DNA of 64,000 bases from Clostridia bacterium (lineage in GTDB: Bacteria; Bacillota; Clostridia; Oscillospirales; Acutalibacteraceae): the NCBI GenBank assembly GCA_017452785.1, contig JAFTLT010000012.1:19046-83045 (forward strand), written 5' to 3'. The notes under the pieces are model-generated. The model saw only the letters and a program-made list of their open reading frames with translations, was not told where the DNA came from and did no database searches. The position numbers and the translations under genes were made by a program. Below are positions 1 through 64,000 of this stretch, in pieces; position 1 is the stretch's first letter; every line of letters begins with the position of its first letter.

Positions 1-89
1 CTGGTTTCAATTTTCTTAAAAGCTATTGTATTTTTTTATTAATTATAGTACAATTCATAATGTATGACTATATAATAATGAGGTAAAAA

Positions 90-2495
90 ATGGCAGATAA
101 AGAATTTTTAGATTTAAGACGAAAAATAATTGAAAAAGACTTTCAGCATATGAATGATAAGCAGAAGCAGGCTATCTTTCAGGTTAAGGGTCCTGTGCTC
201 ATTCTGGCAGGTGCAGGCAGCGGAAAGACAACGGTTATTGTTAACAGAATTGCAAATATAGTTAAATACGGCAACGCATATAACAGCAAAGAGTGTGCCT
301 TTGAGCCGTCAGTTCACGACCTTCGCAGCATGAGAGCATATCTTGACGGTGATGAGAGTGTGCTCTTTGATATAGAGGATTTGCTTTCAGTTGAGCCTGC
401 AAGACCTTGGCAGATTCTTGCCATCACCTTCACCAATAAGGCTGCAAACGAGCTTAAAGAGCGTCTTGAAAAAATGCTTGGTGAAGAAGCAAAAGACATA
501 TGGGCTTCAACCTTCCATTCATCTTGTGTTCGCATACTTCGCCGTGACGGTGAGGTTTTAGGCTACACAAAGCATTTCACCATTTATGACACAGATGACA
601 CCAAGCGTCTTATCAAGGAATGTCAGAGACAGCTTAATATTTCTGATAACACTATTTCATATAAGGCAATTATAGGTGAAATCAGCCGTGCAAAGGATAA
701 CCTTATTTCCCCGGCAGAGTACGAGAAAAAGGCAGCAAACGAAAAAGACTCACGAATGCAGAAAATAGCTGCCTGCTATAAGATGTATCAGAGTGAAATG
801 AAAAAAGCCGATGCAATGGACTTTGACGATATTATTGTCAACACTGTTAACCTTCTTGAAAAATATGACGATGTAAGAGAATATTATCAGAAAAAGTTTA
901 AATATATTATGGTCGACGAATATCAGGACACCAACCATGCACAGTATAAGCTGACGGAGCTGCTTGCAGGCATGCACAGAAACATATGCGTTGTGGGTGA
1001 CGATGACCAGAGCATTTACCGTTTCAGAGGTGCAACCATTGAGAATATCCTCTCATTTGAGCATCGCTATGCAGAAAGCCAGATTATCCGTCTTGAGCAG
1101 AACTACCGTTCCACACAGACAATACTTGACGTAGCCAATGAGGTTATCTCAAACAATCACAAGCGTAAGGGCAAGAGTCTGTGGACATCTAATCCGGGCG
1201 GTGACAAGGTTGTGGTGAACACTGCCTATGATGAAAGCGACGAGGCTAAATTTATAGCTGACACAATTGAAGAAAATGTTGCTTCAGGCAAATTCGGCTT
1301 CAGTGACCATGCAGTGCTTTACAGAATGAATGCACAGTCAAACTTTATTGAAAAGGTTCTTGTCAGAGCAGGTATTCCCTACCGGATTATCGGCGGTCAC
1401 CGTTTCTATGAAAGACAGGAAATAAGGGATGCTATTGCATATCTGACTGTTGTTAATAACCCCAGTGACAATATAAGGCTTCGCCGAATAGTCAATATTC
1501 CTAAAAGAGGTATAGGCGAGGCAACACTCAATAAAGCTGCAGAAATTTCAACAGGTCTTGGCATAAGTATGTTTGAGGTCTTCAAGCAGTCTGAGGAATT
1601 TGATGCTCTGAGAAGAAGTGCCAAAAAGCTCATAGCCTTCACTCAGATGATTGAGGAGCTTCGTGAAAGCCTTGACAAGGTGCCTCTTGATGAGCTTTTC
1701 ACAGAGATTATTCACAAAACTCAGTATCTCGGTCACCTTCGTCTTGATAAAGAAAAGGGCGAAGAAAGAGAAGAAAACATCTACGAGCTTATCTCAAACC
1801 TTAAAACCTATGAGCAGGAAAATGAGGAAGCAACACTTTCGGGCTTCCTTGAGGAAGTTGCTCTTATGACAGACATTGACAATTATAACGCTCAGACTGA
1901 TGCTGTTGTACTTATGACAATTCACTCTGCCAAGGGTCTTGAGTTCCCCGTTGTTTTCCTTCCGGGTATGGAAGAGGGCATTTTCCCCGGCATACAGAGT
2001 ATGTATAGCCCCGACGATATTGAAGAGGAAAGACGACTTGCCTATGTCGGCATCACAAGAGCTAAGCGTAATCTTTATATTTCCCACGCAAACCTTCGCA
2101 TGCTCTTTGGTACCACCTCAAGAAACCTGCCCTCAAGATTTCTTGTTGAAGTGCCTGAGGCTCTCATTGAGAGAACGGGCAGACGTGACACCTCACAGAT
2201 GAATAACTATTCACAGCCCACAAGAGCAGATGCTGATTTCGAGCGTTCACAGGGCTATTCAAGATATATGGGCACAGGCTATCTTTCAAAAATCAAGCAG
2301 CAGTCACAGCCTAAAAAAGAGGAGCTTCCCAAGCTTAGCTTCAGTGTGGGCGACACAGTCATCCACAAGGTTTTCGGTCAGGGTGTTATACTCTCAAGCA
2401 AGCCTATGGGCAACGACTCAATGCTTGAAATAGCCTTTGAAAAAGCGGGCACTAAAAAGCTTATGGCAAATTACGCCAAGCTTGAAAAGAAATAA
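90..2495 (+). CDS. pcrA: UvrD/PcrA-type ATP-dependent DNA helicase
   Basis: Superfamily 1A 3'-5' helicase for DNA repair and for clearing proteins from DNA. Seen: Walker A GAGSGKT at residues 41-47, DEYQD motif II near 276-280, the GDDDQSIYRFRGA motif III just after, and VGITRAKR motif VI near 653. A C-terminal VGD..HKVFGQG segment near 748 resembles the PcrA/UvrD Tudor-like domain that contacts RNA polymerase. Length 801 aa is slightly above the usual ~730-750. About 45 extra residues lie between motif I and motif Ia (roughly 57-105), where PcrA normally has a short loop. The ATG has a GAGGT ribosome site 5 nt upstream. Identification as PcrA rather than another UvrD-like helicase rests on the C-terminal domain and length. 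Confidence 0.93.
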   Translation: MADKEFLDLRRKIIEKDFQHMNDKQKQAIFQVKGPVLILAGAGSGKTTVIVNRIANIVKYGNAYNSKECAFEPSVHDLRSMRAYLDGDESVLFDIEDLLSVEPARPWQILAITFTNKAANELKERLEKMLGEEAKDIWASTFHSSCVRILRRDGEVLGYTKHFTIYDTDDTKRLIKECQRQLNISDNTISYKAIIGEISRAKDNLISPAEYEKKAANEKDSRMQKIAACYKMYQSEMKKADAMDFDDIIVNTVNLLEKYDDVREYYQKKFKYIMVDEYQDTNHAQYKLTELLAGMHRNICVVGDDDQSIYRFRGATIENILSFEHRYAESQIIRLEQNYRSTQTILDVANEVISNNHKRKGKSLWTSNPGGDKVVVNTAYDESDEAKFIADTIEENVASGKFGFSDHAVLYRMNAQSNFIEKVLVRAGIPYRIIGGHRFYERQEIRDAIAYLTVVNNPSDNIRLRRIVNIPKRGIGEATLNKAAEISTGLGISMFEVFKQSEEFDALRRSAKKLIAFTQMIEELRESLDKVPLDELFTEIIHKTQYLGHLRLDKEKGEEREENIYELISNLKTYEQENEEATLSGFLEEVALMTDIDNYNAQTDAVVLMTIHSAKGLEFPVVFLPGMEEGIFPGIQSMYSPDDIEEERRLAYVGITRAKRNLYISHANLRMLFGTTSRNLPSRFLVEVPEALIERTGRRDTSQMNNYSQPTRADADFERSQGYSRYMGTGYLSKIKQQSQPKKEELPKLSFSVGDTVIHKVFGQGVILSSKPMGNDSMLEIAFEKAGTKKLMANYAKLEKK

Positions 2496-2508
2496 AGGAG
2501 CGACTTTT

Positions 2509-4110
2509 ATGAAAAAGACATTCAAAGCGGCAATTTCCCTTATCCTCACAGTTATTCTTGTTTTCTGTACGCTTTCAGTTGCAGCAGCAAAGGAAGATGT
2601 GACCCCGGTTATAGTTGTCAGCGGTATGAACTCATTCCCTTTGACAAATGCTCAGGGTGAGCAGGTTTATCCCCCTTCAGGTGACAAAATCACAAGCCTT
2701 GTTATGGATAACATAAAGCCTCTTTTAGGCTTTCTTGCCACAGGTGACTGGCAGAAATTAGGCGACGAAATCATCTATGATGTTTACGAAGACCTTTTCA
2801 ATGAGATAGTCTGTGATGAAAAGGGCAACTCCGTAAATGAAATCAAGACCTCAATCTTCCCCAAGAGTGTTGACAATTATCCTGATGTGTTTGCAGGCGG
2901 TGAAGAAACCGAAGACGAAATCGGCATAGTCAAGGGTCTTATTGAGGATATCGGCGGTGAGAATGTCTATTTCTTTAACTATGACTGGCGTCTTGACCCC
3001 ATGAAGCACGCCGATGATCTTAATGCTTACATCGAAAATGTCAAAAAAGAAAAGGGCAGCCATAAGGTTACACTTATCCCCTGCAGCATGGGCGGCACCG
3101 TAACAAACTCCTACCTTTATAAATACGGTAACGGCAGTGTCAATAAGGTTATTTATGCAATGACAGCCATTCAGGGGCTTGATGCTGTGGGTGAGGTTTT
3201 CCACAGAAATATTGATGTTGATGTTGATGTGCTTATGGCTTATCTTTTCTCAATGCAGAGAGACGACCTTGCTATGCAGATTCTTATGTCGGCTCTGGCT
3301 TCATTTACAGAGGTTACTCCCGCAATAACAAAGTGGATGGATTCATTTATTGACGAATCCCTTGATGAGCTCAATGACAGAGTTTATGATGAGCTTATGT
3401 GCATTTCTTTCGGCACTCTGCCGGGCTTCTGGTCACTTGTGCCTGACAGCTATTATGATGAAGCTAAGGATATTTTCTTCGGCGGCAAGATAAACAAGAC
3501 CTTCGAGAGTGTTATCGATAACTATCACTATAACGTGCAGGCAAGAGCCGAGGAAATTATGAAATCAGCTGCCGATAACGGCACAGAAATTTATGTTCTC
3601 GCTTCCTACGGCTATGTGGGCGGCCCTTACACCAATAAGGCTATGAATCAGTCTGACTGCCTTATTGAAACAGCAAATCAGAGCCTTTGGGCAACAACGG
3701 CTCTTTACGGTGAGAGCTTCTCAGAAGATTATGAAGCTATAGGTACGAAATGTGCTGATAAGAGCCATAACCATGTGTCCACTGACGGAATAATTGATGC
3801 TTCAACCTGCGGCTTCCCTGAAAACACATGGTTCATTAAGTATAATAAGCATGTGGGCATGCCTTGCGGCACAGACTGTCAGAAGCTGATGACCTATCTT
3901 GTTACAAGCGAAAGCTATGTAAATGTTCATTCCGACGAAAGCTATCCTCAGTTTATGTCACTTAATAAAAACACAGGCAAGCTCACAAGCCTCACAGGTG
4001 ACGAAATAAATGCTGATATAACAAGCGGCAAAAGTGGCTTCTTTATGAGACTTGTTGAAATATTCAGAAACATTTACATAAATATCTGCACTCTTTTTGA
4101 CCGTGGATAA
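2509..4110 (+). CDS. secreted LCAT-like lipase/acyltransferase
   Basis: Alpha/beta-hydrolase of the lecithin:cholesterol acyltransferase-like family, probably an exported lipase or acyltransferase. Seen: a signal peptide (MKKTFKAAISLILTVILVF, then a small-residue stretch before KED), the family opening 'PVIVVSGMNSFPL', a 'YDWRLDP' motif, and the nucleophile elbow CSMGG with Ser193. A His near 420 or 449 could complete the triad; I cannot assign it. The protein ends in a hydrophobic-aromatic tail (MRLVEIFRNIY..). I chose the ATG at 2509 because AAGGAG lies just upstream and it starts a proper signal peptide; an upstream in-frame ATG would overlap pcrA and lacks one. It follows pcrA by 13 nt. 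The substrate is unknown. Confidence 0.8.
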   Translation: MKKTFKAAISLILTVILVFCTLSVAAAKEDVTPVIVVSGMNSFPLTNAQGEQVYPPSGDKITSLVMDNIKPLLGFLATGDWQKLGDEIIYDVYEDLFNEIVCDEKGNSVNEIKTSIFPKSVDNYPDVFAGGEETEDEIGIVKGLIEDIGGENVYFFNYDWRLDPMKHADDLNAYIENVKKEKGSHKVTLIPCSMGGTVTNSYLYKYGNGSVNKVIYAMTAIQGLDAVGEVFHRNIDVDVDVLMAYLFSMQRDDLAMQILMSALASFTEVTPAITKWMDSFIDESLDELNDRVYDELMCISFGTLPGFWSLVPDSYYDEAKDIFFGGKINKTFESVIDNYHYNVQARAEEIMKSAADNGTEIYVLASYGYVGGPYTNKAMNQSDCLIETANQSLWATTALYGESFSEDYEAIGTKCADKSHNHVSTDGIIDASTCGFPENTWFIKYNKHVGMPCGTDCQKLMTYLVTSESYVNVHSDESYPQFMSLNKNTGKLTSLTGDEINADITSGKSGFFMRLVEIFRNIYINICTLFDRG

Positions 4111-4129
4111 TTACTGAAAGGGGAACCTT

Positions 4130-5485
4130 ATGATACTTTATAATGTTAAAAATTACGGAGCTGTGGCTGACGGTGTAACCGACGACGGCGAGGCTATACA
4201 GAAGGCTATTGACGACTGTGCGTCAAAGGGCGGCGGCAGAGTAGTGCTTGAAAGCGGTAACTACTATAGCCATTCAGTTGCACTTAAAGAAAACGTTGAG
4301 CTTCATCTGCAGAAGGGAGCTACTCTCAAAGCAAGCAGTGATATTGATTCCTACATCAGACCCTGCGAAACAATCAATGACCCGAAAACAGCCCTTGTTG
4401 GTAATCCTGTAACGGGTAAGCCTTCATTTGCATTTATTTACGGCTACGGTGCTCACGGCTGCACAATCAGCGGTGAGGGTGTAATTGATGCCAATTGCTA
4501 CGCTTTTGTAGAAAGAAAAAGTCAGTATTATGTTACGGGCAATTTCTACCCCAGACCAACAGTTATCTATATCGAAAATTCCAACCACATCACCGTTAAG
4601 GATGTCACAATAAAGGATGCACCCTTCTGGACTCTTCATCCTGCAGGCTGTGACGATGTGCTCATTTCAAATATAAGAATTCTCAACCCCATTGATGTTG
4701 CAAACAGTGACGGCATTGACCCTGACCACTGTTCAAATGTGAGAATACTGGGCTGTCATGTTGTCTGCGCTGATGACTGCATCTGTCTCAAGGCTTCAAA
4801 GGGCAACAGTGAATACGGTCCGACTGAGAATGTTATCATCAGCGGCTGCACACTCACTTCCACTTCGGCTGCTATCAAAATCGGTACTGAGGGAGTGGGC
4901 GACTTCAGAAATGTTATCGTTTCCGACTGCACTATCTCAAAGTCAAACAGAGGCATTTCAATTCAGATAAGAGACGGCGGCAATGTTGAGAATGTGTCTT
5001 TCAGCAACATCATCATCGAAACAAGACGCTTCTGTCCCGATTGGTGGGGCAGTGCAGAGCCTATAGCAATCACTGCTTTCAGACGTGATGAAAACACTGT
5101 CTGCGGTCACATTAAAAATATCCGCTTCAATAACATCACCTGCAAGGGTGAAAACGGTGTGCTCGTTCACGGCACAAAGGATAACCCCATTGAGGATGTG
5201 CACTTTGAAAATGTGCAGGTTACACTTGACAAAACCTCAAAGTGGGATTGCGGACTTTATGACCTTCGTCCTGCAATTGATTACGGTCTGACAGACAGCA
5301 AAAATTCCTGTTTCCACATTAAAAATGCTGTCAATGTCACAATCGAAAAGTCCACGGCAGGGTACAAAAACATCTGCAAGGATTATGCACACGGTCTTTA
5401 TGCCGAAAATGTTAAGGGTCTTGATATGATCCGCTTTAAGTGCGAAAGTGCTTCAGAGGAATATGAAAGCATAAAAATAATTTAA
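4130..5485 (+). CDS. glycoside hydrolase family 28 (polygalacturonase-like)
   Basis: Right-handed beta-helix glycosidase of the pectin-degrading GH28 family. Seen: the pectate-lyase-superfamily opening 'VKNYGAVADGVTDD', the GH28 signature NSDGIDPD at 192-199, and the paired acids ADDC with D215 and D216. The usual GHG histidine position reads 'SAAIKIGTE' and the RIK motif reads 'IQIRD'. The active site is therefore related but not identical to endo-polygalacturonases, and may fit an exo-acting or rhamnogalacturonan enzyme (inference). At 451 aa it has normal length. There is no signal peptide, so it may act inside the cell on imported oligosaccharides. It follows the lipase by 19 nt with an AAAGGGG ribosome site. 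Confidence 0.82.
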   Translation: MILYNVKNYGAVADGVTDDGEAIQKAIDDCASKGGGRVVLESGNYYSHSVALKENVELHLQKGATLKASSDIDSYIRPCETINDPKTALVGNPVTGKPSFAFIYGYGAHGCTISGEGVIDANCYAFVERKSQYYVTGNFYPRPTVIYIENSNHITVKDVTIKDAPFWTLHPAGCDDVLISNIRILNPIDVANSDGIDPDHCSNVRILGCHVVCADDCICLKASKGNSEYGPTENVIISGCTLTSTSAAIKIGTEGVGDFRNVIVSDCTISKSNRGISIQIRDGGNVENVSFSNIIIETRRFCPDWWGSAEPIAITAFRRDENTVCGHIKNIRFNNITCKGENGVLVHGTKDNPIEDVHFENVQVTLDKTSKWDCGLYDLRPAIDYGLTDSKNSCFHIKNAVNVTIEKSTAGYKNICKDYAHGLYAENVKGLDMIRFKCESASEEYESIKII

Positions 5486-5504
5486 GAAAAAAGCCAAAAA
5501 AGAC

Positions 5505-5533
5505 TTTACACTTAAGGTTATATTTAGTAAAAT
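5505..5533 (+). promoter_or_regulatory. sigma-A promoter of the pyrH operon
   Basis: TTTACA at 5505-5510 and TAAAAT at 5528-5533 are separated by exactly 17 bp. A short leader leads to the GGAGG ribosome site of pyrH. It sits between the GH28 stop and pyrH, so it would start the pyrH-frr-uppS-cdsA-dxr-rseP transcript. Confidence 0.7.
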
Positions 5534-5566
5534 GGTGTAAAAGGAATATATCGGAGGAATTTAATT

Positions 5567-6271
5567 ATGGCAGTTAAATATAAAAGAATACTCCTTAAGA
5601 TAAGCGGCGAGGTTTTAGCCGGCGAAGAAGGTAAGGGTATCAACTTTGATGTGGCTAATGAAATCTGCGGTGTTATCAAGCAGTGCGTTGATATGGGTAC
5701 TCAGGTGGGTCTCGTTGTCGGCGGTGGTAACTTCTGGCGTGGCAGATCTTCAGGCAAAATGGACAGAAGCAGAGCTGACCAGATGGGCATGCTTGCAACC
5801 TGCATAAATGCTCTTGCACTTTGTGACACACTCGAACAGCTCGGTGTTAAGGCAAGTGTGCTTTCAGCCTTCTCAATGCCTCAGGTTGCAGAAACCTTCT
5901 CAAAGAGAGCAGCAGTGGAGCATTTAGAAAAGGGTGAGGTTGTTATTTTCGGTTGCGGAACAGGTCTTCCCTTCTTCTCAACTGACACAACAGCAGCCCT
6001 TCGTGCAGCAGAAATTGAAGCTGAGGTTATCTTTAAGGCAACTAATGTTGACGGCGTTTATGATAAGGACCCCAATAAATATGACGATGCAGTGAAATAT
6101 GACGAGCTGAGCCACTCAGAGGTTCTTGCAAAGGGCCTTAAGGTTATGGATTCAACTGCTGCTTCACTTTGCAGAGATAACGGCATCAACATTCTCGTTT
6201 TCAATCTCAATGACCCGCAGAATATCGTCAAGGCTCTTCAGGGCGAAAAGATTGGCACAACAGTAAAATAA
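5567..6271 (+). CDS. pyrH: UMP kinase
   Basis: Phosphorylates UMP to UDP in pyrimidine nucleotide synthesis; hexameric bacterial UMP kinase of the amino-acid kinase fold, not related to eukaryotic UMP/CMP kinase. Seen: the N-terminal 'KISGEVLAG' phosphate-binding lysine segment, '[11 protein letters not shown]', '[15 protein letters not shown]' and '[13 protein letters not shown]', all family hallmarks. Length 234 aa is normal. The ATG has a strong GGAGG. It is the first gene of the cluster leading to frr, uppS and cdsA, the usual order in Firmicutes. Confidence 0.97.
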
Positions 6272-6299
6272 TTATATTTACATAAGAGAGGAATTTATT

Positions 6300-6854
6300 A
6301 TGAAAACAGTATTTGAAACAGCAAAAACAAAGATGGGCAAAACAATAAGTGCCCTTCAGTCAGAATACGGTGCAATCCGTGCAGGCAGAGCTAATCCTCA
6401 GATTCTTGACAAACTCACAGTTGACTATTACGGCACACCTACACCTGTAAATCAGCTTGGCTCAATCTCAGTTGCAGAGGCAAGAATTCTTGTTGTTCAG
6501 CCTTGGGATAAGTCAGTGCTCAAAGCAATTGAAAAGGCTATTCAGACATCTGATATCGGCATCAATCCTCAGAATGACGGCTCAGTTATCAGACTTACAT
6601 TCCCGCCTCTTACAGAAGACAGACGTAAGGAGCTTGTTAAGGACATTCAGAAAATCGGTGAAAACTCAAAGGTAGCTATCCGTTCAATCCGCCGTGACTG
6701 CCTTGAAAAGCTCAAGGCTATGAAGAAGGCTTCTGAAATCACAGAAGACGACCTTAAAGACGGCGAAAAGGAAATCCAGAAAATTACTGACGGCTTCATT
6801 AAAGAGGTTGATGATGTAACTGCAGCAAAGCAGAAGGAAATTATGGAAATCTAA
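6300..6854 (+). CDS. frr: ribosome recycling factor
   Basis: Splits post-termination ribosomes together with EF-G. Seen: full family length (184 aa), 'IRAGRANPQILDKLTVDYYGTPTPVNQLGSISV' broken over the expected beta domain, 'QPWDKSVLKAIEKAI', 'PPLTEDRRKELVK' and 'AIRSIRRD'. The ATG is preceded by AGAGAGGA. It lies 28 nt after pyrH, as in most bacteria. A hairpin follows the stop. Confidence 0.97.
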   Translation: MKTVFETAKTKMGKTISALQSEYGAIRAGRANPQILDKLTVDYYGTPTPVNQLGSISVAEARILVVQPWDKSVLKAIEKAIQTSDIGINPQNDGSVIRLTFPPLTEDRRKELVKDIQKIGENSKVAIRSIRRDCLEKLKAMKKASEITEDDLKDGEKEIQKITDGFIKEVDDVTAAKQKEIMEI

Positions 6855-6867
6855 CCATATACAAAAG

Positions 6868-6908
6868 CAGTGGCTATCTTTCAGGGTAGCCACTGTATAA
6901 TCATTTTT
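6868..6908 (+). terminator. hairpin between frr and uppS
   Basis: Perfect 9-bp stem CAGTGGCTA/TAGCCACTG (6868-6876 with 6887-6895) with a 10-nt loop, followed by TATAATCATTTTTT. It could be a partial terminator that lowers expression of the downstream genes or an RNA-processing site; no new promoter for uppS is obvious. Confidence 0.6.
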
Positions 6909-6924
6909 TAGGGTAGGATATAAT

Positions 6925-7647
6925 ATGGCAATCAGCAGAGAAAATTTGCCTCAGCACGTGGCTATCATTATGGACGGCAACGGCAGATGGGCAAAGCAGA
7001 GAGGTCTCAAACGCACTGAGGGACACAAGGTCGGTGCAGAGGTTTTCAGAAACATAGCCAAATATTGCAGTGACCTTGGCATAAAGCACGTTACCTTTTA
7101 CGCTTTTTCAACAGAGAACTGGAAGCGCTCTAAAACAGAGGTAACAGCAATAATGAATCTTTTCAGAAAATATCTTGACGAAATGCAAAGACGAGCCGAA
7201 GAAAACGAAGAAGCAGGCTATAATATACGCTTCATCGGCTCAAGAGAGGGCATGCCCAAGGATATTGTAAAGCTTATGGATACCGTTGAAGAACGCTCTA
7301 AGGATAAAAGCAACACCTATGTCAACCTTGCTGTCAATTATGGCGGCAGAGCTGAGATAGTTGAGAGCGTGAAGTCAATTGCCGAAAAAGTGAAAAACGG
7401 CACACTTAAAATCGAAGATATAACCGAGGATACTGTATCTGCAGGCATATACACTGCAGGTCAGCCTGACCCGGATTTAATTATAAGACCAAGCGGAGAA
7501 TACAGACTCTCTAACTTCCTTTTATGGCAATCGGCATATGCTGAAATTTATATTGACGATGTGCTGTGGCCTGATTACAAGCCCGAAGACCTTGACAGAG
7601 CCCTTGAGGCTTATGCAAAAAGAAACAGACGCTTTGGGGGAGTGTGA
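6925..7647 (+). CDS. uppS: undecaprenyl diphosphate synthase (cis-prenyltransferase)
   Basis: Builds C55 undecaprenyl diphosphate, the lipid carrier for cell-wall precursors, from farnesyl-PP and isopentenyl-PP. Seen: 'VAIIMDGNGRWAK' with the catalytic Asp and the RxSGExRxSNFxxWQ signature as 'RPSGEYRLSNFLLWQ'. Length 240 aa is normal. Its isoprenoid substrate comes from the MEP pathway, two of whose genes (dxr, ispG) lie just downstream and a third (ispF) at 29.8 kb. The ATG is preceded by AGGGTAGGA. Confidence 0.96.
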   Translation: MAISRENLPQHVAIIMDGNGRWAKQRGLKRTEGHKVGAEVFRNIAKYCSDLGIKHVTFYAFSTENWKRSKTEVTAIMNLFRKYLDEMQRRAEENEEAGYNIRFIGSREGMPKDIVKLMDTVEERSKDKSNTYVNLAVNYGGRAEIVESVKSIAEKVKNGTLKIEDITEDTVSAGIYTAGQPDPDLIIRPSGEYRLSNFLLWQSAYAEIYIDDVLWPDYKPEDLDRALEAYAKRNRRFGGV

Positions 7648-7714
7648 GCGAAGCTGCGCTTCTAAGATAAAAGATAATAAAGAATAGAGAATAAATAATA
7701 AACAGGTGAGCTTT

Positions 7715-8626
7715 ATGAGTGAAACTAAAACGAAAAAGAAACTTTTTAAAGGGGAAAGAACAGCATCAACCATAGTTATATGTGTTTGTCTTGCAGCTTT
7801 TCTTCTGCTTATAATTTTTGATATTACGCCGGCTGTAACAGCAATACTTGCTGCTCTTGCTGCAACGGCAACCTTTGAGGTGACAAGAGCAGTGGGCACA
7901 AAGAGTAAGATACTCTTCACTCTTGCCTGCACAGTGAGCTTATTTACTGTTCTGGCAGAGGGCTTTTCTCTTGCTTTGCCGAGTGGAGCAGTGCTTCTTT
8001 GCATTTATGCTCTGGTGCTTATGTGCCTTATGGTGTTCTTCAACAAAGAAATAAAGTTTGTGCATTGTGCAACTGCTTTCTTCTCTTCAATTGCACTGCC
8101 TTTTGCATTTTTGTGTTTCCTAAGGCTCAACAATATTGCTGATTGGTTCAGCGGCTACACACACCATGAGGGCACATATTTTGTCGGCCTCGGCTTTGCC
8201 TGCTCATGGTTTACAGACAGCTTTGCTTATCTTGTGGGCAGAAAGTTCGGCAAGCATAAGATGGCACCCGTTATCAGCCCCAAAAAGTCAATTGAGGGCG
8301 CTATAGGCGGTGTTGTGTTTGCAGCAGCCTTAAATGTGCTTCTTCTTTACCTTTTCACTCTCGGCTGCAGAAATCTCTATGATTACAGCTTTATGGGTGA
8401 GAGCAACATGAAGTTCCTTTACATCATCCCCATTTCAATGGTGCTTTCCTTTATCAGCATGATGGGCGACCTTGCCGCAAGCGTTATCAAGAGAAACTTC
8501 GGCATAAAGGACTACAGTCAGCTTCTCCCCGGCCACGGCGGAATTATGGACAGATTTGACAGCTGCGTTTTCGTGTTGCCCACACTCTACTGCATTTTAA
8601 AGCTCATCGCTGAATACACAGCTTAA
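7715..8626 (+). CDS. cdsA: phosphatidate cytidylyltransferase
   Basis: Integral membrane enzyme making CDP-diacylglycerol from phosphatidic acid and CTP for phospholipid synthesis. Seen: about seven hydrophobic segments and the C-terminal CDS signature 'GDLAASVIKRNFGIKD' followed by 'GHGGIMDRFDS'. Length 303 aa is slightly above typical (~270). I chose the ATG at 7715 because AGGTGAG directly precedes it; a GTG nine bases earlier lies inside that ribosome site. It sits in the conserved uppS-cdsA-dxr-rseP order. Confidence 0.95.
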   Translation: MSETKTKKKLFKGERTASTIVICVCLAAFLLLIIFDITPAVTAILAALAATATFEVTRAVGTKSKILFTLACTVSLFTVLAEGFSLALPSGAVLLCIYALVLMCLMVFFNKEIKFVHCATAFFSSIALPFAFLCFLRLNNIADWFSGYTHHEGTYFVGLGFACSWFTDSFAYLVGRKFGKHKMAPVISPKKSIEGAIGGVVFAAALNVLLLYLFTLGCRNLYDYSFMGESNMKFLYIIPISMVLSFISMMGDLAASVIKRNFGIKDYSQLLPGHGGIMDRFDSCVFVLPTLYCILKLIAEYTA

Positions 8627-8641
8627 GAAAGGAAGCTTGCT

Positions 8642-9790
8642 ATGGCACAGAAACTTTCTATCCTCGGCTCCACCGGTTCTATTGGTACCCAGAGCCTTGA
8701 TGTTGCTCAGAAGCGTGGCTATGAAATTATAGCTCTCACTGCAGGCAGCAATAAAAAGCTCCTTGAAGAGCAGATAAGAAAATGGAAACCCAGATATGCG
8801 GCACTCTATGACGAAAAGGCTGCTGCTGACTTGAAAATTGCTGTTGCCGACACAGACACTAAGGTACTCTCAGGTCTCAGTGGTGTCTGCGAGTGTGCAG
8901 CTGCCAACGAAGCCGACACAGTGCTCAACTCAGTTGTAGGTATAGCGGGTCTTGTTCCCACGCTGACAGCTATTGACAGTGGCAAGGATATTGCTCTTGC
9001 AAATAAGGAAACTCTTGTTGCAGGCGGTCAGCTTGTAATGCAAAAAGCAAAAGAAAAGGGTGTGAAGATACTTCCCGTTGACAGTGAGCACAGCGCAATT
9101 TTTCAGTGCCTTGAGGGCATGAATAAAAAAGAGGAGCTGGGGTCAATTATATTAACGGCATCAGGCGGCCCCTTTTTCGGCAAAACAAGAGACGAGCTTA
9201 AGGATGTCACTGTGGAGCAGGCACTTAAGCACCCTAACTGGGAAATGGGTGCAAAGATAACCGTTGACAGCGCAACAATGATGAATAAGGGCCTTGAGCT
9301 TATTGAGGCAGTGTGGCTGTTTGATGTCTCTCCCGACAAAATTGATATAGTTGTTCACAGAGAGAGTATAATTCATTCTCTTATAGAATATAATGATAAT
9401 TCAGTTATAGCTCAGCTCGGGGTGCCTGATATGAGAATACCTATTCAGTACGCTCTGACATATCCCGAAAGGTTTGAGTCACCTGTGAGAAAATTAAATC
9501 TCTGGGAATATGGCAACCTGACCTTCTTTAAGCCTGACTATGACACCTTCAGATGCATAAATATCTGCCGTGATGCCATAAGAAAGGGCGGACTTTATCC
9601 ATGCACGGCAAACGGTGCAAATGAAGTGGCAAACTATCTTTTCCGTCAGGGCAAAATCGGTTTCTTAGAGATAGCCGATATGGTGGAAAAGGCAGTAGAG
9701 TATGCCCCGAAATGTGACAGCTACACATTAGAGGATGTTCTTGAAGCTGACAAACAAGCAAGATTATTTGTCGAAAACTCTTTAAAATAA
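8642..9790 (+). CDS. dxr: 1-deoxy-D-xylulose 5-phosphate reductoisomerase
   Basis: Second step of the MEP isoprenoid pathway (DXP to MEP, NADPH-dependent). Seen: Rossmann motif 'GSTGSIGTQSLDV', 'ALANKETLVAGG', the metal and substrate motif 'VDSEHSAIFQCL', and 'TVDSATMMNKGLELIEA'. Length 382 aa is standard. It has an AAGGAAG ribosome site and sits 15 nt after cdsA. Confidence 0.97.
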   Translation: MAQKLSILGSTGSIGTQSLDVAQKRGYEIIALTAGSNKKLLEEQIRKWKPRYAALYDEKAAADLKIAVADTDTKVLSGLSGVCECAAANEADTVLNSVVGIAGLVPTLTAIDSGKDIALANKETLVAGGQLVMQKAKEKGVKILPVDSEHSAIFQCLEGMNKKEELGSIILTASGGPFFGKTRDELKDVTVEQALKHPNWEMGAKITVDSATMMNKGLELIEAVWLFDVSPDKIDIVVHRESIIHSLIEYNDNSVIAQLGVPDMRIPIQYALTYPERFESPVRKLNLWEYGNLTFFKPDYDTFRCINICRDAIRKGGLYPCTANGANEVANYLFRQGKIGFLEIADMVEKAVEYAPKCDSYTLEDVLEADKQARLFVENSLK

Positions 9791-9819
9791 TTAACTCAAC
9801 GATACATTCAGGTGAAACT

Positions 9820-11130
9820 ATGGATTTAAACTTACTTTTTTCATTTGCCGATGTTAAAGGCAAAATATTGCCCATATTGATTGCAGTGCTCTTTTTCGGT
9901 GTAATCATCACGATACATGAATTCGGTCACTTCATATTTGCCAAAATCTTTGGTGTTAAGGTTAATGAATTCGCAATCGGCATGGGTCCCACTCTTTTAA
10001 AAAAACAGGGCAAGGAAACTAAATATGCCCTCAGACTTTTCCCTATAGGCGGATTCGTTTCTATGGAGGGTGAGGATGAGGAAAGCTCCGACAGCAGAGC
10101 CTTTTGCAACCAGAAGGTCTGGAAGCGAATGATAATCATTGCTGCAGGTGCCACATTTAACCTTATTCTCGGACTCATTGTCTGCTTCTTTCTTGTTGGC
10201 AGTGAAGATCTTGTGGGTACCACTAAGATTTTGCAGTTTTATGAGGGTGCCGTCAGCAATCAGGAAGCAGGACTTATGGAAGGCGACCGCATTATCAAAA
10301 TTGACGGCAAGCGTGTTTTTTCAGACTATGACATCAGCTTTTTAATGCAGAGAAACGGCAGCGGCAGCTATGAGTTTGCCGTGGAGCGTGAGGGTGAAAA
10401 TATCACACTGCATGATGTTAAGTTCGCTAAGAGAACAAGCGGAAACTTCTCATATAACCCTGACTGCACTATAAGCAATGTCAGCGCAAATATGAAGGAT
10501 TTCGGATTTAAAGACGGCGACAAAATTGTTTCAGTTAACGGTGAAAAGGTCACATCAGGTGAAGAGCTTATAGCAGCTATAGGCAAAGATGGCGACTATA
10601 TTCTTGATTTCACCGTGGAGCGTGAGGGTGAAAACATAAACCTCAGCGAAGTGGAAATGATGACGGTGACAGTTTTTGACTTTGTCATTTTAGGTGAGGA
10701 TAAAAATGTTTTCAATGTAACTAAAAATGCTTTCGGATATGCCTTCAGTCTTGGCAGAATGGTATATCTGAGTCTTTTCGATTTACTCAGAGGTCAATAC
10801 GGCATGAACGACCTTGCAGGTCCTATCGGCACAATTTCGGTTATAACTGATATTGCCGAAGAAAGCATAGCGTCTGTTGACTGGTCACAGCTGTTTATGA
10901 TAATGGCTATGATTACTATTAATATCGGACTTTTCAATCTTCTTCCTGTACCTGCTCTTGACGGCGGACACTTATTCTTTATGTTCTTTGAGCTTATTTT
11001 CAGAAAGAAGATTCCTCAGAAATATGAAAGCTACATTCACGCCGCAGGACTTGTAATACTGTTTGGTATTATGGCTATTACTTCGGCAAGCGATATATGG
11101 AAGCTCATTTCAGGCAGAGGGTTTTATTGA
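9820..11130 (+). CDS. rseP: RIP metalloprotease, site-2 protease family
   Basis: Intramembrane zinc protease that cleaves membrane-bound regulators such as anti-sigma factors or leftover signal peptides. Seen: HEFGH in the first membrane segment, 'NEFAIGMGP', central PDZ-like repeats ('GLMEGDRIIKIDGKRV' and 'DFGFKDGDKIVSVNGEKV'), and the second metal motif 'NLLPVPALDGGH' near the C-terminus. Two PDZ modules can be read, so at 436 aa it is at the longer end of Firmicute RseP proteins. It is the last gene of the block before a repeat-rich gap. An ECF sigma operon with a membrane protein lies 12.7 kb away; a link is speculation. Confidence 0.95.
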   Translation: MDLNLLFSFADVKGKILPILIAVLFFGVIITIHEFGHFIFAKIFGVKVNEFAIGMGPTLLKKQGKETKYALRLFPIGGFVSMEGEDEESSDSRAFCNQKVWKRMIIIAAGATFNLILGLIVCFFLVGSEDLVGTTKILQFYEGAVSNQEAGLMEGDRIIKIDGKRVFSDYDISFLMQRNGSGSYEFAVEREGENITLHDVKFAKRTSGNFSYNPDCTISNVSANMKDFGFKDGDKIVSVNGEKVTSGEELIAAIGKDGDYILDFTVEREGENINLSEVEMMTVTVFDFVILGEDKNVFNVTKNAFGYAFSLGRMVYLSLFDLLRGQYGMNDLAGPIGTISVITDIAEESIASVDWSQLFMIMAMITINIGLFNLLPVPALDGGHLFFMFFELIFRKKIPQKYESYIHAAGLVILFGIMAITSASDIWKLISGRGFY

Positions 11131-11340
11131 GTGCAGAATGCAGAATGCAGAGTGCAGAATTGCGTGTTAGTTTTGTCAAAGGATGAAATGAGAAGCCGCA
11201 GAAGCAACGCGTTTTTGGTTACTTTTTGGGCGGCAGCAAAAAGTAACGCCTGCCCGGCGAGGGCGATAGAGTGCAGAGTGCAGAAATGCGGGTTGATTTT
11301 GTCAAAGGATGAAATGAGTTGCCGCAGAGTAAGTAAAATA
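11131..11340 (+). repeat. dispersed intergenic repeat, copy A
   Basis: Begins right after the rseP stop with a GCAGAATGCAGAGTGCAG run, then 'TTTTGTCAAAGGATGAAAT', a TTACTTTTTG/CAAAAAGTAA hairpin and 'GCCTGCCCGGCGAGGGCGATAG'. The head recurs at 11269-11330 with a second TTTTGTCAAAGGATGAAAT. The same modules recur in the same order at 17290-17460. It is open in one frame but reads as low-complexity sequence shared with the other copy, so I treat it as a repeat and not a gene. Confidence 0.75.
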
Positions 11341-11624
11341 GTTACAGAGAACTGCTGATATATTGCTTGGTTAGAAATATAATGTTAGTTTACAATTTGT
11401 TCATAGACTTGTGTCTGACCAGTAACATTTCGGTAAGAATTGGTAAGACGCAAAACCCCAGTATTTATAAGGGTTTTAAGGGGTTTTCTTACTAAACAAC
11501 TAATAATTATATATTTTATATTTTTTATTACATTATATGTATTTATATATTTATACGTAAGTTAGTATGTTTGTAAGATAATGTATAACCTTCGGGTGCT
11601 ATTAATTGATAAAAGGTGAGGATT
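11341..11624. other. AT-rich intergenic stretch upstream of ispG
   Basis: About 280 bases without a credible gene. A possible hairpin pairs AAAACCCC (11452-11459) with GGGGTTTT (11480-11487), with a smaller AAGGGTTTT alternative inside. The segment before ispG (11505-11560) is almost pure A/T. I see no clear sigma-A promoter and no riboswitch I recognise. Confidence 0.4.
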
Positions 11625-12677
11625 ATGACAGAAAGACGAAACTCAAAAAAAGTTAAGGTCGGTAACATATATATCGGCGGTGACAGCAGAATAAGTGTGC
11701 AGTCTATGCTCAATGTACCCTCCCGTGACAGTGAGGGTAATGTAAAGCAGGCACTCTCTTTAGAAAAGGCAGGCTGTGAAATTATCCGTCTTGCAGTGCC
11801 TGATATGGAAAGCGTAAACACTGTCAGGGCACTTAAAGAAGCTGTTTCAATTCCTGTTGTTGCCGACATTCATTTTGACTATAAATTAGCTCTTGCTTCT
11901 CTTGAAGCAGGGGTGGATAAAATCCGCATTAACCCCGGAAATATCGGCAAGGATGAAAATGTGAAGGCTGTTGCCGATGCCTGCAAAAGCAGGGGAGTAC
12001 CCATAAGAATAGGCGTTAACTCAGGCTCCGTTGAAAAGGAAATTCTCGCTAAGTACGGTGCACCCACACCTGAAGCTATGGCAGAGAGTGCAATGTATCA
12101 TGTCAGACTCCTTGAAAAATTTGACTTTGACGATATTGTCATTTCAATTAAATCTTCAAATGTTATCAATATGATTGAGGCATATGAAAGAGTTGCCGAA
12201 ATGTGTGATTACCCACTTCATCTTGGTGTTACCGAGGCAGGCACGCAGAGAATGGGACTTATTAAGTCAAGCGTTGGCATAGGCTCACTTCTCACTAAAG
12301 GAATAGGCGACACTATCAGAGTGTCTCTCACTGCTGACCCCACTGAGGAGGTTTATGCAGGCTTTGATATACTTAAGTCAATCGGTCTTGACAATTCTAC
12401 TCCGAGGCTTGTTTCATGCCCCACCTGCGGCAGAACAAAGATTGACCTTATCGGTCTTGCCAACGAAGTGGAGGAGCGCCTGAGAAGCGTTAAAAAGAAC
12501 ATAACCGTTGCTGTTATGGGCTGTGTTGTCAACGGCCCCGGTGAGGCAAGAGAAGCTGACATCGGCATTGCAGGCGGCGACAAAAGCGGACTTATCTTTA
12601 AAAAAGGTGAAATTCTCAGAAAAGTCCCGGAAGATAAAATAATAGACGAACTTATGAAAGAAATAGAACTGCTTTAA
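11625..12677 (+). CDS. ispG: 4-hydroxy-3-methylbut-2-enyl diphosphate synthase
   Basis: Penultimate MEP-pathway enzyme, an iron-sulfur protein converting MEcPP to HMBPP. Seen: 'PSRDSEGNVKQALSLEKAGC', 'VADIHFDYKLAL', 'KIRINPGNIG', the [4Fe-4S] cysteines in 'LVSCPTCGRTKID' and 'VMGCVVNGPGEA'. Length 350 aa is the usual short bacterial form. I chose the ATG at 11625 over a GTG nine bases earlier because the GTG lies in the AAAAGGTGAGG ribosome site. It is separated from dxr/rseP by repeats but keeps the common rseP-ispG-polC order. Confidence 0.97.
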   Translation: MTERRNSKKVKVGNIYIGGDSRISVQSMLNVPSRDSEGNVKQALSLEKAGCEIIRLAVPDMESVNTVRALKEAVSIPVVADIHFDYKLALASLEAGVDKIRINPGNIGKDENVKAVADACKSRGVPIRIGVNSGSVEKEILAKYGAPTPEAMAESAMYHVRLLEKFDFDDIVISIKSSNVINMIEAYERVAEMCDYPLHLGVTEAGTQRMGLIKSSVGIGSLLTKGIGDTIRVSLTADPTEEVYAGFDILKSIGLDNSTPRLVSCPTCGRTKIDLIGLANEVEERLRSVKKNITVAVMGCVVNGPGEAREADIGIAGGDKSGLIFKKGEILRKVPEDKIIDELMKEIELL

Positions 12678-12692
12678 TAAAAGGATTAAATA

Positions 12693-15600
12693 ATGAGTAA
12701 TAATTTTGAAAGCCTTTTCGGAGTGTTTGAAAACGAAAAGCTCCACGAGGCGTTTAGTGACTGTGAAATTGAAAATGTCAGAATATCTATGGAAAAAAAG
12801 AGCGTTGAAATAGACGCTCTGTTTCCTCGTTTAGTCACATACAGATATATTGCCGAGGCTCAGCGTGTGCTTTGCCAAAAACTTTTGGTGAATACCTTAA
12901 AAATAGAAAGCCGTATGCCCTCAGAGTGCTTCAGTGAGGAGTATTTCGCCTCACTTGTGAAAGAAACAAACGAAGCTCTTGCAGCTTCAAACGGCTTCTT
13001 TGAGGGTGCTTCATGCCGCTTTGACGGCAGAGTACTTTATATTGAGCTGACCCACGGCGGCAAGGATGTGCTTGAGACTATAGGTGCAAAAGAATTTATG
13101 GAAAGGCTTATTGCAAAACGCTTCAGACGTGAGGTAGCCATTGAGTTCTGCGGCAAGACAGAAATTGCTCTTGAAGATGAGCAGGTGACCCAGATGGTTA
13201 AAAAAAGTGAGGAAGAAAATCTTCGCTCAAAGGGTATTGACCCTGCAACCGTAGGTCAGCCCAAGCCTAAAGAGCATAAGATAATTGAGGGCATCCCCCT
13301 TTATATGGAAACTGCAAAGCCTATTTACGGCAACAAGATAACAAAAAATCCCAAGCCTCTTAGTGAAATTTCACCTGACGAGGGCAGCTGTGTTGTGTGG
13401 GGTGATGTTTTCGGCTTTGAAAGCAGAGAAACCAGAGACGGCAGAAGTCTTATTATCACCTTTAACATAACTGACGGCACCTATTCTTACACCTGTAAGG
13501 TCTTTGAAAGAAAAGAAGACTGCGAAATCATAATGAAAAGAATTAAAAACGGTGCTACGGTGCTGCTCAGAGGTGACCTTCGTTTTGACAAGTTCTCAGG
13601 CGAAAATGTCATTTCACCAAGGGCGATCTCTATGATAGATAAAATTCCTAAGCAGGACACTGCCGAGGAAAAGCGTGTTGAGCTTCACCTTCACACCAAG
13701 ATGTCAATGATGGACGGTGTTACCGATGCAGGTACCCTTGTTAAGCGTGCAATTGAGTGGGGTCACAAGGCTATAGCCATAACCGATCACGGTGTTGTTC
13801 AGGCCTACCCTGATGCAGTTAAGGCAGCAGCCGGCAAAATCAAAATCATCTATGGTATGGAAGGCTATTTCATAGACGACACGGAAATGAGCTTTGAGGA
13901 CTGGAAAAAGGCAAAGAATAAATATTTTCATCAGATTATTCTTGCAAGAAACTCTACGGGACTTAAAAATCTCTATAAGCTCATTACACTTTCAAACCTT
14001 GAATATTTCCACAGAAGACCGATTATTCCTAAAAGTGAGCTTGTTAAGCACAGAGAAGGTCTTATTATAGGTTCAGCCTGTGAGGCAGGTGAGCTTTACA
14101 GAGCTATTGTCGAGGGCAAGAGCAATGATGAAATATTAAAGATAGCTTCCTTCTATGACTATCTCGAAATTCAGCCCTGCGGCAATAACGAATACATGAT
14201 AAGAAGTGAGAAGTACCCTCACATCAAATCTGTCGAGGATATTCAGAACTTAAACCGTAAGGTTATACATATAGCTGATGCACTCGGCAAACCGGTGGTT
14301 GCAACCTGCGACGTTCACTTTATTGATCCGGGTGATGCAAAATACAGAGCTATTCTCATGGCAGGTCAGGGCTTCGGTGATGCCGATAATCAGGCGCCTC
14401 TTTATTTCCGCACCACTGAGGAAATGCTCAGTGAATTCGACTATCTCGGTGAAGAGACTGCAAGGGAAATAGTTATAACCAACACAAATAAAATTGCGGA
14501 TATGATTGAAACTCTCATTCCCATTCCTAATGGCAATTTCCCGCCAAGCCTTGAAGGTGCAGACGAAGAGCTGACAAGACTTTGCTGGGATAAGGCAAAG
14601 GCTCTTTACGGTGACCCTGTGCCCGAATATGTTGCAAAGCGACTTGAAAAAGAGCTTACATCAATTATCAAGCACGGCTTCGGTGTTCTTTATATGATTG
14701 CCCAGAAGCTTGTGCATAACTCAGAGGAGCACGGCTATCACGTCGGCTCACGAGGCTCTGTCGGCTCATCATATGTTGCCAATGCCTCAGGCATTTCAGA
14801 GGTTAACCCCCTTGCTCCTCATTACCGTTGCCCAAATTGCCGTTACAACGAGTTTTTCCTCAAGGGTGAGGTTGGCTCAGGCTATGACCTTCCGCCTAAG
14901 GATTGCCCCGAATGCGGCACTGCCATGGTGCGTGACGGTCACGATATTCCTTTCGAGACCTTCCTTGGCTTCAAGGGTGATAAGAGCCCTGATATCGACC
15001 TTAACTTCTCAGGTGAATATCAGTCGAGAGCTCACAAATACACAGAAACTCTCTTTGGTGACGGCCACGTTTTCAAGGCAGGTACCATTGCCAGTGTTGC
15101 AGATAAAACAGCTTACGGCTATGTTAAAAAGTACCTTGCCGAAAGAGGTCAGGTTGTCTCAAAAGCAGAGGAGGACAGACTCACTATCGGCTGCACCGGT
15201 GTCAAGCGTACAACAGGTCAGCATCCGGGCGGCATGGTTGTTGTGCCCGATATATTCGAAGCTTCCGACTTTACACCCATACAGCACCCTGCCGATGACA
15301 ATAAGAGTGACACGAGAACAACTCACTTCGATTTCCACGCTTTGCATGACACAATTCTCAAGCTGGATAATCTCGGCCATGATGTTCCCTCCCTTTATAA
15401 GCACCTTGAGGATCTGACGGGAATTCCCGTAATGGAAACGGATATATGCGACCCGAAGGTTTATGAGCTTCTTGCAAGTCCCGAACCCTTAGGTGTAACG
15501 GCAGAGGATATCGATTGCCCTCTCGGTACTCTTTCAATTCCCGAAATGGGTACACCCTTCGTTATACAGATGCTTCTTGATGCAAAGCCGAAAAACTTCT

Positions 15601-16427
15601 CAGACCTTTTGCAGATTTCAGGTCTGTCACACGGCACTGATGTTTGGCTCGGAAACGCTCAGGATCTTATCAAAGACGGTGTCTGCACCATTTCTGAGGT
15701 TATCGGCACACGAGACAATATTATGGTTTATCTTATGCATAAGGGTGTTGAACCCAGTATGGCCTTCAAGATTATGGAAATTGTGCGTAAGGGTAACGCA
15801 ACAAAGTTGCTGACAGAGGAGCATATCAACACAATGAAAGAAAACGGTGTTGAGCAGTGGTATATCGATTCGTGTATGAAAATCAAATATATGTTCCCCA
15901 AGGCTCACGCTGCTGCTTATGTCAGTGCTGCACTTCGTCTGGGCTGGTATAAGATTTATTATCCCCTTGAATATTATGCTGCATTTATGACAGTGCGTGG
16001 TGATGACATTGATGCTGTTACCGTGCTCAAGGGCAGACAGGCTGTCAAGGATATGATGGCGGATATAAAAAGACGAGGCAAAGAGGCACAGCCTAAGGAA
16101 ATCAATATGTATCCTACACTGCAGGTTGTAAATGAAATGATGGCACGAGGCGTGGAATTTCTGGGTATTGATATTTATAAATCGGAGGCTACTGTCTATA
16201 AGATTGAAGACGGAAAAATCCGAATGCCCTTCGGTGCACTCAGCGGTGTTGGTGAAAACGCTGCTATTGCCCTTGCGGGTGCAAGAGAGGGCGTAGACGA
16301 ATTTGTGTCAATTGACGATTTTGCCCAAAGAGCAGGCGCAGGCTCATCAACGGTTGAATTGCTCAAGCAGGTGGGTGCCTTCGGCAGTCTGCCTGAAACG
16401 AGACAGATTAGTTTGTTTGAGATGTAA
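12693..16427 (+). CDS. polC: DNA polymerase III PolC-type alpha subunit, lacking the exonuclease domain
   Basis: Main replicative polymerase of Firmicutes. Domains in order: N-terminal region, OB fold (~220-320), PHP domain from 'KRVELHLHTKMSMMDGVT' (~327), a zinc-binding segment with CPNC and CPEC (~712-745), polymerase core with 'SPDIDLNFSG' (~766), helix-hairpin-helix region, and a clamp-binding end QISLF at the C-terminus. Odd: in B. subtilis PolC (~1437 aa) a DnaQ-like 3'-5' exonuclease is inserted in PHP. Here 'IIYGMEGYFIDD' (~386) runs within about 30 residues into 'ILARNSTGLKNLYKLI' (~416). No DxE exonuclease motif is present, and the protein is 1244 aa, shorter by about one exonuclease domain. 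It lies 15 nt after ispG. Confidence 0.96.
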   Translation: MSNNFESLFGVFENEKLHEAFSDCEIENVRISMEKKSVEIDALFPRLVTYRYIAEAQRVLCQKLLVNTLKIESRMPSECFSEEYFASLVKETNEALAASNGFFEGASCRFDGRVLYIELTHGGKDVLETIGAKEFMERLIAKRFRREVAIEFCGKTEIALEDEQVTQMVKKSEEENLRSKGIDPATVGQPKPKEHKIIEGIPLYMETAKPIYGNKITKNPKPLSEISPDEGSCVVWGDVFGFESRETRDGRSLIITFNITDGTYSYTCKVFERKEDCEIIMKRIKNGATVLLRGDLRFDKFSGENVISPRAISMIDKIPKQDTAEEKRVELHLHTKMSMMDGVTDAGTLVKRAIEWGHKAIAITDHGVVQAYPDAVKAAAGKIKIIYGMEGYFIDDTEMSFEDWKKAKNKYFHQIILARNSTGLKNLYKLITLSNLEYFHRRPIIPKSELVKHREGLIIGSACEAGELYRAIVEGKSNDEILKIASFYDYLEIQPCGNNEYMIRSEKYPHIKSVEDIQNLNRKVIHIADALGKPVVATCDVHFIDPGDAKYRAILMAGQGFGDADNQAPLYFRTTEEMLSEFDYLGEETAREIVITNTNKIADMIETLIPIPNGNFPPSLEGADEELTRLCWDKAKALYGDPVPEYVAKRLEKELTSIIKHGFGVLYMIAQKLVHNSEEHGYHVGSRGSVGSSYVANASGISEVNPLAPHYRCPNCRYNEFFLKGEVGSGYDLPPKDCPECGTAMVRDGHDIPFETFLGFKGDKSPDIDLNFSGEYQSRAHKYTETLFGDGHVFKAGTIASVADKTAYGYVKKYLAERGQVVSKAEEDRLTIGCTGVKRTTGQHPGGMVVVPDIFEASDFTPIQHPADDNKSDTRTTHFDFHALHDTILKLDNLGHDVPSLYKHLEDLTGIPVMETDICDPKVYELLASPEPLGVTAEDIDCPLGTLSIPEMGTPFVIQMLLDAKPKNFSDLLQISGLSHGTDVWLGNAQDLIKDGVCTISEVIGTRDNIMVYLMHKGVEPSMAFKIMEIVRKGNATKLLTEEHINTMKENGVEQWYIDSCMKIKYMFPKAHAAAYVSAALRLGWYKIYYPLEYYAAFMTVRGDDIDAVTVLKGRQAVKDMMADIKRRGKEAQPKEINMYPTLQVVNEMMARGVEFLGIDIYKSEATVYKIEDGKIRMPFGALSGVGENAAIALAGAREGVDEFVSIDDFAQRAGAGSSTVELLKQVGAFGSLPETRQISLFEM

Positions 16428-16429
16428 TT

Positions 16430-16525
16430 ATGAAATACCTGACGGTATAAATGAATTGACCTTGCGGTCATGAATTGGCTTCGCCATGAATTGCCTGACG
16501 GCATGAATTGAAGCTTCGCTTCATT
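16430..16525 (+). repeat. string of five mini-hairpins joined by ATGAATTG
   Basis: Five short hairpins in a row, each with a different stem: ATACC/GGTAT, GACC/GGTC, GGC/GCC, GCC/GGC and GAAGC/GCTTC. They have 3-4 nt loops and are linked by the constant spacer ATGAATT(G). Pairing is kept while sequence changes. A reverse-oriented relative lies at 31774-31891 and a single unit near 45990-46030. It lies just past the polC stop. Confidence 0.75.
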
Positions 16526-16548
16526 ATCAATATAAAGGAGTGTTTATA

Positions 16549-17268
16549 ATGTCAAAAATATTTGCTCACAGAGGTTTCAGCGGTAAGTACCCTGAAAACA
16601 CAATGATAGCTTTCAGAAAAGCTGTGGAAATTGGTGTTGACGGCATAGAGCTTGACGTTCACCTGACTAAAGACAACGAGGTTGTTATCATCCACGATGA
16701 AGATATCAAGCGCACTTGCAACGGTGAGGGTCTTGTTAAGGATATGACTCTGAGTGAACTTAAGAAGTTTGATGCAAGTGCAACCTTCAAGGGTGTTTAC
16801 GGCAAAAACGAAATTCCCACCCTCAGGGAATATTTTGAGCTTGTGAAATGCACAGATGTTATCACAAACATTGAGCTTAAGACAGGCGTTTATGAGTACC
16901 CCACAATTGAGCAGAGGGTTATTGACCTTGTAAGAGAATACGGTCTTGAAAGCAAGATAATTTTTTCATCATTCAATCACTTTACAGTTAAACGCTGTGA
17001 GGAAATTGCCCCCGAAATCAAACGAGGCTTCCTGACAGGGGACTGGATTGTCGACTTCGGCAAGTACGCAAAAGAGAGAAATGTTCAGTGCTGCCATCCT
17101 TGGCATGTAACACTCAGTCAGGCTGTGGTTGACGAAATGCATAAGCAGGGCCGTGAAATCAACACATGGACAGTTAACGAATATGCCGACATCGAGCGCC
17201 TTGCCGCAATGGGTGTTGATGCGCTTATAGGCAACTTCCCCGACAGAATGATTGAAAAGCTCAGATAA
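16549..17268 (+). CDS. ugpQ: glycerophosphodiester phosphodiesterase
   Basis: Hydrolyses glycerophosphodiesters to glycerol 3-phosphate and an alcohol. Seen: the GDPD signature 'AHRGFSGKYPENTMIAF' with the catalytic His-Arg, 'GIELDVHLTKDNEVVIIHDE' with metal-binding Glu/Asp and second His, and the C-terminal 'INTWTVNEYADIERLAAMGVDALIGNFPD'. 239 aa, cytosolic form without signal peptide. The ATG at 16549 is preceded by AAAGGAG; the GTG three codons earlier overlaps that site. It stands alone between two repeat regions. Confidence 0.93.
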   Translation: MSKIFAHRGFSGKYPENTMIAFRKAVEIGVDGIELDVHLTKDNEVVIIHDEDIKRTCNGEGLVKDMTLSELKKFDASATFKGVYGKNEIPTLREYFELVKCTDVITNIELKTGVYEYPTIEQRVIDLVREYGLESKIIFSSFNHFTVKRCEEIAPEIKRGFLTGDWIVDFGKYAKERNVQCCHPWHVTLSQAVVDEMHKQGREINTWTVNEYADIERLAAMGVDALIGNFPDRMIEKLR

Positions 17269-17289
17269 AAAACGACGAAGACGTTTTTT

Positions 17290-17460
17290 AAATGTAGAAT
17301 GCAGAGTGCAGAGTGCAGAATTGCGGGTTGGTTTTGTCAAAGGATGAAATAAGATACCGCAGAAGCAGTAAAGTTTTTTTGATTACTTTTTTTACAAAAA
17401 AAGTAATGCCTGCCCGGCGAGGGCGATAGAGTGCAGAATGCAGAATTGCGGTTGTGGATT
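17290..17460 (+). repeat. dispersed intergenic repeat, copy B
   Basis: Same modules as copy A at 11131: a GCAGAGTGCAGAGTGCAG head, TTTTGTCAAAGGATGAAAT, a TTACTTTTTTT/AAAAAAAGTAA hairpin (17381-17405 region), and GCCTGCCCGGCGAGGGCGATAG followed by another GCAGAATGCAG. The base pair closing the hairpin is G-C in copy A and A-T in copy B, a matched change on both sides. Confidence 0.75.
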
Positions 17461-17500
17461 TACCGCCTACTAAGCCTTAAATTCTTATCCGCAGAGCCGA

Positions 17501-17580
17501 AGCTCAGAAGCTTATAATTTTATCAATCTTAAATCAAAGGCAGGTCACTACCGTTTGGAAGTGACCTGCTCAGCTTTTCT
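17501..17580 (+). repeat. conserved hairpin repeat with flank (intact copy)
   Basis: A flank AGCTCAGAAGCTTATA..TTTTATCAATCTTAA leads into a strong hairpin: GCAGGTCACT (17540-17549) pairs with AGTGACCTGC (17560-17569), with two further C-G pairs in the loop, followed by a T-rich tail. Flank and hairpin recur around 47977-49415, where an IS3 element has entered the loop. The hairpin could act as the transcription terminator of ugpQ. The rest of the 455-base gap before thrC holds only short ATAATTCATAATTC repeats (17613-17650). Confidence 0.7.
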
Positions 17581-17723
17581 TTATGGATTTAAACTTTTTA
17601 TCAGCAAAAACTCCTTCGCAATTCATAATTCATAACTCATAATTTATAATTTTCCTTTACTTTTTCTTTTTAATGTGTTACAATAAACCGATTATAATTC
17701 TCTGTAAAATTGGAGGTTTTAAA

Positions 17724-19214
17724 ATGCTTTATACAAGTACAAGAGACAAAAGCGTAAAAGTAACATCTGCTCAGGCTATCGCTCAGGGCATCTCAAAGGA
17801 CGGCGGTCTGTTCGTGCCCGAAACAATTCCTGCTATCAGCAAGGATTTCGTTGACTCACTCGTCGGTCTTGATTATATTTCAAGAGCTAAAAAGGTGCTC
17901 TCACTTTACCTCACCGACTACACCGAAGATGAAATTGATATGTGTGTGGGCGGTGCTTATGCCAAGGGCAAATTCTCAAGTGATAAGGTGTCACCCATAA
18001 AGACAATTGCTAAGGGTGAAAATATCCTTGAGCTGTGGAGAGGCCCCACATGTGCATTTAAGGATATGGCTCTTCAGCTTCTTCCTTATCTTCTCACCAC
18101 TGCAGCTAAAAAGACAGTTGCAGATAAGACTATCGTTATTCTTGTTGCTACATCAGGTGACACAGGCAAGGCAGCACTTGAAGGCTTCAAGGATGTGCCC
18201 GGCACAAAAATAATGGTTTTCTATCCCAATGACGGTGTCAGCCCCATGCAGAAGCTGCAGATGACAACTCAGGCAGGCGAAAATGTGGCAGTCTGCGCTA
18301 TCAACGGCAACTTTGACGATGCTCAGAACGGCGTTAAGAAAATCTTTACTGATAAGGATGTTGCTGCAAAGCTCGACAGCAAGGGCATGATGTTCTCCTC
18401 AGCCAACTCAATCAACTGGGGCAGACTCGTTCCTCAGATTGTTTACTATATCAGTGCCTACTGTGACCTTATCGAAAACGGCACTATCAAAAACGGCGAT
18501 GAGGTCAATGTTGTTGTACCTACAGGTAACTTCGGCAACATTCTCGCTGCATACTACGCTAAAAAGATGGGCGTACCCTTTGCAAAGCTTATCTGCGCTT
18601 CAAATGCCAATAATGTACTTACCGACTTCCTCAAGACAGGTACCTATGACAGAAACAGAAAGTTTTTCACCACAACCTCACCCTCAATGGATATTCTCAT
18701 TTCCTCAAACCTTGAGAGACTTCTCTATCATCTCTCAGGCGAAAATGACGAAACAATAAGAGAGTGGATGGGTCTTCTTTCAAGCGAAGGCAAGTACACA
18801 GTAAATGAAGAAGTAAAATCACTCATTCTTGACCTGTTTGACGCAGGCTGCTGTGACGATAAAGAAACTGCCGAGACTATTGCCGCAACCTATAAAAACG
18901 GATATCTTCTTGACACTCACACTGCTGTTGCAGTCAAGGTTTATGAGGATTATGTCAAGGCTACAGGTGACGATAAGGAAACTGTTATCGCTTCAACAGC
19001 TAACCCCTATAAATTCTCTGCCGCTGTGCTCGGTGCAGTTGCAGAAGTACCCGCCGATGCTGATGAATTCCAGCAAGTTGAGCTTCTCAAAGAGGCAACA
19101 GGTGAGCCTTGCCCCGAACAGCTCGCAACACTCAAAGGCAAGTCACCCAGATTTACCGATTGCTGCAATAAAGAGGATATGGTGAATAAAGTTTATGAGA
19201 TGCTCGGCATCTGA
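17724..19214 (+). CDS. thrC: threonine synthase
   Basis: PLP enzyme converting O-phosphohomoserine to threonine. Seen: 'YTSTRDKSVKVTSAQAIAQGISKDGGLFVPE' (broken across the N-terminal domain of the long form), the PLP lysine in 'GPTCAFKDMALQLLP', 'VATSGDTGKAALEGF', 'FYPNDGVSPMQKLQMTTQ' and 'GNFGNILAAYYAKKMG'. 496 aa fits the ThrC type related to yeast Thr4. The ATG at 17724 has GGAGG upstream; an upstream extension has no ribosome site. A TATAAT at 17693-17698 may be its -10, but no good -35 is seen. Confidence 0.96.
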   Translation: MLYTSTRDKSVKVTSAQAIAQGISKDGGLFVPETIPAISKDFVDSLVGLDYISRAKKVLSLYLTDYTEDEIDMCVGGAYAKGKFSSDKVSPIKTIAKGENILELWRGPTCAFKDMALQLLPYLLTTAAKKTVADKTIVILVATSGDTGKAALEGFKDVPGTKIMVFYPNDGVSPMQKLQMTTQAGENVAVCAINGNFDDAQNGVKKIFTDKDVAAKLDSKGMMFSSANSINWGRLVPQIVYYISAYCDLIENGTIKNGDEVNVVVPTGNFGNILAAYYAKKMGVPFAKLICASNANNVLTDFLKTGTYDRNRKFFTTTSPSMDILISSNLERLLYHLSGENDETIREWMGLLSSEGKYTVNEEVKSLILDLFDAGCCDDKETAETIAATYKNGYLLDTHTAVAVKVYEDYVKATGDDKETVIASTANPYKFSAAVLGAVAEVPADADEFQQVELLKEATGEPCPEQLATLKGKSPRFTDCCNKEDMVNKVYEMLGI

Positions 19215-19230
19215 TATGAGGTGAGCTCTT

Positions 19231-19923
19231 TTGTCAATATTCACAATAGCAGACACTCATTTATCCTTCAGCTGTGACAAGCCAATGGATATTTTCGGGG
19301 GATGGAGCGACTATGTGCAACGCCTTGAAAACAACTGGAAAGCTCTTGTGAGTGAAGATGACACAGTTGTTATCCCCGGTGATATTTCCTGGGCAATGTC
19401 TCTTGAGGGAGCCGAGGAAGATTTCCGCTTTATCCACAATCTTCCCGGCAAGAAAATAATACTCAAGGGCAACCATGATTATTGGTGGAACACTAAAAAG
19501 AAGATGGATGCCTTCTTAACTGAAAAAGGCTTTGACACAATAAGCATATTGCATAACAATGCTTTCAAGGTGGGGAACTATGTGCTTTGCGGCACAAGAG
19601 GCTGGTTTTACGATGCCGAAAAAAGTGCCGATATGAAGGTGCTTCTCAGAGAAGCCTCACGCCTTGAGCGCTCCATTGAAGAGGGCGAAAAATTAGGCGG
19701 TGAGATAATTGTTTTTCTTCACTATCCGCCGGTTATGCAGATGGGTGTGTGCGAAGAAATATTTTCAGTGCTGCAAAAGCACAATGTCAGACGCTGTTAC
19801 TACGGTCATTTACACGGTGAATCAACCAGACGAAGTGTCACTGAAACCGTAGGTGGTGTGAAATTATCACTGATTTCTGCAGATTTCTTATCTTTTTCTC
19901 CTCAATTAGTGGAAAAATTTTGA
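19231..19923 (+). CDS. calcineurin-like metallophosphoesterase
   Basis: Two-metal phosphoesterase of unknown substrate. Seen in order: 'IADTHLSF' (DxH), 'VIPGDISWAM' (GD), 'LKGNHDYWW' (GNHD), 'FLHYPPVMQ' and 'YYGHLHGES' (GHxH), the complete set of metal ligands. 230 aa, no signal peptide. The start is TTG at 19231, supported by GAGGTGAG 6 nt upstream and by the lack of any ATG before the first motif. It lies 16 nt after thrC and is probably co-transcribed, but no functional link to threonine is evident. Confidence 0.88.
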   Translation: MSIFTIADTHLSFSCDKPMDIFGGWSDYVQRLENNWKALVSEDDTVVIPGDISWAMSLEGAEEDFRFIHNLPGKKIILKGNHDYWWNTKKKMDAFLTEKGFDTISILHNNAFKVGNYVLCGTRGWFYDAEKSADMKVLLREASRLERSIEEGEKLGGEIIVFLHYPPVMQMGVCEEIFSVLQKHNVRRCYYGHLHGESTRRSVTETVGGVKLSLISADFLSFSPQLVEKF

Positions 19924-19931
19924 AAAAACTA

Positions 19932-19960
19932 TGGAAATTTGCAAACAATGCTGATATAAT
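19932..19960 (+). promoter_or_regulatory. possible sigma-A promoter of tig
   Basis: Perfect TATAAT at 19955-19960 with a weak TGGAAA 17 bp upstream. A GTGGGT..ACCCAC hairpin (GTGGGTGTATGAAACCCAC) lies between it and the tig ribosome site. Confidence 0.45.
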
Positions 19961-20014
19961 ATATGGGTTAAATTGTGAGTGGGTGTATGAAACCCACGGA
20001 ATAGGAGTTTTGAA

Positions 20015-21340
20015 ATGTTAAAATCATCAAACAAAGTTGAAACAAATGTTTACGCTCTTGAAATCGGAATTGATGCCGAAGCATTTGAAAAAGCACAGGA
20101 CAAGGCTTTTAATAAGCAGAAGAATAAGATTCAGCTTCCCGGCTTCCGTAAGGGTAAGGTAACACGTAAGGTTGCTGAAAAGTTCTTTGGCACAGCATGG
20201 CTCTATGAGGATGCTCTCGATCTTCTTTTTGGCGATGCAGTTGAAGAGGCTGTTAAAGAAGCAGGTCTTGACATGGTTGGCACAAAGAGTGCTGATGTTA
20301 AGGAAATCGGTAAAGACGGCGTTGAAATGACCGTTGAGATTTTCGTTAAGCCCGAAATCGAAATCACAGAATATAAAGAGCTCAAGGCAACAAAGCAGAA
20401 GGTTGACGCAACTGAGGAAGAAATCGAAGAAAAAATTAAGAGCCTCGTTGAAAGAAACGCACGTCTTGTTGCAGTTGAAGACAGAGCAGCTCAGGAAGGT
20501 GACATCACAGTTATCGACTTTGAAGGCTTTGTTGACGGCGTAGCTTTTGACGGTGGTAAGGGTGAAAACTATGAGCTTACACTCGGTTCAGGTCAGTTTA
20601 TCCCCGGCTTTGAGGAGCAGGTTGTCGGCCACTCAATCGGTGAAGAATTTGATGTAAATGTTAAGTTCCCTTCAGAATATACTCCCGAACTTGCTGACAA
20701 GGATGCTGTCTTCAAGATTAAGCTTCACGAAATCAAGGTTAAGGAGCTCCCTGAGGTTGACGATGAATTTGCTCAGGATGCAGCAGACTGCGACACTGTT
20801 GAAGAAATGAAGAAGAACCTCAAGGACGAAATCAAGGCTCAGAAAGAAAGCCAGAACGAAAGAGACATCGAAGCTCAGCTTCTTGAAAAGCTTGCAGAAA
20901 ACGTTAAGGGTGAAATCCCTGAGGTTATGTTTGAAAACGAAATCAACGGTCAGATCAGAGACATTGATTACAGACTTTCAATGCAGGGCATGAACTTTGA
21001 AACTTATCTTCAGTACACAGGCATGACAATCGAAATGTATAAAGAGCAGGCTATGCCTCAGGCTGAAAAGAACGTTAAGATCCGTCTTGCACTTGAAAAG
21101 ATTGCAGAGCTCGAAAGCCTCGATGCTACCGAAGAAGAAATCGAAGCAGAATATGTGAAGTTTGCAGCTCAGTACGGCATGGAAGTAGACAAGATTAAGG
21201 AAGTAGTTCCCGTTGACGGTCTTAAGGCTGATATGCTCAAAGAAAAGGCAATCAAGTTCGTAAGAGATAACGCTAAGGTTACAACAGCAAGAAAGCCCAG
21301 AGCTAAGAAGGAAGAAGCTAAAGAAGAAGCTGCTGAATAA
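20015..21340 (+). CDS. tig: trigger factor chaperone/prolyl isomerase
   Basis: Ribosome-bound chaperone acting on nascent chains. Seen: N-terminal ribosome-binding loop 'LPGFRKGKVTRKVAEKFFG', a central FKBP-type domain ('EGDITVIDFEGFVDG', 'LGSGQFIPGFEEQVVG'), and a long helical C-terminal chaperone domain. It ends in a lysine/alanine/glutamate-rich tail. 441 aa is typical. TAGGAG precedes the ATG. It stands directly before clpP-clpX, a widely conserved order. Confidence 0.96.
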   Translation: MLKSSNKVETNVYALEIGIDAEAFEKAQDKAFNKQKNKIQLPGFRKGKVTRKVAEKFFGTAWLYEDALDLLFGDAVEEAVKEAGLDMVGTKSADVKEIGKDGVEMTVEIFVKPEIEITEYKELKATKQKVDATEEEIEEKIKSLVERNARLVAVEDRAAQEGDITVIDFEGFVDGVAFDGGKGENYELTLGSGQFIPGFEEQVVGHSIGEEFDVNVKFPSEYTPELADKDAVFKIKLHEIKVKELPEVDDEFAQDAADCDTVEEMKKNLKDEIKAQKESQNERDIEAQLLEKLAENVKGEIPEVMFENEINGQIRDIDYRLSMQGMNFETYLQYTGMTIEMYKEQAMPQAEKNVKIRLALEKIAELESLDATEEEIEAEYVKFAAQYGMEVDKIKEVVPVDGLKADMLKEKAIKFVRDNAKVTTARKPRAKKEEAKEEAAE

Positions 21341-21443
21341 TTAGTGTTAATTTAAAGTATAATTACTATAATGAGGTGGAACTGGCTTAATTTGTCAGTT
21401 CCTCTCTTCCACTTATAATATTATTTTAAAGGAGGCAATTACT

Positions 21444-22025
21444 ATGGCATTAGTACCTTATGTTGTGGAACAGACAAATCGTGGCGAAAGGCAGTATGAT
21501 ATTTATTCAAGACTTTTAAATGACAGAATCATTGTTCTTTCAGACGAAGTTAACGATGCAACTGCAAGCCTCGTAGTAGCACAGCTGCTTTTCCTTGAAA
21601 GTCAGGACAGCGAAAAGGATATCAGCTTTTATATCAACAGCCCCGGCGGAAGTGTAACTGCAGGCATGGCAATATATGACACAATGCAGTATATCAAGTG
21701 TGATGTTTCAACTATCTGCATGGGTCTTGCTGCAAGCATGGGCGCATTTCTTCTTTCCTCAGGCACAAAGGGCAAGAGACTCATTCTCCCCAACGCTGAG
21801 GTTATGATTCATCAGCCTTCAGGCGGTGCAAAGGGTCAGGCAACAGATATCAAGATTGTGGCTGACCATATTTTAAGAACAAAAGAAAAGCTCAACAAGA
21901 TTTTGGCTGATAACACAGGCAAGAGCATTGATGTTATTGCTGCAGACACAGAGCGTGACAACTTTATGACAGCTGAAGAAGCTCTCGAATACGGTCTTGT
22001 TGACAAAATTCTCTATAAGAGATAA
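21444..22025 (+). CDS. clpP: ATP-dependent Clp protease proteolytic subunit
   Basis: Tetradecameric serine protease working with ClpX. Seen: '[17 protein letters not shown]', catalytic Ser98 in 'GLAASMGAF', His123 in 'MIHQPSGG', and the Asp in '[20 protein letters not shown]'. 193 aa is standard. It has AAAGGAGG upstream. A GGAACTG/CAGTTCC hairpin (21378-21402) lies in the gap after tig and may modulate read-through. Confidence 0.97.
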
Positions 22026-22040
22026 TTAAGGAGTAATCTT

Positions 22041-23339
22041 ATGGCAAGAGATGGTGACATCAAAGAAAAGAATATAAGATGTTCATTCTGCGGCAAAACA
22101 CAGAATGAAGTCAAATCATTGATTGCCGGCCCCGGTGTTTACATCTGCGATCAGTGCATAGACCTTTGCCAAAGCATTGTTGACGATATGGCTCAGGAGC
22201 AGAATGAAAAGGAAAGCGAGCTTGACTTCACTGCCCTTAAGAAGCCCCACGAAATCAAGGCAAAGCTTGATGAGTACGTCATAGGTCAGGATGAGGCTAA
22301 AAAAGCTCTCAGTGTTGCTGTTTATAACCACTATAAGAGAATTTACACCGGAAACAAAGGCGATGTTGAAATAAGCAAGAGCAATATTCTTATGCTGGGC
22401 CCCACAGGTGTTGGTAAGACAATGCTTGCCCAGACTCTTGCAAAAATACTTGATGTACCCTTCGCAATTGCCGATGCAACAACTCTCACTGAGGCAGGTT
22501 ATGTGGGTGAGGACGTTGAAAACATCCTCTTAAGGCTTATTCAGGCAGCTGATTTTGATGTTGAAAGAGCTGAGCGAGGCATCATCTATGTTGACGAAAT
22601 TGATAAGATTGCCCGCAAGAGCGAGAGCACATCTATCACAAGAGACGTCAGCGGTGAAGGTGTGCAGCAGGCACTGCTCAAAATTCTTGAGGGTACCGTG
22701 TCAAATGTTCCGCCTCAGGGTGGCAGAAAGCATCCTCAGCAGGAATTTATCCAGATAGATACCACAAACATTCTTTTTATCTGCGCAGGTGCCTTTGACG
22801 GCATTGAAAAGCAGGTTGAAAAGAGAATGGGTAATTCGGGTCTTGGCTTCGGTGCAGAGATAAAGAACAAAAAGGAATATGAAAGAGATAAGATAATGCA
22901 TAAGGTTGTGCATCACGACCTTGTCAAGTTCGGTCTTATCCCTGAGCTTGTGGGTCGACTTCCCGTTATAACAGCTCTCGACAACCTTGACGAGGATGCC
23001 CTTGTGAGAATTATGTCTGAGCCCAAGAATGCCCTTATCAAGCAGTATCAGTATCTTTTCGGCATTGACGGCATAGAGCTTCGTTTTGAAGAAGATGCTC
23101 TCAGAGCAATTGCAGAAAAAACTCTTGAGGCAGGCACAGGCGCACGAGGTCTTCGCTCTATAATTGAGAAGCTGCTTATGGAGTATATGTATGACTTCCC
23201 GTCAAGCGGCACTGCAGGGGTACTCACCATAACAAAGGACACTGTGACCGACGGCGTGGCACCTGTTTTTGAAGAAAAGGACATTCAAAGCATAAAAAAT
23301 GCCAGAATACCTTTGCCAAAACGCAAAAAGTCTGAATAA
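22041..23339 (+). CDS. clpX: ATP-dependent Clp protease ATP-binding subunit ClpX
   Basis: AAA+ unfoldase feeding ClpP. Seen: N-terminal C4 zinc finger ('CSFCGK' and 'CDQCIDLC'), Walker A 'GPTGVGKT', Walker B '[11 protein letters not shown]', the RKH pore loop region '[15 protein letters not shown]', and an IGF-equivalent loop near 'SGLGFGAEI' (GLGFGA) for ClpP contact. 432 aa is normal. It is 15 nt after clpP with TAAGGAG, so the two are one operon. Confidence 0.97.
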
Positions 23340-23343
23340 TCTA

Positions 23344-23373
23344 TTGACTTTTTATATCGGGTTATGATAAAAT
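23344..23373 (+). promoter_or_regulatory. sigma-A promoter of secG
   Basis: TTGACT at 23344-23349 and TAAAAT at 23368-23373 with an 18-bp spacer, in the gap between clpX and secG. Confidence 0.6.
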
Positions 23374-23406
23374 ACCATAGCATAAAAATTACGGAGGTTT
23401 AATCTC

Positions 23407-23658
23407 ATGACAGCTCTTCAGTATGTATTAGCAATTGTTATTATATTAGTTTCTATTGTTATCATTGGTCTTGTTATGCTTCAGGAAAGCAAGCAGCAGG
23501 GTCTTTCAGGCGCAATTTCAGGCGCTGCAGAAAGCTTCTTCGGCAAAAACAAGGGCAAGACAGCAGAAGCTAAGCTGGTGCTTTTCACAAAGATTGCAGG
23601 TTCACTTTTCTTCATCCTTGCACTTGTGGCATCACTTCTTGTTCTCTTTGGTGCATAA
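23407..23658 (+). CDS. secG: preprotein translocase subunit SecG
   Basis: Small auxiliary subunit of the SecYEG channel. Seen: two hydrophobic helices (about residues 4-24 and 60-80) linked by a loop with 'QESKQQGLSGAISGAAESFFGKNKGKTAEA', which matches the SecG pattern (Q-x-S-K/x-Q-G-L-S-G/x-G..FGK). It has 83 aa and a GGAGG-type site ('ACGGAGG'). It stands alone between clpX and an ECF sigma operon. Confidence 0.93.
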   Translation: MTALQYVLAIVIILVSIVIIGLVMLQESKQQGLSGAISGAAESFFGKNKGKTAEAKLVLFTKIAGSLFFILALVASLLVLFGA

Positions 23659-23690
23659 TAGAGACAATTTAATATTGTACACGAGAAACT

Positions 23691-23732
23691 CAGGCGGTGG
23701 AATGTAAAAATTCCCCGCCTGTTTTAGTTTTG
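23691..23732 (+). terminator. rho-independent terminator of secG
   Basis: CAGGCGG (23691-23697) pairs with CCGCCTG (23715-23721). The stem extends through GGAAT/ATTCC and is followed by TTTTAGTTTT. Confidence 0.8.
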
Positions 23733-23733
23733 G

Positions 23734-23763
23734 TGAAACTTTTTGATAATGCTAAACGTTATA
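23734..23763 (+). promoter_or_regulatory. predicted ECF-sigma autoregulated promoter
   Basis: TGAAAC at 23734-23739 followed by TTTTT, then CGTT at 23757-23760 (17-bp spacer) running into ATA. This is the TGAAAC..CGT pattern of SigW-like ECF promoters (known). It sits just upstream of an ECF sigma gene, so self-activation is the natural inference. Confidence 0.6.
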
Positions 23764-23785
23764 TTTATGTAAGGAAGTGATAAAA

Positions 23786-24304
23786 ATGGATGAAAAAGAG
23801 CTTGTCCAAAGAGCAAAAATCGGAGATAAAGAAGCGTTAAGCGAACTGATTGAAATATATTATGATGAAGTTTACAGTTTTCTTTATCGCCGTATGGGTA
23901 ACAAAGCCGCTGCAGAGGATGTTACTCAGGATACTTTTATAAAATTTATTAAAAACCTTCCTTATTACAAAGAAAAGAATAAACTCAAAAGTTTTCTTTT
24001 TACTATTGCAATAAACACCTCAAACGATTTCTTTCGCAGGCATAAACAAGAAACTTCCTTACATTCCCTTGATAATGTAGGCGAAGAAATCACAGAAGAT
24101 GAAACCTTGCAAAAAGAAAAAGCCTTAATTGTGCGTCAGGCGGTTCTTTCACTTCCCGAAGTACAAAGAGATGTAATTATTCTTAGGTTTTATCACGACT
24201 TAAAAATCAAAGAAATTGCATCTGTACAGAAGGTTCCCATACCTACGGTAAAAACCCGTTTGAGAAGAGCTCTGAAGGCTTTAAAGGAGTGTGAATTATG
24301 GTAA
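23786..24304 (+). CDS. ECF-family RNA polymerase sigma factor
   Basis: Extracytoplasmic-function sigma-70 factor. Seen: region 2 'YYDEVYSFLYRRMGNKAAAEDVTQDTFIKFIKNL' in two parts and region 4 'LSLPEVQRDVIILRFYHDLKIKEIASVQKVPIPTVKTRLRRALKALK' in the last 60 residues. There is no region 3. 172 aa is typical. The ATG at 23786 has AAGGAAG upstream. It overlaps the next gene by 7 nt (TTATGGTAA), so the two are translationally coupled. That next protein has an N-terminal cytosolic part plus membrane helices, the layout of an anti-sigma factor. Confidence 0.9.
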   Translation: MDEKELVQRAKIGDKEALSELIEIYYDEVYSFLYRRMGNKAAAEDVTQDTFIKFIKNLPYYKEKNKLKSFLFTIAINTSNDFFRRHKQETSLHSLDNVGEEITEDETLQKEKALIVRQAVLSLPEVQRDVIILRFYHDLKIKEIASVQKVPIPTVKTRLRRALKALKECELW

Positions 24305-25047
24305 ACAAAAAAGAAATATCAGATGTTCTCTCGTTATACGAAACCGAACAGTACAGCAAAGAAGCTAAAGATAATCTCAAAGCACAAGTTTCTGCTATAA
24401 GCATAAGACATGTCCCTGAATTCTCATTAGCAGGATTTTTGTCAGGAGTTATAAAAGGTCTTACTCCTTGGTTTTTCGTGCTTTCTCTTGGATATCTTGT
24501 TGTTGTTTTTATTATAACTTCAAATTCGCAATCGGCTGCTTCTCCTCTTATAGCCTGTATTATGACTCCCTTGCTTGCTGTGGGCAGTGTGGGTTGCATA
24601 TACTTTTCATCCTCACCGCAGTTCCTTGAAATGGAAAGTGCGTGCCTTTACAAGCCGGAAACCGTTTTTGCGGGAAGATTGGTTTTGTGCGGAATATATG
24701 ACCTTGCAGTGGTGTGCATCGGAAGTCTCATGTCAGAAACCTTTTTATATACAATTTCACTCTCTCTTATCGGTTTTCTGCTATCGTCAATTGCGGTGCT
24801 TTCAATGTGCTGCATCTTCAATGTTAAAGCTGTTATAGGCCTATCAGCAGGAATGGTGTTCGTTTTCGCCGGTTTTGTTGTTTCGCAGAGCGAAGTAACA
24901 ACCCGAATCCAAAGTGTTTTATGGGCCTTACCAATCGGCAGTATTGCTGTAACTTTATTTGTGCTTATTCTTTCAGCTTTGTTCATAGGTTTAATTGCAA
25001 TTAAAAACTTCAATTTTGAAAGGCTGGTGAAAATGTATGAAGATTGA
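24298..25047 (+). CDS. polytopic membrane protein, possible anti-sigma/sensor
   Basis: I do not recognise a named family. 249 aa: about 55 hydrophilic residues at the N-terminus, then about six hydrophobic segments. It overlaps the ECF sigma gene at its start and the ABC ATPase gene at its end (11 nt), so it is tightly coupled to both. By position it could bind and hold the sigma factor at the membrane, or be a second transporter permease subunit. No ZAS zinc motif (HxxxCxxC) is present, so a classical zinc-binding anti-sigma is unlikely. Confidence 0.65.
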   Translation: MVNKKEISDVLSLYETEQYSKEAKDNLKAQVSAISIRHVPEFSLAGFLSGVIKGLTPWFFVLSLGYLVVVFIITSNSQSAASPLIACIMTPLLAVGSVGCIYFSSSPQFLEMESACLYKPETVFAGRLVLCGIYDLAVVCIGSLMSETFLYTISLSLIGFLLSSIAVLSMCCIFNVKAVIGLSAGMVFVFAGFVVSQSEVTTRIQSVLWALPIGSIAVTLFVLILSALFIGLIAIKNFNFERLVKMYED

Positions 25048-25930
25048 TATTATTAATGTTACCAAGAAGTACGGCAATAAAAAAGCCGTAGATAATCTGA
25101 GTCTTACTCTCACAAACGGAGTTTATGCACTTTTAGGTGCAAACGGCTCAGGAAAAACAACCCTTATGAGAATGATTGCAGATGTACTGAAGCCTACTCA
25201 AGGTGAAATTCGTCTCGATGGTGAATCAATAAAAAAGCTGGATGCAGAATACCGCAATCTAATTGGGTATCTTCCACAAAACTTTGGGTACTATAAGGAT
25301 TTTACAGCAGAGGATTTTCTTTATTATTTCTGTGCACTTAAAGGTATCAACGGTTCGTTCAGAAAAAGCCGCACAGAAGAACTGCTGAAATATGTAGATC
25401 TATACAGTGAAAGAAAAAAGAAAATCAAAACCTTTTCAGGCGGTATGCGTCAGAGATTAGGTATAGCTCAGGCACTTTTGAATAACCCTGCCATTCTTAT
25501 ACTTGACGAGCCGACAGCGGGTCTTGACCCAAAAGAGAGAATCCGTTTTCGTAACCTTATGATGGAAATGTCAAAGGACAGAATTGTAATTTATGCTACA
25601 CACATCGTGTCGGATATATCTTTTATTGCTGACAGAGTGCTTATTATGAAAGAAGGTAGAATTGTTGCAGACGGAACAGTTCAGAGCCTGACAGAAAGTG
25701 TAAAAGGTAAGGTTTGGCGAATAAAAGCTAAAAGAGAGGCTTTGACTGTTATACAGAAGCGTTTTGTTATCGGTGAAGCTTTTACAGAAAGTGACGGTAT
25801 TGTATCTTTGCGACTTATTTCTGCTGAAAAGCCTTGCGAAAACGCTGAACCCTGTGAGCCTGATTTAAGTGATGTTTATCTGAATTTCTTCGGGGAGGTG
25901 TCAACAGATGAAAACCATTATACGGTATGA
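25037..25930 (+). CDS. ABC transporter ATP-binding protein
   Basis: ATPase half of an export-type ABC-2 transporter. Seen: Walker A 'GANGSGKTT', Q-loop 'YLPQNFGYY', signature 'FSGGMRQRLGIAQALL', Walker B 'ILILDEPTAGLDP', and H-loop 'IYATHIVSD'. About 80 extra residues follow the NTPase core, as in BcrA/CcmA-like ATPases. It starts at the ATG overlapping the preceding membrane-protein gene and overlaps the permease gene by 23 nt. Together with the sigma factor this suggests a stress-induced exporter or peptide/antibiotic detoxification system (inference). Confidence 0.92.
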   Translation: MKIDIINVTKKYGNKKAVDNLSLTLTNGVYALLGANGSGKTTLMRMIADVLKPTQGEIRLDGESIKKLDAEYRNLIGYLPQNFGYYKDFTAEDFLYYFCALKGINGSFRKSRTEELLKYVDLYSERKKKIKTFSGGMRQRLGIAQALLNNPAILILDEPTAGLDPKERIRFRNLMMEMSKDRIVIYATHIVSDISFIADRVLIMKEGRIVADGTVQSLTESVKGKVWRIKAKREALTVIQKRFVIGEAFTESDGIVSLRLISAEKPCENAEPCEPDLSDVYLNFFGEVSTDENHYTV

Positions 25931-27179
25931 GCTTAAAAAGATTTTTCAAAATAAGCTGTTTATAGGAGCTTTTATTATCTGCTTTGTGGCTATGATAGCA
26001 ATATCAGCAGTTGCTGTTTATCAGTACAACACAGGTGTAAGAGGCAGTTTTGATATGGAATATCTGGAAAACGGAAAGCCGACCGAGGTGTTTGTGTCGA
26101 ACGATACTATTGATGAGCTGAGAAAAGCGGTTGAGGATTTTGAAGAACGTGATGACATTTATTATGAAAGTCACGAGGAACGCCTGAGTGATTATGCTGA
26201 TGGCGGAACGGTCTTTTTTGGAAAATATGACATAAATACTTCAGATATATTCTTTAAATTAGAAAAAGGAGAAATAACAGAAGAAGAGTTTGAAGCTCTT
26301 ATGTCAAACACACCTAAAACCTCAATAAAAAAACAATATTTTCCCGAATACATAAAGCTTTGTTGGGGTGTAGAAGAATATGAAAATATTGAAAGAGCCA
26401 TCGAGCGTGAAGAGTTTTATGCAAGCAGTAACGATGAAACTCAATATTACAGAGATTACAATGCATTTTTAGCCAAGCAACACAGAGAGATACTCGAAAA
26501 AGGGTTTGTTTCCGGCTATGACTACGGTTGGGAGAATTTCTATTCTATACTTTCTCAGGATGTGGGAATTTTTCTTGCAATTATTATAATTTTCGGCCTT
26601 TGTAATGTGTTCACCTTAGAATACTCACTTTCCGTAGATGCATTTCTGCTTTCAAGCAAAAAAGGCAGAGGTACCCTTGCAGGCGGAAAAATAATCGCAG
26701 CTCTTATTTATACAGTAATTTGTTTTGTGGTATATGCTTTGTTGGCACTTATTATCAGCTTTATTTTTCTTGGCGCAGAAGGTATGAATGTAGGTCAGGG
26801 TGAAAGTCACCTGACAAAACTTTTAACGGTTATTCCGTTTATTCTTGTTGGCTGTATTTCTCTTTGCTTTATCACTCTTGCTGTGTCAGCGTTCTGTAAA
26901 AAGCAGATTACATCTATAGCAGTTTCATCGCTTGTGTGTCTTCTTCCTTTCCTGACAGAATTTATCATTTACATTGATAACCAATACATTTCGCAGTTGC
27001 TGGAAGTTATGCCGATAAATACTGTGTTCGGTACGTACATATATTCATCAAGATATGTTTATCTTGACGGCAATTTTATTGATATGCGTTATTTCTTCCC
27101 CTTTGTTGCTTTAGCGGTAATGATTGTTTGTCTGCCTTTGATTTATAAGAAATATACAAGTCATCAGGTTAGCAACTGA
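25908..27179 (+). CDS. ABC-2 type transporter permease
   Basis: 423 aa membrane subunit paired with the ATPase just upstream. Seen: one N-terminal helix (~17-37), a long acidic extracytoplasmic stretch (~45-210) rich in E/Y/D, then about five or six helices from ~220 to the end. This one-plus-five arrangement is known for ABC-2 permeases of the BcrB/NatB/YhaP kind. It has GGGGAGGTG upstream and is the last gene of the ECF operon, closed by a perfect 10-bp hairpin. Confidence 0.85.
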   Translation: MKTIIRYELKKIFQNKLFIGAFIICFVAMIAISAVAVYQYNTGVRGSFDMEYLENGKPTEVFVSNDTIDELRKAVEDFEERDDIYYESHEERLSDYADGGTVFFGKYDINTSDIFFKLEKGEITEEEFEALMSNTPKTSIKKQYFPEYIKLCWGVEEYENIERAIEREEFYASSNDETQYYRDYNAFLAKQHREILEKGFVSGYDYGWENFYSILSQDVGIFLAIIIIFGLCNVFTLEYSLSVDAFLLSSKKGRGTLAGGKIIAALIYTVICFVVYALLALIISFIFLGAEGMNVGQGESHLTKLLTVIPFILVGCISLCFITLAVSAFCKKQITSIAVSSLVCLLPFLTEFIIYIDNQYISQLLEVMPINTVFGTYIYSSRYVYLDGNFIDMRYFFPFVALAVMIVCLPLIYKKYTSHQVSN

Positions 27180-27190
27180 TATCAACCCCA

Positions 27191-27225
27191 AGTGCAGTAG
27201 CCTAAAAACTACTGCACTATCCCTT
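27191..27225 (+). terminator. hairpin ending the ECF/ABC operon
   Basis: Perfect 10-bp stem AGTGCAGTAG/CTACTGCACT (27191-27200 with 27209-27218), loop of 8 nt, followed by ATCCCTTT. The T-tract is weak, so termination may be partial. Confidence 0.65.
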
Positions 27226-27268
27226 TAATTCCTAATTACCCCCCTCGGCAGAGTACCAAACCCCGCCC

Positions 27269-27298
27269 TTGACATGCACCGAAGTATGGTTTATACTT
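27269..27298 (+). promoter_or_regulatory. sigma-A promoter with overlapping operator dyad
   Basis: TTGACA at 27269-27274 and TATACT at 27292-27297, 17-bp spacer. A perfect inverted repeat AAGTAT-N5-ATACTT (27282-27287 and 27293-27298) covers the -10, so a repressor bound there would block polymerase. The regulator is not in the window as far as I can see. Confidence 0.65.
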
Positions 27299-27325
27299 AT
27301 TCCATCAACTTAAGGAGCGAACATT

Positions 27326-28105
27326 ATGGAAAAACAAAAAGCAATAGCTATCAATAAAGATAAATGCATAGGCTGCGGCAAGTGCGTGAAGGATTGCGTA
27401 GGCGGCAAGCTGAAAATGGTGGACGGCAAGGCTGAGTTTATGTTTTCACGCTGTATAGAGTGCGGTCACTGCTATGCCATTTGCCCCGTGGGTGCCGTGT
27501 CAATGGCGGCTTACCCCGATGCTACAGATGAAAAGCCCGTGAGCATGACAGAGTTTGACAGCGAAAAACTTCTCACTGCTATGAAATCAAGAAGAACTAT
27601 CCGTCAGTTTGCCGATAAAGCTGTCAGTGACGAAGATATTGCTAAAATCCTTGAAGCAGGCAGATATTGCCCCACCGGCACCAACGCTCAGGATTTCTCA
27701 TTTACAGTGCTTCGCTCGAAAAAAGATGATGCCGAAAGGGAAGCGGTTAAGTTTTTCCGCACTGCACAAAAGGCGGCAACACCTTTTTCATCTTATATCA
27801 AGCACTTTGAAATTGACGATAAATTTTTCTTTAAGGGTGCTCCCGTTGTCATTTTGGTTTCCTCCAAGGGCAGCACAAGCGGATGCCTTGCTTCATCCTA
27901 TATGGAGCTTATGGCTTATAGCCTTGGTCTCGGTGTGCTTTACAGCGGCTTCTTTGTTGCGGCGGCAAAGTTCAGCAAAAAAATTGCTTCACTTATAAAC
28001 CTTGAAAAGGGCAGCAAGCTTGTCACCTGCCTTGTTATCGGGTACCCTGCCGTAGACTATGAGAGAATACCGCCGAGAAAAGAAGCAGAAGTAAAGTGGT
28101 TATGA
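27326..28105 (+). CDS. nitroreductase with N-terminal 2x[4Fe-4S] ferredoxin domain
   Basis: Flavin reductase fused to a ferredoxin. Seen: 'CIGCGKCVKDC' (residues ~13-23) and 'CIECGHCYAICP' (~44-55), two Cys4 iron-sulfur motifs, then a nitroreductase fold from 'MKSRRTIRQF' with 'EAGRYCPTGTNAQDF' and the C-terminal 'LVIGYP'. Such fusions, common in clostridia, use reduced ferredoxin-like electrons on an FMN site (known); the substrate is unknown. 259 aa. It stands alone, with its own promoter and terminator, and is probably stress- or redox-controlled through the dyad in its promoter. Confidence 0.9.
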   Translation: MEKQKAIAINKDKCIGCGKCVKDCVGGKLKMVDGKAEFMFSRCIECGHCYAICPVGAVSMAAYPDATDEKPVSMTEFDSEKLLTAMKSRRTIRQFADKAVSDEDIAKILEAGRYCPTGTNAQDFSFTVLRSKKDDAEREAVKFFRTAQKAATPFSSYIKHFEIDDKFFFKGAPVVILVSSKGSTSGCLASSYMELMAYSLGLGVLYSGFFVAAAKFSKKIASLINLEKGSKLVTCLVIGYPAVDYERIPPRKEAEVKWL

Positions 28106-28117
28106 TTATTAATAAGC

Positions 28118-28157
28118 AGCAGAATTTTGTCAATTGATGAAGTTCTGCTCTTTTTTT
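28118..28157 (+). terminator. rho-independent terminator of the nitroreductase gene
   Basis: AGCAGAA (28118-28124) pairs with TTCTGCT (28143-28149), followed by CTTTTTTT. Confidence 0.75.
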
Positions 28158-28158
28158 A

Positions 28159-28187
28159 TTGCACAGGCAAAAATAATGTGCTATAAT
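28159..28187 (+). promoter_or_regulatory. sigma-A promoter of holA operon
   Basis: TTGCAC at 28159-28164 and TATAAT at 28182-28187, spacer exactly 17 bp; GAGGTGAAAG ribosome site of holA follows. Confidence 0.75.
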
Positions 28188-28211
28188 ATATGGTCAGAAA
28201 GAGGTGAAAGC

Positions 28212-29252
28212 ATGGCTCAGTTTGATGAAAAAACGCTCAAATCACACATCAAAGCAGGGGAGTATTATCCCATTTATCTTATGTGCGGTGATGAAGACTA
28301 TCTCAAAAAGCACTATGCTGATATGATAGCTTCCAAAAATGTTGAGCCGGCTTTCGAGAGCTTTAATCTGCAGAAATTTGACGGCAAGGGTCTTGACCTT
28401 CAGGATGTCTTTGAGCAGGCAAGCATTATGCCTATGATGAGCGATAAACGCTGCATCATTGTTGAGGACTATAAATTAGAGGGCGCAGGCGAAGACACTC
28501 TTTCTCAGATTTCAGCTTATGTGGAGTCTATTCCAGACACCTCTATAGTTATCTTTCACCAGAAAAGTGCCGATTTCTCTTTGGCAAAAGCAAAAAAGGC
28601 GGCAGATATTATATCAAAGCACGGCGCAGTGTGTCTGCTTAATAAGAGAAAGGGAAATGACCTTATAAAGCCTCTTATTTCCTCAGCTTCAAAACAGAAC
28701 TGCACTCTGAGTGTGCAGATGGCAAACTATCTTGTGTCCTGCGTGGGTGACGATTTCAATGTGCTCATAAATGAGCTTCATAAAGTCTGCGGCTATGTGG
28801 GCGGCGGTGAAATAACACGTTCACATATCGATGCAGTTGCTGTCAAAACAGACGAAGCAAAGATTTACGATCTGACAAAAGCTCTTATGGCAAAGGATTT
28901 TGACAAGGCTTATAAGGTGCTTCACACTCTCATTAAAAACAAGGTTTCCCACGAATATATCTTCGGCACAATTGTGAGCACCTATGTTGATATGTACCGT
29001 GGCAAGGTGTCACTTTCATGTGGCGGGCGAGCCGACGAGCTGGCTGCTGATTTCGATTACGGCAAACGTGCCTTTGCTCTGACAAACGGAGCAAGGGACT
29101 CTTCAAAAATAGACTTGCCAACACTTCGCAAATGCCTTGATGTGCTCTGTGAGGCTGATATGAAGCTGAAAATGAGCAGTGACGATAATGTTATAGTTCT
29201 TGAGCAGCTTATGGTCAGGCTGTTTCTTGTGACAAACGGTGAAAGAGTATGA
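28212..29252 (+). CDS. holA: DNA polymerase III delta subunit
   Basis: Clamp-loader subunit that opens the sliding clamp. Seen: the HolA opening 'YPIYLMCGDEDYLKKHYADMI', 'FNLQKFDGKGLDLQDVFEQASIMPMMSDKRCIIVEDY' in parts, and the C-terminal 'KLKMSSDDNVIVLEQLMVRLF'. 346 aa matches the family. I chose ATG 28212 because GAGGTGAAAG precedes it and the promoter at 28159 lies inside the longer open frame. It overlaps the next gene by 4 nt (ATGA), so the two are coupled. Confidence 0.9.
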   Translation: MAQFDEKTLKSHIKAGEYYPIYLMCGDEDYLKKHYADMIASKNVEPAFESFNLQKFDGKGLDLQDVFEQASIMPMMSDKRCIIVEDYKLEGAGEDTLSQISAYVESIPDTSIVIFHQKSADFSLAKAKKAADIISKHGAVCLLNKRKGNDLIKPLISSASKQNCTLSVQMANYLVSCVGDDFNVLINELHKVCGYVGGGEITRSHIDAVAVKTDEAKIYDLTKALMAKDFDKAYKVLHTLIKNKVSHEYIFGTIVSTYVDMYRGKVSLSCGGRADELAADFDYGKRAFALTNGARDSSKIDLPTLRKCLDVLCEADMKLKMSSDDNVIVLEQLMVRLFLVTNGERV

Positions 29253-29845
29253 TAAAGCTTGACAGACCCATTATCGTTGAGGGCAAATATGATATAATCA
29301 AGCTCAGCAATATAATAGACACGATTATAATCAAAACTGACGGCTTCGGCATATTCAAGGATAAAGAAAAGCAGCTTCTTTTAAGGCGACTTGCCCGTGA
29401 AAAAGGTATAATTGTTATGACCGACAGTGATTCGGCAGGCTTTCTTATAAGAAAATTTATTTCTTCAAGTGTACCGCCTGAAAAGATAACCCACGTCTAT
29501 ATACCTGATTTATACGGCAAGGAAAAGCGCAAAACAGAAGCTTCAAAAGAAGGAAAGCTGGGCGTTGAGGGTACCCCTGAAAATATAATAATTGAAGCGC
29601 TCAGAAAAGCAGGTGTCACCTGCAGTGAGAGTGAAAATGAAAACAGACAGCTTATAACAAATATAGACCTTTATGAGTGTGGTCTTATGGGTGGGCAGCA
29701 CAGCAAAGAAAAAAGAAAACTTCTGCTTAAAAGCCTCGCATTGCCCGAAAGAATGTCAACTTCATCACTCATTAAGATACTTAACACCTTCGTAACTTAT
29801 GATGAATTTATTGCTAAAGTAAAGGAGCTGAATTTATGCGAATAG
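29249..29845 (+). CDS. Toprim-domain protein, RNase M5-like
   Basis: Small Toprim protein related to ribonuclease M5 (RnmV), which matures 5S rRNA in Firmicutes (known). Seen: Toprim glutamate in '[19 protein letters not shown]', and the DxD motif '[19 protein letters not shown]', followed by '[24 protein letters not shown]' in parts, which matches the C-terminal M5 region. 198 aa. B. subtilis rnmV sits beside ksgA; here it is between holA and ispF, overlapping both (4 nt and 10 nt). 5S maturation is the best guess; another nuclease role is possible. Confidence 0.75.
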
Positions 29846-30306
29846 GTCACGGCTATGACGTTCACAAGCTCGTGGAGGGCAGAAAGCTTATTCTCGGCGG
29901 TGTTGATATTCCCTATGAAAAGGGACTCTTGGGTCACTCTGATGCAGATGTGCTCCTTCACGCAATATCCGATAGCCTTTTAGGTGCTGCTGCAATGGGG
30001 GATATAGGCAAGCTTTTTCCTGATAATGATCCTGCGTTTGAGGGGGCAGACAGCCTTGTGCTTTTAAAAGAGGTCTATGCCTGTTTGCAGGAAGAAGGCT
30101 ACAAACTCATAAATCTTGATGCAACAGTGCTTGCACAAAGACCTAAGCTCAGACCCTATATCGACACAATGAGGGAAAATGTTGCCTCAGCTTTGGGTGT
30201 GGACATGGACTCAATCAGCATTAAAGCCACAACGGAAGAAGGCTTAGGCTTCACAGGTGAGGGCAAGGGAATAGCTGCTCACTGTGTATGCTTAATCAGT
30301 AAATAA
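29836..30306 (+). CDS. ispF: 2-C-methyl-D-erythritol 2,4-cyclodiphosphate synthase
   Basis: MEP-pathway cyclase, trimeric zinc enzyme. Seen: metal ligands D8 and H10 in '[10 protein letters not shown]' and H42 in 'LLHAISD', 'GHSDADV', and the C-terminal '[24 protein letters not shown]'. 156 aa is standard. It overlaps the Toprim gene by 10 nt. Its pathway partners dxr and ispG are about 20 kb away; ispD is not in this window. Confidence 0.97.
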
Positions 30307-30338
30307 TTGCCGAAAGGCTATTGAAAGGAAGATATAAT

Positions 30339-31760
30339 ATGAAAATTAAAACAACCAGACTCACTGCATTGCTTTTATGCCTTGTTATGCTTATGAGTGT
30401 ACCCTTTACTGCTTATGCAGCAGGTAACGAGGTTTCAAGAGTGGCAGTTACAATCAACGGTGACAGCGCTAATGCAAGAGGTATAAGCTGGTACACTGAT
30501 GAAGAATGCGACTCAGTTGTGCAGATAGCAAAAGCAGGTGAAGACCTTGAAAACGGCAAGCTCGTTAAGGGTGATGGCTACAAGGCAATGAAAAAGTATG
30601 TACATAAGGTTACAGTTACTGACCTTGAGCCTGCAACAAGATATGCCTACAGAGTGGGTGACGGCAGTGTCTGGAGTGAAATTGGCTATTTCACCACAAG
30701 CAACCCTGACAGCGATAAAGCTGAGTTTATTGTTATTTCTGACGTTCAGGCAAGCAATGAAGAGAACTTCCAAAAAGCAGCAGCTGTTATGAAGCAGGCA
30801 GTTGAAACAATGCCCGAACACGAATTTGTTGTTAATTTAGGTGACTTTGTCAATGACTGCACCAACGAAGAGTGGGACAGCTTTTTCAGAAACTTTGCTT
30901 TCTCAAATATGAACACCACAATGATTCCCGTTGCAGGCAACCATGAGGGCAATCTGCAGTGGAATAAGTTTAACAATATCTTTAATGTCGGTGCTGCAAA
31001 GGGCAGCATGACAACCACAGGTTGTTACTATTCCTTTGACTGGGGTGATGCACACTTTGCAGTGCTTAACTCAAATGATATGTACCCCATGTCACAGCAG
31101 CAGCTTAACTGGCTGAAAAATGACATGAGAGCAAGTGACGCTCAGTGGAAGATTATCCTTATGCACAGAGCCGTCTACTCAGCAGGTAAAAACATAAACA
31201 AGCCTGACACAATCATTATGCGTGAGGTACTTCTGCCGATCATTGATGACCTTGGCATTGATGTTGTTTTTGCAGGTCACGACCATATGTATTTCAGAAC
31301 AAAGCAGGTCAAGGGTGACGAGGTTCAGCTTTGCGAAAGTGTAACTGAAGTTTATGACGGCGAAGAAACAACATTTATGCTCAATCCTGCAGGTACCGTT
31401 CACATTCTTCCCTCAACAACAGGCACAAAGCGTTACAGTGTTAACGAGAGTGCAATTCCGCCCATTCTTCAGTGCGGCGATGTTGTCAGAGATACAAAGG
31501 CAGGCGGCTGCTTCGCAACTGTTTCAATGGATAATGAGCATTTCGTTTATAAGGCATATATAGTTGATGACGAAACAGGCGAAAAAGAGCTTATTGACTC
31601 ATATGCAATTAAAAAGACTGTTAAAGATGAACAGAAGGATTATCTTAAGCTACCTACAGATCCTATTCTCACCTTACCGGGTAACATTATCAATTTTGCA
31701 GTTCAACTTATCAAGATGATATTCACCTATCTCTTTGAGCTTCTTCCTGCAGTAGTTTAA
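30339..31760 (+). CDS. secreted purple-acid-phosphatase-like metallophosphoesterase
   Basis: Exported phosphatase. Seen: signal peptide (MKIKTTRLTALLLCLVMLM, then AYAAG), an N-terminal Fn3-like domain typical of purple acid phosphatases ending in 'YAYRVGDGSVWSEIGYFTT', then the metallophosphoesterase ligands 'VISDVQ', 'NLGDFVND', 'AGNHEG', 'MHRAVYS' and 'AGHDHMYF'. It ends in a hydrophobic tail 'INFAVQLIKMIFTYLFELL', like the lipase at 2.5 kb, which may hold it to the membrane (inference). I chose ATG 30339 with GAAAGGAAG upstream; a TTG six codons earlier is less likely. 473 aa. Confidence 0.88.
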   Translation: MKIKTTRLTALLLCLVMLMSVPFTAYAAGNEVSRVAVTINGDSANARGISWYTDEECDSVVQIAKAGEDLENGKLVKGDGYKAMKKYVHKVTVTDLEPATRYAYRVGDGSVWSEIGYFTTSNPDSDKAEFIVISDVQASNEENFQKAAAVMKQAVETMPEHEFVVNLGDFVNDCTNEEWDSFFRNFAFSNMNTTMIPVAGNHEGNLQWNKFNNIFNVGAAKGSMTTTGCYYSFDWGDAHFAVLNSNDMYPMSQQQLNWLKNDMRASDAQWKIILMHRAVYSAGKNINKPDTIIMREVLLPIIDDLGIDVVFAGHDHMYFRTKQVKGDEVQLCESVTEVYDGEETTFMLNPAGTVHILPSTTGTKRYSVNESAIPPILQCGDVVRDTKAGGCFATVSMDNEHFVYKAYIVDDETGEKELIDSYAIKKTVKDEQKDYLKLPTDPILTLPGNIINFAVQLIKMIFTYLFELLPAVV

Positions 31761-31773
31761 TTTACTCTGAATT

Positions 31774-31891
31774 GCACCGTGACGGCTGCCGAATTAATGA
31801 AGCTCTGCTTCATTCCATGACCCCATAGGGTCAATTCATGCATATCGTGCAATTCATGGCTCTAGCCAATTCATGCCGTTAGGCGATTCAT
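31774..31891 (-). repeat. string of six mini-hairpins joined by ATGAATTG (reverse orientation)
   Basis: Read on the plus strand: a GCACCGT/ACGGCTGC-type stem, ATGAAGC/GCTTCAT, TGACCC/GGGTCA, GCA/TGC, GGC/GCC and GCC/GGC, separated by CAATTCAT. It is the reverse-oriented relative of the array at 16430-16525: same spacer, partly the same stems, different loops. Confidence 0.75.
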
Positions 31892-31905
31892 TATTTACAA
31901 TATTG

Positions 31906-31948
31906 CATCCACCTCACCGTTACGGTAAGAGGTGGATGTTTTCTTTTG
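31906..31948 (+). terminator. rho-independent terminator of the phosphatase gene
   Basis: Long stem CATCCACCTC (31906-31915) with GAGGTGGATG (31929-31938), plus inner ACCGT/ACGGT, followed by TTTTCTTTTG. Confidence 0.88.
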
Positions 31949-31995
31949 TTTATAATTCATAATTACCTCGTCAATACTTTTCCAGAGGTGAAACT

Positions 31996-32667
31996 ATGAA
32001 TCTTCTTTTTAAAGGAATTATTGTTTATGTGGCAGTTATAATTGCAATGCGTTTTATGGGCAAAAGGCAGATTGGTGAGCTTCAGCCGGGTGAGCTTGTT
32101 ATAACCTTTTTGCTCTCAGAGGTGGCGGCAATGCCTTTGCAGGGCGATAATATACCTATTCTTGCAAGTGTGAGCCTTGTTTTTTTGCTTGTGGTGCTTG
32201 AAATGACCTCATCATATCTCAGCATGAAAAGCCGTGTATATCGCACTATGACTCAGGGACACAGTGTGCTTATTATAAAAGAGGGCAGGCTTCTTAAAAG
32301 GAATATGAAAATGATAAGATACAGCAATGACGATCTTATGGAAGCCTTAAGGCTCAAGGATGTTTTTGACATAAACACAGTGCAATATGCCTATATTGAA
32401 ACTAACGGCTCTGTGAGCATACAGCTGAAAAAGAAATATCAGGGCATAACTGCAGAGGATATGAATAAAAAAATTGATGAGGAGTTTCTGCCATGCCTGG
32501 TTATCAGTGACGGCAGAGTTATAACAAGAGAGTTTAGTCTTTGCGGCATGACCGAGGAAAAGCTCGAAAAACTGTTGAAAAAAGAAAATCTCACCCCAAA
32601 GGAGGTTTTTCTTATGACGGCAGACAAAAAGGGTAACACATATATTGTAAGAAAGGGAGAGCAGTGA
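31996..32667 (+). CDS. DUF421/YetF-family membrane protein
   Basis: YetF family of unknown biochemical role; relatives in Bacillus are spore or stress membrane proteins. Seen: two or three N-terminal helices, the family motif 'MRFMGKRQIGELQPGELVITFLLSEVAAMP' in two parts, and the soluble DUF421 domain 'VLIIKEGRLLKRNMKMIRYSNDDLMEALRLKDV' in parts. 223 aa. AGAGGTG precedes the ATG. It is followed 1 nt later by a DUF4363 gene, a pairing common in clostridia. Confidence 0.88.
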   Translation: MNLLFKGIIVYVAVIIAMRFMGKRQIGELQPGELVITFLLSEVAAMPLQGDNIPILASVSLVFLLVVLEMTSSYLSMKSRVYRTMTQGHSVLIIKEGRLLKRNMKMIRYSNDDLMEALRLKDVFDINTVQYAYIETNGSVSIQLKKKYQGITAEDMNKKIDEEFLPCLVISDGRVITREFSLCGMTEEKLEKLLKKENLTPKEVFLMTADKKGNTYIVRKGEQ

Positions 32668-32668
32668 T

Positions 32669-33049
32669 ATGAAACGGATAGTGACTGCCTTTTTGCTGGC
32701 AGGGCTTCTCTTTTCTCTGAGCTTTTTTGCCGGGGATTATCTTAAAGAGTGCTGCAGTTATATGTCAGATGAGCTGGAAATCTGTGCCGAAAAAATAAAG
32801 GCTCAGGAATATGAGAAAGCGTTGTTTCATCTTGAAGGTCTGCAGGCTCAGTGGCAGAAAAATATCACGCTTCTGAGCGTTGTTTCAGGTGATGATATGC
32901 TCATAGGACCCGGCAAAAATATCCCTGCAATTTATGACAGTGTAAGAGATGAAAATTATGACAGTGCCCTTATGCTTATCAGAGAGTGTCAGGGCTATTT
33001 TGAGGAAGTTATAGAGTCTCAAAAGCTCAGCATAGGCAATATATTGTAG
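32669..33049 (+). CDS. DUF4363-type small membrane-anchored protein
   Basis: 126 aa with one N-terminal hydrophobic helix (~5-23) and an alpha-helical outside domain containing 'YEKALFHLEGLQAQWQKN', which resembles the TPR-like DUF4363 family. Almost adjacent to the YetF gene with GGAGAGCAG upstream, so both are probably made together. Function unknown; the family assignment rests on the size, the helix layout and the neighbour. Confidence 0.72.
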   Translation: MKRIVTAFLLAGLLFSLSFFAGDYLKECCSYMSDELEICAEKIKAQEYEKALFHLEGLQAQWQKNITLLSVVSGDDMLIGPGKNIPAIYDSVRDENYDSALMLIRECQGYFEEVIESQKLSIGNIL

Positions 33050-33056
33050 TTTTCAG

Positions 33057-33085
33057 TTGACAAAGAAAAGAGGCTTTGATATACT
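33057..33085 (+). promoter_or_regulatory. sigma-A promoter of the first Fn3 gene
   Basis: TTGACA at 33057-33062 and TATACT at 33080-33085, 17-bp spacer. The surroundings (GTTGACAAAGAAA..GCTTTGATATACT) are almost identical to the promoter at 35106. Confidence 0.85.
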
Positions 33086-33125
33086 AATAGTATGGAAAAT
33101 ATTAACAAAAGAAAGGTGAGAAAAT

Positions 33126-34985
33126 ATGAAAGCAAGTCAGAAAATTCTCAGTTTAATTCTTTGCCTTATTGTGCTGTTCACTGCAGGCAGCCTTGCTGCC
33201 GAGGCAGCTGCTGTCAAGGTTGGTGTTACAGCAAACTTTGTGGCTGAAACCACCTCAGACAGCGTTGAACTTCGTTGGAGAAAGGTAAGCGGTGCTACAG
33301 GCTACAGAATATATCTGCGTGAAGGAAAAAAGTGGAAGCACATAAAAACCGTCAAGAAAAATAAATATGTGCTCGAAGACCTGACAGCAAGTGAAACATA
33401 TAAGTTTGCCGTCAGAGCATATAAGGTTTCGGGCGGAAAAACCTATCTTGCAGATAAGTATAAAACAGTAACTGCAAAAACAGCAAAAATGGGCAAGACT
33501 CCCACACCCAAGGCATCTAAGGTAACTAAAAACAGCATCACTCTTAAATGGAGTGCAGTTGCAGGTGCCACAGGCTACAGAGTATATCAGTACAAAGGCG
33601 GCAAGTGGGTCAAGATAAAGTCTGTCACCACAAACAGTTATACTGTTAAATCACTTAAGAGCGCAACAACCTATAAATTCAGAATCAAGCCCTATGCAAA
33701 GCCTGCAAGCGGCACTGTCTGGGGCTCAACCTCAAAGACCTTATCAGTTAAGACAACAGACCCCACAAAGACAAAAATCACCTACGCTGCAGTTACAGAT
33801 ACCACTGTTACCCTTAAATGGAGCAAGGTTTCATCTGCTACGGGATACAGACTCAGTGTGCTGCAAAAAAACGGTGAGTGGAAGCGAGTCAAGTCAACAC
33901 CGGCACTTGAATACACTGTTAAAAAGCTGACACCGGGCACAACATACACCTATATGGTCAGAGCTTATAAAAAGGTTGACGGCAAGGTTACATGGTACCC
34001 CGAAAGTGATGTCAAGAAGGTAACTACCACAAAGGCACCTGAGGAAATTCCTGAGGAGCCAACCACAGAGCCTTCAACATCAGAGTCAACAACAAAGCCG
34101 ACTACAACTAAGCCGACTACAACTAAGCCGACTACAACAAAGCCGACTACAACAAAGCCGACTACAACTAAGCCGACTACAACAAAGCCGACTACAACAA
34201 AGCCGACTACAACTAAGCCGATTACAACTAAGCCGACTACAACGAAGCCGACTACAACTAAGCCGACTACAACCAAGCCGACTACAACAAAGCCGACTAC
34301 CACAAAACCGACTACAACAAAGCCGACTACAACAAAGCCGACTACCACCAAGCCGACCACTACAAAGCCGACTACAACAAAGCCGACTACCACAAAACCG
34401 ACTACAACAAAGCCGACCACAACTATCAATCCCGATTACGAGCTCAAGGCTTTCAGAATTGAGAAGTACAAGAAGATATTTGAGAGTGATACACTTTATT
34501 TCAAAATCTCAAGTGACAACGGTAACGGCGGCCTTGCAAATATGGAATACGCACAGAAAAACGGCAACATCTATGTCAATGCAACCGATGAGGGCATAAA
34601 TGCAAAGATGTATTATGAAAAGAAGACAGATAAGATGTTTGCATATTTCCTTATGTTCTATTATGAAGTGCCTAAGGCTGAGTGGAAAGAGATGAATATA
34701 ACCGAGCCTCTTGACGAAATGAAGGTTCAGAATATGGGTAACTTTGTCACCGTAACTGAAACTACATTCAACGGAAAAAATGTTATCTGTGAAGGGTACA
34801 TTGACTCAAAGTACGGCTATATAGTGAAGTATTATTTCGACGGTGCAACTCTTGTTGGTCTTGAAAAGGTATATAAAAATGAAACCAAGCAGGTTATTTA
34901 TGTTGACGAAGTGAGAACCACTGTTGACGATAAGCTGCTGCAAAGACCCACATCAGGCTATATTGATGCTTCATCAATGATGTAA
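33126..34985 (+). CDS. secreted fibronectin-III repeat protein with TKPTT linker
   Basis: Exported surface or matrix-associated protein, 619 aa. Seen: signal peptide (first ~28 residues, AEAAA end), three Fn3 domains each with 'VTLKWSKVSGATGYR'-like strands and 'YTVKSL..ATTYKFRV' ends (about 35-115, 125-208, 212-303), a 22-unit TKPTT linker (~323-433), then a C-terminal domain starting 'LKAFRIEKYKKIFESDTLYFKI' (broken here) that is shared with the next gene. No LPxTG or dockerin was seen. The two paralogs are tandem, with the linker present only here. Function unknown; adhesion or polysaccharide binding is a guess. Confidence 0.85.
   Translation: MKASQKILSLILCLIVLFTAGSLAAEAAAVKVGVTANFVAETTSDSVELRWRKVSGATGYRIYLREGKKWKHIKTVKKNKYVLEDLTASETYKFAVRAYKVSGGKTYLADKYKTVTAKTAKMGKTPTPKASKVTKNSITLKWSAVAGATGYRVYQYKGGKWVKIKSVTTNSYTVKSLKSATTYKFRIKPYAKPASGTVWGSTSKTLSVKTTDPTKTKITYAAVTDTTVTLKWSKVSSATGYRLSVLQKNGEWKRVKSTPALEYTVKKLTPGTTYTYMVRAYKKVDGKVTWYPESDVKKVTTTKAPEEIPEEPTTEPSTSESTTKPTTTKPTTTKPTTTKPTTTKPTTTKPTTTKPTTTKPTTTKPITTKPTTTKPTTTKPTTTKPTTTKPTTTKPTTTKPTTTKPTTTKPTTTKPTTTKPTTTKPTTTKPTTTINPDYELKAFRIEKYKKIFESDTLYFKISSDNGNGGLANMEYAQKNGNIYVNATDEGINAKMYYEKKTDKMFAYFLMFYYEVPKAEWKEMNITEPLDEMKVQNMGNFVTVTETTFNGKNVICEGYIDSKYGYIVKYYFDGATLVGLEKVYKNETKQVIYVDEVRTTVDDKLLQRPTSGYIDASSMM
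34096..34425 (+). repeat. 22-copy 15-bp tandem repeat (TKPTT linker)
   Basis: Units of ACTACAACNAAGCCG encoding T-T-T-K-P, 22 copies, differing mainly at third positions (aca/act/acg/acc) with one ACT-to-ATT (Thr to Ile). It is an in-frame proline/threonine linker that can lengthen or shorten by slippage. Confidence 0.95.
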
Positions 34986-34996
34986 TAAATAAAAAA

Positions 34997-35030
34997 ATAC
35001 GGGAGTTTTCAGCTCTCGTATTTTTCTTTT
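34997..35030 (+). terminator. rho-independent terminator of the first Fn3 gene
   Basis: ATACGGGAG (34998-35005 region) pairs with CTCTCGTAT (35013-35021), flanked by A-run and TTTTTCTTTT; could work in both directions. Confidence 0.85.
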
Positions 35031-35105
35031 GTGTGGCTTATGTGAAAGCTGTGTAACGCCCCTGTAAACAAGGCGCAGGTAAATATTAACAATGCCTTTT
35101 TTCCG

Positions 35106-35134
35106 TTGACAAAGAAATTTTGCTTTGATATACT
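35106..35134 (+). promoter_or_regulatory. sigma-A promoter of the second Fn3 gene
   Basis: TTGACA at 35106-35111 and TATACT at 35129-35134, 17-bp spacer, with the same flanks as the promoter at 33057. Confidence 0.85.
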
Positions 35135-35169
35135 GAGATTATTAAAATATATTAAGATAGGTGAAAACA

Positions 35170-36633
35170 ATGAACAGACTAAGAAAAATCTTTACGCTTA
35201 TAGTCAGTGTGATAATGATAGGCTCCTTGCTGGGTACGGGGAGCATAGCTGAGGCGGTAAGTGTTGCGGCTCCCACGAAAATCACTGCCACTGCCACGTC
35301 AGACAGTGTGACCCTTAAGTGGTCAAAGGTCAGCAAGGCAAGCGGCTACAGAGTTTATCTCAAGCAGAGCGGTAAGTGGCAGAAGCTGAAAAGTCAGAGT
35401 GCTGTTTCTTACACTGCAAAAGACCTTACAGCCTCAACTACATACACCTTCGGCATTAAGACATACCGTAAATCAGGGGGTAAAACCTATTGGGCAAAGC
35501 TGAAAACAGTTAAGGTAAAGACTAAAGCAATGCCGGACATAAAGACACCCAGTGCCACAGCAACCAAAGACAGCGTTACAATCAAATGGGATAAGGTTGC
35601 AGGTGCCACCGGCTACAGAGTATATCAGTACAAAAATAAAAAGTGGGTCAAAATCAAATCCACTACAGCAAATAAATATACGGTGAAATCGCTTAAAAGT
35701 GCAACGACCTATAAGTTTAAAGTAAAGCCCTATGCAAAAACAGATTCAGGTACCGTATGGGGTGACACCTCAAAGGCGGTTTCCGTTAAAACAATTGACC
35801 CGACCAAGACAAAAATAACATCCTGTTCTGCCGGCACTACCTCGGTTTCTCTTAAGTGGAGCAAGGTGTCGGGTGCCACGGGCTACAGAGTCAGCGTGCT
35901 TGAAAAGGGTGAGTGGAAAAGGGTTAAATCCACCACTGCCCTCAGCTATAAAATAACAGGTCTTGACAGCAATAAAGAGTATTCCTTTGCCGTGAGAGCA
36001 TATAAAAAGGTGGGCACAAAGGTTACTTGGTACACGCAAAGTAATGCAGTCAAGGTTGTGACCAAAGCAGGCGAAAGCGACCTTAAAGCATACAGAATAG
36101 AAAAGTATAAGAGTATATTCAGCTCGGATGTGCTTTATATAAAAATGTCAACCAATGACCCGGATATGGGTACTCTGCCCGTTGAGTTTGCAAGAAAAAA
36201 CGGCAGCCTTGCCATGAAAGCAACTCTTGAGGGCATGGATGCAAGAATAGTCTATAACAAAAAAGAAGACAAGTCATATATGATTATCGACTCACTTAAT
36301 ATGTATATGGAAATGTCAAAGGAAGATATGGAAAGCATGGATATGCAGTCTATAATCGAAGGCATGGCTATAACTAATGTGGGTGATATAACTGTCACTC
36401 AGACAACCTATGGCGGCAAAAATGCTATATGCGAAAGCTACACGGACACAGCAACAGGGGATAAGGTTAACTATTATTTTATAGCCGATGAGCTTATTGC
36501 CTCAGAGAGAATATATCCCGGTGCTCAGACAGAGAAAATTGATTTTGTAAAAATAAGCACAAGTGTTGACGATTCACTCTTTGCTTCACCGCCATGGTAC
36601 TATATCAACATGGGTGCAATGACTAACTCATAA
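35170..36633 (+). CDS. secreted fibronectin-III repeat protein, paralog without linker
   Basis: 487 aa paralog of the preceding gene. Seen: signal peptide (MNRLRKIFTLIVSVIMIG, ending near AEA), three Fn3 domains ('VTLKWSKVSKASGYRVY', 'VTIKWDKVAGATGYRVYQ', 'VSLKWSKVSGATGYRVSV'), directly followed by the shared C-terminal domain 'LKAYRIEKYKSIFSSDVLYIKM' (given here in part) and ending 'SPPWYYINMG'. The second Fn3 is nearly identical to the second Fn3 of its neighbour, a sign of recent tandem duplication. I chose ATG 35170 with AGGTGAAAA upstream. Function unknown. Confidence 0.85.
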   Translation: MNRLRKIFTLIVSVIMIGSLLGTGSIAEAVSVAAPTKITATATSDSVTLKWSKVSKASGYRVYLKQSGKWQKLKSQSAVSYTAKDLTASTTYTFGIKTYRKSGGKTYWAKLKTVKVKTKAMPDIKTPSATATKDSVTIKWDKVAGATGYRVYQYKNKKWVKIKSTTANKYTVKSLKSATTYKFKVKPYAKTDSGTVWGDTSKAVSVKTIDPTKTKITSCSAGTTSVSLKWSKVSGATGYRVSVLEKGEWKRVKSTTALSYKITGLDSNKEYSFAVRAYKKVGTKVTWYTQSNAVKVVTKAGESDLKAYRIEKYKSIFSSDVLYIKMSTNDPDMGTLPVEFARKNGSLAMKATLEGMDARIVYNKKEDKSYMIIDSLNMYMEMSKEDMESMDMQSIIEGMAITNVGDITVTQTTYGGKNAICESYTDTATGDKVNYYFIADELIASERIYPGAQTEKIDFVKISTSVDDSLFASPPWYYINMGAMTNS

Positions 36634-36637
36634 ACAA

Positions 36638-36671
36638 AAAGGCAAAATGTCTTCGGGCATTTTGCTTTTTT
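36638..36671 (+). terminator. rho-independent terminator of the second Fn3 gene
   Basis: GGCAAAATG..CATTTTGC stem with a TCTTCGGG loop, followed by TTTTTTAATT. Confidence 0.85.
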
Positions 36672-36684
36672 AATTCTTTTACTA

Positions 36685-36713
36685 TTGATTATTTTATTTA
36701 TAGCAGTTATAAT
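36685..36713 (+). promoter_or_regulatory. sigma-A promoter of the M28 peptidase
   Basis: TTGATT at 36685-36690 and perfect TATAAT at 36708-36713, 17-bp spacer. It overlaps the first codons of the longest open frame, which argues for the downstream TTG start. Confidence 0.7.
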
Positions 36714-36747
36714 ATATAAGTCAGAATTTTATGAAGAAGGTGTTATT

Positions 36748-37992
36748 TTGATTTTTACAGACAAGATTAAAGAGGTTAAAACAACTGTCAGTGACTGCAC
36801 AGACTATGCTGTTAAGGGTATAACAAAGATTTGTGAGGCTTACGGCCCAAGACCCTGCGGAGAACCTGCAGAGCAGTTCGCTCAGGAAACAATGATGGAA
36901 GAGCTTGCAGCTTTTTCAGATGAAGTGCGCCGTGAAACCTTTAAGGTTAATCCCGAAGCATTTATGTCTTTTGTACCCCATGCAGGTGCGTGCCTTATGG
37001 GTGCGAGTGCTATCAATGCAGCTGCTGCTTTCAAAAAGCAGCCTAAAGCAGCTCTGGGCAGTGTTGCTCTTATGGGTGGTGCTCTTGCAGGAATAGTAGG
37101 GGAGTTCCTTCTCTATAAGAAGATGTATGACCCTCTTTTCAAAGAGAAAATTTCAGGCAATGTTATTGCTGTGAGAAAAGCTAAGGGTGAGACAAAGAGA
37201 AGAATTATCCTCTCAGGTCACACAGACTCAGCTCCCGAATGGACATATACATATAAGCTCGGTTCACACGGTGTTTTAGGTGTTGCAGGCTATGCCGTTG
37301 CAGGTCTTGCATACACAGGTGCAACTGCTGCTGTGGCTCTTAAGGGCAAGAACCCTTCACTTGCAAAGAAAATGGCTATTGGTCAGGCTGCGTTCCTTCC
37401 TGCATATGCTGCTCTTTTCAAGTTTGCTGATCACAAAAACTATGTTGACGGTGCTAATGATGACCTTTCAGGCTGCTATGTTTCATCCGCAGTTATGAAG
37501 TATCTCAGTGACAACGATATCCGCTTTGAAAACACAGAAGTTATCTGCATGCTTGCAGGCGGTGAGGAAGCAGGTCTTCGTGGCTCAAAGGCATTCTTTG
37601 AGGCTCACCCCGAAATGAAGAATGACGGTGTTGAAACTGTATTCGTAGGCTTTGATACAATCCGTGATGAAGACTTTATGATGATTTATGAAAAAGATAT
37701 GACAGGCATGGTTAAAAATGATAAGCGTGTTTGTGCGCTGCTTAAAAATGCAGGCGAAAAGCTCGGCAAGGATATCCCTGTTGGTGCTATTCCTCTTGGT
37801 TCAACTGATGCTGCTGCCGCTTCACAGGCAGGCATTGCTGCAGCTTCTCTCGTTGCGATGGATCCCACACCGGCAAGATATTATCACACAAGACTTGACA
37901 CAGCTGATATTCTTGTGCCTGAATGCATTGAGAAGGTGATCAATATTGCACTTCAGACTGTCTTTGATTTCGACGAAAAGGGTCTTAACTGA
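36748..37992 (+). CDS. M28-family zinc aminopeptidase-like protein
   Basis: Co-catalytic zinc peptidase family M28. Seen: 'IILSGHTDSAP' (His and Asp ligand), 'YVDGANDDLSGCYV' (bridging Asp), 'MLAGGEEAGLRGSKAF' (catalytic Glu pair), 'FVGFDTI' (Asp) and 'RYYHTRLDTADIL' (His). The full ligand set is present. About 60 residues between the N-terminal part and the peptidase core hold two hydrophobic stretches (~70-130), and a further one after HTDSAP, so it may sit at the membrane. I chose TTG 36748 because GAAGGTG precedes it and the promoter lies upstream. 414 aa. Confidence 0.83.
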   Translation: MIFTDKIKEVKTTVSDCTDYAVKGITKICEAYGPRPCGEPAEQFAQETMMEELAAFSDEVRRETFKVNPEAFMSFVPHAGACLMGASAINAAAAFKKQPKAALGSVALMGGALAGIVGEFLLYKKMYDPLFKEKISGNVIAVRKAKGETKRRIILSGHTDSAPEWTYTYKLGSHGVLGVAGYAVAGLAYTGATAAVALKGKNPSLAKKMAIGQAAFLPAYAALFKFADHKNYVDGANDDLSGCYVSSAVMKYLSDNDIRFENTEVICMLAGGEEAGLRGSKAFFEAHPEMKNDGVETVFVGFDTIRDEDFMMIYEKDMTGMVKNDKRVCALLKNAGEKLGKDIPVGAIPLGSTDAAAASQAGIAAASLVAMDPTPARYYHTRLDTADILVPECIEKVINIALQTVFDFDEKGLN

Positions 37993-38005
37993 TAATTGAA
38001 TACTC

Positions 38006-38032
38006 AGGTCGCCTTTATGGCGGCCTTTTTGT
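38006..38032 (+). terminator. rho-independent terminator of the M28 gene
   Basis: AGGTCGCC/GGCGGCCT stem with TTTAT loop, followed by TTTTTG. Confidence 0.85.
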
Positions 38033-38251
38033 TTAATTACATTTCGTCAACTTAACCTCGTGTTTAAAATTATAAATCGGAATTTAAGCGGTTTTTCAGG
38101 CTTTACGGAGTTAATTGGGAGGGTGGGGTGAAACCTGCGAATAACGCTTCGTTAAATTGCAAAACAAGAAATAAAATGGGTAAAAAATAAAAAAATCCGC
38201 CTAAAAAGCGGAAAAATTTGCTAATATAAAGAAAAAACATCACAAAACCTC
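38033..38251. other. intergenic stretch upstream of rpoB
   Basis: About 220 bases with no credible gene. It holds a small hairpin TCCGC/GCGGA (38196-38212) in an A-rich context that could terminate weakly in either direction. No rplK/rplA/rplJ/rplL gene or L10-leader fold was recognised here. Confidence 0.4.
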
Positions 38252-38280
38252 TTGACATAACAAGAGCTATGTGATAAAAT
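38252..38280 (+). promoter_or_regulatory. strong sigma-A promoter of rpoBC
   Basis: Perfect TTGACA at 38252-38257 and TAAAAT at 38275-38280 with a 17-bp spacer. Start of transcription would be near 38287, giving a leader of about 157 nt before rpoB. Confidence 0.85.
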
Positions 38281-38286
38281 ACTTAA

Positions 38287-38443
38287 ACCTATAATGTGGT
38301 AATATGCCTAGAGACCACCTCTCCACTAATTGCATATTAGCATTTTATCGGAAAAATGTCAATACATTTTCACAAAAAAAACTGTGTCAGCAGTTTCGCA
38401 GTGCCACGTAAGGCAAATAAAAAAGATATGGAGTGATAAGCCA
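38287..38443 (+). promoter_or_regulatory. rpoB 5' leader with hairpin
   Basis: TAATATGC (38300-38307) pairs perfectly with GCATATTA (38332-38339); inside it AGAG can pair with CTCT. A TGTGTCAGCAG..TTTCGCAGTGCCACG region follows before the GGAG ribosome site. No known leader class was recognised; a regulatory role is inference. Confidence 0.45.
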
Positions 38444-41400
38444 ATGGTTAACACGACCGATGTAAAGGTTGGTACCAAAACGAGAAAGAGCTACGGCAAA
38501 ATCCAGGAAGTTATGCAGATGCCCAATCTCATTCAGGTGCAGAAAGACAGTTACAAATGGTTCCTTGAAAAGGGTCTGAAGGAAGCTCTCAAGGATATGG
38601 CTGAGATTACCGACTACACAGGTAACCTTGTTCTGACATTTGTAGACTACCGTATGGACGACAAACCGAAGTACAGCGTAAAGGAATGCAAGGAAAGAGA
38701 TGCAACATATGCAGCTCCCATGCGTCTGACCGCCCGTCTTTACAACAAAGAAACAGGCGAAGTAAAGGACAGCGAAGTTTATATGGGTGAGTTCCCGCTT
38801 ATGACAGAGAGCGGTACTTTCATCATCAACGGTGCTGAAAGAGCTATCGTTTCACAGCTTGTCCGTTCCCCCGGTGTTTATTTCGGTATGACTCACAACG
38901 TAACGGGTAAGAAGCTTTATACTTCAACAATCATTCCCGGACGTGGTGCATGGCTTGAATATGAAACAGATCAGAACGATCTTTTCTATGTAAGAATTGA
39001 TAAAAACAGAAAAATCCCCATTACCACTCTTATCCGTATCCTCGGCTGCTCCACCAATGCAGATATCCGTGAGTTCTTCGGTGCAGACGACAGAATCGAA
39101 GCAACCCTCGAAAAGGATAACACAAAGAACACAGAGGAAGCTCTTATTGAAATCTATAAGAAGCTTCGTCCCGGTGAGCCCCCCACGCTCTCAAGTGCTC
39201 AGACTCACATCGAAGGCATGTTCTTTGACGAGAGAAGATATGACCTTTCAAGAGTTGGCCGTTACAAATATAACAAGAAGCTGGCTATTTCTGACAGAAT
39301 CCGCGGCTTCAGACTTGCAGCTCCCATTGTCAATGACCTGACAGGCGAAATCATCGCCGAAGAGGGCGAGCTTATGACAAAGCAGAGAGCCCTTGAGGTT
39401 GAGCAAGCAGGTGCAAAAATTGCTTATGTCAGCGTTGAAGGCAGAGAGGAACCTGTTAAGGTTATCTCTAACCACATGGTTGACGCTTTACCTTATCTTG
39501 CTTCTTTCGGTTACACAAGAGAAGACCTGCTTGAAGCAACAATCAATGAGCATGTAAGATTCAGTGTACTTACCGAAATCCTTGAGGAAATCGGTGATAT
39601 GAGCAAGGAAGAAGGTCTTGCATACCTTGAAAGCAAGGCTGACGACCTTATCCCCAAAACAATCATAGTTGATGATATCCTGGCATCAATCAACTATCTT
39701 AACTGCCTTGCTAACGGTGTGGGCAGTGCTGATGATATTGACCATCTCGGCAACCGCCGTATCAGAAGCGTAGGCGAGCTTCTTCAGAACCAGTTCCGTG
39801 TAGGCTTCTCAAGAATGGAAAGAGTTATCAAGGAGAGAATGACTCTTCAGACTCAGGAAAGTGCAAAGGTTACACCTCAAGCACTTATCAACACCCGCCC
39901 GGTTATTGCTGCTGTAAGAGAATTCTTCGGTTCATCACCTCTGTCACAGTTTATGGATCAGAACAACCCCCTTGCAGAGCTGACACATAAGAGAAGACTT
40001 TCAGCCCTCGGCCCCGGCGGTCTTTCAAGAGACCGTGCAGGCTTCGATGTTCGAGACGTTCACTATTCACACTACGGACGTATGTGCCCCATTGAGACTC
40101 CTGAAGGTCCCAACATCGGTCTTATTTCGTACCTTGCCACATTCGCAAGAATCAACGAATACGGCTTCATTGAGGCTCCCTTCCGTCCTATTGATAAGGA
40201 AACAGGCGTAGTGCTTGACACCTATGAATATATGACAGCTGATGTTGAAGACGAATACACTGTAGTTCAGGCTAACGAAAAGCTTGACGAAAACGGCAGA
40301 TTTGTCAGAAACAAGGTTAATGCCCGTCACCGTGACGAGTTCCTTGAAATCGACCCCTCAAGAGCCGATTATATGGACGTTTCACCCAAGATGGTTGTTT
40401 CAGTTGCTACAGCACTTATTCCCTTCCTTGAAAACGACGACGCTAACCGTGCTCTTATGGGTTCAAACATGCAGCGTCAGGCAGTTCCCCTTCTTACCTG
40501 TGATTCACCCAGAGTCGGCACAGGTATGGAATATAAAGCAGCTACAGACTCAGGTGTTTGCGTGCTTGCCAAGAATGCAGGTACAGTAACATATGTGAGT
40601 GCCGACAAGGTTGACGTTGTTACAGACGAAGGCAGAGTTGACACATATAACCTCATTAAGTTTATGCGCTCCAACCAGGGTACATGCATAAACCAGAAGC
40701 CCGTTGTAAGTGTAGGCGAAAAAATTGAAGTAAATCAGGTTATCGCTGATGGTCCTGCAACAGACCACGGTGAAATAGCTCTCGGTAAGAATGCACTTAT
40801 CGGCTTTATGACATGGGAAGGCTACAACTACGAAGACGCTGTTCTCATTAACGAAAGACTTGTTCGTGATGATGTTTATACATCAATCCACATTGAAAAA
40901 TATGAGCTCGAAGCAAGAGACACCAAGCTCGGACCCGAAGAAATCACAAACGATATTCCCAATGTCGGTGATGCTCTCAAGGACCTTGACGAAAGAGGTA
41001 TTATCCGTGTAGGTGCTGAGGTTCACTCAGGCGACATCCTTGTTGGTAAGGTTACACCCAAGGGTGAAACAGAGCTCACAGCTGAAGAAAGACTTCTTCG
41101 TGCTATCTTCGGCGAAAAAGCAAGAGAAGTCCGTGACACATCACTTCGTGTTCCCCACGGTGAATACGGTATCGTTGTTAACGTTGAAGAGTTCACAAGA
41201 GAAAACTCAGACGAGCTTTCACCCGGCGTTAATAAGGTAGTTCGCTGCTACATCGCTCAGAAGCGTAAGATTCAGGTCGGCGACAAGATGGCAGGTCGTC
41301 ACGGTAACAAGGGTGTTGTTTCCCGTGTACTTCCCCAGGAAGATATGCCCTTCCTCAAAGACGGCACACCTCTTGACATTGTGCTCAACCCCCTCGGTGT

Positions 41401-42262
41401 TCCCTCTCGAATGAACATCGGTCAGGTTCTTGAAGTTCACCTCGGTTTTGCTTGCCGTGAGCTTGACTGGAAGATTATGACCCCCGTTTTTGACGGTGCA
41501 CATGAAGAGGACATCAGAGAAGCTCTTAAAGAAGCAGGTCTCAACGAAAACGGTAAGTCAGTTCTTTATGACGGACGTACAGGTGACCGCTTTGACGGTG
41601 AAGTTACTGTCGGTGTTATGTACTTCCTTAAGCTCCACCATCTTGTTGATGATAAGATGCACGCCCGTTCAACAGGCCCCTATTCACTTGTTACTCAGCA
41701 GCCCCTCGGCGGTAAAGCCCAGTTCGGTGGCCAGCGTTTCGGTGAAATGGAAGTTTGGGCTCTTGAAGCTTACGGTGCAACTTATACTCTTCAGGAAATT
41801 CTTACAGTTAAGTCAGACGACGTTGTAGGTCGTGTTAAGACATACGAAGCTATTGTTAACGGTGAAAATGTGCCTCAGGCAGGTGTTCCCGAATCCTTCA
41901 AGGTTCTTGTTAAGGAACTTCAGAGCCTTGGTCTTGACGTTAAGGTGCTTGACGGCGAAGGCGAAGAAATCGACCTTAAGCAGAATATTGACGGTGATGA
42001 AGGTGTTTCAATTCACAGAAGACCCATTCCTCAGGATGACGAGGAAAGCGAAATGCATGAAGACGATGAGGATTCACTCGATCTCGACCTTGATCTCGAT
42101 GATGAAGATAGCGATGAAGGCTTCTTAGCCGCTATGGCAGTGGATGATGACGAGGATGAAGACGCAGGCTTCGATTACGGTGCATTCTTCAATGAAATGA
42201 ACCCCACAATCAATGATGCAGGTTACTCTGCAGGCTTTGTACCCGACGAAGACAATATGTAA
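38444..42262 (+). CDS. rpoB: DNA-directed RNA polymerase beta subunit
   Basis: Core RNA polymerase. Seen: '[23 protein letters not shown]' in parts, the rifampicin-pocket region '[26 protein letters not shown]' in parts (residues ~500-530), '[16 protein letters not shown]', '[10 protein letters not shown]' and the C-terminal '[27 protein letters not shown]' in parts. After the universal C-terminal clamp region there is an acidic D/E-rich tail of about 85 residues (~1185-1272). 1272 aa. ATG 38444 is chosen for the conserved opening and the GGAG upstream; a longer frame reaches back through the leader. Transcribed with rpoC. Confidence 0.98.
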
Positions 42263-42270
42263 TTATCAGT

Positions 42271-42310
42271 CCCGGGAAGCAATTATGTGTTTGCGCACAG
42301 CTTCCCCGGG
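42271..42310 (+). promoter_or_regulatory. intercistronic hairpin between rpoB and rpoC
   Basis: CCCGGGAAGC (42271-42280) pairs with GCTTCCCCGGG (42300-42310) with one bulged C; loop of 19 nt. No T-run follows, so it is more likely an mRNA stability or processing element than a terminator. Confidence 0.6.
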
Positions 42311-42358
42311 TACTCAAAAAAATATGTTATTATACAGGAAAGGGCTGGCTTAATATAT

Positions 42359-45300
42359 ATGGAAAATATAACCTTTGAATCAATCAAAATAGGTCTGGCT
42401 TCTCCGGAAAAGATCAGAGAATGGTCTTACGGTGAGGTAACAAAGCCTGAAACTATAAACTACCGTACACTCAAGCCCGAAAGCGACGGTCTTTTCTGCG
42501 AAAAGATTTTTGGACCGCTTAAAGACTGGGAGTGTCATTGCGGACGCTATAAGAGAATCCGCCACAAGGGTAAGATTTGTGAGCGCTGCCATGTTGAAAT
42601 CACAAAGGCAAAGGTTCGCCGTGAACGTATGGGTCACATCGAGCTTGCAACTCCCGTTTCACATATCTGGTACTTTAAGGGTATCCCCTCAAGAATGGGT
42701 CTTATTCTTGATATATCACCCAGAGATCTTGAAAGAATACTTTACTTTGCTGCTTATGTTGTTATCAATCCCGGTTCAGTTCCCAATGTTAAAAAGGGTG
42801 ATGCTATCAACGAAAAGCAGTATGACGATATTAAGGAATACTACTACAACGATGAGGAATTCAAAGTTGGTATGGGTGCTGAGGCTATCAAAGAGCTTCT
42901 TAGCGAAATTGATATTGATGCACTTGATGCTGAGCTTCGTGAACAGCTTCAGACTGCAACAGGTCAGAAAAAGGCAAGAATCCTTAAAAGACTTGATGTT
43001 GTCGGTGCTTTCAAGGCAAGCGGCAACAGACCTGAATGGATGATTCTCGATGTAATTCCCGTAATTCCTCCCGATATTCGTCCTATGGTTCAGCTTGACG
43101 GTGGCCGTTTTGCAACCAGTGACCTCAATGACCTTTACAGACGTGTTATCAACAGAAACAACCGTCTTAAGAAGCTCCTTGAGCTTGGTGCACCCGCTAT
43201 CATCATCAGAAACGAAAAGAGAATGCTTCAGGAATCCGTTGATGCACTTATCGATAACGGTAGAAGAGGCAGACCCGTTACAGGTCCCAATAACAGACCT
43301 CTTAAGTCACTCTCAGAAATGCTTAAAGGTAAGCAGGGTCGTTTCCGTCAGAACCTTCTCGGTAAGCGTGTTGACTATTCAGGTCGTTCAGTTATCGTTG
43401 TCGGTCCCGAACTTAAGCTCTATCAGTGCGGTCTTCCCAAGGAAATGGCACTTGAGCTGTTTAAGCCCTTCGTTATGAAGAGACTTGTTGAAACCGGCAA
43501 GGCTACTCACATAAAAACAGCAAGAAAAACTGTTGACCGTCAGGAAAAATGCGTTTGGGATGCTCTTGAAATTGTAATCAAGGACCACCCCGTTATGCTT
43601 AACCGTGCTCCCACACTTCACCGCCTTGGTATTCAGGCATTTGAGCCCGTACTTGTAGAAGGTAAGGCTATCAAGCTTCATCCTCTTGTTTGTACCGCTT
43701 TCAACGCCGACTTCGACGGTGACCAGATGGCTGTTCACGTTCCTCTTTCAGCAGAAGCCCAGGCTGAGGCTCGTTTCCTCATGCTTGCTGCTAACAACCT
43801 TCTTAAGCCTTCAGACGGAAAGCCTGTTGCTGTTCCTACACAGGACATGGTTCTGGGTTCATACTACCTTACACTCGAAATTCCCGGCAGCAAGGGCGAG
43901 GGCAAGGTCTTCCGTGATGTTGACGAAGCAAGACTTGCTTATGACAGCGGTGTTATCGACCTTCATGCAAAAATTAAGGTTCGTATGACAAAGACAATTG
44001 ACGGTGAAAAGAAGTCAAAGATTATCGAAACAACTCTCGGTAAGATTATATTCAACGATCCCGTCCCTCAGGATCTCGGATTTATTGACAGAACAGACCC
44101 TGAAAATATGTTCCGCCTTGAGGTTGAAGGTCTTGTTAATAAAAAGCTTCTTGGTAAGGTTATTGCTAAGTGTATTCAGGTACACGGCACAGCTAAGACA
44201 GCTGAGGTTCTTGACAATGTTAAGAATCAGGGTTACAAATACTCAACAAAATCAGGCATCACCGTTGCAGTTTGTGACGCCACAATTCCTGCAACCAAGA
44301 AGGAAATTCTTCAGGAAACAGAAGATATCGTTGACGAAATCAACAGAAAATATAACCGTGGTCTTCTTTCAAATCAGGACCGTTCAAGACAGGTTCTTAA
44401 GGCTTGGGATATCTGTACAAACCGTGTAGCTGATGCACTTACAGGTTCATTTGAGGCAACTAACCCCATCTGGATGATGCTTGACTCAGGTGCCCGTGGT
44501 TCAAACAGCCAGCTTCGTCAGCTTGCAGGTATGCGTGGTCTTATTGCCAACACTGCAGGTAAAACAATTGAAGTTCCCATTCGTGCTAACTACCGTGAAG
44601 GTCTTAACGTTCAGGAATACTTCATTTCATCACGTGGTGCCCGTAAAGGTCTTGCCGATACAGCTCTTCGTACTGCTGACTCAGGTTACCTTACACGTCG
44701 TCTTGTTGACGTTTCACAGGATGTTATTATCCGTGAAGAGGACTGTGGCTGCACAGAAGGTCTTGAAGTTTATGACATCATGGACGGTAACCGTGTGCTT
44801 GAGCCTCTGACAGAAAGACTTAAGGGCCGTTACCTTCTCAATCCTCTTGCTAATGAGGAAACAGGCGAAATCATTATGGATAATGACCATATGATGAGTG
44901 AAGCAGATGCTGAAAAGGTTGACGCTTATCTCACAGCTAAGATGAATAAGGCTCTTGATGACGGTATGGAAAGAGAAGAAGCTCTCAAGATTCGCCGTGT
45001 AACTATCCGTTCACTTCTGACGTGTAACTCAGACCACGGTGCTTGCATCAAGTGCTATGGTTCAAACCTTGCATCAGGTCAGCCTGTTACTGTTGGTGAA
45101 GCAGTTGGTATTATTGCTGCTCAGTCAATCGGTGAACCGGGTACACAGCTCACCATGAGAACATTCCACACCGGTGGTGTTGCTTCAGGTGCCGACATCA
45201 CACAGGGTCTTCCCCGTGTTGAAGAGCTCTTTGAAGCACGTAAGCCTAAGACACTTGCAATTCTTTCAGAAATTGACGGTGTTGTTTCCTTCGAAACAAT

Positions 45301-45973
45301 TAAGAAGAATCCTCACATTGTTGTTACAAACGAAGAAACAGGCGAAAGAAAAGAATACTTCCTTACTTTTGATGCTCGTGCAAGAGTTTCTGAAGGTCAG
45401 TATATCAAGAAGGGTGAGACCATCACTGAAGGTTCAATCGACCCGAAGGATGTGCTCAGCGTACTTGGCGTAAGCGCAGTTCACGACTATCTTATCTCTC
45501 AGGTACAGCAGACTTACCGTACTCAGGGTGTTGATATCAACGATAAGCATATCGAGGTTATTGCACGCCAGATGATGAGAAAGATCAAGGTTGAGGACGA
45601 AGGCGATACAGATCTTCTTCCCAACAGTGTTGTGGATAAGAAGGAATTCCGCCTTGCAAATGAAGCTGTCAGAGCAAGAGCAGCTGAAACAGGCGAAGAG
45701 CTTCAGGAAGCAACCTTCACTCCCATGATTATGGGTATCACAAAGGCTTCACTTGCTACAGACTCATTCCTTTCAGCAGCATCATTCCAGGAAACAACAA
45801 GAGTTCTCACCGATGCAGCTATCAAGGGTAAGGTTGACCCGCTTCTCGGTCTTAAGGAAAATGTTATCATCGGTAAGCTCCTTCCCTCAGGTACCGGCAT
45901 GAAGTGCTACAGCAAGGTTGACTTTGAAGACACTACAAGCGAAGAAGAAAAGAAAATCGTTTGGAGCGTGTAA
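42359..45973 (+). CDS. rpoC: DNA-directed RNA polymerase beta-prime subunit
   Basis: Core RNA polymerase catalytic subunit. Seen: N-terminal zinc site '[19 protein letters not shown]' (~59-77), catalytic NADFDGD at 449-455 with the three Mg-binding Asp, trigger-loop/bridge-helix region '[28 protein letters not shown]' in parts, the second zinc site ('EDCGC' and '[11 protein letters not shown]'), and '[16 protein letters not shown]'. 1204 aa, normal for clostridia. ATG 42359 is used for the conserved '[19 protein letters not shown]' opening; upstream extension covers the intercistronic hairpin. A strong terminator follows. Confidence 0.98.
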
Positions 45974-45982
45974 TTCAATTAT

Positions 45983-46030
45983 GAATTATGAGGAATTATG
46001 AATTGCGATACAGCTCGCATTGAAACATAG
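45983..46030 (+). repeat. single ATGAATTG-hairpin unit
   Basis: ATTATGAATTATGAGGAATT.. leads into ATGAATTGCGA with TCGCATTGAA pairing around a TACAGC loop (GCGA/TCGC). Same style as the arrays at 16.4 and 31.8 kb. Confidence 0.55.
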
Positions 46031-46060
46031 TTTCTCACCGCAGAAGTAATTTCATATATT

Positions 46061-46089
46061 AAAGAGGCAGTTTTGGCTGCCTCTTTTTT
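46061..46089 (+). terminator. rho-independent terminator of rpoBC
   Basis: Perfect stem AAAGAGGCAG (46061-46070) with CTGCCTCTTT (46077-46086), 6-nt loop, T-run. Confidence 0.92.
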
Positions 46090-46151
46090 GTGTCCGTTTT
46101 TGTTTTTGTGAGTATATTGAATATAGGGGGCTGAATCAGGGAGGTGAAGTT

Positions 46152-46913
46152 TTGAATTCACAGATTATTTCAGGTGTGTTTATTCCCTTGCTTGGTACCG
46201 CTGCCGGTGGGGCGGCTGTTTTCTTTTTAAAGAAAAACCTCAGCACGTTTTTTACCGATATACTCTCAGCTCTGGCGGCAGGAATTATGACAGCTGCTTC
46301 AGTGTGGAGCCTGATAATTCCTGCAGTTGAACGCTCGGAAAATATGGGACACTTTGCCTTTTTGCCTGCAGTGACAGGCTTTATTCTCGGCAACATTTTT
46401 ATGTTGCTGCTTAATGATTTAAGTAAAATATTAGTAAGAAACAGTGCTCAAATGCAAAAACTTACTACCACTGTTTTTGCTGTTACAATACACAACTTTC
46501 CCGAAGGAATGGCAGTGGGAACAATTTACGGTGCATATCTTGCAGGCAAAGAGGATGTGGTTTTAGCCGAGGCTTTTCTGCTTTCAGTTGGCATTGCAGT
46601 GCAAAATATTCCTGAGGGAGCAATAATATCAATGCCTCTTCACGCAGGTGGTGTGTCAAAATTCAAGGCATTTTTATACGGTGCTCTTTCAGGAGCAGTG
46701 GAGCCTTTAGGGGCAATACTTACAATATTTACCCTCAGCACAGCGTCAGCGCTTTTACCTTATCTTCTTTCTTTTGCAGCAGGTGCTATGATGTTTGTTG
46801 TCACAGAGCAGCTTATTCCCGACATCAAAGACCACGGCAGAGTACCTGTGAGAGCCTTGCCTTTTGCGGTAGGCTTTGCAGTTATGATGAGCCTTGACGT
46901 GGCACTTTCTTAA
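46152..46913 (+). CDS. ZIP-family metal transporter
   Basis: Eight-helix divalent metal (zinc/iron) permease moving metal into the cytoplasm. Seen: hydrophobic segments spread over 253 aa, helix IV 'VTIHNFPEGMAVG' and helix V 'AVQNIPEGAIISMPL', the paired HNxPEG/QNxPEG metal-site motifs. In helix V the usual His is Gln, seen in many bacterial ZIPs (known). Start is TTG 46152 with GGGAGGTG 5 nt upstream; no ATG is available before helix I. Monocistronic between rpoBC terminator and vanY. Confidence 0.9.
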   Translation: MNSQIISGVFIPLLGTAAGGAAVFFLKKNLSTFFTDILSALAAGIMTAASVWSLIIPAVERSENMGHFAFLPAVTGFILGNIFMLLLNDLSKILVRNSAQMQKLTTTVFAVTIHNFPEGMAVGTIYGAYLAGKEDVVLAEAFLLSVGIAVQNIPEGAIISMPLHAGGVSKFKAFLYGALSGAVEPLGAILTIFTLSTASALLPYLLSFAAGAMMFVVTEQLIPDIKDHGRVPVRALPFAVGFAVMMSLDVALS

Positions 46914-46940
46914 GATATTCTTACAAAAACCTCGGAACGC

Positions 46941-46969
46941 TTGTTTTCGACTCCTTTTACGGATATACT
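46941..46969 (+). promoter_or_regulatory. sigma-A promoter of the VanY-like gene
   Basis: TTGTTT at 46941-46946 (weak) and TATACT at 46964-46969, 17-bp spacer. Confidence 0.55.
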
Positions 46970-46996
46970 TAAATAGTAACAGGAGAGGATGATAAA

Positions 46997-47686
46997 ATGA
47001 AAAAGCTGATGATTATACTGGTGACTCTTGCTACTGTTTCGGTGCTGATTTTCGGCACTATTCAAAGCCTGCAGCAGGATTTTCTGAGCCTGCAGGGGAG
47101 TGTCATATGGGAGATTAGCAAAAAAGAAGCCACAACCGAAAACGGATGGGAGCTGATATTGGTAAACAGAGAATATCGGGTGCCTGAAAGCTATGAAATA
47201 GAGCTTCTGACTTTGTCAAACGGTCAGCAGATAGATAAAAGAATATATCCGCCCTTGCAGGAAATGTTTGATGATATGAGAGCAAAGGGTATTTATCCCA
47301 CAGTTGTGTCAGGCTACAGAAGCTACGATGAGCAAAGAGATCTTTTAGAGGAAAAATATCTCGCTTACAGAAGTGAAGGATACAGTAAGGCTAGGGCAAA
47401 AGAGCTCGCCACAGAGTGGGTTGCTCTTCCCGGTACCAGTGAGCATCAGCTTGGAATTGCAGTTGATATCAACCCTGATTACTCTGTTTCAGACGGTGAG
47501 GGAGTTTATGACTGGCTGAGAGATAACGCCCATAAATATGGCTTTATCAAGCGTTACCCTGAGGATAAAACTGAAATAACAGGAATAATCAATGAGCCGT
47601 GGCATTACAGATATGTTGGCAAAAAAGCCGCAACCTATATGTACGAGAATAATTTGTGCCTGGAAGAATATGTTGAGCAATTATGA
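46997..47686 (+). CDS. VanY-type D-alanyl-D-alanine carboxypeptidase
   Basis: Membrane-anchored zinc carboxypeptidase trimming peptidoglycan stem peptides. Seen: N-terminal anchor helix (MKKLMIILVTLATVSVLIF), 'VSGYRSYDEQRDLLEEKY', the zinc ligands in 'PGTSEHQLGIAVDI' (His, Asp) and 'EPWHYRYVG' (catalytic Glu, His). 229 aa. GGAGAGGATG precedes the ATG. A small membrane protein gene follows 20 nt later. No vanHAX neighbours, so a resistance role is not implied. Confidence 0.92.
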   Translation: MKKLMIILVTLATVSVLIFGTIQSLQQDFLSLQGSVIWEISKKEATTENGWELILVNREYRVPESYEIELLTLSNGQQIDKRIYPPLQEMFDDMRAKGIYPTVVSGYRSYDEQRDLLEEKYLAYRSEGYSKARAKELATEWVALPGTSEHQLGIAVDINPDYSVSDGEGVYDWLRDNAHKYGFIKRYPEDKTEITGIINEPWHYRYVGKKAATYMYENNLCLEEYVEQL

Positions 47687-47706
47687 ATTAACAGGAGGCA
47701 AAACAG

Positions 47707-47970
47707 ATGAAAAAGAAAATAGCGATTGTTGTTTGCGTTATTATTATTTTGTTGTCAGTAAGTATGGGGATAACTGATTATTTCAGAGCAAGAGGCGATG
47801 AAAGACCAGGTTTTGCAGTTAAAACAGCAACGCTTAAAGACGGTGGAACAAAAATATATTACGGCTTAGGGTATAAAGTAATTTCATATAATCAGTTGCC
47901 TGACCCTGTCAGTGGTGAAAATAGAGATGACACGGTTTTTGGGTCATGGCTTTTAAAATATGAAAATTAA
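47707..47970 (+). CDS. small membrane-anchored hypothetical protein
   Basis: 87 aa, unknown family. One N-terminal hydrophobic helix (residues ~4-22) then a short polar domain ending 'VFGSWLLKYEN'. ACAGGAGG before the ATG is strong. It follows the vanY-like gene closely. The IS3 element begins 26 bases past its stop, inside what was its terminator. Confidence 0.7.
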   Translation: MKKKIAIVVCVIIILLSVSMGITDYFRARGDERPGFAVKTATLKDGGTKIYYGLGYKVISYNQLPDPVSGENRDDTVFGSWLLKYEN

Positions 47971-48057
47971 AAACATAGCAGGTCACTACCGATATTTGAA
48001 CTGCCCCAATTTGTACGGACAGCACAAAAAAGGTACCCTTGGTAGCAAATATTAACT

Positions 48058-48911
48058 TTAAGCAACATACTGACTTCGTTTTTCTTGCGGAGTCAGTTTT
48101 GATTTTAATTGAATTCTTTCGTTGTTGTAAAAGTGAATGTATTGATCTATGAGGAGGCGAGCCTCCTCATAGGTTCGCAAATTCGTTCGGTATATGCATT
48201 CTGTTTTGAGAATAGAAAAGAAATTCTCAGCCATAGCATTATCATATGGATTACCACGTCTTGACATTGAGGGCGTAATGCCGTAAGATTTAGTCAGGTT
48301 AAAATATGCTTGCGATGTATATTGAAACCCTTGGTCACTGTGGAGCTGCAACTCTGCAGTGACTTTTTCTTTTCTCTTAGCTGCTCTGATTGTGCTTAAT
48401 ACAAGATTTATGTTTTGTTCTGTACCGGTTTTGTATGCTATGATACTGTTATCATACAAATCTCTGATTACTGAAAGATACAACACCCTTGATGTGTCTT
48501 TATGTATGATATATCTGTTACCCATTTTTGATTAGGTCTTTCTGCTTTGAAATCTCTGTTCAGAAGATTTTCATACCGGTGAAGACAGTTCCCGTAATTG
48601 CGATATTTCTTTCTTCGGACTTCTGATAACAAGTTATATTTCTGCATAATTCTTAATATGGTCTTTGGATCATAGTGTATTCCTTGTCTTTCAAGCCATA
48701 TATGCACTCTGCGATAACCATAGGTTTTTCCGTTCTTTACTTGGCATTCCTTTATCTTTTCGGCTAACGGTAAGTCTTTCGCAGGGATATCCATTCTTTT
48801 TACATAATCATAGTAACCGCTTCTTGATACTCCAAAAAAACGGCACATTTCACTTATTGAATATTTTTCTTTATGACGATAGATAACCATAAACTTTACA
48901 CTTGTTCTCAC
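48058..48911 (-). pseudogene. IS3 transposase orfB, frameshifted
   Basis: DDE integrase of the IS3 family. Seen: 'GYRRVHIWLERQG' and 'NQKWVTDISYI' (first Asp) in the first part, 'HSDQGFQYTSQAYF' (second Asp) and 'NPYDNAMAENFFSILKTE' (catalytic Glu) in the second. The frame changes near 48486-48490: 'YIKTHQG' continues as 'VLYLSVIRDLY' only if one G is added to a GGG run. It is either a dead copy or a sequencing error. The first part starts at GTG 48911, overlapping the orfA stop. Confidence 0.88.
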
Positions 48912-49258
48912 TTCCTTTCTGTGAGCGAGAGAAAATCCCGCATCAATTCGTTTTCCATTTCCAATTGCTTGATTTGTCTTTCTTTCCTTGCGAGGTCATA
49001 TTGCAACTGTGTAACTTTACTTAATTGCTGAATTGATGGTGGCAAATTGTTATCATCTTTTCGTGGTCTGCCTCTTCGTTTCAATGTTATTCCTGTCGCA
49101 AGTTTTCGCTGGTTGCTATTGTATCTTGTTAAAAAGTTATCTATTTGTTTTCTGCTAAACCCTAACTTTTCACCTATTTCTCTTAGTGTTAATCCTTGAG
49201 CTTTTAAGGATAATATTTCTCTTTCATATTGTTTTACATTTCTATATTCTCGTGGCAT
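48908..49258 (-). CDS. IS3 transposase orfA
   Basis: 116 aa DNA-binding half of the IS3 transposase. Seen: helix-turn-helix 'SLKAQGLTLREIGEKLGFSRKQIDNFL' in parts and a C-terminal leucine-zipper-like coiled coil 'LARKERQIKQLEMENELMRDFL' in parts. The stop overlaps the orfB GTG as GTGA; an A/G-rich AAAGGAAG lies before it, which can serve as ribosome site or as a frameshift site. ATG start has GGGGGATTTTTT upstream. Confidence 0.88.
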   Translation of the reverse strand: MPREYRNVKQYEREILSLKAQGLTLREIGEKLGFSRKQIDNFLTRYNSNQRKLATGITLKRRGRPRKDDNNLPPSIQQLSKVTQLQYDLARKERQIKQLEMENELMRDFLSLTERK

Positions 49259-49266
49259 AAAAAATC

Positions 49267-49301
49267 CCCCTATGGTAGTTTCTTTTATTCTACCATAGGG
49301 G
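49267..49301. repeat. subterminal hairpin of the IS upstream of orfA
   Basis: CCCCTATGGTAG (49267-49278) and CTACCATAGGGG (49290-49301) are a perfect 12-bp inverted repeat with an 11-nt loop. One arm overlaps the inner part of the right terminal repeat. It may block transcription entering orfA from outside. Confidence 0.8.
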
Positions 49302-49342
49302 ACCTGTTTTTTTCTATTGTCCGTTTTTAACGGACTTGTTCA

Positions 49343-49462
49343 TATTTGGAAGTGACCTGATTTTTTATTAAGATTGATAAAACTTTAAGTTTCTGAGCTT
49401 TTGCTTTGCAGGCAATAGCTAACGGTTGGCAGAAGTAAGCCTGCGACCGAAATTGCTCATTG
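49343..49462 (-). repeat. flank of the conserved hairpin repeat (second copy)
   Basis: Read on the minus strand: AGCTCAGAAACTTAAAG, TTTTATCAATCTTAAT, then TCAGGTCACTTCC, matching 17501-17550. Past it are AATTAGCAATTAG-type short repeats that run into the end of the alanyl-tRNA editing gene. No gene in this stretch. Confidence 0.65.
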
Positions 49463-50638
49463 CTAATTACTAATTGCTAATTGCGATAAGAAATTTCTTA
49501 TCGCTTCTTCACTGCCCGCAAGGCTGCCCTGCACTATCTCAGGCTTTCCGCCGCCTCTGCCCGAAAAAGCGGTGTTTAAGGCTTTGCAAAGAGGTTGGAG
49601 ATTAACTTGTTTGCTGACAATGCAGTAGCGATATGAGCCGTTTTCGCCACAAAAACAAGCGGCAAACTCCGTGACCTTATCCATAAGGGATATAGCAAAA
49701 TCCTGAAGGAGCTTTCCTTGAAGTTTAGAATCAAAGATGATAATTCTTCTGTCAGCTTTTATGCTCTCGCTTTTAAGTGAAAGGAGTTCTCTTGTAAGAC
49801 CGACAATATCATATTTGAGCTTTTCATTTTCATTTTTGAGTCTTTCAACTGCAGCAGCAGTTTCATCCTGCTTTGACGAGGTGAGATTTGACACAAGGCG
49901 GTTTTGCTTTAGCTTATGTCTTAAGTCATAAAGAGCTCTTTCACCGCAAAGTATGCTCACTCTTGTGCCGCCTTTATAGCGTTCAAAATTAACTACTCTC
50001 ACAATGCCGATTTCGCCTGTTCTATTCACATGGGGAGCACAGCAGGCACAAACATCAATTCCGGGAATTTCAACTATTCTCACCTGACCCTCAATTTCTA
50101 TCTTGCTGCGGTAGGTGAGTGCTTTGAGTTCATCAACAGTGGGGAAAAGAACTCTGATTTCGATGTTATCCCATATGGTTTTGTTGACAAGGTTTTCTAC
50201 TTTACAGATATCATCCTCATTGAGTTCACCGTCAAAGTCAAGGGTGACAATTTCACTGCCGAGATGAAAACCCACATTGTTATAACCGTAAAGGGAATGG
50301 ACAATTCCTGAGAAAATATGCTCACCCGAATGCTGCTGCATATCGGAAAAACGCTTTTTAAAGTCTATTTTTCCACATAAAACCTCTTGGTTTTTTAACT
50401 TTTCAGCATTTTCAACGGAGTTTTTCACAAAATGCAATATTTTTCCGTCAATAATCTGTACATTTTCCACATGTACTTCGCCAAGCTCACCTATATCGGA
50501 AGTCTGACCGCCGCCCTCAGGAAAGAAGGCTGTGCGGTCAGTTTCAATGTAAATATTATCATCATTGCTGTAAAGCGAAACTACTTTACATTTGAATTCC
50601 GTAAGGTAGCTGTCGGCGTCATATAACCTCTCTGTCAT
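49463..50638 (-). CDS. stand-alone alanyl-tRNA editing protein (AlaX-like, with DHHA1 end)
   Basis: Hydrolyses mischarged Ser/Gly-tRNA(Ala). Seen: AlaRS-like N-terminus 'RTAFFPEGGGQTSDIG', editing-site zinc ligands 'QQHSGEHIFSG' (HxxxH, ~100) and 'CACCAPHVNRTG' (CxxxH, ~205), a coiled coil (~255-290), and a DHHA1-like end with 'SGRGGGKPEIVQGS'. 391 aa fits the long AlaX type. The last codons are formed by a near-palindrome (49483-49504) and a short repeat tract. AAGAAGG ribosome site; 19 nt after the DUF1015 gene on the same strand. Confidence 0.88.
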   Translation of the reverse strand: MTERLYDADSYLTEFKCKVVSLYSNDDNIYIETDRTAFFPEGGGQTSDIGELGEVHVENVQIIDGKILHFVKNSVENAEKLKNQEVLCGKIDFKKRFSDMQQHSGEHIFSGIVHSLYGYNNVGFHLGSEIVTLDFDGELNEDDICKVENLVNKTIWDNIEIRVLFPTVDELKALTYRSKIEIEGQVRIVEIPGIDVCACCAPHVNRTGEIGIVRVVNFERYKGGTRVSILCGERALYDLRHKLKQNRLVSNLTSSKQDETAAAVERLKNENEKLKYDIVGLTRELLSLKSESIKADRRIIIFDSKLQGKLLQDFAISLMDKVTEFAACFCGENGSYRYCIVSKQVNLQPLCKALNTAFSGRGGGKPEIVQGSLAGSEEAIRNFLSQLAISN

Positions 50639-50657
50639 AGTCTGCCTTCTTTCTGTT

Positions 50658-51905
50658 TCAGCTGAGCTTATGGATGAAAAGTCCGCTTAAAAGCTTAGGC
50701 TCAAACCATGTTGATTTGGGAGGCATTACCTTGCCGGCATCTGCAATTGCCATTAAGTCCTCAAGTGAAGTCGGGTACATTGAGAAGGCAATAACCATAT
50801 CATTTTCGCATCTTCTTTCAAGCTCACCGAGTCCTCTGATGCCGCCAACAAAATCAATTCTTTTATCGGTTCTCGGATCTTCAATGCCGAAAATGGGAGT
50901 GATGCAGTTATTCTGAAGAATTGACACATCAAGTCTGTCCACAGGGTCAGCTTCGTCAAAAGTGCCCTCTTTTGCTGTAAGCTTATACCATTTATTTTCG
51001 AAATACATGCCGAAGGTGTGCTTTGCTTCGGGCTTATACTGTCCTTCACCCTCGTAGGCTTCAACTGTAAATTTCTCGCTCATTTTTGCTATGAACTCTT
51101 CAGGTGTATAACCGTTCAGGTCTTTCATAACTCTGTTATAGTCCATTATTTCGAGCTCGTTCTTGGGGAATGCAACAGCCAAGAAGAAGTTGAATTCTTC
51201 ACTGCCGTTATAGTCAGGGTTGGCCTTTCTTCTCATTTCGCCTACTCTTACTGCACTTGCACAGCGGTGGTGTCCGTCAGCTATATAGAGATAGTCTATA
51301 CCGTCAAAAGCAGTCTGAAGTTTTTCATTAATTTTAGCATCGTCAATAACCCATACAGTGTTTGCAATGCCGTCATCTGTAATGAAATCATAACAAGGAG
51401 CGTTGTTTTCTTTCCACGCATTTATAATGCCGCTGATTTCTTCGTTTTCACGGTATGTAAGGAAAATAGGACCGGTGTTAGCGTCACAGTAATCAACGTG
51501 TCTTATTCTGTCAGCTTCCTTATCGGCTCTTGTGAATTCGTGCTTTTTAATAATATTATTCATATAGTCATCAATTGAAGCACAGCCAACAAGACCGGTC
51601 TGACTTCTGCCGTTCATAATCTGTCGATAGATATAAAAGCAGGGTGCGCTGTCCTGACAGCAGATTCCGTCACTCTGCAGCTTGTCGAGGTTTTCTCTTG
51701 CTTTGAGATAAACCTTTTCATCATAAATATCAATGTCTGTCGGCAGGTCGATTTCAGCCTTATCCACATGCAAAAATGAATAGGGCTTATCCTGAGTCAT
51801 ATTTCTTGCTTCTTCACTGTTCATAACATCATAGGGCAGAGCAGCAACCTTGTGAGCAAATTCATTTTTGGGGCGTACTGCTTTGAAAGATTTGAAAATT
51901 GCCAT
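50658..51905 (-). CDS. DUF1015-family protein
   Basis: 415 aa cytosolic protein of a family with no settled function; it often lies next to serine-pathway genes in clostridia (known, not seen here). Seen: opening 'FKAVRPKNEFAHKVAALPYDVMNSEEAR' in parts and the hallmark 'YIADGHHRCASAVR', which resembles the phosphate-binding DGHHR of ParB/sulfiredoxin-fold enzymes such as the ADP-dependent serine kinase. A kinase role is inference. AAAGGAG precedes the ATG. Forms an operon with the alanyl-tRNA editing gene, which removes serine from tRNA(Ala). Confidence 0.82.
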   Translation of the reverse strand: MAIFKSFKAVRPKNEFAHKVAALPYDVMNSEEARNMTQDKPYSFLHVDKAEIDLPTDIDIYDEKVYLKARENLDKLQSDGICCQDSAPCFYIYRQIMNGRSQTGLVGCASIDDYMNNIIKKHEFTRADKEADRIRHVDYCDANTGPIFLTYRENEEISGIINAWKENNAPCYDFITDDGIANTVWVIDDAKINEKLQTAFDGIDYLYIADGHHRCASAVRVGEMRRKANPDYNGSEEFNFFLAVAFPKNELEIMDYNRVMKDLNGYTPEEFIAKMSEKFTVEAYEGEGQYKPEAKHTFGMYFENKWYKLTAKEGTFDEADPVDRLDVSILQNNCITPIFGIEDPRTDKRIDFVGGIRGLGELERRCENDMVIAFSMYPTSLEDLMAIADAGKVMPPKSTWFEPKLLSGLFIHKLS

Positions 51906-52029
51906 AATAAAGTCTCCTTTGATTTACTGATTTTATTTTATTATATTTGCAAATCTTTGTCAATACAAAAGTATATTTGCTGCCCTTTTGCAGAAAAATA
52001 AATCACAGAAGAACAGAAAGAGGGATACT

Positions 52030-52473
52030 ATGTCAATTTCAAATGAAGAATACGGCAAGATGGCAAAGCGTGCTTCGCCTTCTTCACCTGTAATAAAAGA
52101 TTGCTTAATGGCTTTTATTTTCGGCGGTGCAATTTGCTGTTTCGCTCAGGTACTGCTGACTTGGTTCAAGTCGACAGCTATGACCTTAGAGGAAAGCAAA
52201 GCGCTGACTACAGTGATACTCATTGCGATAACGGCTATTCTCACTGCTCTTGGCGTCTTTGACAAAATAGCAAAAACTGCAGGTGCAGGTACTGCCGTGC
52301 CCATAAGCGGTTTTGCAAATTCTATAGTTTCAGCTGCTCTTGAGTTTCAGACAGAGGGCAGAATATTAGGCACGGCGGCGCAGATGTTCACTCTTGCAGG
52401 CCCTGTTATTGTCTTCGGCTGCTCCACAGCGGCAGTGTACGGAATGTTTGTTTATTTTTTCGGATTGTATTGA
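52030..52473 (+). CDS. spoVAC: stage V sporulation protein AC
   Basis: Membrane subunit of the spore dipicolinic-acid channel. Seen: 'YGKMAKRASPSSPVIKDCLMAFIFGGAICCFAQ' in parts, four to five helices, 'GAGTAVPISGFANSIVSAALEF' in parts and 'GPVIVFGCSTAAVYG'. 147 aa is standard; ATG 52030 has AAAGAGGGA upstream. A GTATA..CAGAAAA pair at 51971/51991 is a very tentative forespore-sigma promoter. Followed 9 nt later by truncated spoVAD. No spoVAE/spoVAEB follows. Confidence 0.92.
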   Translation: MSISNEEYGKMAKRASPSSPVIKDCLMAFIFGGAICCFAQVLLTWFKSTAMTLEESKALTTVILIAITAILTALGVFDKIAKTAGAGTAVPISGFANSIVSAALEFQTEGRILGTAAQMFTLAGPVIVFGCSTAAVYGMFVYFFGLY

Positions 52474-52482
52474 GGTGTAGCT

Positions 52483-53133
52483 ATGGCGCAAAGAATTGGC
52501 AAAACAATTATCTTAGACTCTAAGCCACGGATTATAGGTAACGCTGCAGTGGTTGGCAAAAAAGAGGGCGAGGGGCCTTTAGGCAGTGAATTTGACGAGA
52601 TTTACGAAGACACAACAATGGGCGAGGACTCGTGGGAAAAGGCAGAGAGTCTCTATCTTAAATCGGCAGTTGCAAGGGCACTTGAAAAGGCTGCTGTCGG
52701 CACGAGTGAGGTGGATGCCATATGCTCAGGGGATCTTTTAAATCAGTGCATTGGCTCAACCTTTGGCCTGAGGGATTTCAATATTCCCTTCTGTGGCGTT
52801 TACGGTGCTTGCTCAACCATGGCGCTGAGTATGTGCGTAAGCTCCCTTATGATAGAAAGCGGTGGAATGAGCTGCTGTGTGGCGGCAACAAGCTCGCATT
52901 TCTGTTCGGCGGAAAAGCAGTTCAGAAAGCCTCTTGAATACGGCGGACAACGACCACCCTCAGCGCAGTGGACGGTAACCGGTTCAGGTGCGGCAGTGCT
53001 GAAAAAGTGCAATTCGGATATAAGCCCATATATAGATAAAATCCACCTTGGCACCATTCAAGATTACGGCATAACCGACAGTAACAATATGGGTGCAGCA
53101 ATGGCACCTGTAGATGTTAAAATAGAACCATAA
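52483..53133 (+). pseudogene. spoVAD: stage V sporulation protein AD, truncated
   Basis: Thiolase-fold DPA-binding protein. Seen: 'RIGKTIILDSKPRIIGNAAVVGKKEGEGPLG' in parts, 'GACSTMALSM' and 'GITDSNNMGAAMAP'. Normal SpoVAD has about 335-340 residues; this one runs 216 and leaves the family sequence right after 'MGAAMAPV' (about base 53112), ending in six unrelated residues. About 120 C-terminal residues are missing and are not found downstream. The break coincides with the start of the accessory region with a TnpV remnant. Either the gene was cut by an insertion/deletion or a second intact copy exists elsewhere. Confidence 0.85.
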
Positions 53134-53347
53134 ATTAAGTGGTTGTCGCCACAAAATCTTACACAAATTTTGACAGGAAAGGTGGTGAAAATCCCCTATT
53201 TTACTGGGGTTACGGGCGTTTTAGGGTAGCAAATTCACCGAAGACAAAATTTGCAAAAATCACTCATTAACATTTTGTTTACAATTAGTTTTCGAACCAA
53301 AAATCAGCGTTATTATGACGAAACAGAAAAATGAAAGGATGAATCAA
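53134..53347. other. junction region between spoVAD and tnpV
   Basis: No gene seen. It contains small stems GTGG/CCAC (around 53142) and CCCC..GGGG (around 53189-53205) and then AT-rich sequence. Probably the outer part of the mobile element that cut spoVAD. Confidence 0.4.
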
Positions 53348-53760
53348 ATGAAAATTACATACCGTGAAGTAAACGGTTATCTTATTCCGAATCTCGAACT
53401 GCCACCTGAAGAGGCAAATATCAGGCTTGGGAAATGGGGTGAGCGAGTGCCGGGGGCACTCAAAACGGGCGAACCGACCGAGCCGGCAGGCGAGACATGA
53501 TGCACAAATCTTATATTGAAAGGCATAAGTCAGCGGTTTTTAACTCTCTGCTTATTAAAGGTAAGCTGTATCAGCACTGTGCTGAGGTTGAAAGACAAGC
53601 AAATGAAATGTACGACCTTCTGATTGAGCAGATGAAAGTGGCAGAGGGTGTGACAGAGGAATTGAAAGAGCAGGACCAGATGGAGTGGATTCAGAGAATG
53701 GGGAATATTCGGGCACGGGCGAGGGAAATTGTGTGTGATGAGTTGATATATACCATTTAA
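53348..53760 (+). pseudogene. tnpV: TnpV-like transposon protein, interrupted
   Basis: TnpV is a small protein carried by Tn4451-type clostridial transposons; function unknown. Seen: N-terminal 'MKITYREVNGYLIPNLELP' and 'IRLGKWG', and, in another frame, 'MHKSYIERHKSAVFNSLLIKGKLYQH', 'VAEGVTEELKEQDQMEWIQRMGNIRARAREIV' (in parts). In intact relatives the G-K-W/Y-G is followed directly by R-M-x-x-x-Y-L. Here about 59 G+C-rich bases (53441-53499) lie between, including the palindrome GAGTGCC/GGCACTC, and shift the frame. AAAGGAT precedes the ATG. Confidence 0.75.
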
Positions 53761-53772
53761 TCCTGTAAAATA

Positions 53773-53801
53773 TTGACTTTTCATACTGTCAGTGCTATAC
53801 T
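53773..53801 (+). promoter_or_regulatory. sigma-A promoter of the leader/GNAT cassette
   Basis: TTGACT at 53773-53778 and TATACT at 53796-53801, 17-bp spacer. Confidence 0.85.
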
Positions 53802-53832
53802 GATAAAAACATTTGAAAGGCAGGTGGACAAA

Positions 53833-53889
53833 ATGATGAAAAGAATTTACTTAGTGAAGTCAGTTACCGTTTTGTCCGTTTGCAAATAA
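53833..53889 (+). CDS. leader peptide of the GNAT cassette
   Basis: 18-residue reading frame MMKRIYLVKSVTVLSVCK with AGGTGG 5 nt (first ATG) or 8 nt (second ATG) upstream, directly after a strong promoter and before a terminator-type hairpin. TCCGT inside its last codons can pair with ACGGA at 53902-53906. This is the layout of ribosome-stalling leaders that control antibiotic resistance genes in Firmicutes (known); the role here is inference. Confidence 0.6.
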   Translation: MMKRIYLVKSVTVLSVCK

Positions 53890-53909
53890 TACATCTTTTA
53901 TACGGATTT

Positions 53910-53953
53910 ATGCGTTTCTGATTTCACGATCAGAGATGCATTTTTAATTTTAT
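53910..53953 (+). terminator. attenuator hairpin upstream of the GNAT gene
   Basis: ATGCGTTTCTGAT (53910-53922) pairs with ATCAGAGATGCAT (53929-53941) over 13 positions, two of them G-U, loop TTCACG, followed by TTTTTAATTTT. It stands between the leader peptide and the GNAT gene, which has its own ribosome site just after. Confidence 0.82.
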
Positions 53954-53968
53954 GAAAGAGGTAAAGTA

Positions 53969-54466
53969 ATGAGCGAATTAAAATTTGTAACGGTTAAAAA
54001 CAAGAAAAAGCATCACAAACTCCTTGAAAGCATTATGCTTCCCTATTGTCAGGAACTTGACAGTAATGTTGGCAGAGAAACTCCCGAAGCAACATTGAAA
54101 AAATTCATTGCAAGTATTGTCAGTATGTCTGAAGATAAAGACAGAGTTGTAGAGCTTTGCTATCTTGATGAAGATTTGATCGGTTTTGCTTACGGCAAGA
54201 TTGACAGTGAGGAACACCGAGGTTATGTAAGACCCGGTTGGGGATATGTTATGGAGTTTTATGTTAAGCCTGAACACAGACAAAACGGCTATGGCAGAGA
54301 GATGTACAAACATCTTGAAAATATATTTAAGACAAACGGTGTCAGTAACATTTGGCTGACTGCTGATCCTGTTACAGGTGAGCCGTTTTGGAGTGCGGTT
54401 GGTTTTACCGATAGCGGAGAGAAATCACCTGAGAATAATTTATACATATATGAGAAAACGATTTAA
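53969..54466 (+). CDS. GNAT-family N-acetyltransferase
   Basis: 165 aa acetyl-CoA-dependent acetyltransferase. Seen: 'GYVMEFYVKPEHRQNGYGREMYKHLENIF' in parts, where R-x-x-G-x-G/A (RQNGYG) is the acetyl-CoA pyrophosphate loop, and 'NIWLTADPVTGEPFWSAVGF' as the C-terminal strands. Substrate unknown; the control region suggests a drug or toxic metabolite. GAAAGAGG before the ATG. First gene of a run of six with small gaps (12, 19, 24, 1 and 19 nt). Confidence 0.88.
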   Translation: MSELKFVTVKNKKKHHKLLESIMLPYCQELDSNVGRETPEATLKKFIASIVSMSEDKDRVVELCYLDEDLIGFAYGKIDSEEHRGYVRPGWGYVMEFYVKPEHRQNGYGREMYKHLENIFKTNGVSNIWLTADPVTGEPFWSAVGFTDSGEKSPENNLYIYEKTI

Positions 54467-54478
54467 GAGGACAAAGTT

Positions 54479-54934
54479 ATGAGTATATTTACAAGCGCAA
54501 GCGGAAAATCAGTTTATCGAGGATATGACTATTTTCTTAACAATAAGGTTTCGCAACTTATCAAAATCAGCGATATTGAATATGAGGCTTTTGTACAAGG
54601 CAGTGAAGAAAAGCCTTATAAAGTACATCTTAATATCAACAAACCCAAAACTTCGGTTTGTGACTGTCCTTTTGCAAACGGCAGAAGAATATGCAAGCAT
54701 ATGGTGGCAGTATATTTCACGGCGTTTCCTGATGAAGCGGAAGATTATAAAAGACAGCTTGAAGAATATGAAGACGAAGAGGAACAAAGAGAACAGGAAT
54801 TTGAGGAGCTTTGCGACAAGGTGCTTGATACCATAGAGAGTATGTCTGCGGATGATTTGAAGCAAGTGCTCTCACAGCTCTTGTTTGAAGGTCCCGAATG
54901 GCAATTTGAAAGATTTGTTGATGAATGGTTATAA
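54479..54934 (+). CDS. SWIM zinc-finger protein
   Basis: 151 aa. Seen: SWIM motif CxCxnCxH as 'SVCDCPFANGRRICKHMVAVYF' (in parts, residues ~59-78), preceded by 'YKVHLNI' strands, followed by a very acidic helix 'EEYEDEEEQREQEFEELCDKVL' in parts and a short C-terminal helical part. SWIM domains bind DNA or proteins (known). The longer version is often found beside SNF2 helicases, none here. Role in this cassette unknown. Confidence 0.8.
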   Translation: MSIFTSASGKSVYRGYDYFLNNKVSQLIKISDIEYEAFVQGSEEKPYKVHLNINKPKTSVCDCPFANGRRICKHMVAVYFTAFPDEAEDYKRQLEEYEDEEEQREQEFEELCDKVLDTIESMSADDLKQVLSQLLFEGPEWQFERFVDEWL

Positions 54935-54953
54935 ATTTGTTTGAAAGCGAGCA

Positions 54954-55448
54954 ATGAAAATGTTTGATTGTGGATTTACAAAAGAAAATAATTGGTTCAG
55001 ATACCGTGCAGCGGCAATTATTGTTGAAAACGATTGTGCATTACTTGCAACCAATGATAAGGTAGATTATTACTACTCCGTCGGTGGTGGCGTACAAATG
55101 GGCGAAAAAGCAGAGGATGCTGTTGTTCGTGAGGTTTTTGAAGAAACGGGAGTTCATTATGAAATTGACCGTTTAGCAGTTATTCACGAAAACTTTTTTA
55201 ATGATTCTAGTGAGTTTTTCAAGGATTTGAACTGCCATGAAATAGCCTTATATTTTCTTATGAAATCTAAAGGTAAGCAAAATTTAAACAGTGATAGTTA
55301 TACTCAAGGTATAAAAGAAAATATGGTGTGGATACCCATTGATGAACTTGATAAACATATGGTATATCCTACATTTCTGAAAGAATATTTGAACAATACA
55401 AACACAGGAATATTACATATTGTCACAGATGAAAATCAGCTCGATTGA
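54954..55448 (+). CDS. NUDIX hydrolase
   Basis: 164 aa NUDIX pyrophosphatase. Seen: the Nudix box GGGVQMGEKAEDAVVREVFEETGV (in parts: GX5EX7REVFEETG), residues ~42-65, with the metal-binding REVFEE. It is in the subgroup with 'FRYRAAAIIVENDCALLA' at the N-terminus. Substrate not predictable; often nucleotide or sugar diphosphates. AAAGCGAGC before ATG is a weak ribosome site, so translation may depend on coupling. Confidence 0.88.
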   Translation: MKMFDCGFTKENNWFRYRAAAIIVENDCALLATNDKVDYYYSVGGGVQMGEKAEDAVVREVFEETGVHYEIDRLAVIHENFFNDSSEFFKDLNCHEIALYFLMKSKGKQNLNSDSYTQGIKENMVWIPIDELDKHMVYPTFLKEYLNNTNTGILHIVTDENQLD

Positions 55449-55472
55449 AGCAAGCAAACAGAGGTGAAGGAA

Positions 55473-55955
55473 ATGAAAATCGCAGTTTTAGGCTATGCCG
55501 GAAGCGGTAAAACATATCTGTCTGATCACATAGCAAAAAAGAAAAACATCCCCGTCCTTCACCTTGATGATATCAAGTGGGACAAGGAATGGAAGCCGAT
55601 TGACGATTCAGTTGTACTGCCAAAGGTTGCAGATTTTATGGCAAAAGAAGATTGGATTATTGACGGCTACTATACTTACCTGATGATAGACGAGCGACTG
55701 CAAAAGGCGGACAAAATAGTTTTGCTTCAGCTTCCGAGAATGACCTGCTTTTTCCGTGCTGTTAAACGAACAAAGATCCGCAGACAAGACGGGTACGCAA
55801 ACGATATGAATTGGTGGTTTGTAAAGTTTACTCTTTTCGGTTGCAGAAACAAAGAAAGACGAAATTATTATGCTGAAATAGCAGACAAGTATAAGGACAA
55901 AACTGTTGTTTTGAAAACAAAACAACAAGTCGATGAATTTATGAGGATTATATAA
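55473..55955 (+). CDS. P-loop kinase-like protein (FlaR/topology-modulation family)
   Basis: 160 aa adenylate-kinase-like P-loop protein. Seen: Walker A 'GYAGSGKT' at the N-terminus, 'PVLHLDDIKW', 'DWIIDGYYTYL', 'IVLLQLPRMTCFFRAVKR'; these match proteins annotated as DNA topology modulation protein FlaR-like. True substrate unknown. I chose ATG 55473; a GTG nine bases earlier lies inside the GAGGTGAAGG ribosome site. One base separates it from the next gene. Confidence 0.8.
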   Translation: MKIAVLGYAGSGKTYLSDHIAKKKNIPVLHLDDIKWDKEWKPIDDSVVLPKVADFMAKEDWIIDGYYTYLMIDERLQKADKIVLLQLPRMTCFFRAVKRTKIRRQDGYANDMNWWFVKFTLFGCRNKERRNYYAEIADKYKDKTVVLKTKQQVDEFMRII

Positions 55956-55956
55956 T

Positions 55957-56442
55957 ATGCCACAACACCCATTTCCACCCTTATATGATAAAAACTCAAA
56001 AGTGCTTATTCTCGGTAGTTTTCCGTCGGTGAAATCCCGTGAGCAGATGTTTTTCTACGGCCATCCGCAGAACAGATTTTGGAAGGTTGTTTCTGCCGTT
56101 ATAGGTACCGATACTCCTGTAACTATTGAGGAGAAAAGCGAATTTCTGCACTTAAATCACATTGCTTTGTGGGATGTGATTGCCTCTTGTGATATTACAG
56201 GCAGTTCTGACAGTTCAATTAAAAATGTGGTTGCAAATGACCTCACAGAGATACTTGAAAACGCAGACATCAGACAGATTATCGTCAACGGCAAAACTGC
56301 TGAAAAGTATTACAACAAGTACATTCGTGACACTATCGGCAGAGAAGCTGTTTGTTTGCCCTCAACCTCACCTGCAAATGCGGGGTGGAGTATGGATAGG
56401 CTTGTTGAGGCTTGGGGGAAAATAAATAATTATCTTGATTAA
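55957..56442 (+). CDS. hypoxanthine-DNA glycosylase / UDG-superfamily protein
   Basis: 161 aa uracil-DNA-glycosylase-fold enzyme of the family-6 (hypoxanthine-DNA glycosylase) type. Seen: 'VLILGSFPSVKSREQMFFYGHPQNRFWKV' in parts, 'HIALWDVIASCD', 'IIVNGKTAEKYY' and 'CLPSTSPANAGWS'. Family-6 enzymes remove hypoxanthine (deaminated adenine) from DNA (known). Notable because a putative adenosine deaminase defence locus lies 5 kb downstream; any link is speculative. Base repair role in the cassette is inference. Confidence 0.85.
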   Translation: MPQHPFPPLYDKNSKVLILGSFPSVKSREQMFFYGHPQNRFWKVVSAVIGTDTPVTIEEKSEFLHLNHIALWDVIASCDITGSSDSSIKNVVANDLTEILENADIRQIIVNGKTAEKYYNKYIRDTIGREAVCLPSTSPANAGWSMDRLVEAWGKINNYLD

Positions 56443-56461
56443 GGAGTGAAAACTAAACACT

Positions 56462-57439
56462 ATGGATATGTTTAATAAAATTTGCCTACAGTTAGATTTA
56501 GGCGAAATAATAACAGAGCCGACTCAGCTTAAAGGCGGATTTATGCACAAGATGTATTCACTGTTCACAACAAATGGCAAATATGCAATCAAGCTGTTAA
56601 ATCCTTATGTTATGAAGCGTGATACTGTTTTTGAAAATTACCGTATTGCTGAAGAACTTGAAGCAAAGTTAGAGCAAACGGATATTCCAATACTTCCGGC
56701 TTTGACTTTTCACGGCAATAAGATGCAAGAAATTGACGGACAGTATTTTTATTTGTTCGATTTTTATGAGGGTAAATCTCTCAAAGATGAAGAAATCACC
56801 ATTGAACACTGTCGCAAAATAGGTGCATTTCTTGCTAAAATACATAATATCGAAAAGAAATCACAGCCTCACAATCGAAGTGAAATAAATGTTGATTGGG
56901 ATATGCTTATTGAAAAGCTTTCAGAAAATAATACCGAGTTATATAATCTTTTAAGTGGCAACCTTGACATTCTTTATGAAAGCCAGCAAAAGGGTAATCT
57001 TGCTGTAAAGAAGATGCCGCCTGTACTGACAATATGCCACAATGATATGGACAGCAAAAATGTTCTTTGGAACGGTGACGATTGCCGAATTATTGATTTG
57101 GAATGTCTTTGCTATTCAAGTCCGTTTGTTGAACTATATGAAATGGCTTTGTGTTGGTCAGGTTATGAAAACTGTAATATTGACTTCAATCTTTTCAAAG
57201 CTCTTATCAAGTCTTATGCTAACAATGGTGGTGTACTGCCTGATGATTGGGAAACAATCTATTACAGCAGTTATGGTCGTTTAGAGTGGCTTGAATATAA
57301 CGTTAAGCGTGCATTAGGCATTGATTGCGGAAAAGATGAAATTGAAATGGGCATTTCAGAGGTCCGTGAAACTATGGAGCATATAGTATATTATCATGGT
57401 GTCCGAGATGAGATTTTGGAGTGCTTGAATAATTTATAA
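56462..57439 (+). CDS. APH/choline-kinase-like phosphotransferase
   Basis: 325 aa small-molecule kinase fold. Seen: N-lobe 'LKGGFMHKMYSLFTTNGKYAIKLLNP' in parts with the ATP lysine, 'YFYLFDFYEGKSL' hinge, catalytic 'TICHNDMDSKNVLW' (HxDxxxxN) and metal-binding 'CRIIDLECLCYSSP' (D.E). This is the layout of aminoglycoside phosphotransferases and choline or homoserine kinases. Closest substrate cannot be told from the motifs. Last gene of the cassette, closed by a strong hairpin. Confidence 0.85.
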   Translation: MDMFNKICLQLDLGEIITEPTQLKGGFMHKMYSLFTTNGKYAIKLLNPYVMKRDTVFENYRIAEELEAKLEQTDIPILPALTFHGNKMQEIDGQYFYLFDFYEGKSLKDEEITIEHCRKIGAFLAKIHNIEKKSQPHNRSEINVDWDMLIEKLSENNTELYNLLSGNLDILYESQQKGNLAVKKMPPVLTICHNDMDSKNVLWNGDDCRIIDLECLCYSSPFVELYEMALCWSGYENCNIDFNLFKALIKSYANNGGVLPDDWETIYYSSYGRLEWLEYNVKRALGIDCGKDEIEMGISEVRETMEHIVYYHGVRDEILECLNNL

Positions 57440-57453
57440 AAGTGAATATGAAC

Positions 57454-57499
57454 CAACCGCCTTACTTGTGTTTTGCAGGTAAGGCGGTTGTTGTTGTTA
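57454..57499 (+). terminator. rho-independent terminator of the cassette
   Basis: Perfect 12-bp stem CAACCGCCTTAC (57454-57465) with GTAAGGCGGTTG (57479-57490), 13-nt loop, followed by TTGTTGTTAG. Confidence 0.85.
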
Positions 57500-57537
57500 G
57501 AAAAATTGTACAAGTTGAGAGGGCGTTAATTGTTGAT

Positions 57538-57544
57538 TTCGACA
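57538..57544 (-). promoter_or_regulatory. possible Spo0A box upstream of the LytTR gene
   Basis: TTCGACA, reverse of the TGTCGAA core, in the context TTTCGACAAA. A second, TTTTGTCGAAAA, is at 58141-58152 past the gene. Seven bases are short enough to occur by chance. Confidence 0.3.
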
Positions 57545-57636
57545 AAGTTCGATATTTTTCGAGAAAATGGTGTTACTTTTTCCTTTATACAGCACTTTAT
57601 AGATATAAGACAGATTATATTTTAAGGAAAATGCTT

Positions 57637-58125
57637 ATGGAAACAAAAGAAAACAAACACATCAAAACCAAAGAGGAAATAGTGGAAATTCTGAATAGCA
57701 ATGGCTTATCACATTATTCAGTAACATATCACGGTTGTAACGGATTTTTCATTCCTGCAAGTGACAGTGAAAGTTGTCGTACCTACCCTGGTATATCCGT
57801 GACAATGTGTAACAAGGACATTTGCAGAGTGTACCCGCACAAAATTATATACATTGCCATTGAGGACAGAAAATCCGTATTGTATCTAACCGACAGGAAA
57901 ATCGAAACCTACTGCTCAATGGACTATTGGAAAAATGTTCTTGATGAAAATTCCTTCGCCCAACCCCATTACAGCTACATAGTCAACCTGCATTATGTGG
58001 AAGAGGTAACTAAGGATTTCGTTACACTCAAATGCGGTGAGTATGAGTATAAGGTTTATACTTCAATGAGAAAGATAGGTGCGTTTAAGAAGGCTGTAGC
58101 GGAGTTTGAAAGAAATGCAAAATGA
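57637..58125 (+). CDS. LytTR-domain DNA-binding regulator
   Basis: 162 aa with a C-terminal LytTR domain (about residues 60-158). Seen: 'IIYIAIEDRKSVLYLTDRKIETYCSMDYWKNVL' in parts, 'FAQPHYSYIVNLHYVEEV', 'VTLKCGEYEYKVYTSMRKI' with the family pattern H-x-S-Y-I-V-N. There is no receiver domain; the N-terminal ~60 residues are not recognised. ATG 57637 is chosen because AAGGAA lies 7 nt upstream; the frame is open much further upstream but reads through the previous terminator. Sits alone before the defence locus; target unknown. Confidence 0.82.
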   Translation: METKENKHIKTKEEIVEILNSNGLSHYSVTYHGCNGFFIPASDSESCRTYPGISVTMCNKDICRVYPHKIIYIAIEDRKSVLYLTDRKIETYCSMDYWKNVLDENSFAQPHYSYIVNLHYVEEVTKDFVTLKCGEYEYKVYTSMRKIGAFKKAVAEFERNAK

Positions 58126-58237
58126 TGCGAAAAACAAGCGTTTTGTCGAAAAAATGAAGCGTTTTTGTAAAATTTGTTGAGTTTTAAGATAAAACAATAT
58201 ATTTTTATAAGTAAATATTACACAAATAATTATTATT

Positions 58238-58453
58238 TTAATCTTCAAGGTTAGTGCTTCTATTATATAAACACTTTCCTGTATCATTATTAAACATCAT
58301 GCATCTGTTTTTTACACAAGGTAAAAATTCCGAAACAATTACATCGTTATCACGAATAGCATTGACTCCTATATGGGGAACACGAGCATCGTGAATTGTA
58401 TTGTGAATAATTATGGTTTTATGTAATATAGGACAAAGTTTAGTTGGTTTCAT
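58238..58453 (-). CDS. small cysteine-containing hypothetical protein
   Basis: 71 aa, family unknown. Cysteines at 7, 46, 51 and 61 (CP, CVKNRC, GKC) could hold a metal. A GGAGGG ribosome site 7 nt upstream supports translation. It is divergent from the RdrA-type gene, 105 bases away, and shares its AT-rich composition, so it may have come in with that locus. It fills the otherwise empty 430 bases between the LytTR and RdrA-type genes. Confidence 0.55.
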   Translation of the reverse strand: MKPTKLCPILHKTIIIHNTIHDARVPHIGVNAIRDNDVIVSEFLPCVKNRCMMFNNDTGKCLYNRSTNLED

Positions 58454-58506
58454 TTTTTTCCCTCCAAGTTGATATTTACATAATCATACAACTGTTCAGT
58501 TAAAAA

Positions 58507-58531
58507 ATATGTCATATTATTAGATATGTCA
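58507..58531 (+). promoter_or_regulatory. direct repeat upstream of rdrA
   Basis: Two ATATGTCA copies at 58507-58514 and 58524-58531, start-to-start distance 17 bp, in the region between the divergent genes and just before the AAGGAG ribosome site. Could be an operator; no clear sigma-A promoter was identified. Confidence 0.4.
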
Positions 58532-58558
58532 AAATAAAGTAAGGAGAAGAATATCGTT

Positions 58559-61198
58559 ATGAAAGATACAAACGCAGAAAGAAAATTAAGAATTAATGTT
58601 GTTGCAGGAAAGGAGTTCCAACTAAAGATAGTAAACATATCAAAAACTAGATATATTACTAATGATTTTTTCTATTATGTCTACAGTGATGCATATAAAG
58701 AAGCAAAAAAAATCATTCTTGAGAGTAACAACAAAAATAAAGAGCTTCAAGAAACAACAAACAATATTATAGCATTTTGCGGAGAAAGAGGACAAGGAAA
58801 AAGTAGTGCAATGCTCAGTTTCTCTAAACTTCTGAAAAATGGCAACAAGAACACGGTGGTTGAATCTTTTAGTGAATTTTACAGAGATTTTAGTAACTAT
58901 GAATTTAAAGTATTAAACAGAATTGATCCTACTGAGCTTGAAAGCTGTCATAGCATATTAAGTGTAATTATTTCAAGGATTTTCCATGAATTTCAAGAAA
59001 AATCAAACGAAAGCACTACCTTTTCTCAGGAAAAAAATGAGTTGATTAATCTTTTTCAACTATGTTATCAAGATATTGATATAATAAAAAATGCGAAATC
59101 TTTCGAAAAATTTAATTATGGTTACGAAGATGATCTGGAAGAATTATCAATGCTTAGTGACAGTGCTAACATAAAAGAGCATTTTTCAAAATTGGTTAAT
59201 AAGTTTTTAGATTTTGTTTGTAACAAAAATGACCATTATCTTGTTATTCAAGTTGATGATACCGATTTAAATGTAAGTAAAGCTTACGAGATAGCAGAAG
59301 ATATTCGAAAGTACTTTATGATTCCTAACGTAATAATTTTGATGGCTGTTAATACAAAATTGCTTGTAAGTGCAATCGAACAAAGTTTCCAAAAAAGTTT
59401 TGATCTTTTAATGAAAAATTCCGTTATCAATACGAATCAAACTCATGCAATGGCTTTGCGATACATCAACAAATTAATTCCTGGTAGTAGAAGAATTAAT
59501 CTTCCGGAAATATCAAGAAACTGCTCTCCTTTTGATAGTTCAATCGAACTTCAGTATATCGATAACGATAAAAAGCAAAGCTCATATGATGATGAAAATG
59601 ATTTTGTTTCTTACGGTGATATTCAGGAAAAAGTATTGGGATTGATTCATGAGAAAACAGGTATAATTTTTGTTAAACGCTCAGAAGTATTACATCCAAT
59701 AATATCCAAGAATACACGTTCTTTAGTCAACTTTTTATCTATATTAAATGATATGACAGAGTTGTCTTTAAATAAAGATTCTTGTTGCATTAATGATATG
59801 TTTGATTTAAGTGATGAAAATAAACGAAAAGAGAACATTAAAAGGATTAAAGCTAGAATAGAAAATATCGAAAAGCTTGAAGAATACTTTATGTTTACCT
59901 GGATTGAGGAAAATGTAGGAGTAATTGCTCGCGGAACAATAGAAGAATGGCGCAATGCAACGTTTGAAGACAAAAACAAATTTATGATTGCATTTTTAAA
60001 CAGTACAATTTCAACTCTTTATAAAACAAATGCAATTGCTTCTGATGAAGGGATAAATATTGTTAACATTGATGATTATGATACAGAATCTGATATCGTA
60101 AGTAATAAAAATACTGTTCGTAATGTCCTGAAAATATTGAGAAATTATGAAAAATACTATAATAATGAAGCAACAAAAAATTTAACTTTTGCAATACAAA
60201 CAATTTATTCTATAGCAATAAACAAATTTTTCTGCAATCAAATCTTGTTAGAGAATGAAAGAAAACGTAATGAAAGCAGTATTTATAGTGATGTATCTTT
60301 AATTGATTTTACTGGTTCTGTACTACAAGAGCTTTTCCAAAGTTTAATTCCCAAGGAAAGAAACAAATCAAAAACTTGTTTTGTTTCTAGATTACCTGCT
60401 AACGTGCTGAAAGAGAAAACTAACTATGATTTTTCATCTGTAATGGGATTAATTTCGCTTTTTGGCATTTGGGATTATAATGAGTTAAGTACATCATCAA
60501 TAGACAAAATGAATGATTATATGAATTATTCATTTGATGTATCTTTGCCAATAGTAAAATGTGCCCAAGGTCCATCATATTTTTTTGATATTAACAAAAG
60601 TAATCATTCCGACTTATTTAATACCCGTATAACTTGTTTTCAAATAATTGCTAATGTAGAGTTGATATTAGAATTAGAGAAAATAATCCAAAACAAATCA
60701 CATATATTTAATTTAAAAAGGAGGGTTAAATCTCGTAGACACAAAAACATTATTTCACAATATATTAATGCATATGATACTATTATTATGTATTTGGAAA
60801 GCATTAATTATATAAATACAGATGGACTCAGTTTTGCGTGGATAACAAAGCAAATGGAATTTAACGAGAAAATTTTTATGAAAATATACGAACGAAGAGA
60901 ATTAGCAATTGATGATTATGGCTTGCTGTTAAGATATTATTCTCAACTTGAACCATTCAAAAAAACTTATACAATAGAACTTTTAAAAGAAAGGCTTATA
61001 AGTACTAGTAAATTATTTACCTCAATAAAAAATAGTATTTCGGTGATTGACTTGTCATTTGAAAATGGTGAAATTGAAAATATATTGAAAACAATCGAAG
61101 GTAAGGAAAAGCTTTCAGAAAAAAAGTGTTCAGAACATCAAGCAAGCATAAATAAATTCATCAAATCTGCAAAGGAAAAACTTTCGAAATATCTTTAA
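58559..61198 (+). CDS. rdrA: RADAR system P-loop ATPase RdrA
   Basis: ATPase partner of the RADAR anti-phage system, where RdrA works with the deaminase RdrB in very large complexes (known). Seen: Walker A GERGQGKS at 75-82 in 'IIAFCGERGQGKSSAM', Walker B 'YLVIQVDDTDLNV' with D233 and D234, a KAP/STAND-like NTPase core in the first ~330 residues, then a long helical region to 879 aa with no named domain. Size (~900 aa) fits RdrA. The assignment depends on the next gene: an 850-aa adenosine-deaminase protein 18 nt downstream. AAGGAGAAG upstream. Strongly AT-rich compared with the housekeeping part, a sign of transfer. Confidence 0.85.
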   Translation: MKDTNAERKLRINVVAGKEFQLKIVNISKTRYITNDFFYYVYSDAYKEAKKIILESNNKNKELQETTNNIIAFCGERGQGKSSAMLSFSKLLKNGNKNTVVESFSEFYRDFSNYEFKVLNRIDPTELESCHSILSVIISRIFHEFQEKSNESTTFSQEKNELINLFQLCYQDIDIIKNAKSFEKFNYGYEDDLEELSMLSDSANIKEHFSKLVNKFLDFVCNKNDHYLVIQVDDTDLNVSKAYEIAEDIRKYFMIPNVIILMAVNTKLLVSAIEQSFQKSFDLLMKNSVINTNQTHAMALRYINKLIPGSRRINLPEISRNCSPFDSSIELQYIDNDKKQSSYDDENDFVSYGDIQEKVLGLIHEKTGIIFVKRSEVLHPIISKNTRSLVNFLSILNDMTELSLNKDSCCINDMFDLSDENKRKENIKRIKARIENIEKLEEYFMFTWIEENVGVIARGTIEEWRNATFEDKNKFMIAFLNSTISTLYKTNAIASDEGINIVNIDDYDTESDIVSNKNTVRNVLKILRNYEKYYNNEATKNLTFAIQTIYSIAINKFFCNQILLENERKRNESSIYSDVSLIDFTGSVLQELFQSLIPKERNKSKTCFVSRLPANVLKEKTNYDFSSVMGLISLFGIWDYNELSTSSIDKMNDYMNYSFDVSLPIVKCAQGPSYFFDINKSNHSDLFNTRITCFQIIANVELILELEKIIQNKSHIFNLKRRVKSRRHKNIISQYINAYDTIIMYLESINYINTDGLSFAWITKQMEFNEKIFMKIYERRELAIDDYGLLLRYYSQLEPFKKTYTIELLKERLISTSKLFTSIKNSISVIDLSFENGEIENILKTIEGKEKLSEKKCSEHQASINKFIKSAKEKLSKYL

Positions 61199-61216
61199 TT
61201 TACAGAGGATTTGCTT

Positions 61217-63778
61217 ATGAATTCAGAATGTAATAATTTAAAAATACTTTTTAGAATTGCAAAACCTGATAAAATTTCAGTAACACATAACAGAAAAAAT
61301 CGTTTTCTTCGTTTTAATGAAATTTCAAAACAGCTTTATATCGATTATGCTCGTGAATGTTATCCAACATATTCTGAAAATGAGATACAAGAGTATTATA
61401 ATCAATTAAACTACTTGTGTAGCACACATGAAACAAAAAACTATTTTTATCTGTTAGCTGATTATGGAAAAAAGACATTAGAACTGTGGAATGGGTCACC
61501 TGTCGTAAAATTTGATTCCATAATTGATTGGCATGATATATCGCATGAAATCAGTCAAGATTTAATTATTTCTGCATATCTGGCAAATAATTCTCTTGAA
61601 AAACGAGTAAAACAAGATTTTTTTGCGTGGCCTACCACTCTAAAGACATCGAACCGACAACTTCAGAACATTTTAAATAATGGTATATCAGAAAATCATT
61701 ATCATTTAAATGGTTCTACGCAAGTTTTTCCAATTACATGGGTAAGCCTTATGAATTTACCAACACAAATTGTAGATGTTACAAAAAAAATGGGAGTTAA
61801 TTTGACTTCATCTTTAATGTGGGGTGAAAGCGATAATCAATCTTCGTGGAATGAATTGTTAAAAGAAGCTGCGGCAATAAGATACAATCTTTTCTGTGCT
61901 TTGAATAACTATAACATGAAAATTGATACAAAAAAATGTTATGTGTCATTCGCTGAATTGCAAAGAAACATATTTGGCATTTCTTTTTATGCAGCTTTTA
62001 AAGATACAAAGTATAAATATTCTCTAGACTACGCTTTGACAAAACGCATAGATGTAAATAATTATCATTATAACCGTATACTTGCAGGCGAACGAAAATT
62101 TCTGTATGACTGCTTTTTTTCGTCATTTAGTGGAAAGTTTAATGATGAACAGAACAATTTGTTTTATAAGTATGTATTGATAAAAACCAATTTTAGAGCA
62201 GAAATAATACAGAGCAATAAGTTAAGTGGTTTTAAAAATTTTGCAAACTATCAGGATAGAAAAGGATATGCAATAGAAGGGATACCAAAATATGCAAGAG
62301 AGGCAATTCGCACATCCATTAATGAAGTGCTTGATGAACAACCCATTATATCATTAGAAACAAGAATTATGCCTAGAGACAGAAATGATTTGCTTGTAAA
62401 GAACATAAATTATTATGACGAGACTTATAAAAGCTTTCTTGAAGAATTAAATAATATAACAAAAAAAGAAAGCATTACATATCCTCATTTTTATGTTCTT
62501 CACTATCCAAAAGGAACAGAAAACCTTAAGCAACGAAAACATGGCGTTTCAAGAGCAAGAAATCAGAAACAAAGAGAAAAATACAAGAAGTGTTCGAAAA
62601 CAACAATGTATTCGTTAAGCCACTTGAATTGTTTAAGAAATAGGGTTTTGGGAATAGATGCTTGTTCAAATGAGATAGGTTGCAGACCAGAAGTATTCGC
62701 AACCGAATATCGATATTTAAAAGAATATAATATGCAACATCGCTATTCTCAGTTTAATCTAGAAAACTCAACTACATTCTATTTAAATAGAACTTATCAT
62801 GTTGGGGAAGATTTTCTTGATATTATTGATGGTTTAAGATCAATCGATGAAACAATTCGATTTTTGGGCTTTTCTTATGGAGACAGATTTGGTCATGCTC
62901 TTGCATTGGGAATCAATCCCCACGATTATTACAAATTTAAAAACTATAAAATCATACTTCCATGTCAAGATGCATTAGATGATTTTGTTTGGATATATAT
63001 GCGTTCAAATGAGATGAATATTTCAATTGAACCAATATTAAAACAAAAAATAGAATCAATAATTAATGAACTGGCAAATTATATATATTACGATTTTATT
63101 AAGCGAACACCAAATCTTAATATATCAGTATCGCCTTATGATTTGTTTAGTGCATGGAAATTAAGAGGGGATAATCCTGAGTGTTACCGAAACATTAAAT
63201 TTACATCAAATGGTCAAATACAAACTAGATACGATAGAGCAAAATATGAAGAAACACCTGAGCTTAATGACATAAGAAACCAAGACAGTGTTACTGCTCT
63301 TTATTATGCTTATCATTATGAATATAGTGTTAGGGCTGCAGGAGAAAAACCCTATGAGTTCGAAATAACTCCTGAATACATAGCATTGGTTTCACAAATT
63401 CAGAAAAAAATGCAATTCGAAGTTGCTGCAAAAGGTATTATGATTGAGTGCAATCCTTCTTCTAATTGTTTAATTGGTACTTTTAAAACATACGAAAAAC
63501 ATCCAATTACCTCTTTTTTTAATCTCCATTTAGAAAGTAATGATGAAATAATTAAAAATTGTCCTCAACTTTCAGTATCAATAAACACTGACGATCAAGG
63601 CGTTTTTGATACATCACTTGAATATGAATATGCGTTGATGGCCTCTGCATTAATCAATGTCAAAGATGACAGTGGAAAAAACAAATATTCACCTTCACAG
63701 GTATATGAATATTTAGATTGTGTTCGAAAGATGGGTAATGTTCAATCTTTTAAAAGTCAACAGAATAGTAATAGGTGA
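61217..63778 (+). CDS. rdrB: RADAR system adenosine deaminase RdrB
   Basis: Adenosine-deaminase-fold effector of RADAR; reported to deaminate adenosine in RNA and/or ATP to ITP during infection (known, debated). Seen: metal HxH in 'SENHYHLNGST' (H161, H163), catalytic 'TYHVGED' (H528, E531), 'DRFGHALALG' (H560), 'ECNPSSNCLIG' and 'SINTDDQGVFDTSLEYEYAL' (D792, D793): the full ADA metal and catalytic set, in order. 853 aa is far larger than housekeeping ADA (~350) and fits RdrB. ATG 61217 is chosen because AGAGGA lies 8 nt upstream; a TTG two codons earlier is too close to it. 18 nt after rdrA. Confidence 0.87.
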   Translation: MNSECNNLKILFRIAKPDKISVTHNRKNRFLRFNEISKQLYIDYARECYPTYSENEIQEYYNQLNYLCSTHETKNYFYLLADYGKKTLELWNGSPVVKFDSIIDWHDISHEISQDLIISAYLANNSLEKRVKQDFFAWPTTLKTSNRQLQNILNNGISENHYHLNGSTQVFPITWVSLMNLPTQIVDVTKKMGVNLTSSLMWGESDNQSSWNELLKEAAAIRYNLFCALNNYNMKIDTKKCYVSFAELQRNIFGISFYAAFKDTKYKYSLDYALTKRIDVNNYHYNRILAGERKFLYDCFFSSFSGKFNDEQNNLFYKYVLIKTNFRAEIIQSNKLSGFKNFANYQDRKGYAIEGIPKYAREAIRTSINEVLDEQPIISLETRIMPRDRNDLLVKNINYYDETYKSFLEELNNITKKESITYPHFYVLHYPKGTENLKQRKHGVSRARNQKQREKYKKCSKTTMYSLSHLNCLRNRVLGIDACSNEIGCRPEVFATEYRYLKEYNMQHRYSQFNLENSTTFYLNRTYHVGEDFLDIIDGLRSIDETIRFLGFSYGDRFGHALALGINPHDYYKFKNYKIILPCQDALDDFVWIYMRSNEMNISIEPILKQKIESIINELANYIYYDFIKRTPNLNISVSPYDLFSAWKLRGDNPECYRNIKFTSNGQIQTRYDRAKYEETPELNDIRNQDSVTALYYAYHYEYSVRAAGEKPYEFEITPEYIALVSQIQKKMQFEVAAKGIMIECNPSSNCLIGTFKTYEKHPITSFFNLHLESNDEIIKNCPQLSVSINTDDQGVFDTSLEYEYALMASALINVKDDSGKNKYSPSQVYEYLDCVRKMGNVQSFKSQQNSNR

Positions 63779-63789
63779 AATTTTTCAAA

Positions 63790-63976
63790 CATTAAGGCAG
63801 CCCCGAAAATTTTGTGTAAAAGCAATCCCCATACCAAGCAAATAATAGGTTGATTGCTGTGCAGTCAGACTGCGGGATTGGTCTCGTATTAACTATTTTT
63901 TCCTGTTTGCGGAAAGTTATGCGTGCGTAGCATGAATAACACTTCCGCAGGCAGGAAATGCTTTTTTTACGAGACA
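63790..63976 (+). other. strongly folded non-coding segment
   Basis: No gene seen. AGCAATC (63819 region) pairs with GATTGCT (63851 region); GCAGTC/GACTGC makes a tight hairpin (63861-63873); then a long dyad spans 63881-63975: GTCTCGTA with TACGAGAC at the ends and TTCCTG..TGCGGAA with TTCCGCAGGCAGGAA inside. Several differences between the arms are T opposite G, which pair in RNA of the plus strand. It could be a structured RNA, a terminator, or an element end; the window stops soon after. Confidence 0.5.
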
Positions 63977-64000
63977 AATTACGCAGAAAGCCTGTCTTCG

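Follow-up and report, generated by a model that had tools for sequence, protein, structure and literature searches.

Two adjacent genes at the right end of the window (the whole 64,000-nt stretch of DNA that was analysed) very probably form a RADAR anti-phage system of two genes, belonging to a deep branch whose members come mostly from Bacillota and Bacteroidota, the anti-phage function being assigned by homology. Both products are full length with their catalytic residues, are predicted to adopt the RdrA and RdrB folds, and are encoded by a neighbouring pair that is conserved across relatives. The pair is recognised weakly by the name-giving models and is a real, intact and divergent member of a known defence family. 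RADAR membership, proposed in an earlier note made from the DNA sequence, withstood both of the refuting structure comparisons named in that note, and profile searches pointed the same way.

Organization and base composition of the locus

The rdrA gene (positions 58559 to 61198, plus strand) encodes an AAA+ ATPase of 879 aa. It is followed by an 18-nt gap (61199 to 61216, plus strand) and by rdrB (61217 to 63778, plus strand), whose product is an adenosine-deaminase-fold protein of 853 aa when counted from the ATG; an alternative start, TTG at 61211, lies 6 nt before this ATG. The ORF listing agrees with the coordinates, lengths and gap first given for the pair. By eye, an RBS-like AGAGG precedes the rdrB ATG, an arrangement that, together with the short gap, suggests that rdrA and rdrB may share one transcript. 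The intergenic region upstream of rdrA (58126 to 58558, plus strand) carries an AAGGAG before rdrA, a plausible ribosome-binding site, also by eye. A promoter scan upstream of rdrA returned 28 sites against 35.5 expected from shuffles, hence no excess, and Rfam at gathering scores gave no match in the 64-kb window.

Both genes are rich in A+T, as had been claimed: their GC content is 0.278 (rdrA) and 0.301 (rdrB) versus 0.421 for window positions 1 to 58125, and third-position GC is 0.22 and 0.21, respectively, versus 0.44 for the rpoB ORF. Among 63 of the 80 loci retained for comparison (those where an RdrA and 6 kb or more of flanking DNA are present), RADAR GC is lower than flank GC in 52, with a median difference of -0.03 and a lowest value of -0.146. 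The window's own difference falls near the low end of this range.

Since ORFs reading as rpoB and rpoC (by eye) and a SpoVAD ORF (Pfam) are found on the same contig, the latter is likely part of the chromosome of a spore-forming lineage, which fits the clostridial chromosome of the original claim. The SpoVAD ORF (window 52483 to 53133) spans profile positions 3 to 206 of 329 and then meets a stop, due to truncation or to an assembly error. Transposase pieces occur at window 48058 to 49258 in three short minus-strand ORFs, two of which contain rve and HTH_21; we take these pieces to be of IS3 type and the adjoining ORF to be alaX-like. At window 57431 to 57581, about 120 to 150 nt preceding and entering a LytTR-protein ORF constitute a small repeat, present with 80 to 88% identity in five sampled congeners. 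A search of 20 sampled congeners for the same site without RADAR found none; window positions 56462 to 58125 gave no syntenic match in them, matching in pieces of 42 to 528 nt.

Motifs and predicted folds of RdrA and RdrB

A script check located every motif attributed to the two proteins. In RdrA, the Walker A sequence GERGQGKS occupies residues 75 to 82 (G80, K81, S82), and VDD at 232 supplies the Walker B aspartates D233 and D234. The sensor-2 arginine is R387, aligned with that of Streptococcus suis; the corresponding E. coli residue lies outside the aligned piece. Across 64 RdrA rows, the Walker A lysine is kept in 63 (the other has a gap), and the Walker B pair and R387 in all 64. At sensor 1, the aspartate of E. 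coli (D253) is N265 here and a lysine in S. suis. In RdrB, the motifs are HYH at 161, HVGE at 528, GHA at 559 and NTDD at 790 (D792, D793), providing the metal and catalytic residues H161, H163, H528, E531, H560 and D792. All 75 aligned rows (window included) share these zinc and catalytic residues, which are identical to those of E. coli RdrB. Residues E381, R383, H429 and K432 are likewise invariant and as in E. coli, in a comparison drawing on 54 of the 75 rows; they lie outside the Pfam deaminase match, which is confined to residues 736 to 810.

Fold models for both proteins were built from alignments of the same relatives. RdrA is predicted to have an AAA+ core with a helical insertion (the crown) at about residues 133 to 220 and a helical lobe at the C-terminus. 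Its nearest neighbours in the structure comparison are solved RdrA chains, the first Foldseek hit being 8FNU, from the RADAR system of S. suis SS993; profile searches likewise place the ATPase within the RdrA group. Foldseek TM-scores against 8FNU are 0.46/0.50, with an rmsd of 18.3. The C-terminus of the model is all-helical, the last residue aligned with 8FNU is 779, and pLDDT falls below 50 at residues 602 to 687 and 754 to 838; these values together test the sensor lobe poorly. RdrB matches solved RdrB near full length, including the large insertions that a plain deaminase core lacks, and stands well above other amidohydrolases, in agreement with the profile searches; this structure comparison was made with VIA-align and was not a search of its own.

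Three other families were considered as homes for these proteins and ruled out. A plain adenosine deaminase is contradicted by the near full-length structural match to RdrB. Cad1, the CARF-adenosine deaminase of type III CRISPR, is a hexamer that has CARF sensor and deaminase in one chain and lacks an RdrA ATPase, whereas the structure comparison gives the window protein the RdrB architecture. The BrxC ATPase of BREX scored far below the RdrA chains (21.5-24.6), and the ORFs of window positions 38000 to 64000 include none recognisable by eye as a BREX gene.

Weak recognition and divergence from the E. coli type

The NCBIfam equivalogs for E. coli-type RADAR (NF041743/NF041744) have curated cut-offs of 600 and 800 bits that both proteins miss: RdrA scores 64.8 bits (5.4e-18; cut-off 600) and RdrB 202.5 bits (1.4e-59; cut-off 800). 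PADLOC recognises RdrB (5e-30) but no RdrA in the window, even with the threshold relaxed to E<=1. Its RdrB models match all 54 RdrB rows searched, and its two models for RdrA hit 35 and 24, respectively, of 52 RdrA rows (E<=0.01; window included). The NCBIfam RdrB model matches 54 of 54 rows at E<=1e-20 (best 4.8e-63), far under its 800-bit cut-off. Searching the PDB with the single RdrB sequence retrieved the E. coli RdrB chain (3.5e-22), and the same search with the single RdrA sequence gave no match. Weak as they are by the models' cut-offs, the NCBIfam, PADLOC and PDB hits exceed what chance would give. The best RdrA profile match, near full length, is RdrA of S. suis SS993 (3.3e-48), with which the window's protein shares the sensor-2 arginine and the absence of the sensor-1 aspartate.

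The RADAR system of E. coli P0304799.3 (8FNT, 8FNV, 8FNW) has the same folds, metal and catalytic residues and gene order as the window's locus; however, RdrB identity is 18%, and contacts whose importance for E. coli assembly was shown by mutation are partly missing. The acidic three-fold interface E595-E597 of E. coli RdrB, which we chose as the mark of the E. coli type, is replaced by N635, I636 and S637 and is not conserved among 54 rows. In the RdrA crown, E151 and R162 of E. coli become N160 and Q171, and K150 is kept as K159. Because these contact residues are replaced while the catalytic ones are invariant, the alignments indicate assembly contacts that have diverged from the E. coli type around conserved catalytic sites, which is no reason to leave the RADAR family. 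Known RADARs are themselves 22 to 25% identical to each other in the RdrA ATPase domain and 24 to 28% in the C-terminal part of RdrB, and RdrA of E. coli and S. suis are less than 20% identical (PMC9994260).

The pair is conserved in relatives

Scanning genome contigs yielded at least 591 candidate stretches, including at least 314 relatives, of which the best 80 were kept. A locus was scored for pairing if it had at least 1.5 kb upstream of rdrB (75 of the 80), an RdrA match being a blastp hit at E<=1e-3. As many as 71 of the 75 have an RdrA-matching ORF upstream of rdrB on the same strand. The four exceptions are two loci with a partial upstream gene at a contig edge (L026, L035), one with a broken rdrB (L061) and one with a truncated rdrB (L065). 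In 63 of these 71 loci the best RdrA piece overlaps rdrB or stops no more than 120 nt short of it; it is farther away in the other eight, where RdrA is in two ORFs (L019, L040, L042, L043, L073, L075), bases are masked (L017) or the gap is 232 nt (L078). Distances for RdrA and RdrB correlate over 64 pairs (r 0.77; none of 999 permutations as high), a relation that fits co-inheritance and for which species descent may account in part.

In five loci RdrA is split into an ATPase ORF of 310 to 364 aa and a second ORF (L040:5522-7906, L042:5571-8008, L043:5592-8008, L073:5064-7674, L019:191-3282), the latter matching the C-terminal part of unsplit RdrA (L040 versus L037, 4.5e-31). L042 and L043 are near copies, and some of the loci are from MAGs. 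Further splits are possible in L075:5403-7987, where two frames overlap, and in L039:5196-7996, where only a short N-terminal piece is apart; frame errors could be responsible in both.

In a quick tree of 87 RdrB rows, picked by similarity to the window, the window falls in a set of 22 (20 Bacillota, one Bacteroidota and the window itself) with support 99. This set is nested in an 80-row branch (51 Bacillota, 20 Bacteroidota, two Fusobacteriota, two Thermodesulfobacteriota, five ungrouped), which is split with support 99 from seven outgroup rows named by choice (Cetobacterium, Aliivibrio and Salmonella plasmids and four viral contigs); long branches meet in this outgroup, and only the gross split is trustworthy. 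The rows nearest to the window by path, from an Oscillospiraceae MAG, Desulfosporosinus and Ruminiclostridium, are far off, at 1.98 to 2.04 changes per column. The four viral rows are from contigs classed as viral (L093-L096) that carry RADAR-like pairs, with RdrB at most 27% identical to the window's.

Distribution is sporadic. RdrB gave no match in four other genomes of the genus; it is present in 4 of 300 genomes sampled from the family and, as long matches, in 4 of 394 sampled from the order (own genome included in each), the order sample giving three further, short matches at the deaminase end. Phage records gave no match, plasmid records seven, all below 60% identity, and viral contigs none with the single protein and five with the alignment. 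A genome of the window's family (G214) has an RdrB-like ORF (L005:871-3087) in which HIAE and GNTA replace HVGE and GHA; its N-terminal HxH part was not seen, the 4.2 kb of this locus contain no RdrA match, and the ORF looks decayed. In the plasmid records, the pair of Aureibacter, from the window's branch, and those of Cetobacterium and Salmonella, which are more distant, are annotated as hypothetical proteins; that of Aliivibrio is named.

An insertion element adjoins rdrB

Seventeen nucleotides after the rdrB stop codon begins the right end of a Mutator-family insertion element (63796 to 64000, minus strand), presumably IS256-like, which is not part of RADAR. The element is cut by the end of the contig, which coincides with the right edge of the window, 222 nt after rdrB. 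Its 205 nt recur with 95% identity at the start of another contig of the same genome (C54), and they also terminate a longer element found in a congener (G304); the ORF of that element has a Pfam match to Transposase_mut (5.1e-110; profile positions 26 to 378 of 379 as read). Because the last 222 nt of the window fold strongly when single-stranded (z -5.0), they were considered as a structured site following rdrB; this was rejected, the same stretch being the element end in the congener. On C54 (L101:1-729) the element end lies directly beside an incomplete ORF for AIPR (abortive infection; Pfam 6.3e-27; positions 27 to 128 of 308). The DNA beyond the far side of the element was not found, this assembly having two right ends only. 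The earlier note had read the locus as a minimal version without RdrC/RdrD. This needs correction: the element starts so close to rdrB, and the contig ends inside it, that whatever follows rdrB is hidden, possibly including a third gene.

Third genes in related loci

Of the 73 loci that extend 1 kb or more past rdrB, 25 have an ORF of 100 aa or longer in the same direction that begins within 60 nt after rdrB. Leaving out L061, where this ORF is the second piece of the locus's own broken rdrB, a third ORF is so placed in 24 of 72 loci and none is so close in 48. Several close ORFs look unrelated to RADAR, namely those for HsdR (L037), a topoisomerase (L040), a PD-(D/E)XK nuclease (L049) and a SIR2-TIR protein (L053); closeness alone is therefore no proof of a shared system.

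In four loci from three families a leucine-rich-repeat (LRR) protein is encoded next after rdrB (L066:10462-13056, L067:10489-13122, L063:10545-13493, L068:10485-13736), the gap, counted to the first possible start, being -38 to +24 nt. The LRR proteins are homologous (L066 is 60% identical to L067 and matches L063 at 4e-12 and L068 at 8e-8), and PADLOC has no match for them. The RdrBs of these loci belong to one 5-row set (support 98), whose fifth row, L003, has no adjoining LRR gene. Possibly, this is an LRR-associated RADAR subtype. Elsewhere, a Prolixibacteraceae MAG has, 2 nt after rdrB, a gene (L064:10553-11212) for a protein of 219 aa that combines a hydrophobic stretch near its N-terminus with a STING domain of prokaryotic type (Pfam 4.3e-12); the neighbouring ORFs may include a nucleotide cyclase. 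L018:4892-6253 encodes a macro-domain protein with predicted membrane stretches (Pfam Macro 2.7e-19) 11 nt after rdrB. Csx27-like third genes occur in L055:9206-9847 (4.2e-11; 151 nt after rdrB) and, weakly, in L077:10531-11175 (2.9e-4). SLATT/DUF4231-like genes, under the Pfam cut-off, occur in L070:10855-11490 (1.6e-3) and L008:10732-11439 (3.2e-4; the record says SLATT domain). The RADAR subtypes described in PMC7699616 are standalone, Csx27-associated and SLATT-associated. No LRR or STING partner is reported in the titles and abstract openings found by literature search, which is not proof of being unpublished.

These loci lead us to the tentative idea, possible rather than probable, that RADAR could be a modular platform, in which a core is combined with exchangeable third proteins (LRR in four loci, STING-domain, macro-domain membrane, Csx27-like and SLATT-like membrane) and the sensing lobe is sometimes a separate gene; the third part of the window's core would then lie beyond the element or have been displaced by it. 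A rival explanation, which we consider improbable, is that the pair is a relic or silent, having been gained by transfer before the element removed or separated a third gene that it needed. The element's position after rdrB, the close third ORF in a third of related loci (24/72), a GC content 12 to 14 points under the rest of the window and the copy abutting a partial AIPR gene would all suit such a history. On the other hand, neither ORF is shortened, no catalytic residue is missing, RdrB retains its conserved C-terminus, 48 of 72 loci do without a close third ORF, and a standalone rdrAB subtype has been described (PMC7699616).

Proposed mode of action

In characterised RADAR, an RdrA ring docks on an RdrB shell and, upon infection, ATP and dATP are converted to ITP and dITP, so that the nucleotide pool is poisoned (PMC9994260). 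From such systems we infer the assembly, substrate, trigger and defence of the present locus. RdrA would form an AAA+ ATPase ring that docks on RdrB through its helical crown, and RdrB would be a hollow multimer with zinc deaminase sites facing outward; the RADAR complex joins an RdrA heptamer to an RdrB dodecamer. Phage infection, perhaps sensed via the C-terminal lobe of RdrA, would trigger the conversion of ATP and dATP into their inosine counterparts ITP and dITP, and spoiling of the nucleotide pool in this way would stop phage replication and arrest the infected cell. RNA editing in place of nucleotide spoiling, the original RADAR proposal as summarised in PMC7699616, appears very unlikely as the mode of action here. 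A housekeeping purine-salvage deaminase that happens to adjoin an unrelated ATPase is hardly credible: in its favour is a Pfam A_deaminase match just over the cut-off (29.4 vs 27), and against it stand the RdrB match far beyond the plain deaminase core, the RdrA-like ORF upstream in nearly all relatives and the presence in so few genomes of family and order.

Significance

As a two-gene RADAR system, the locus is a further, divergent member of a defence family already known, and its use is practical and comparative. The branch to which it belongs, mostly Bacillota and Bacteroidota, goes unnamed by the NCBI equivalog model. RADAR counts obtained from such models may thus be too low, because the branch falls below the equivalog cut-off and its Aureibacter pair is annotated as hypothetical proteins. 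With its conserved catalytic core, fast-changing C-terminal lobe, split RdrA and varied third partners, the branch offers a set of natural experiments on what RADAR senses.
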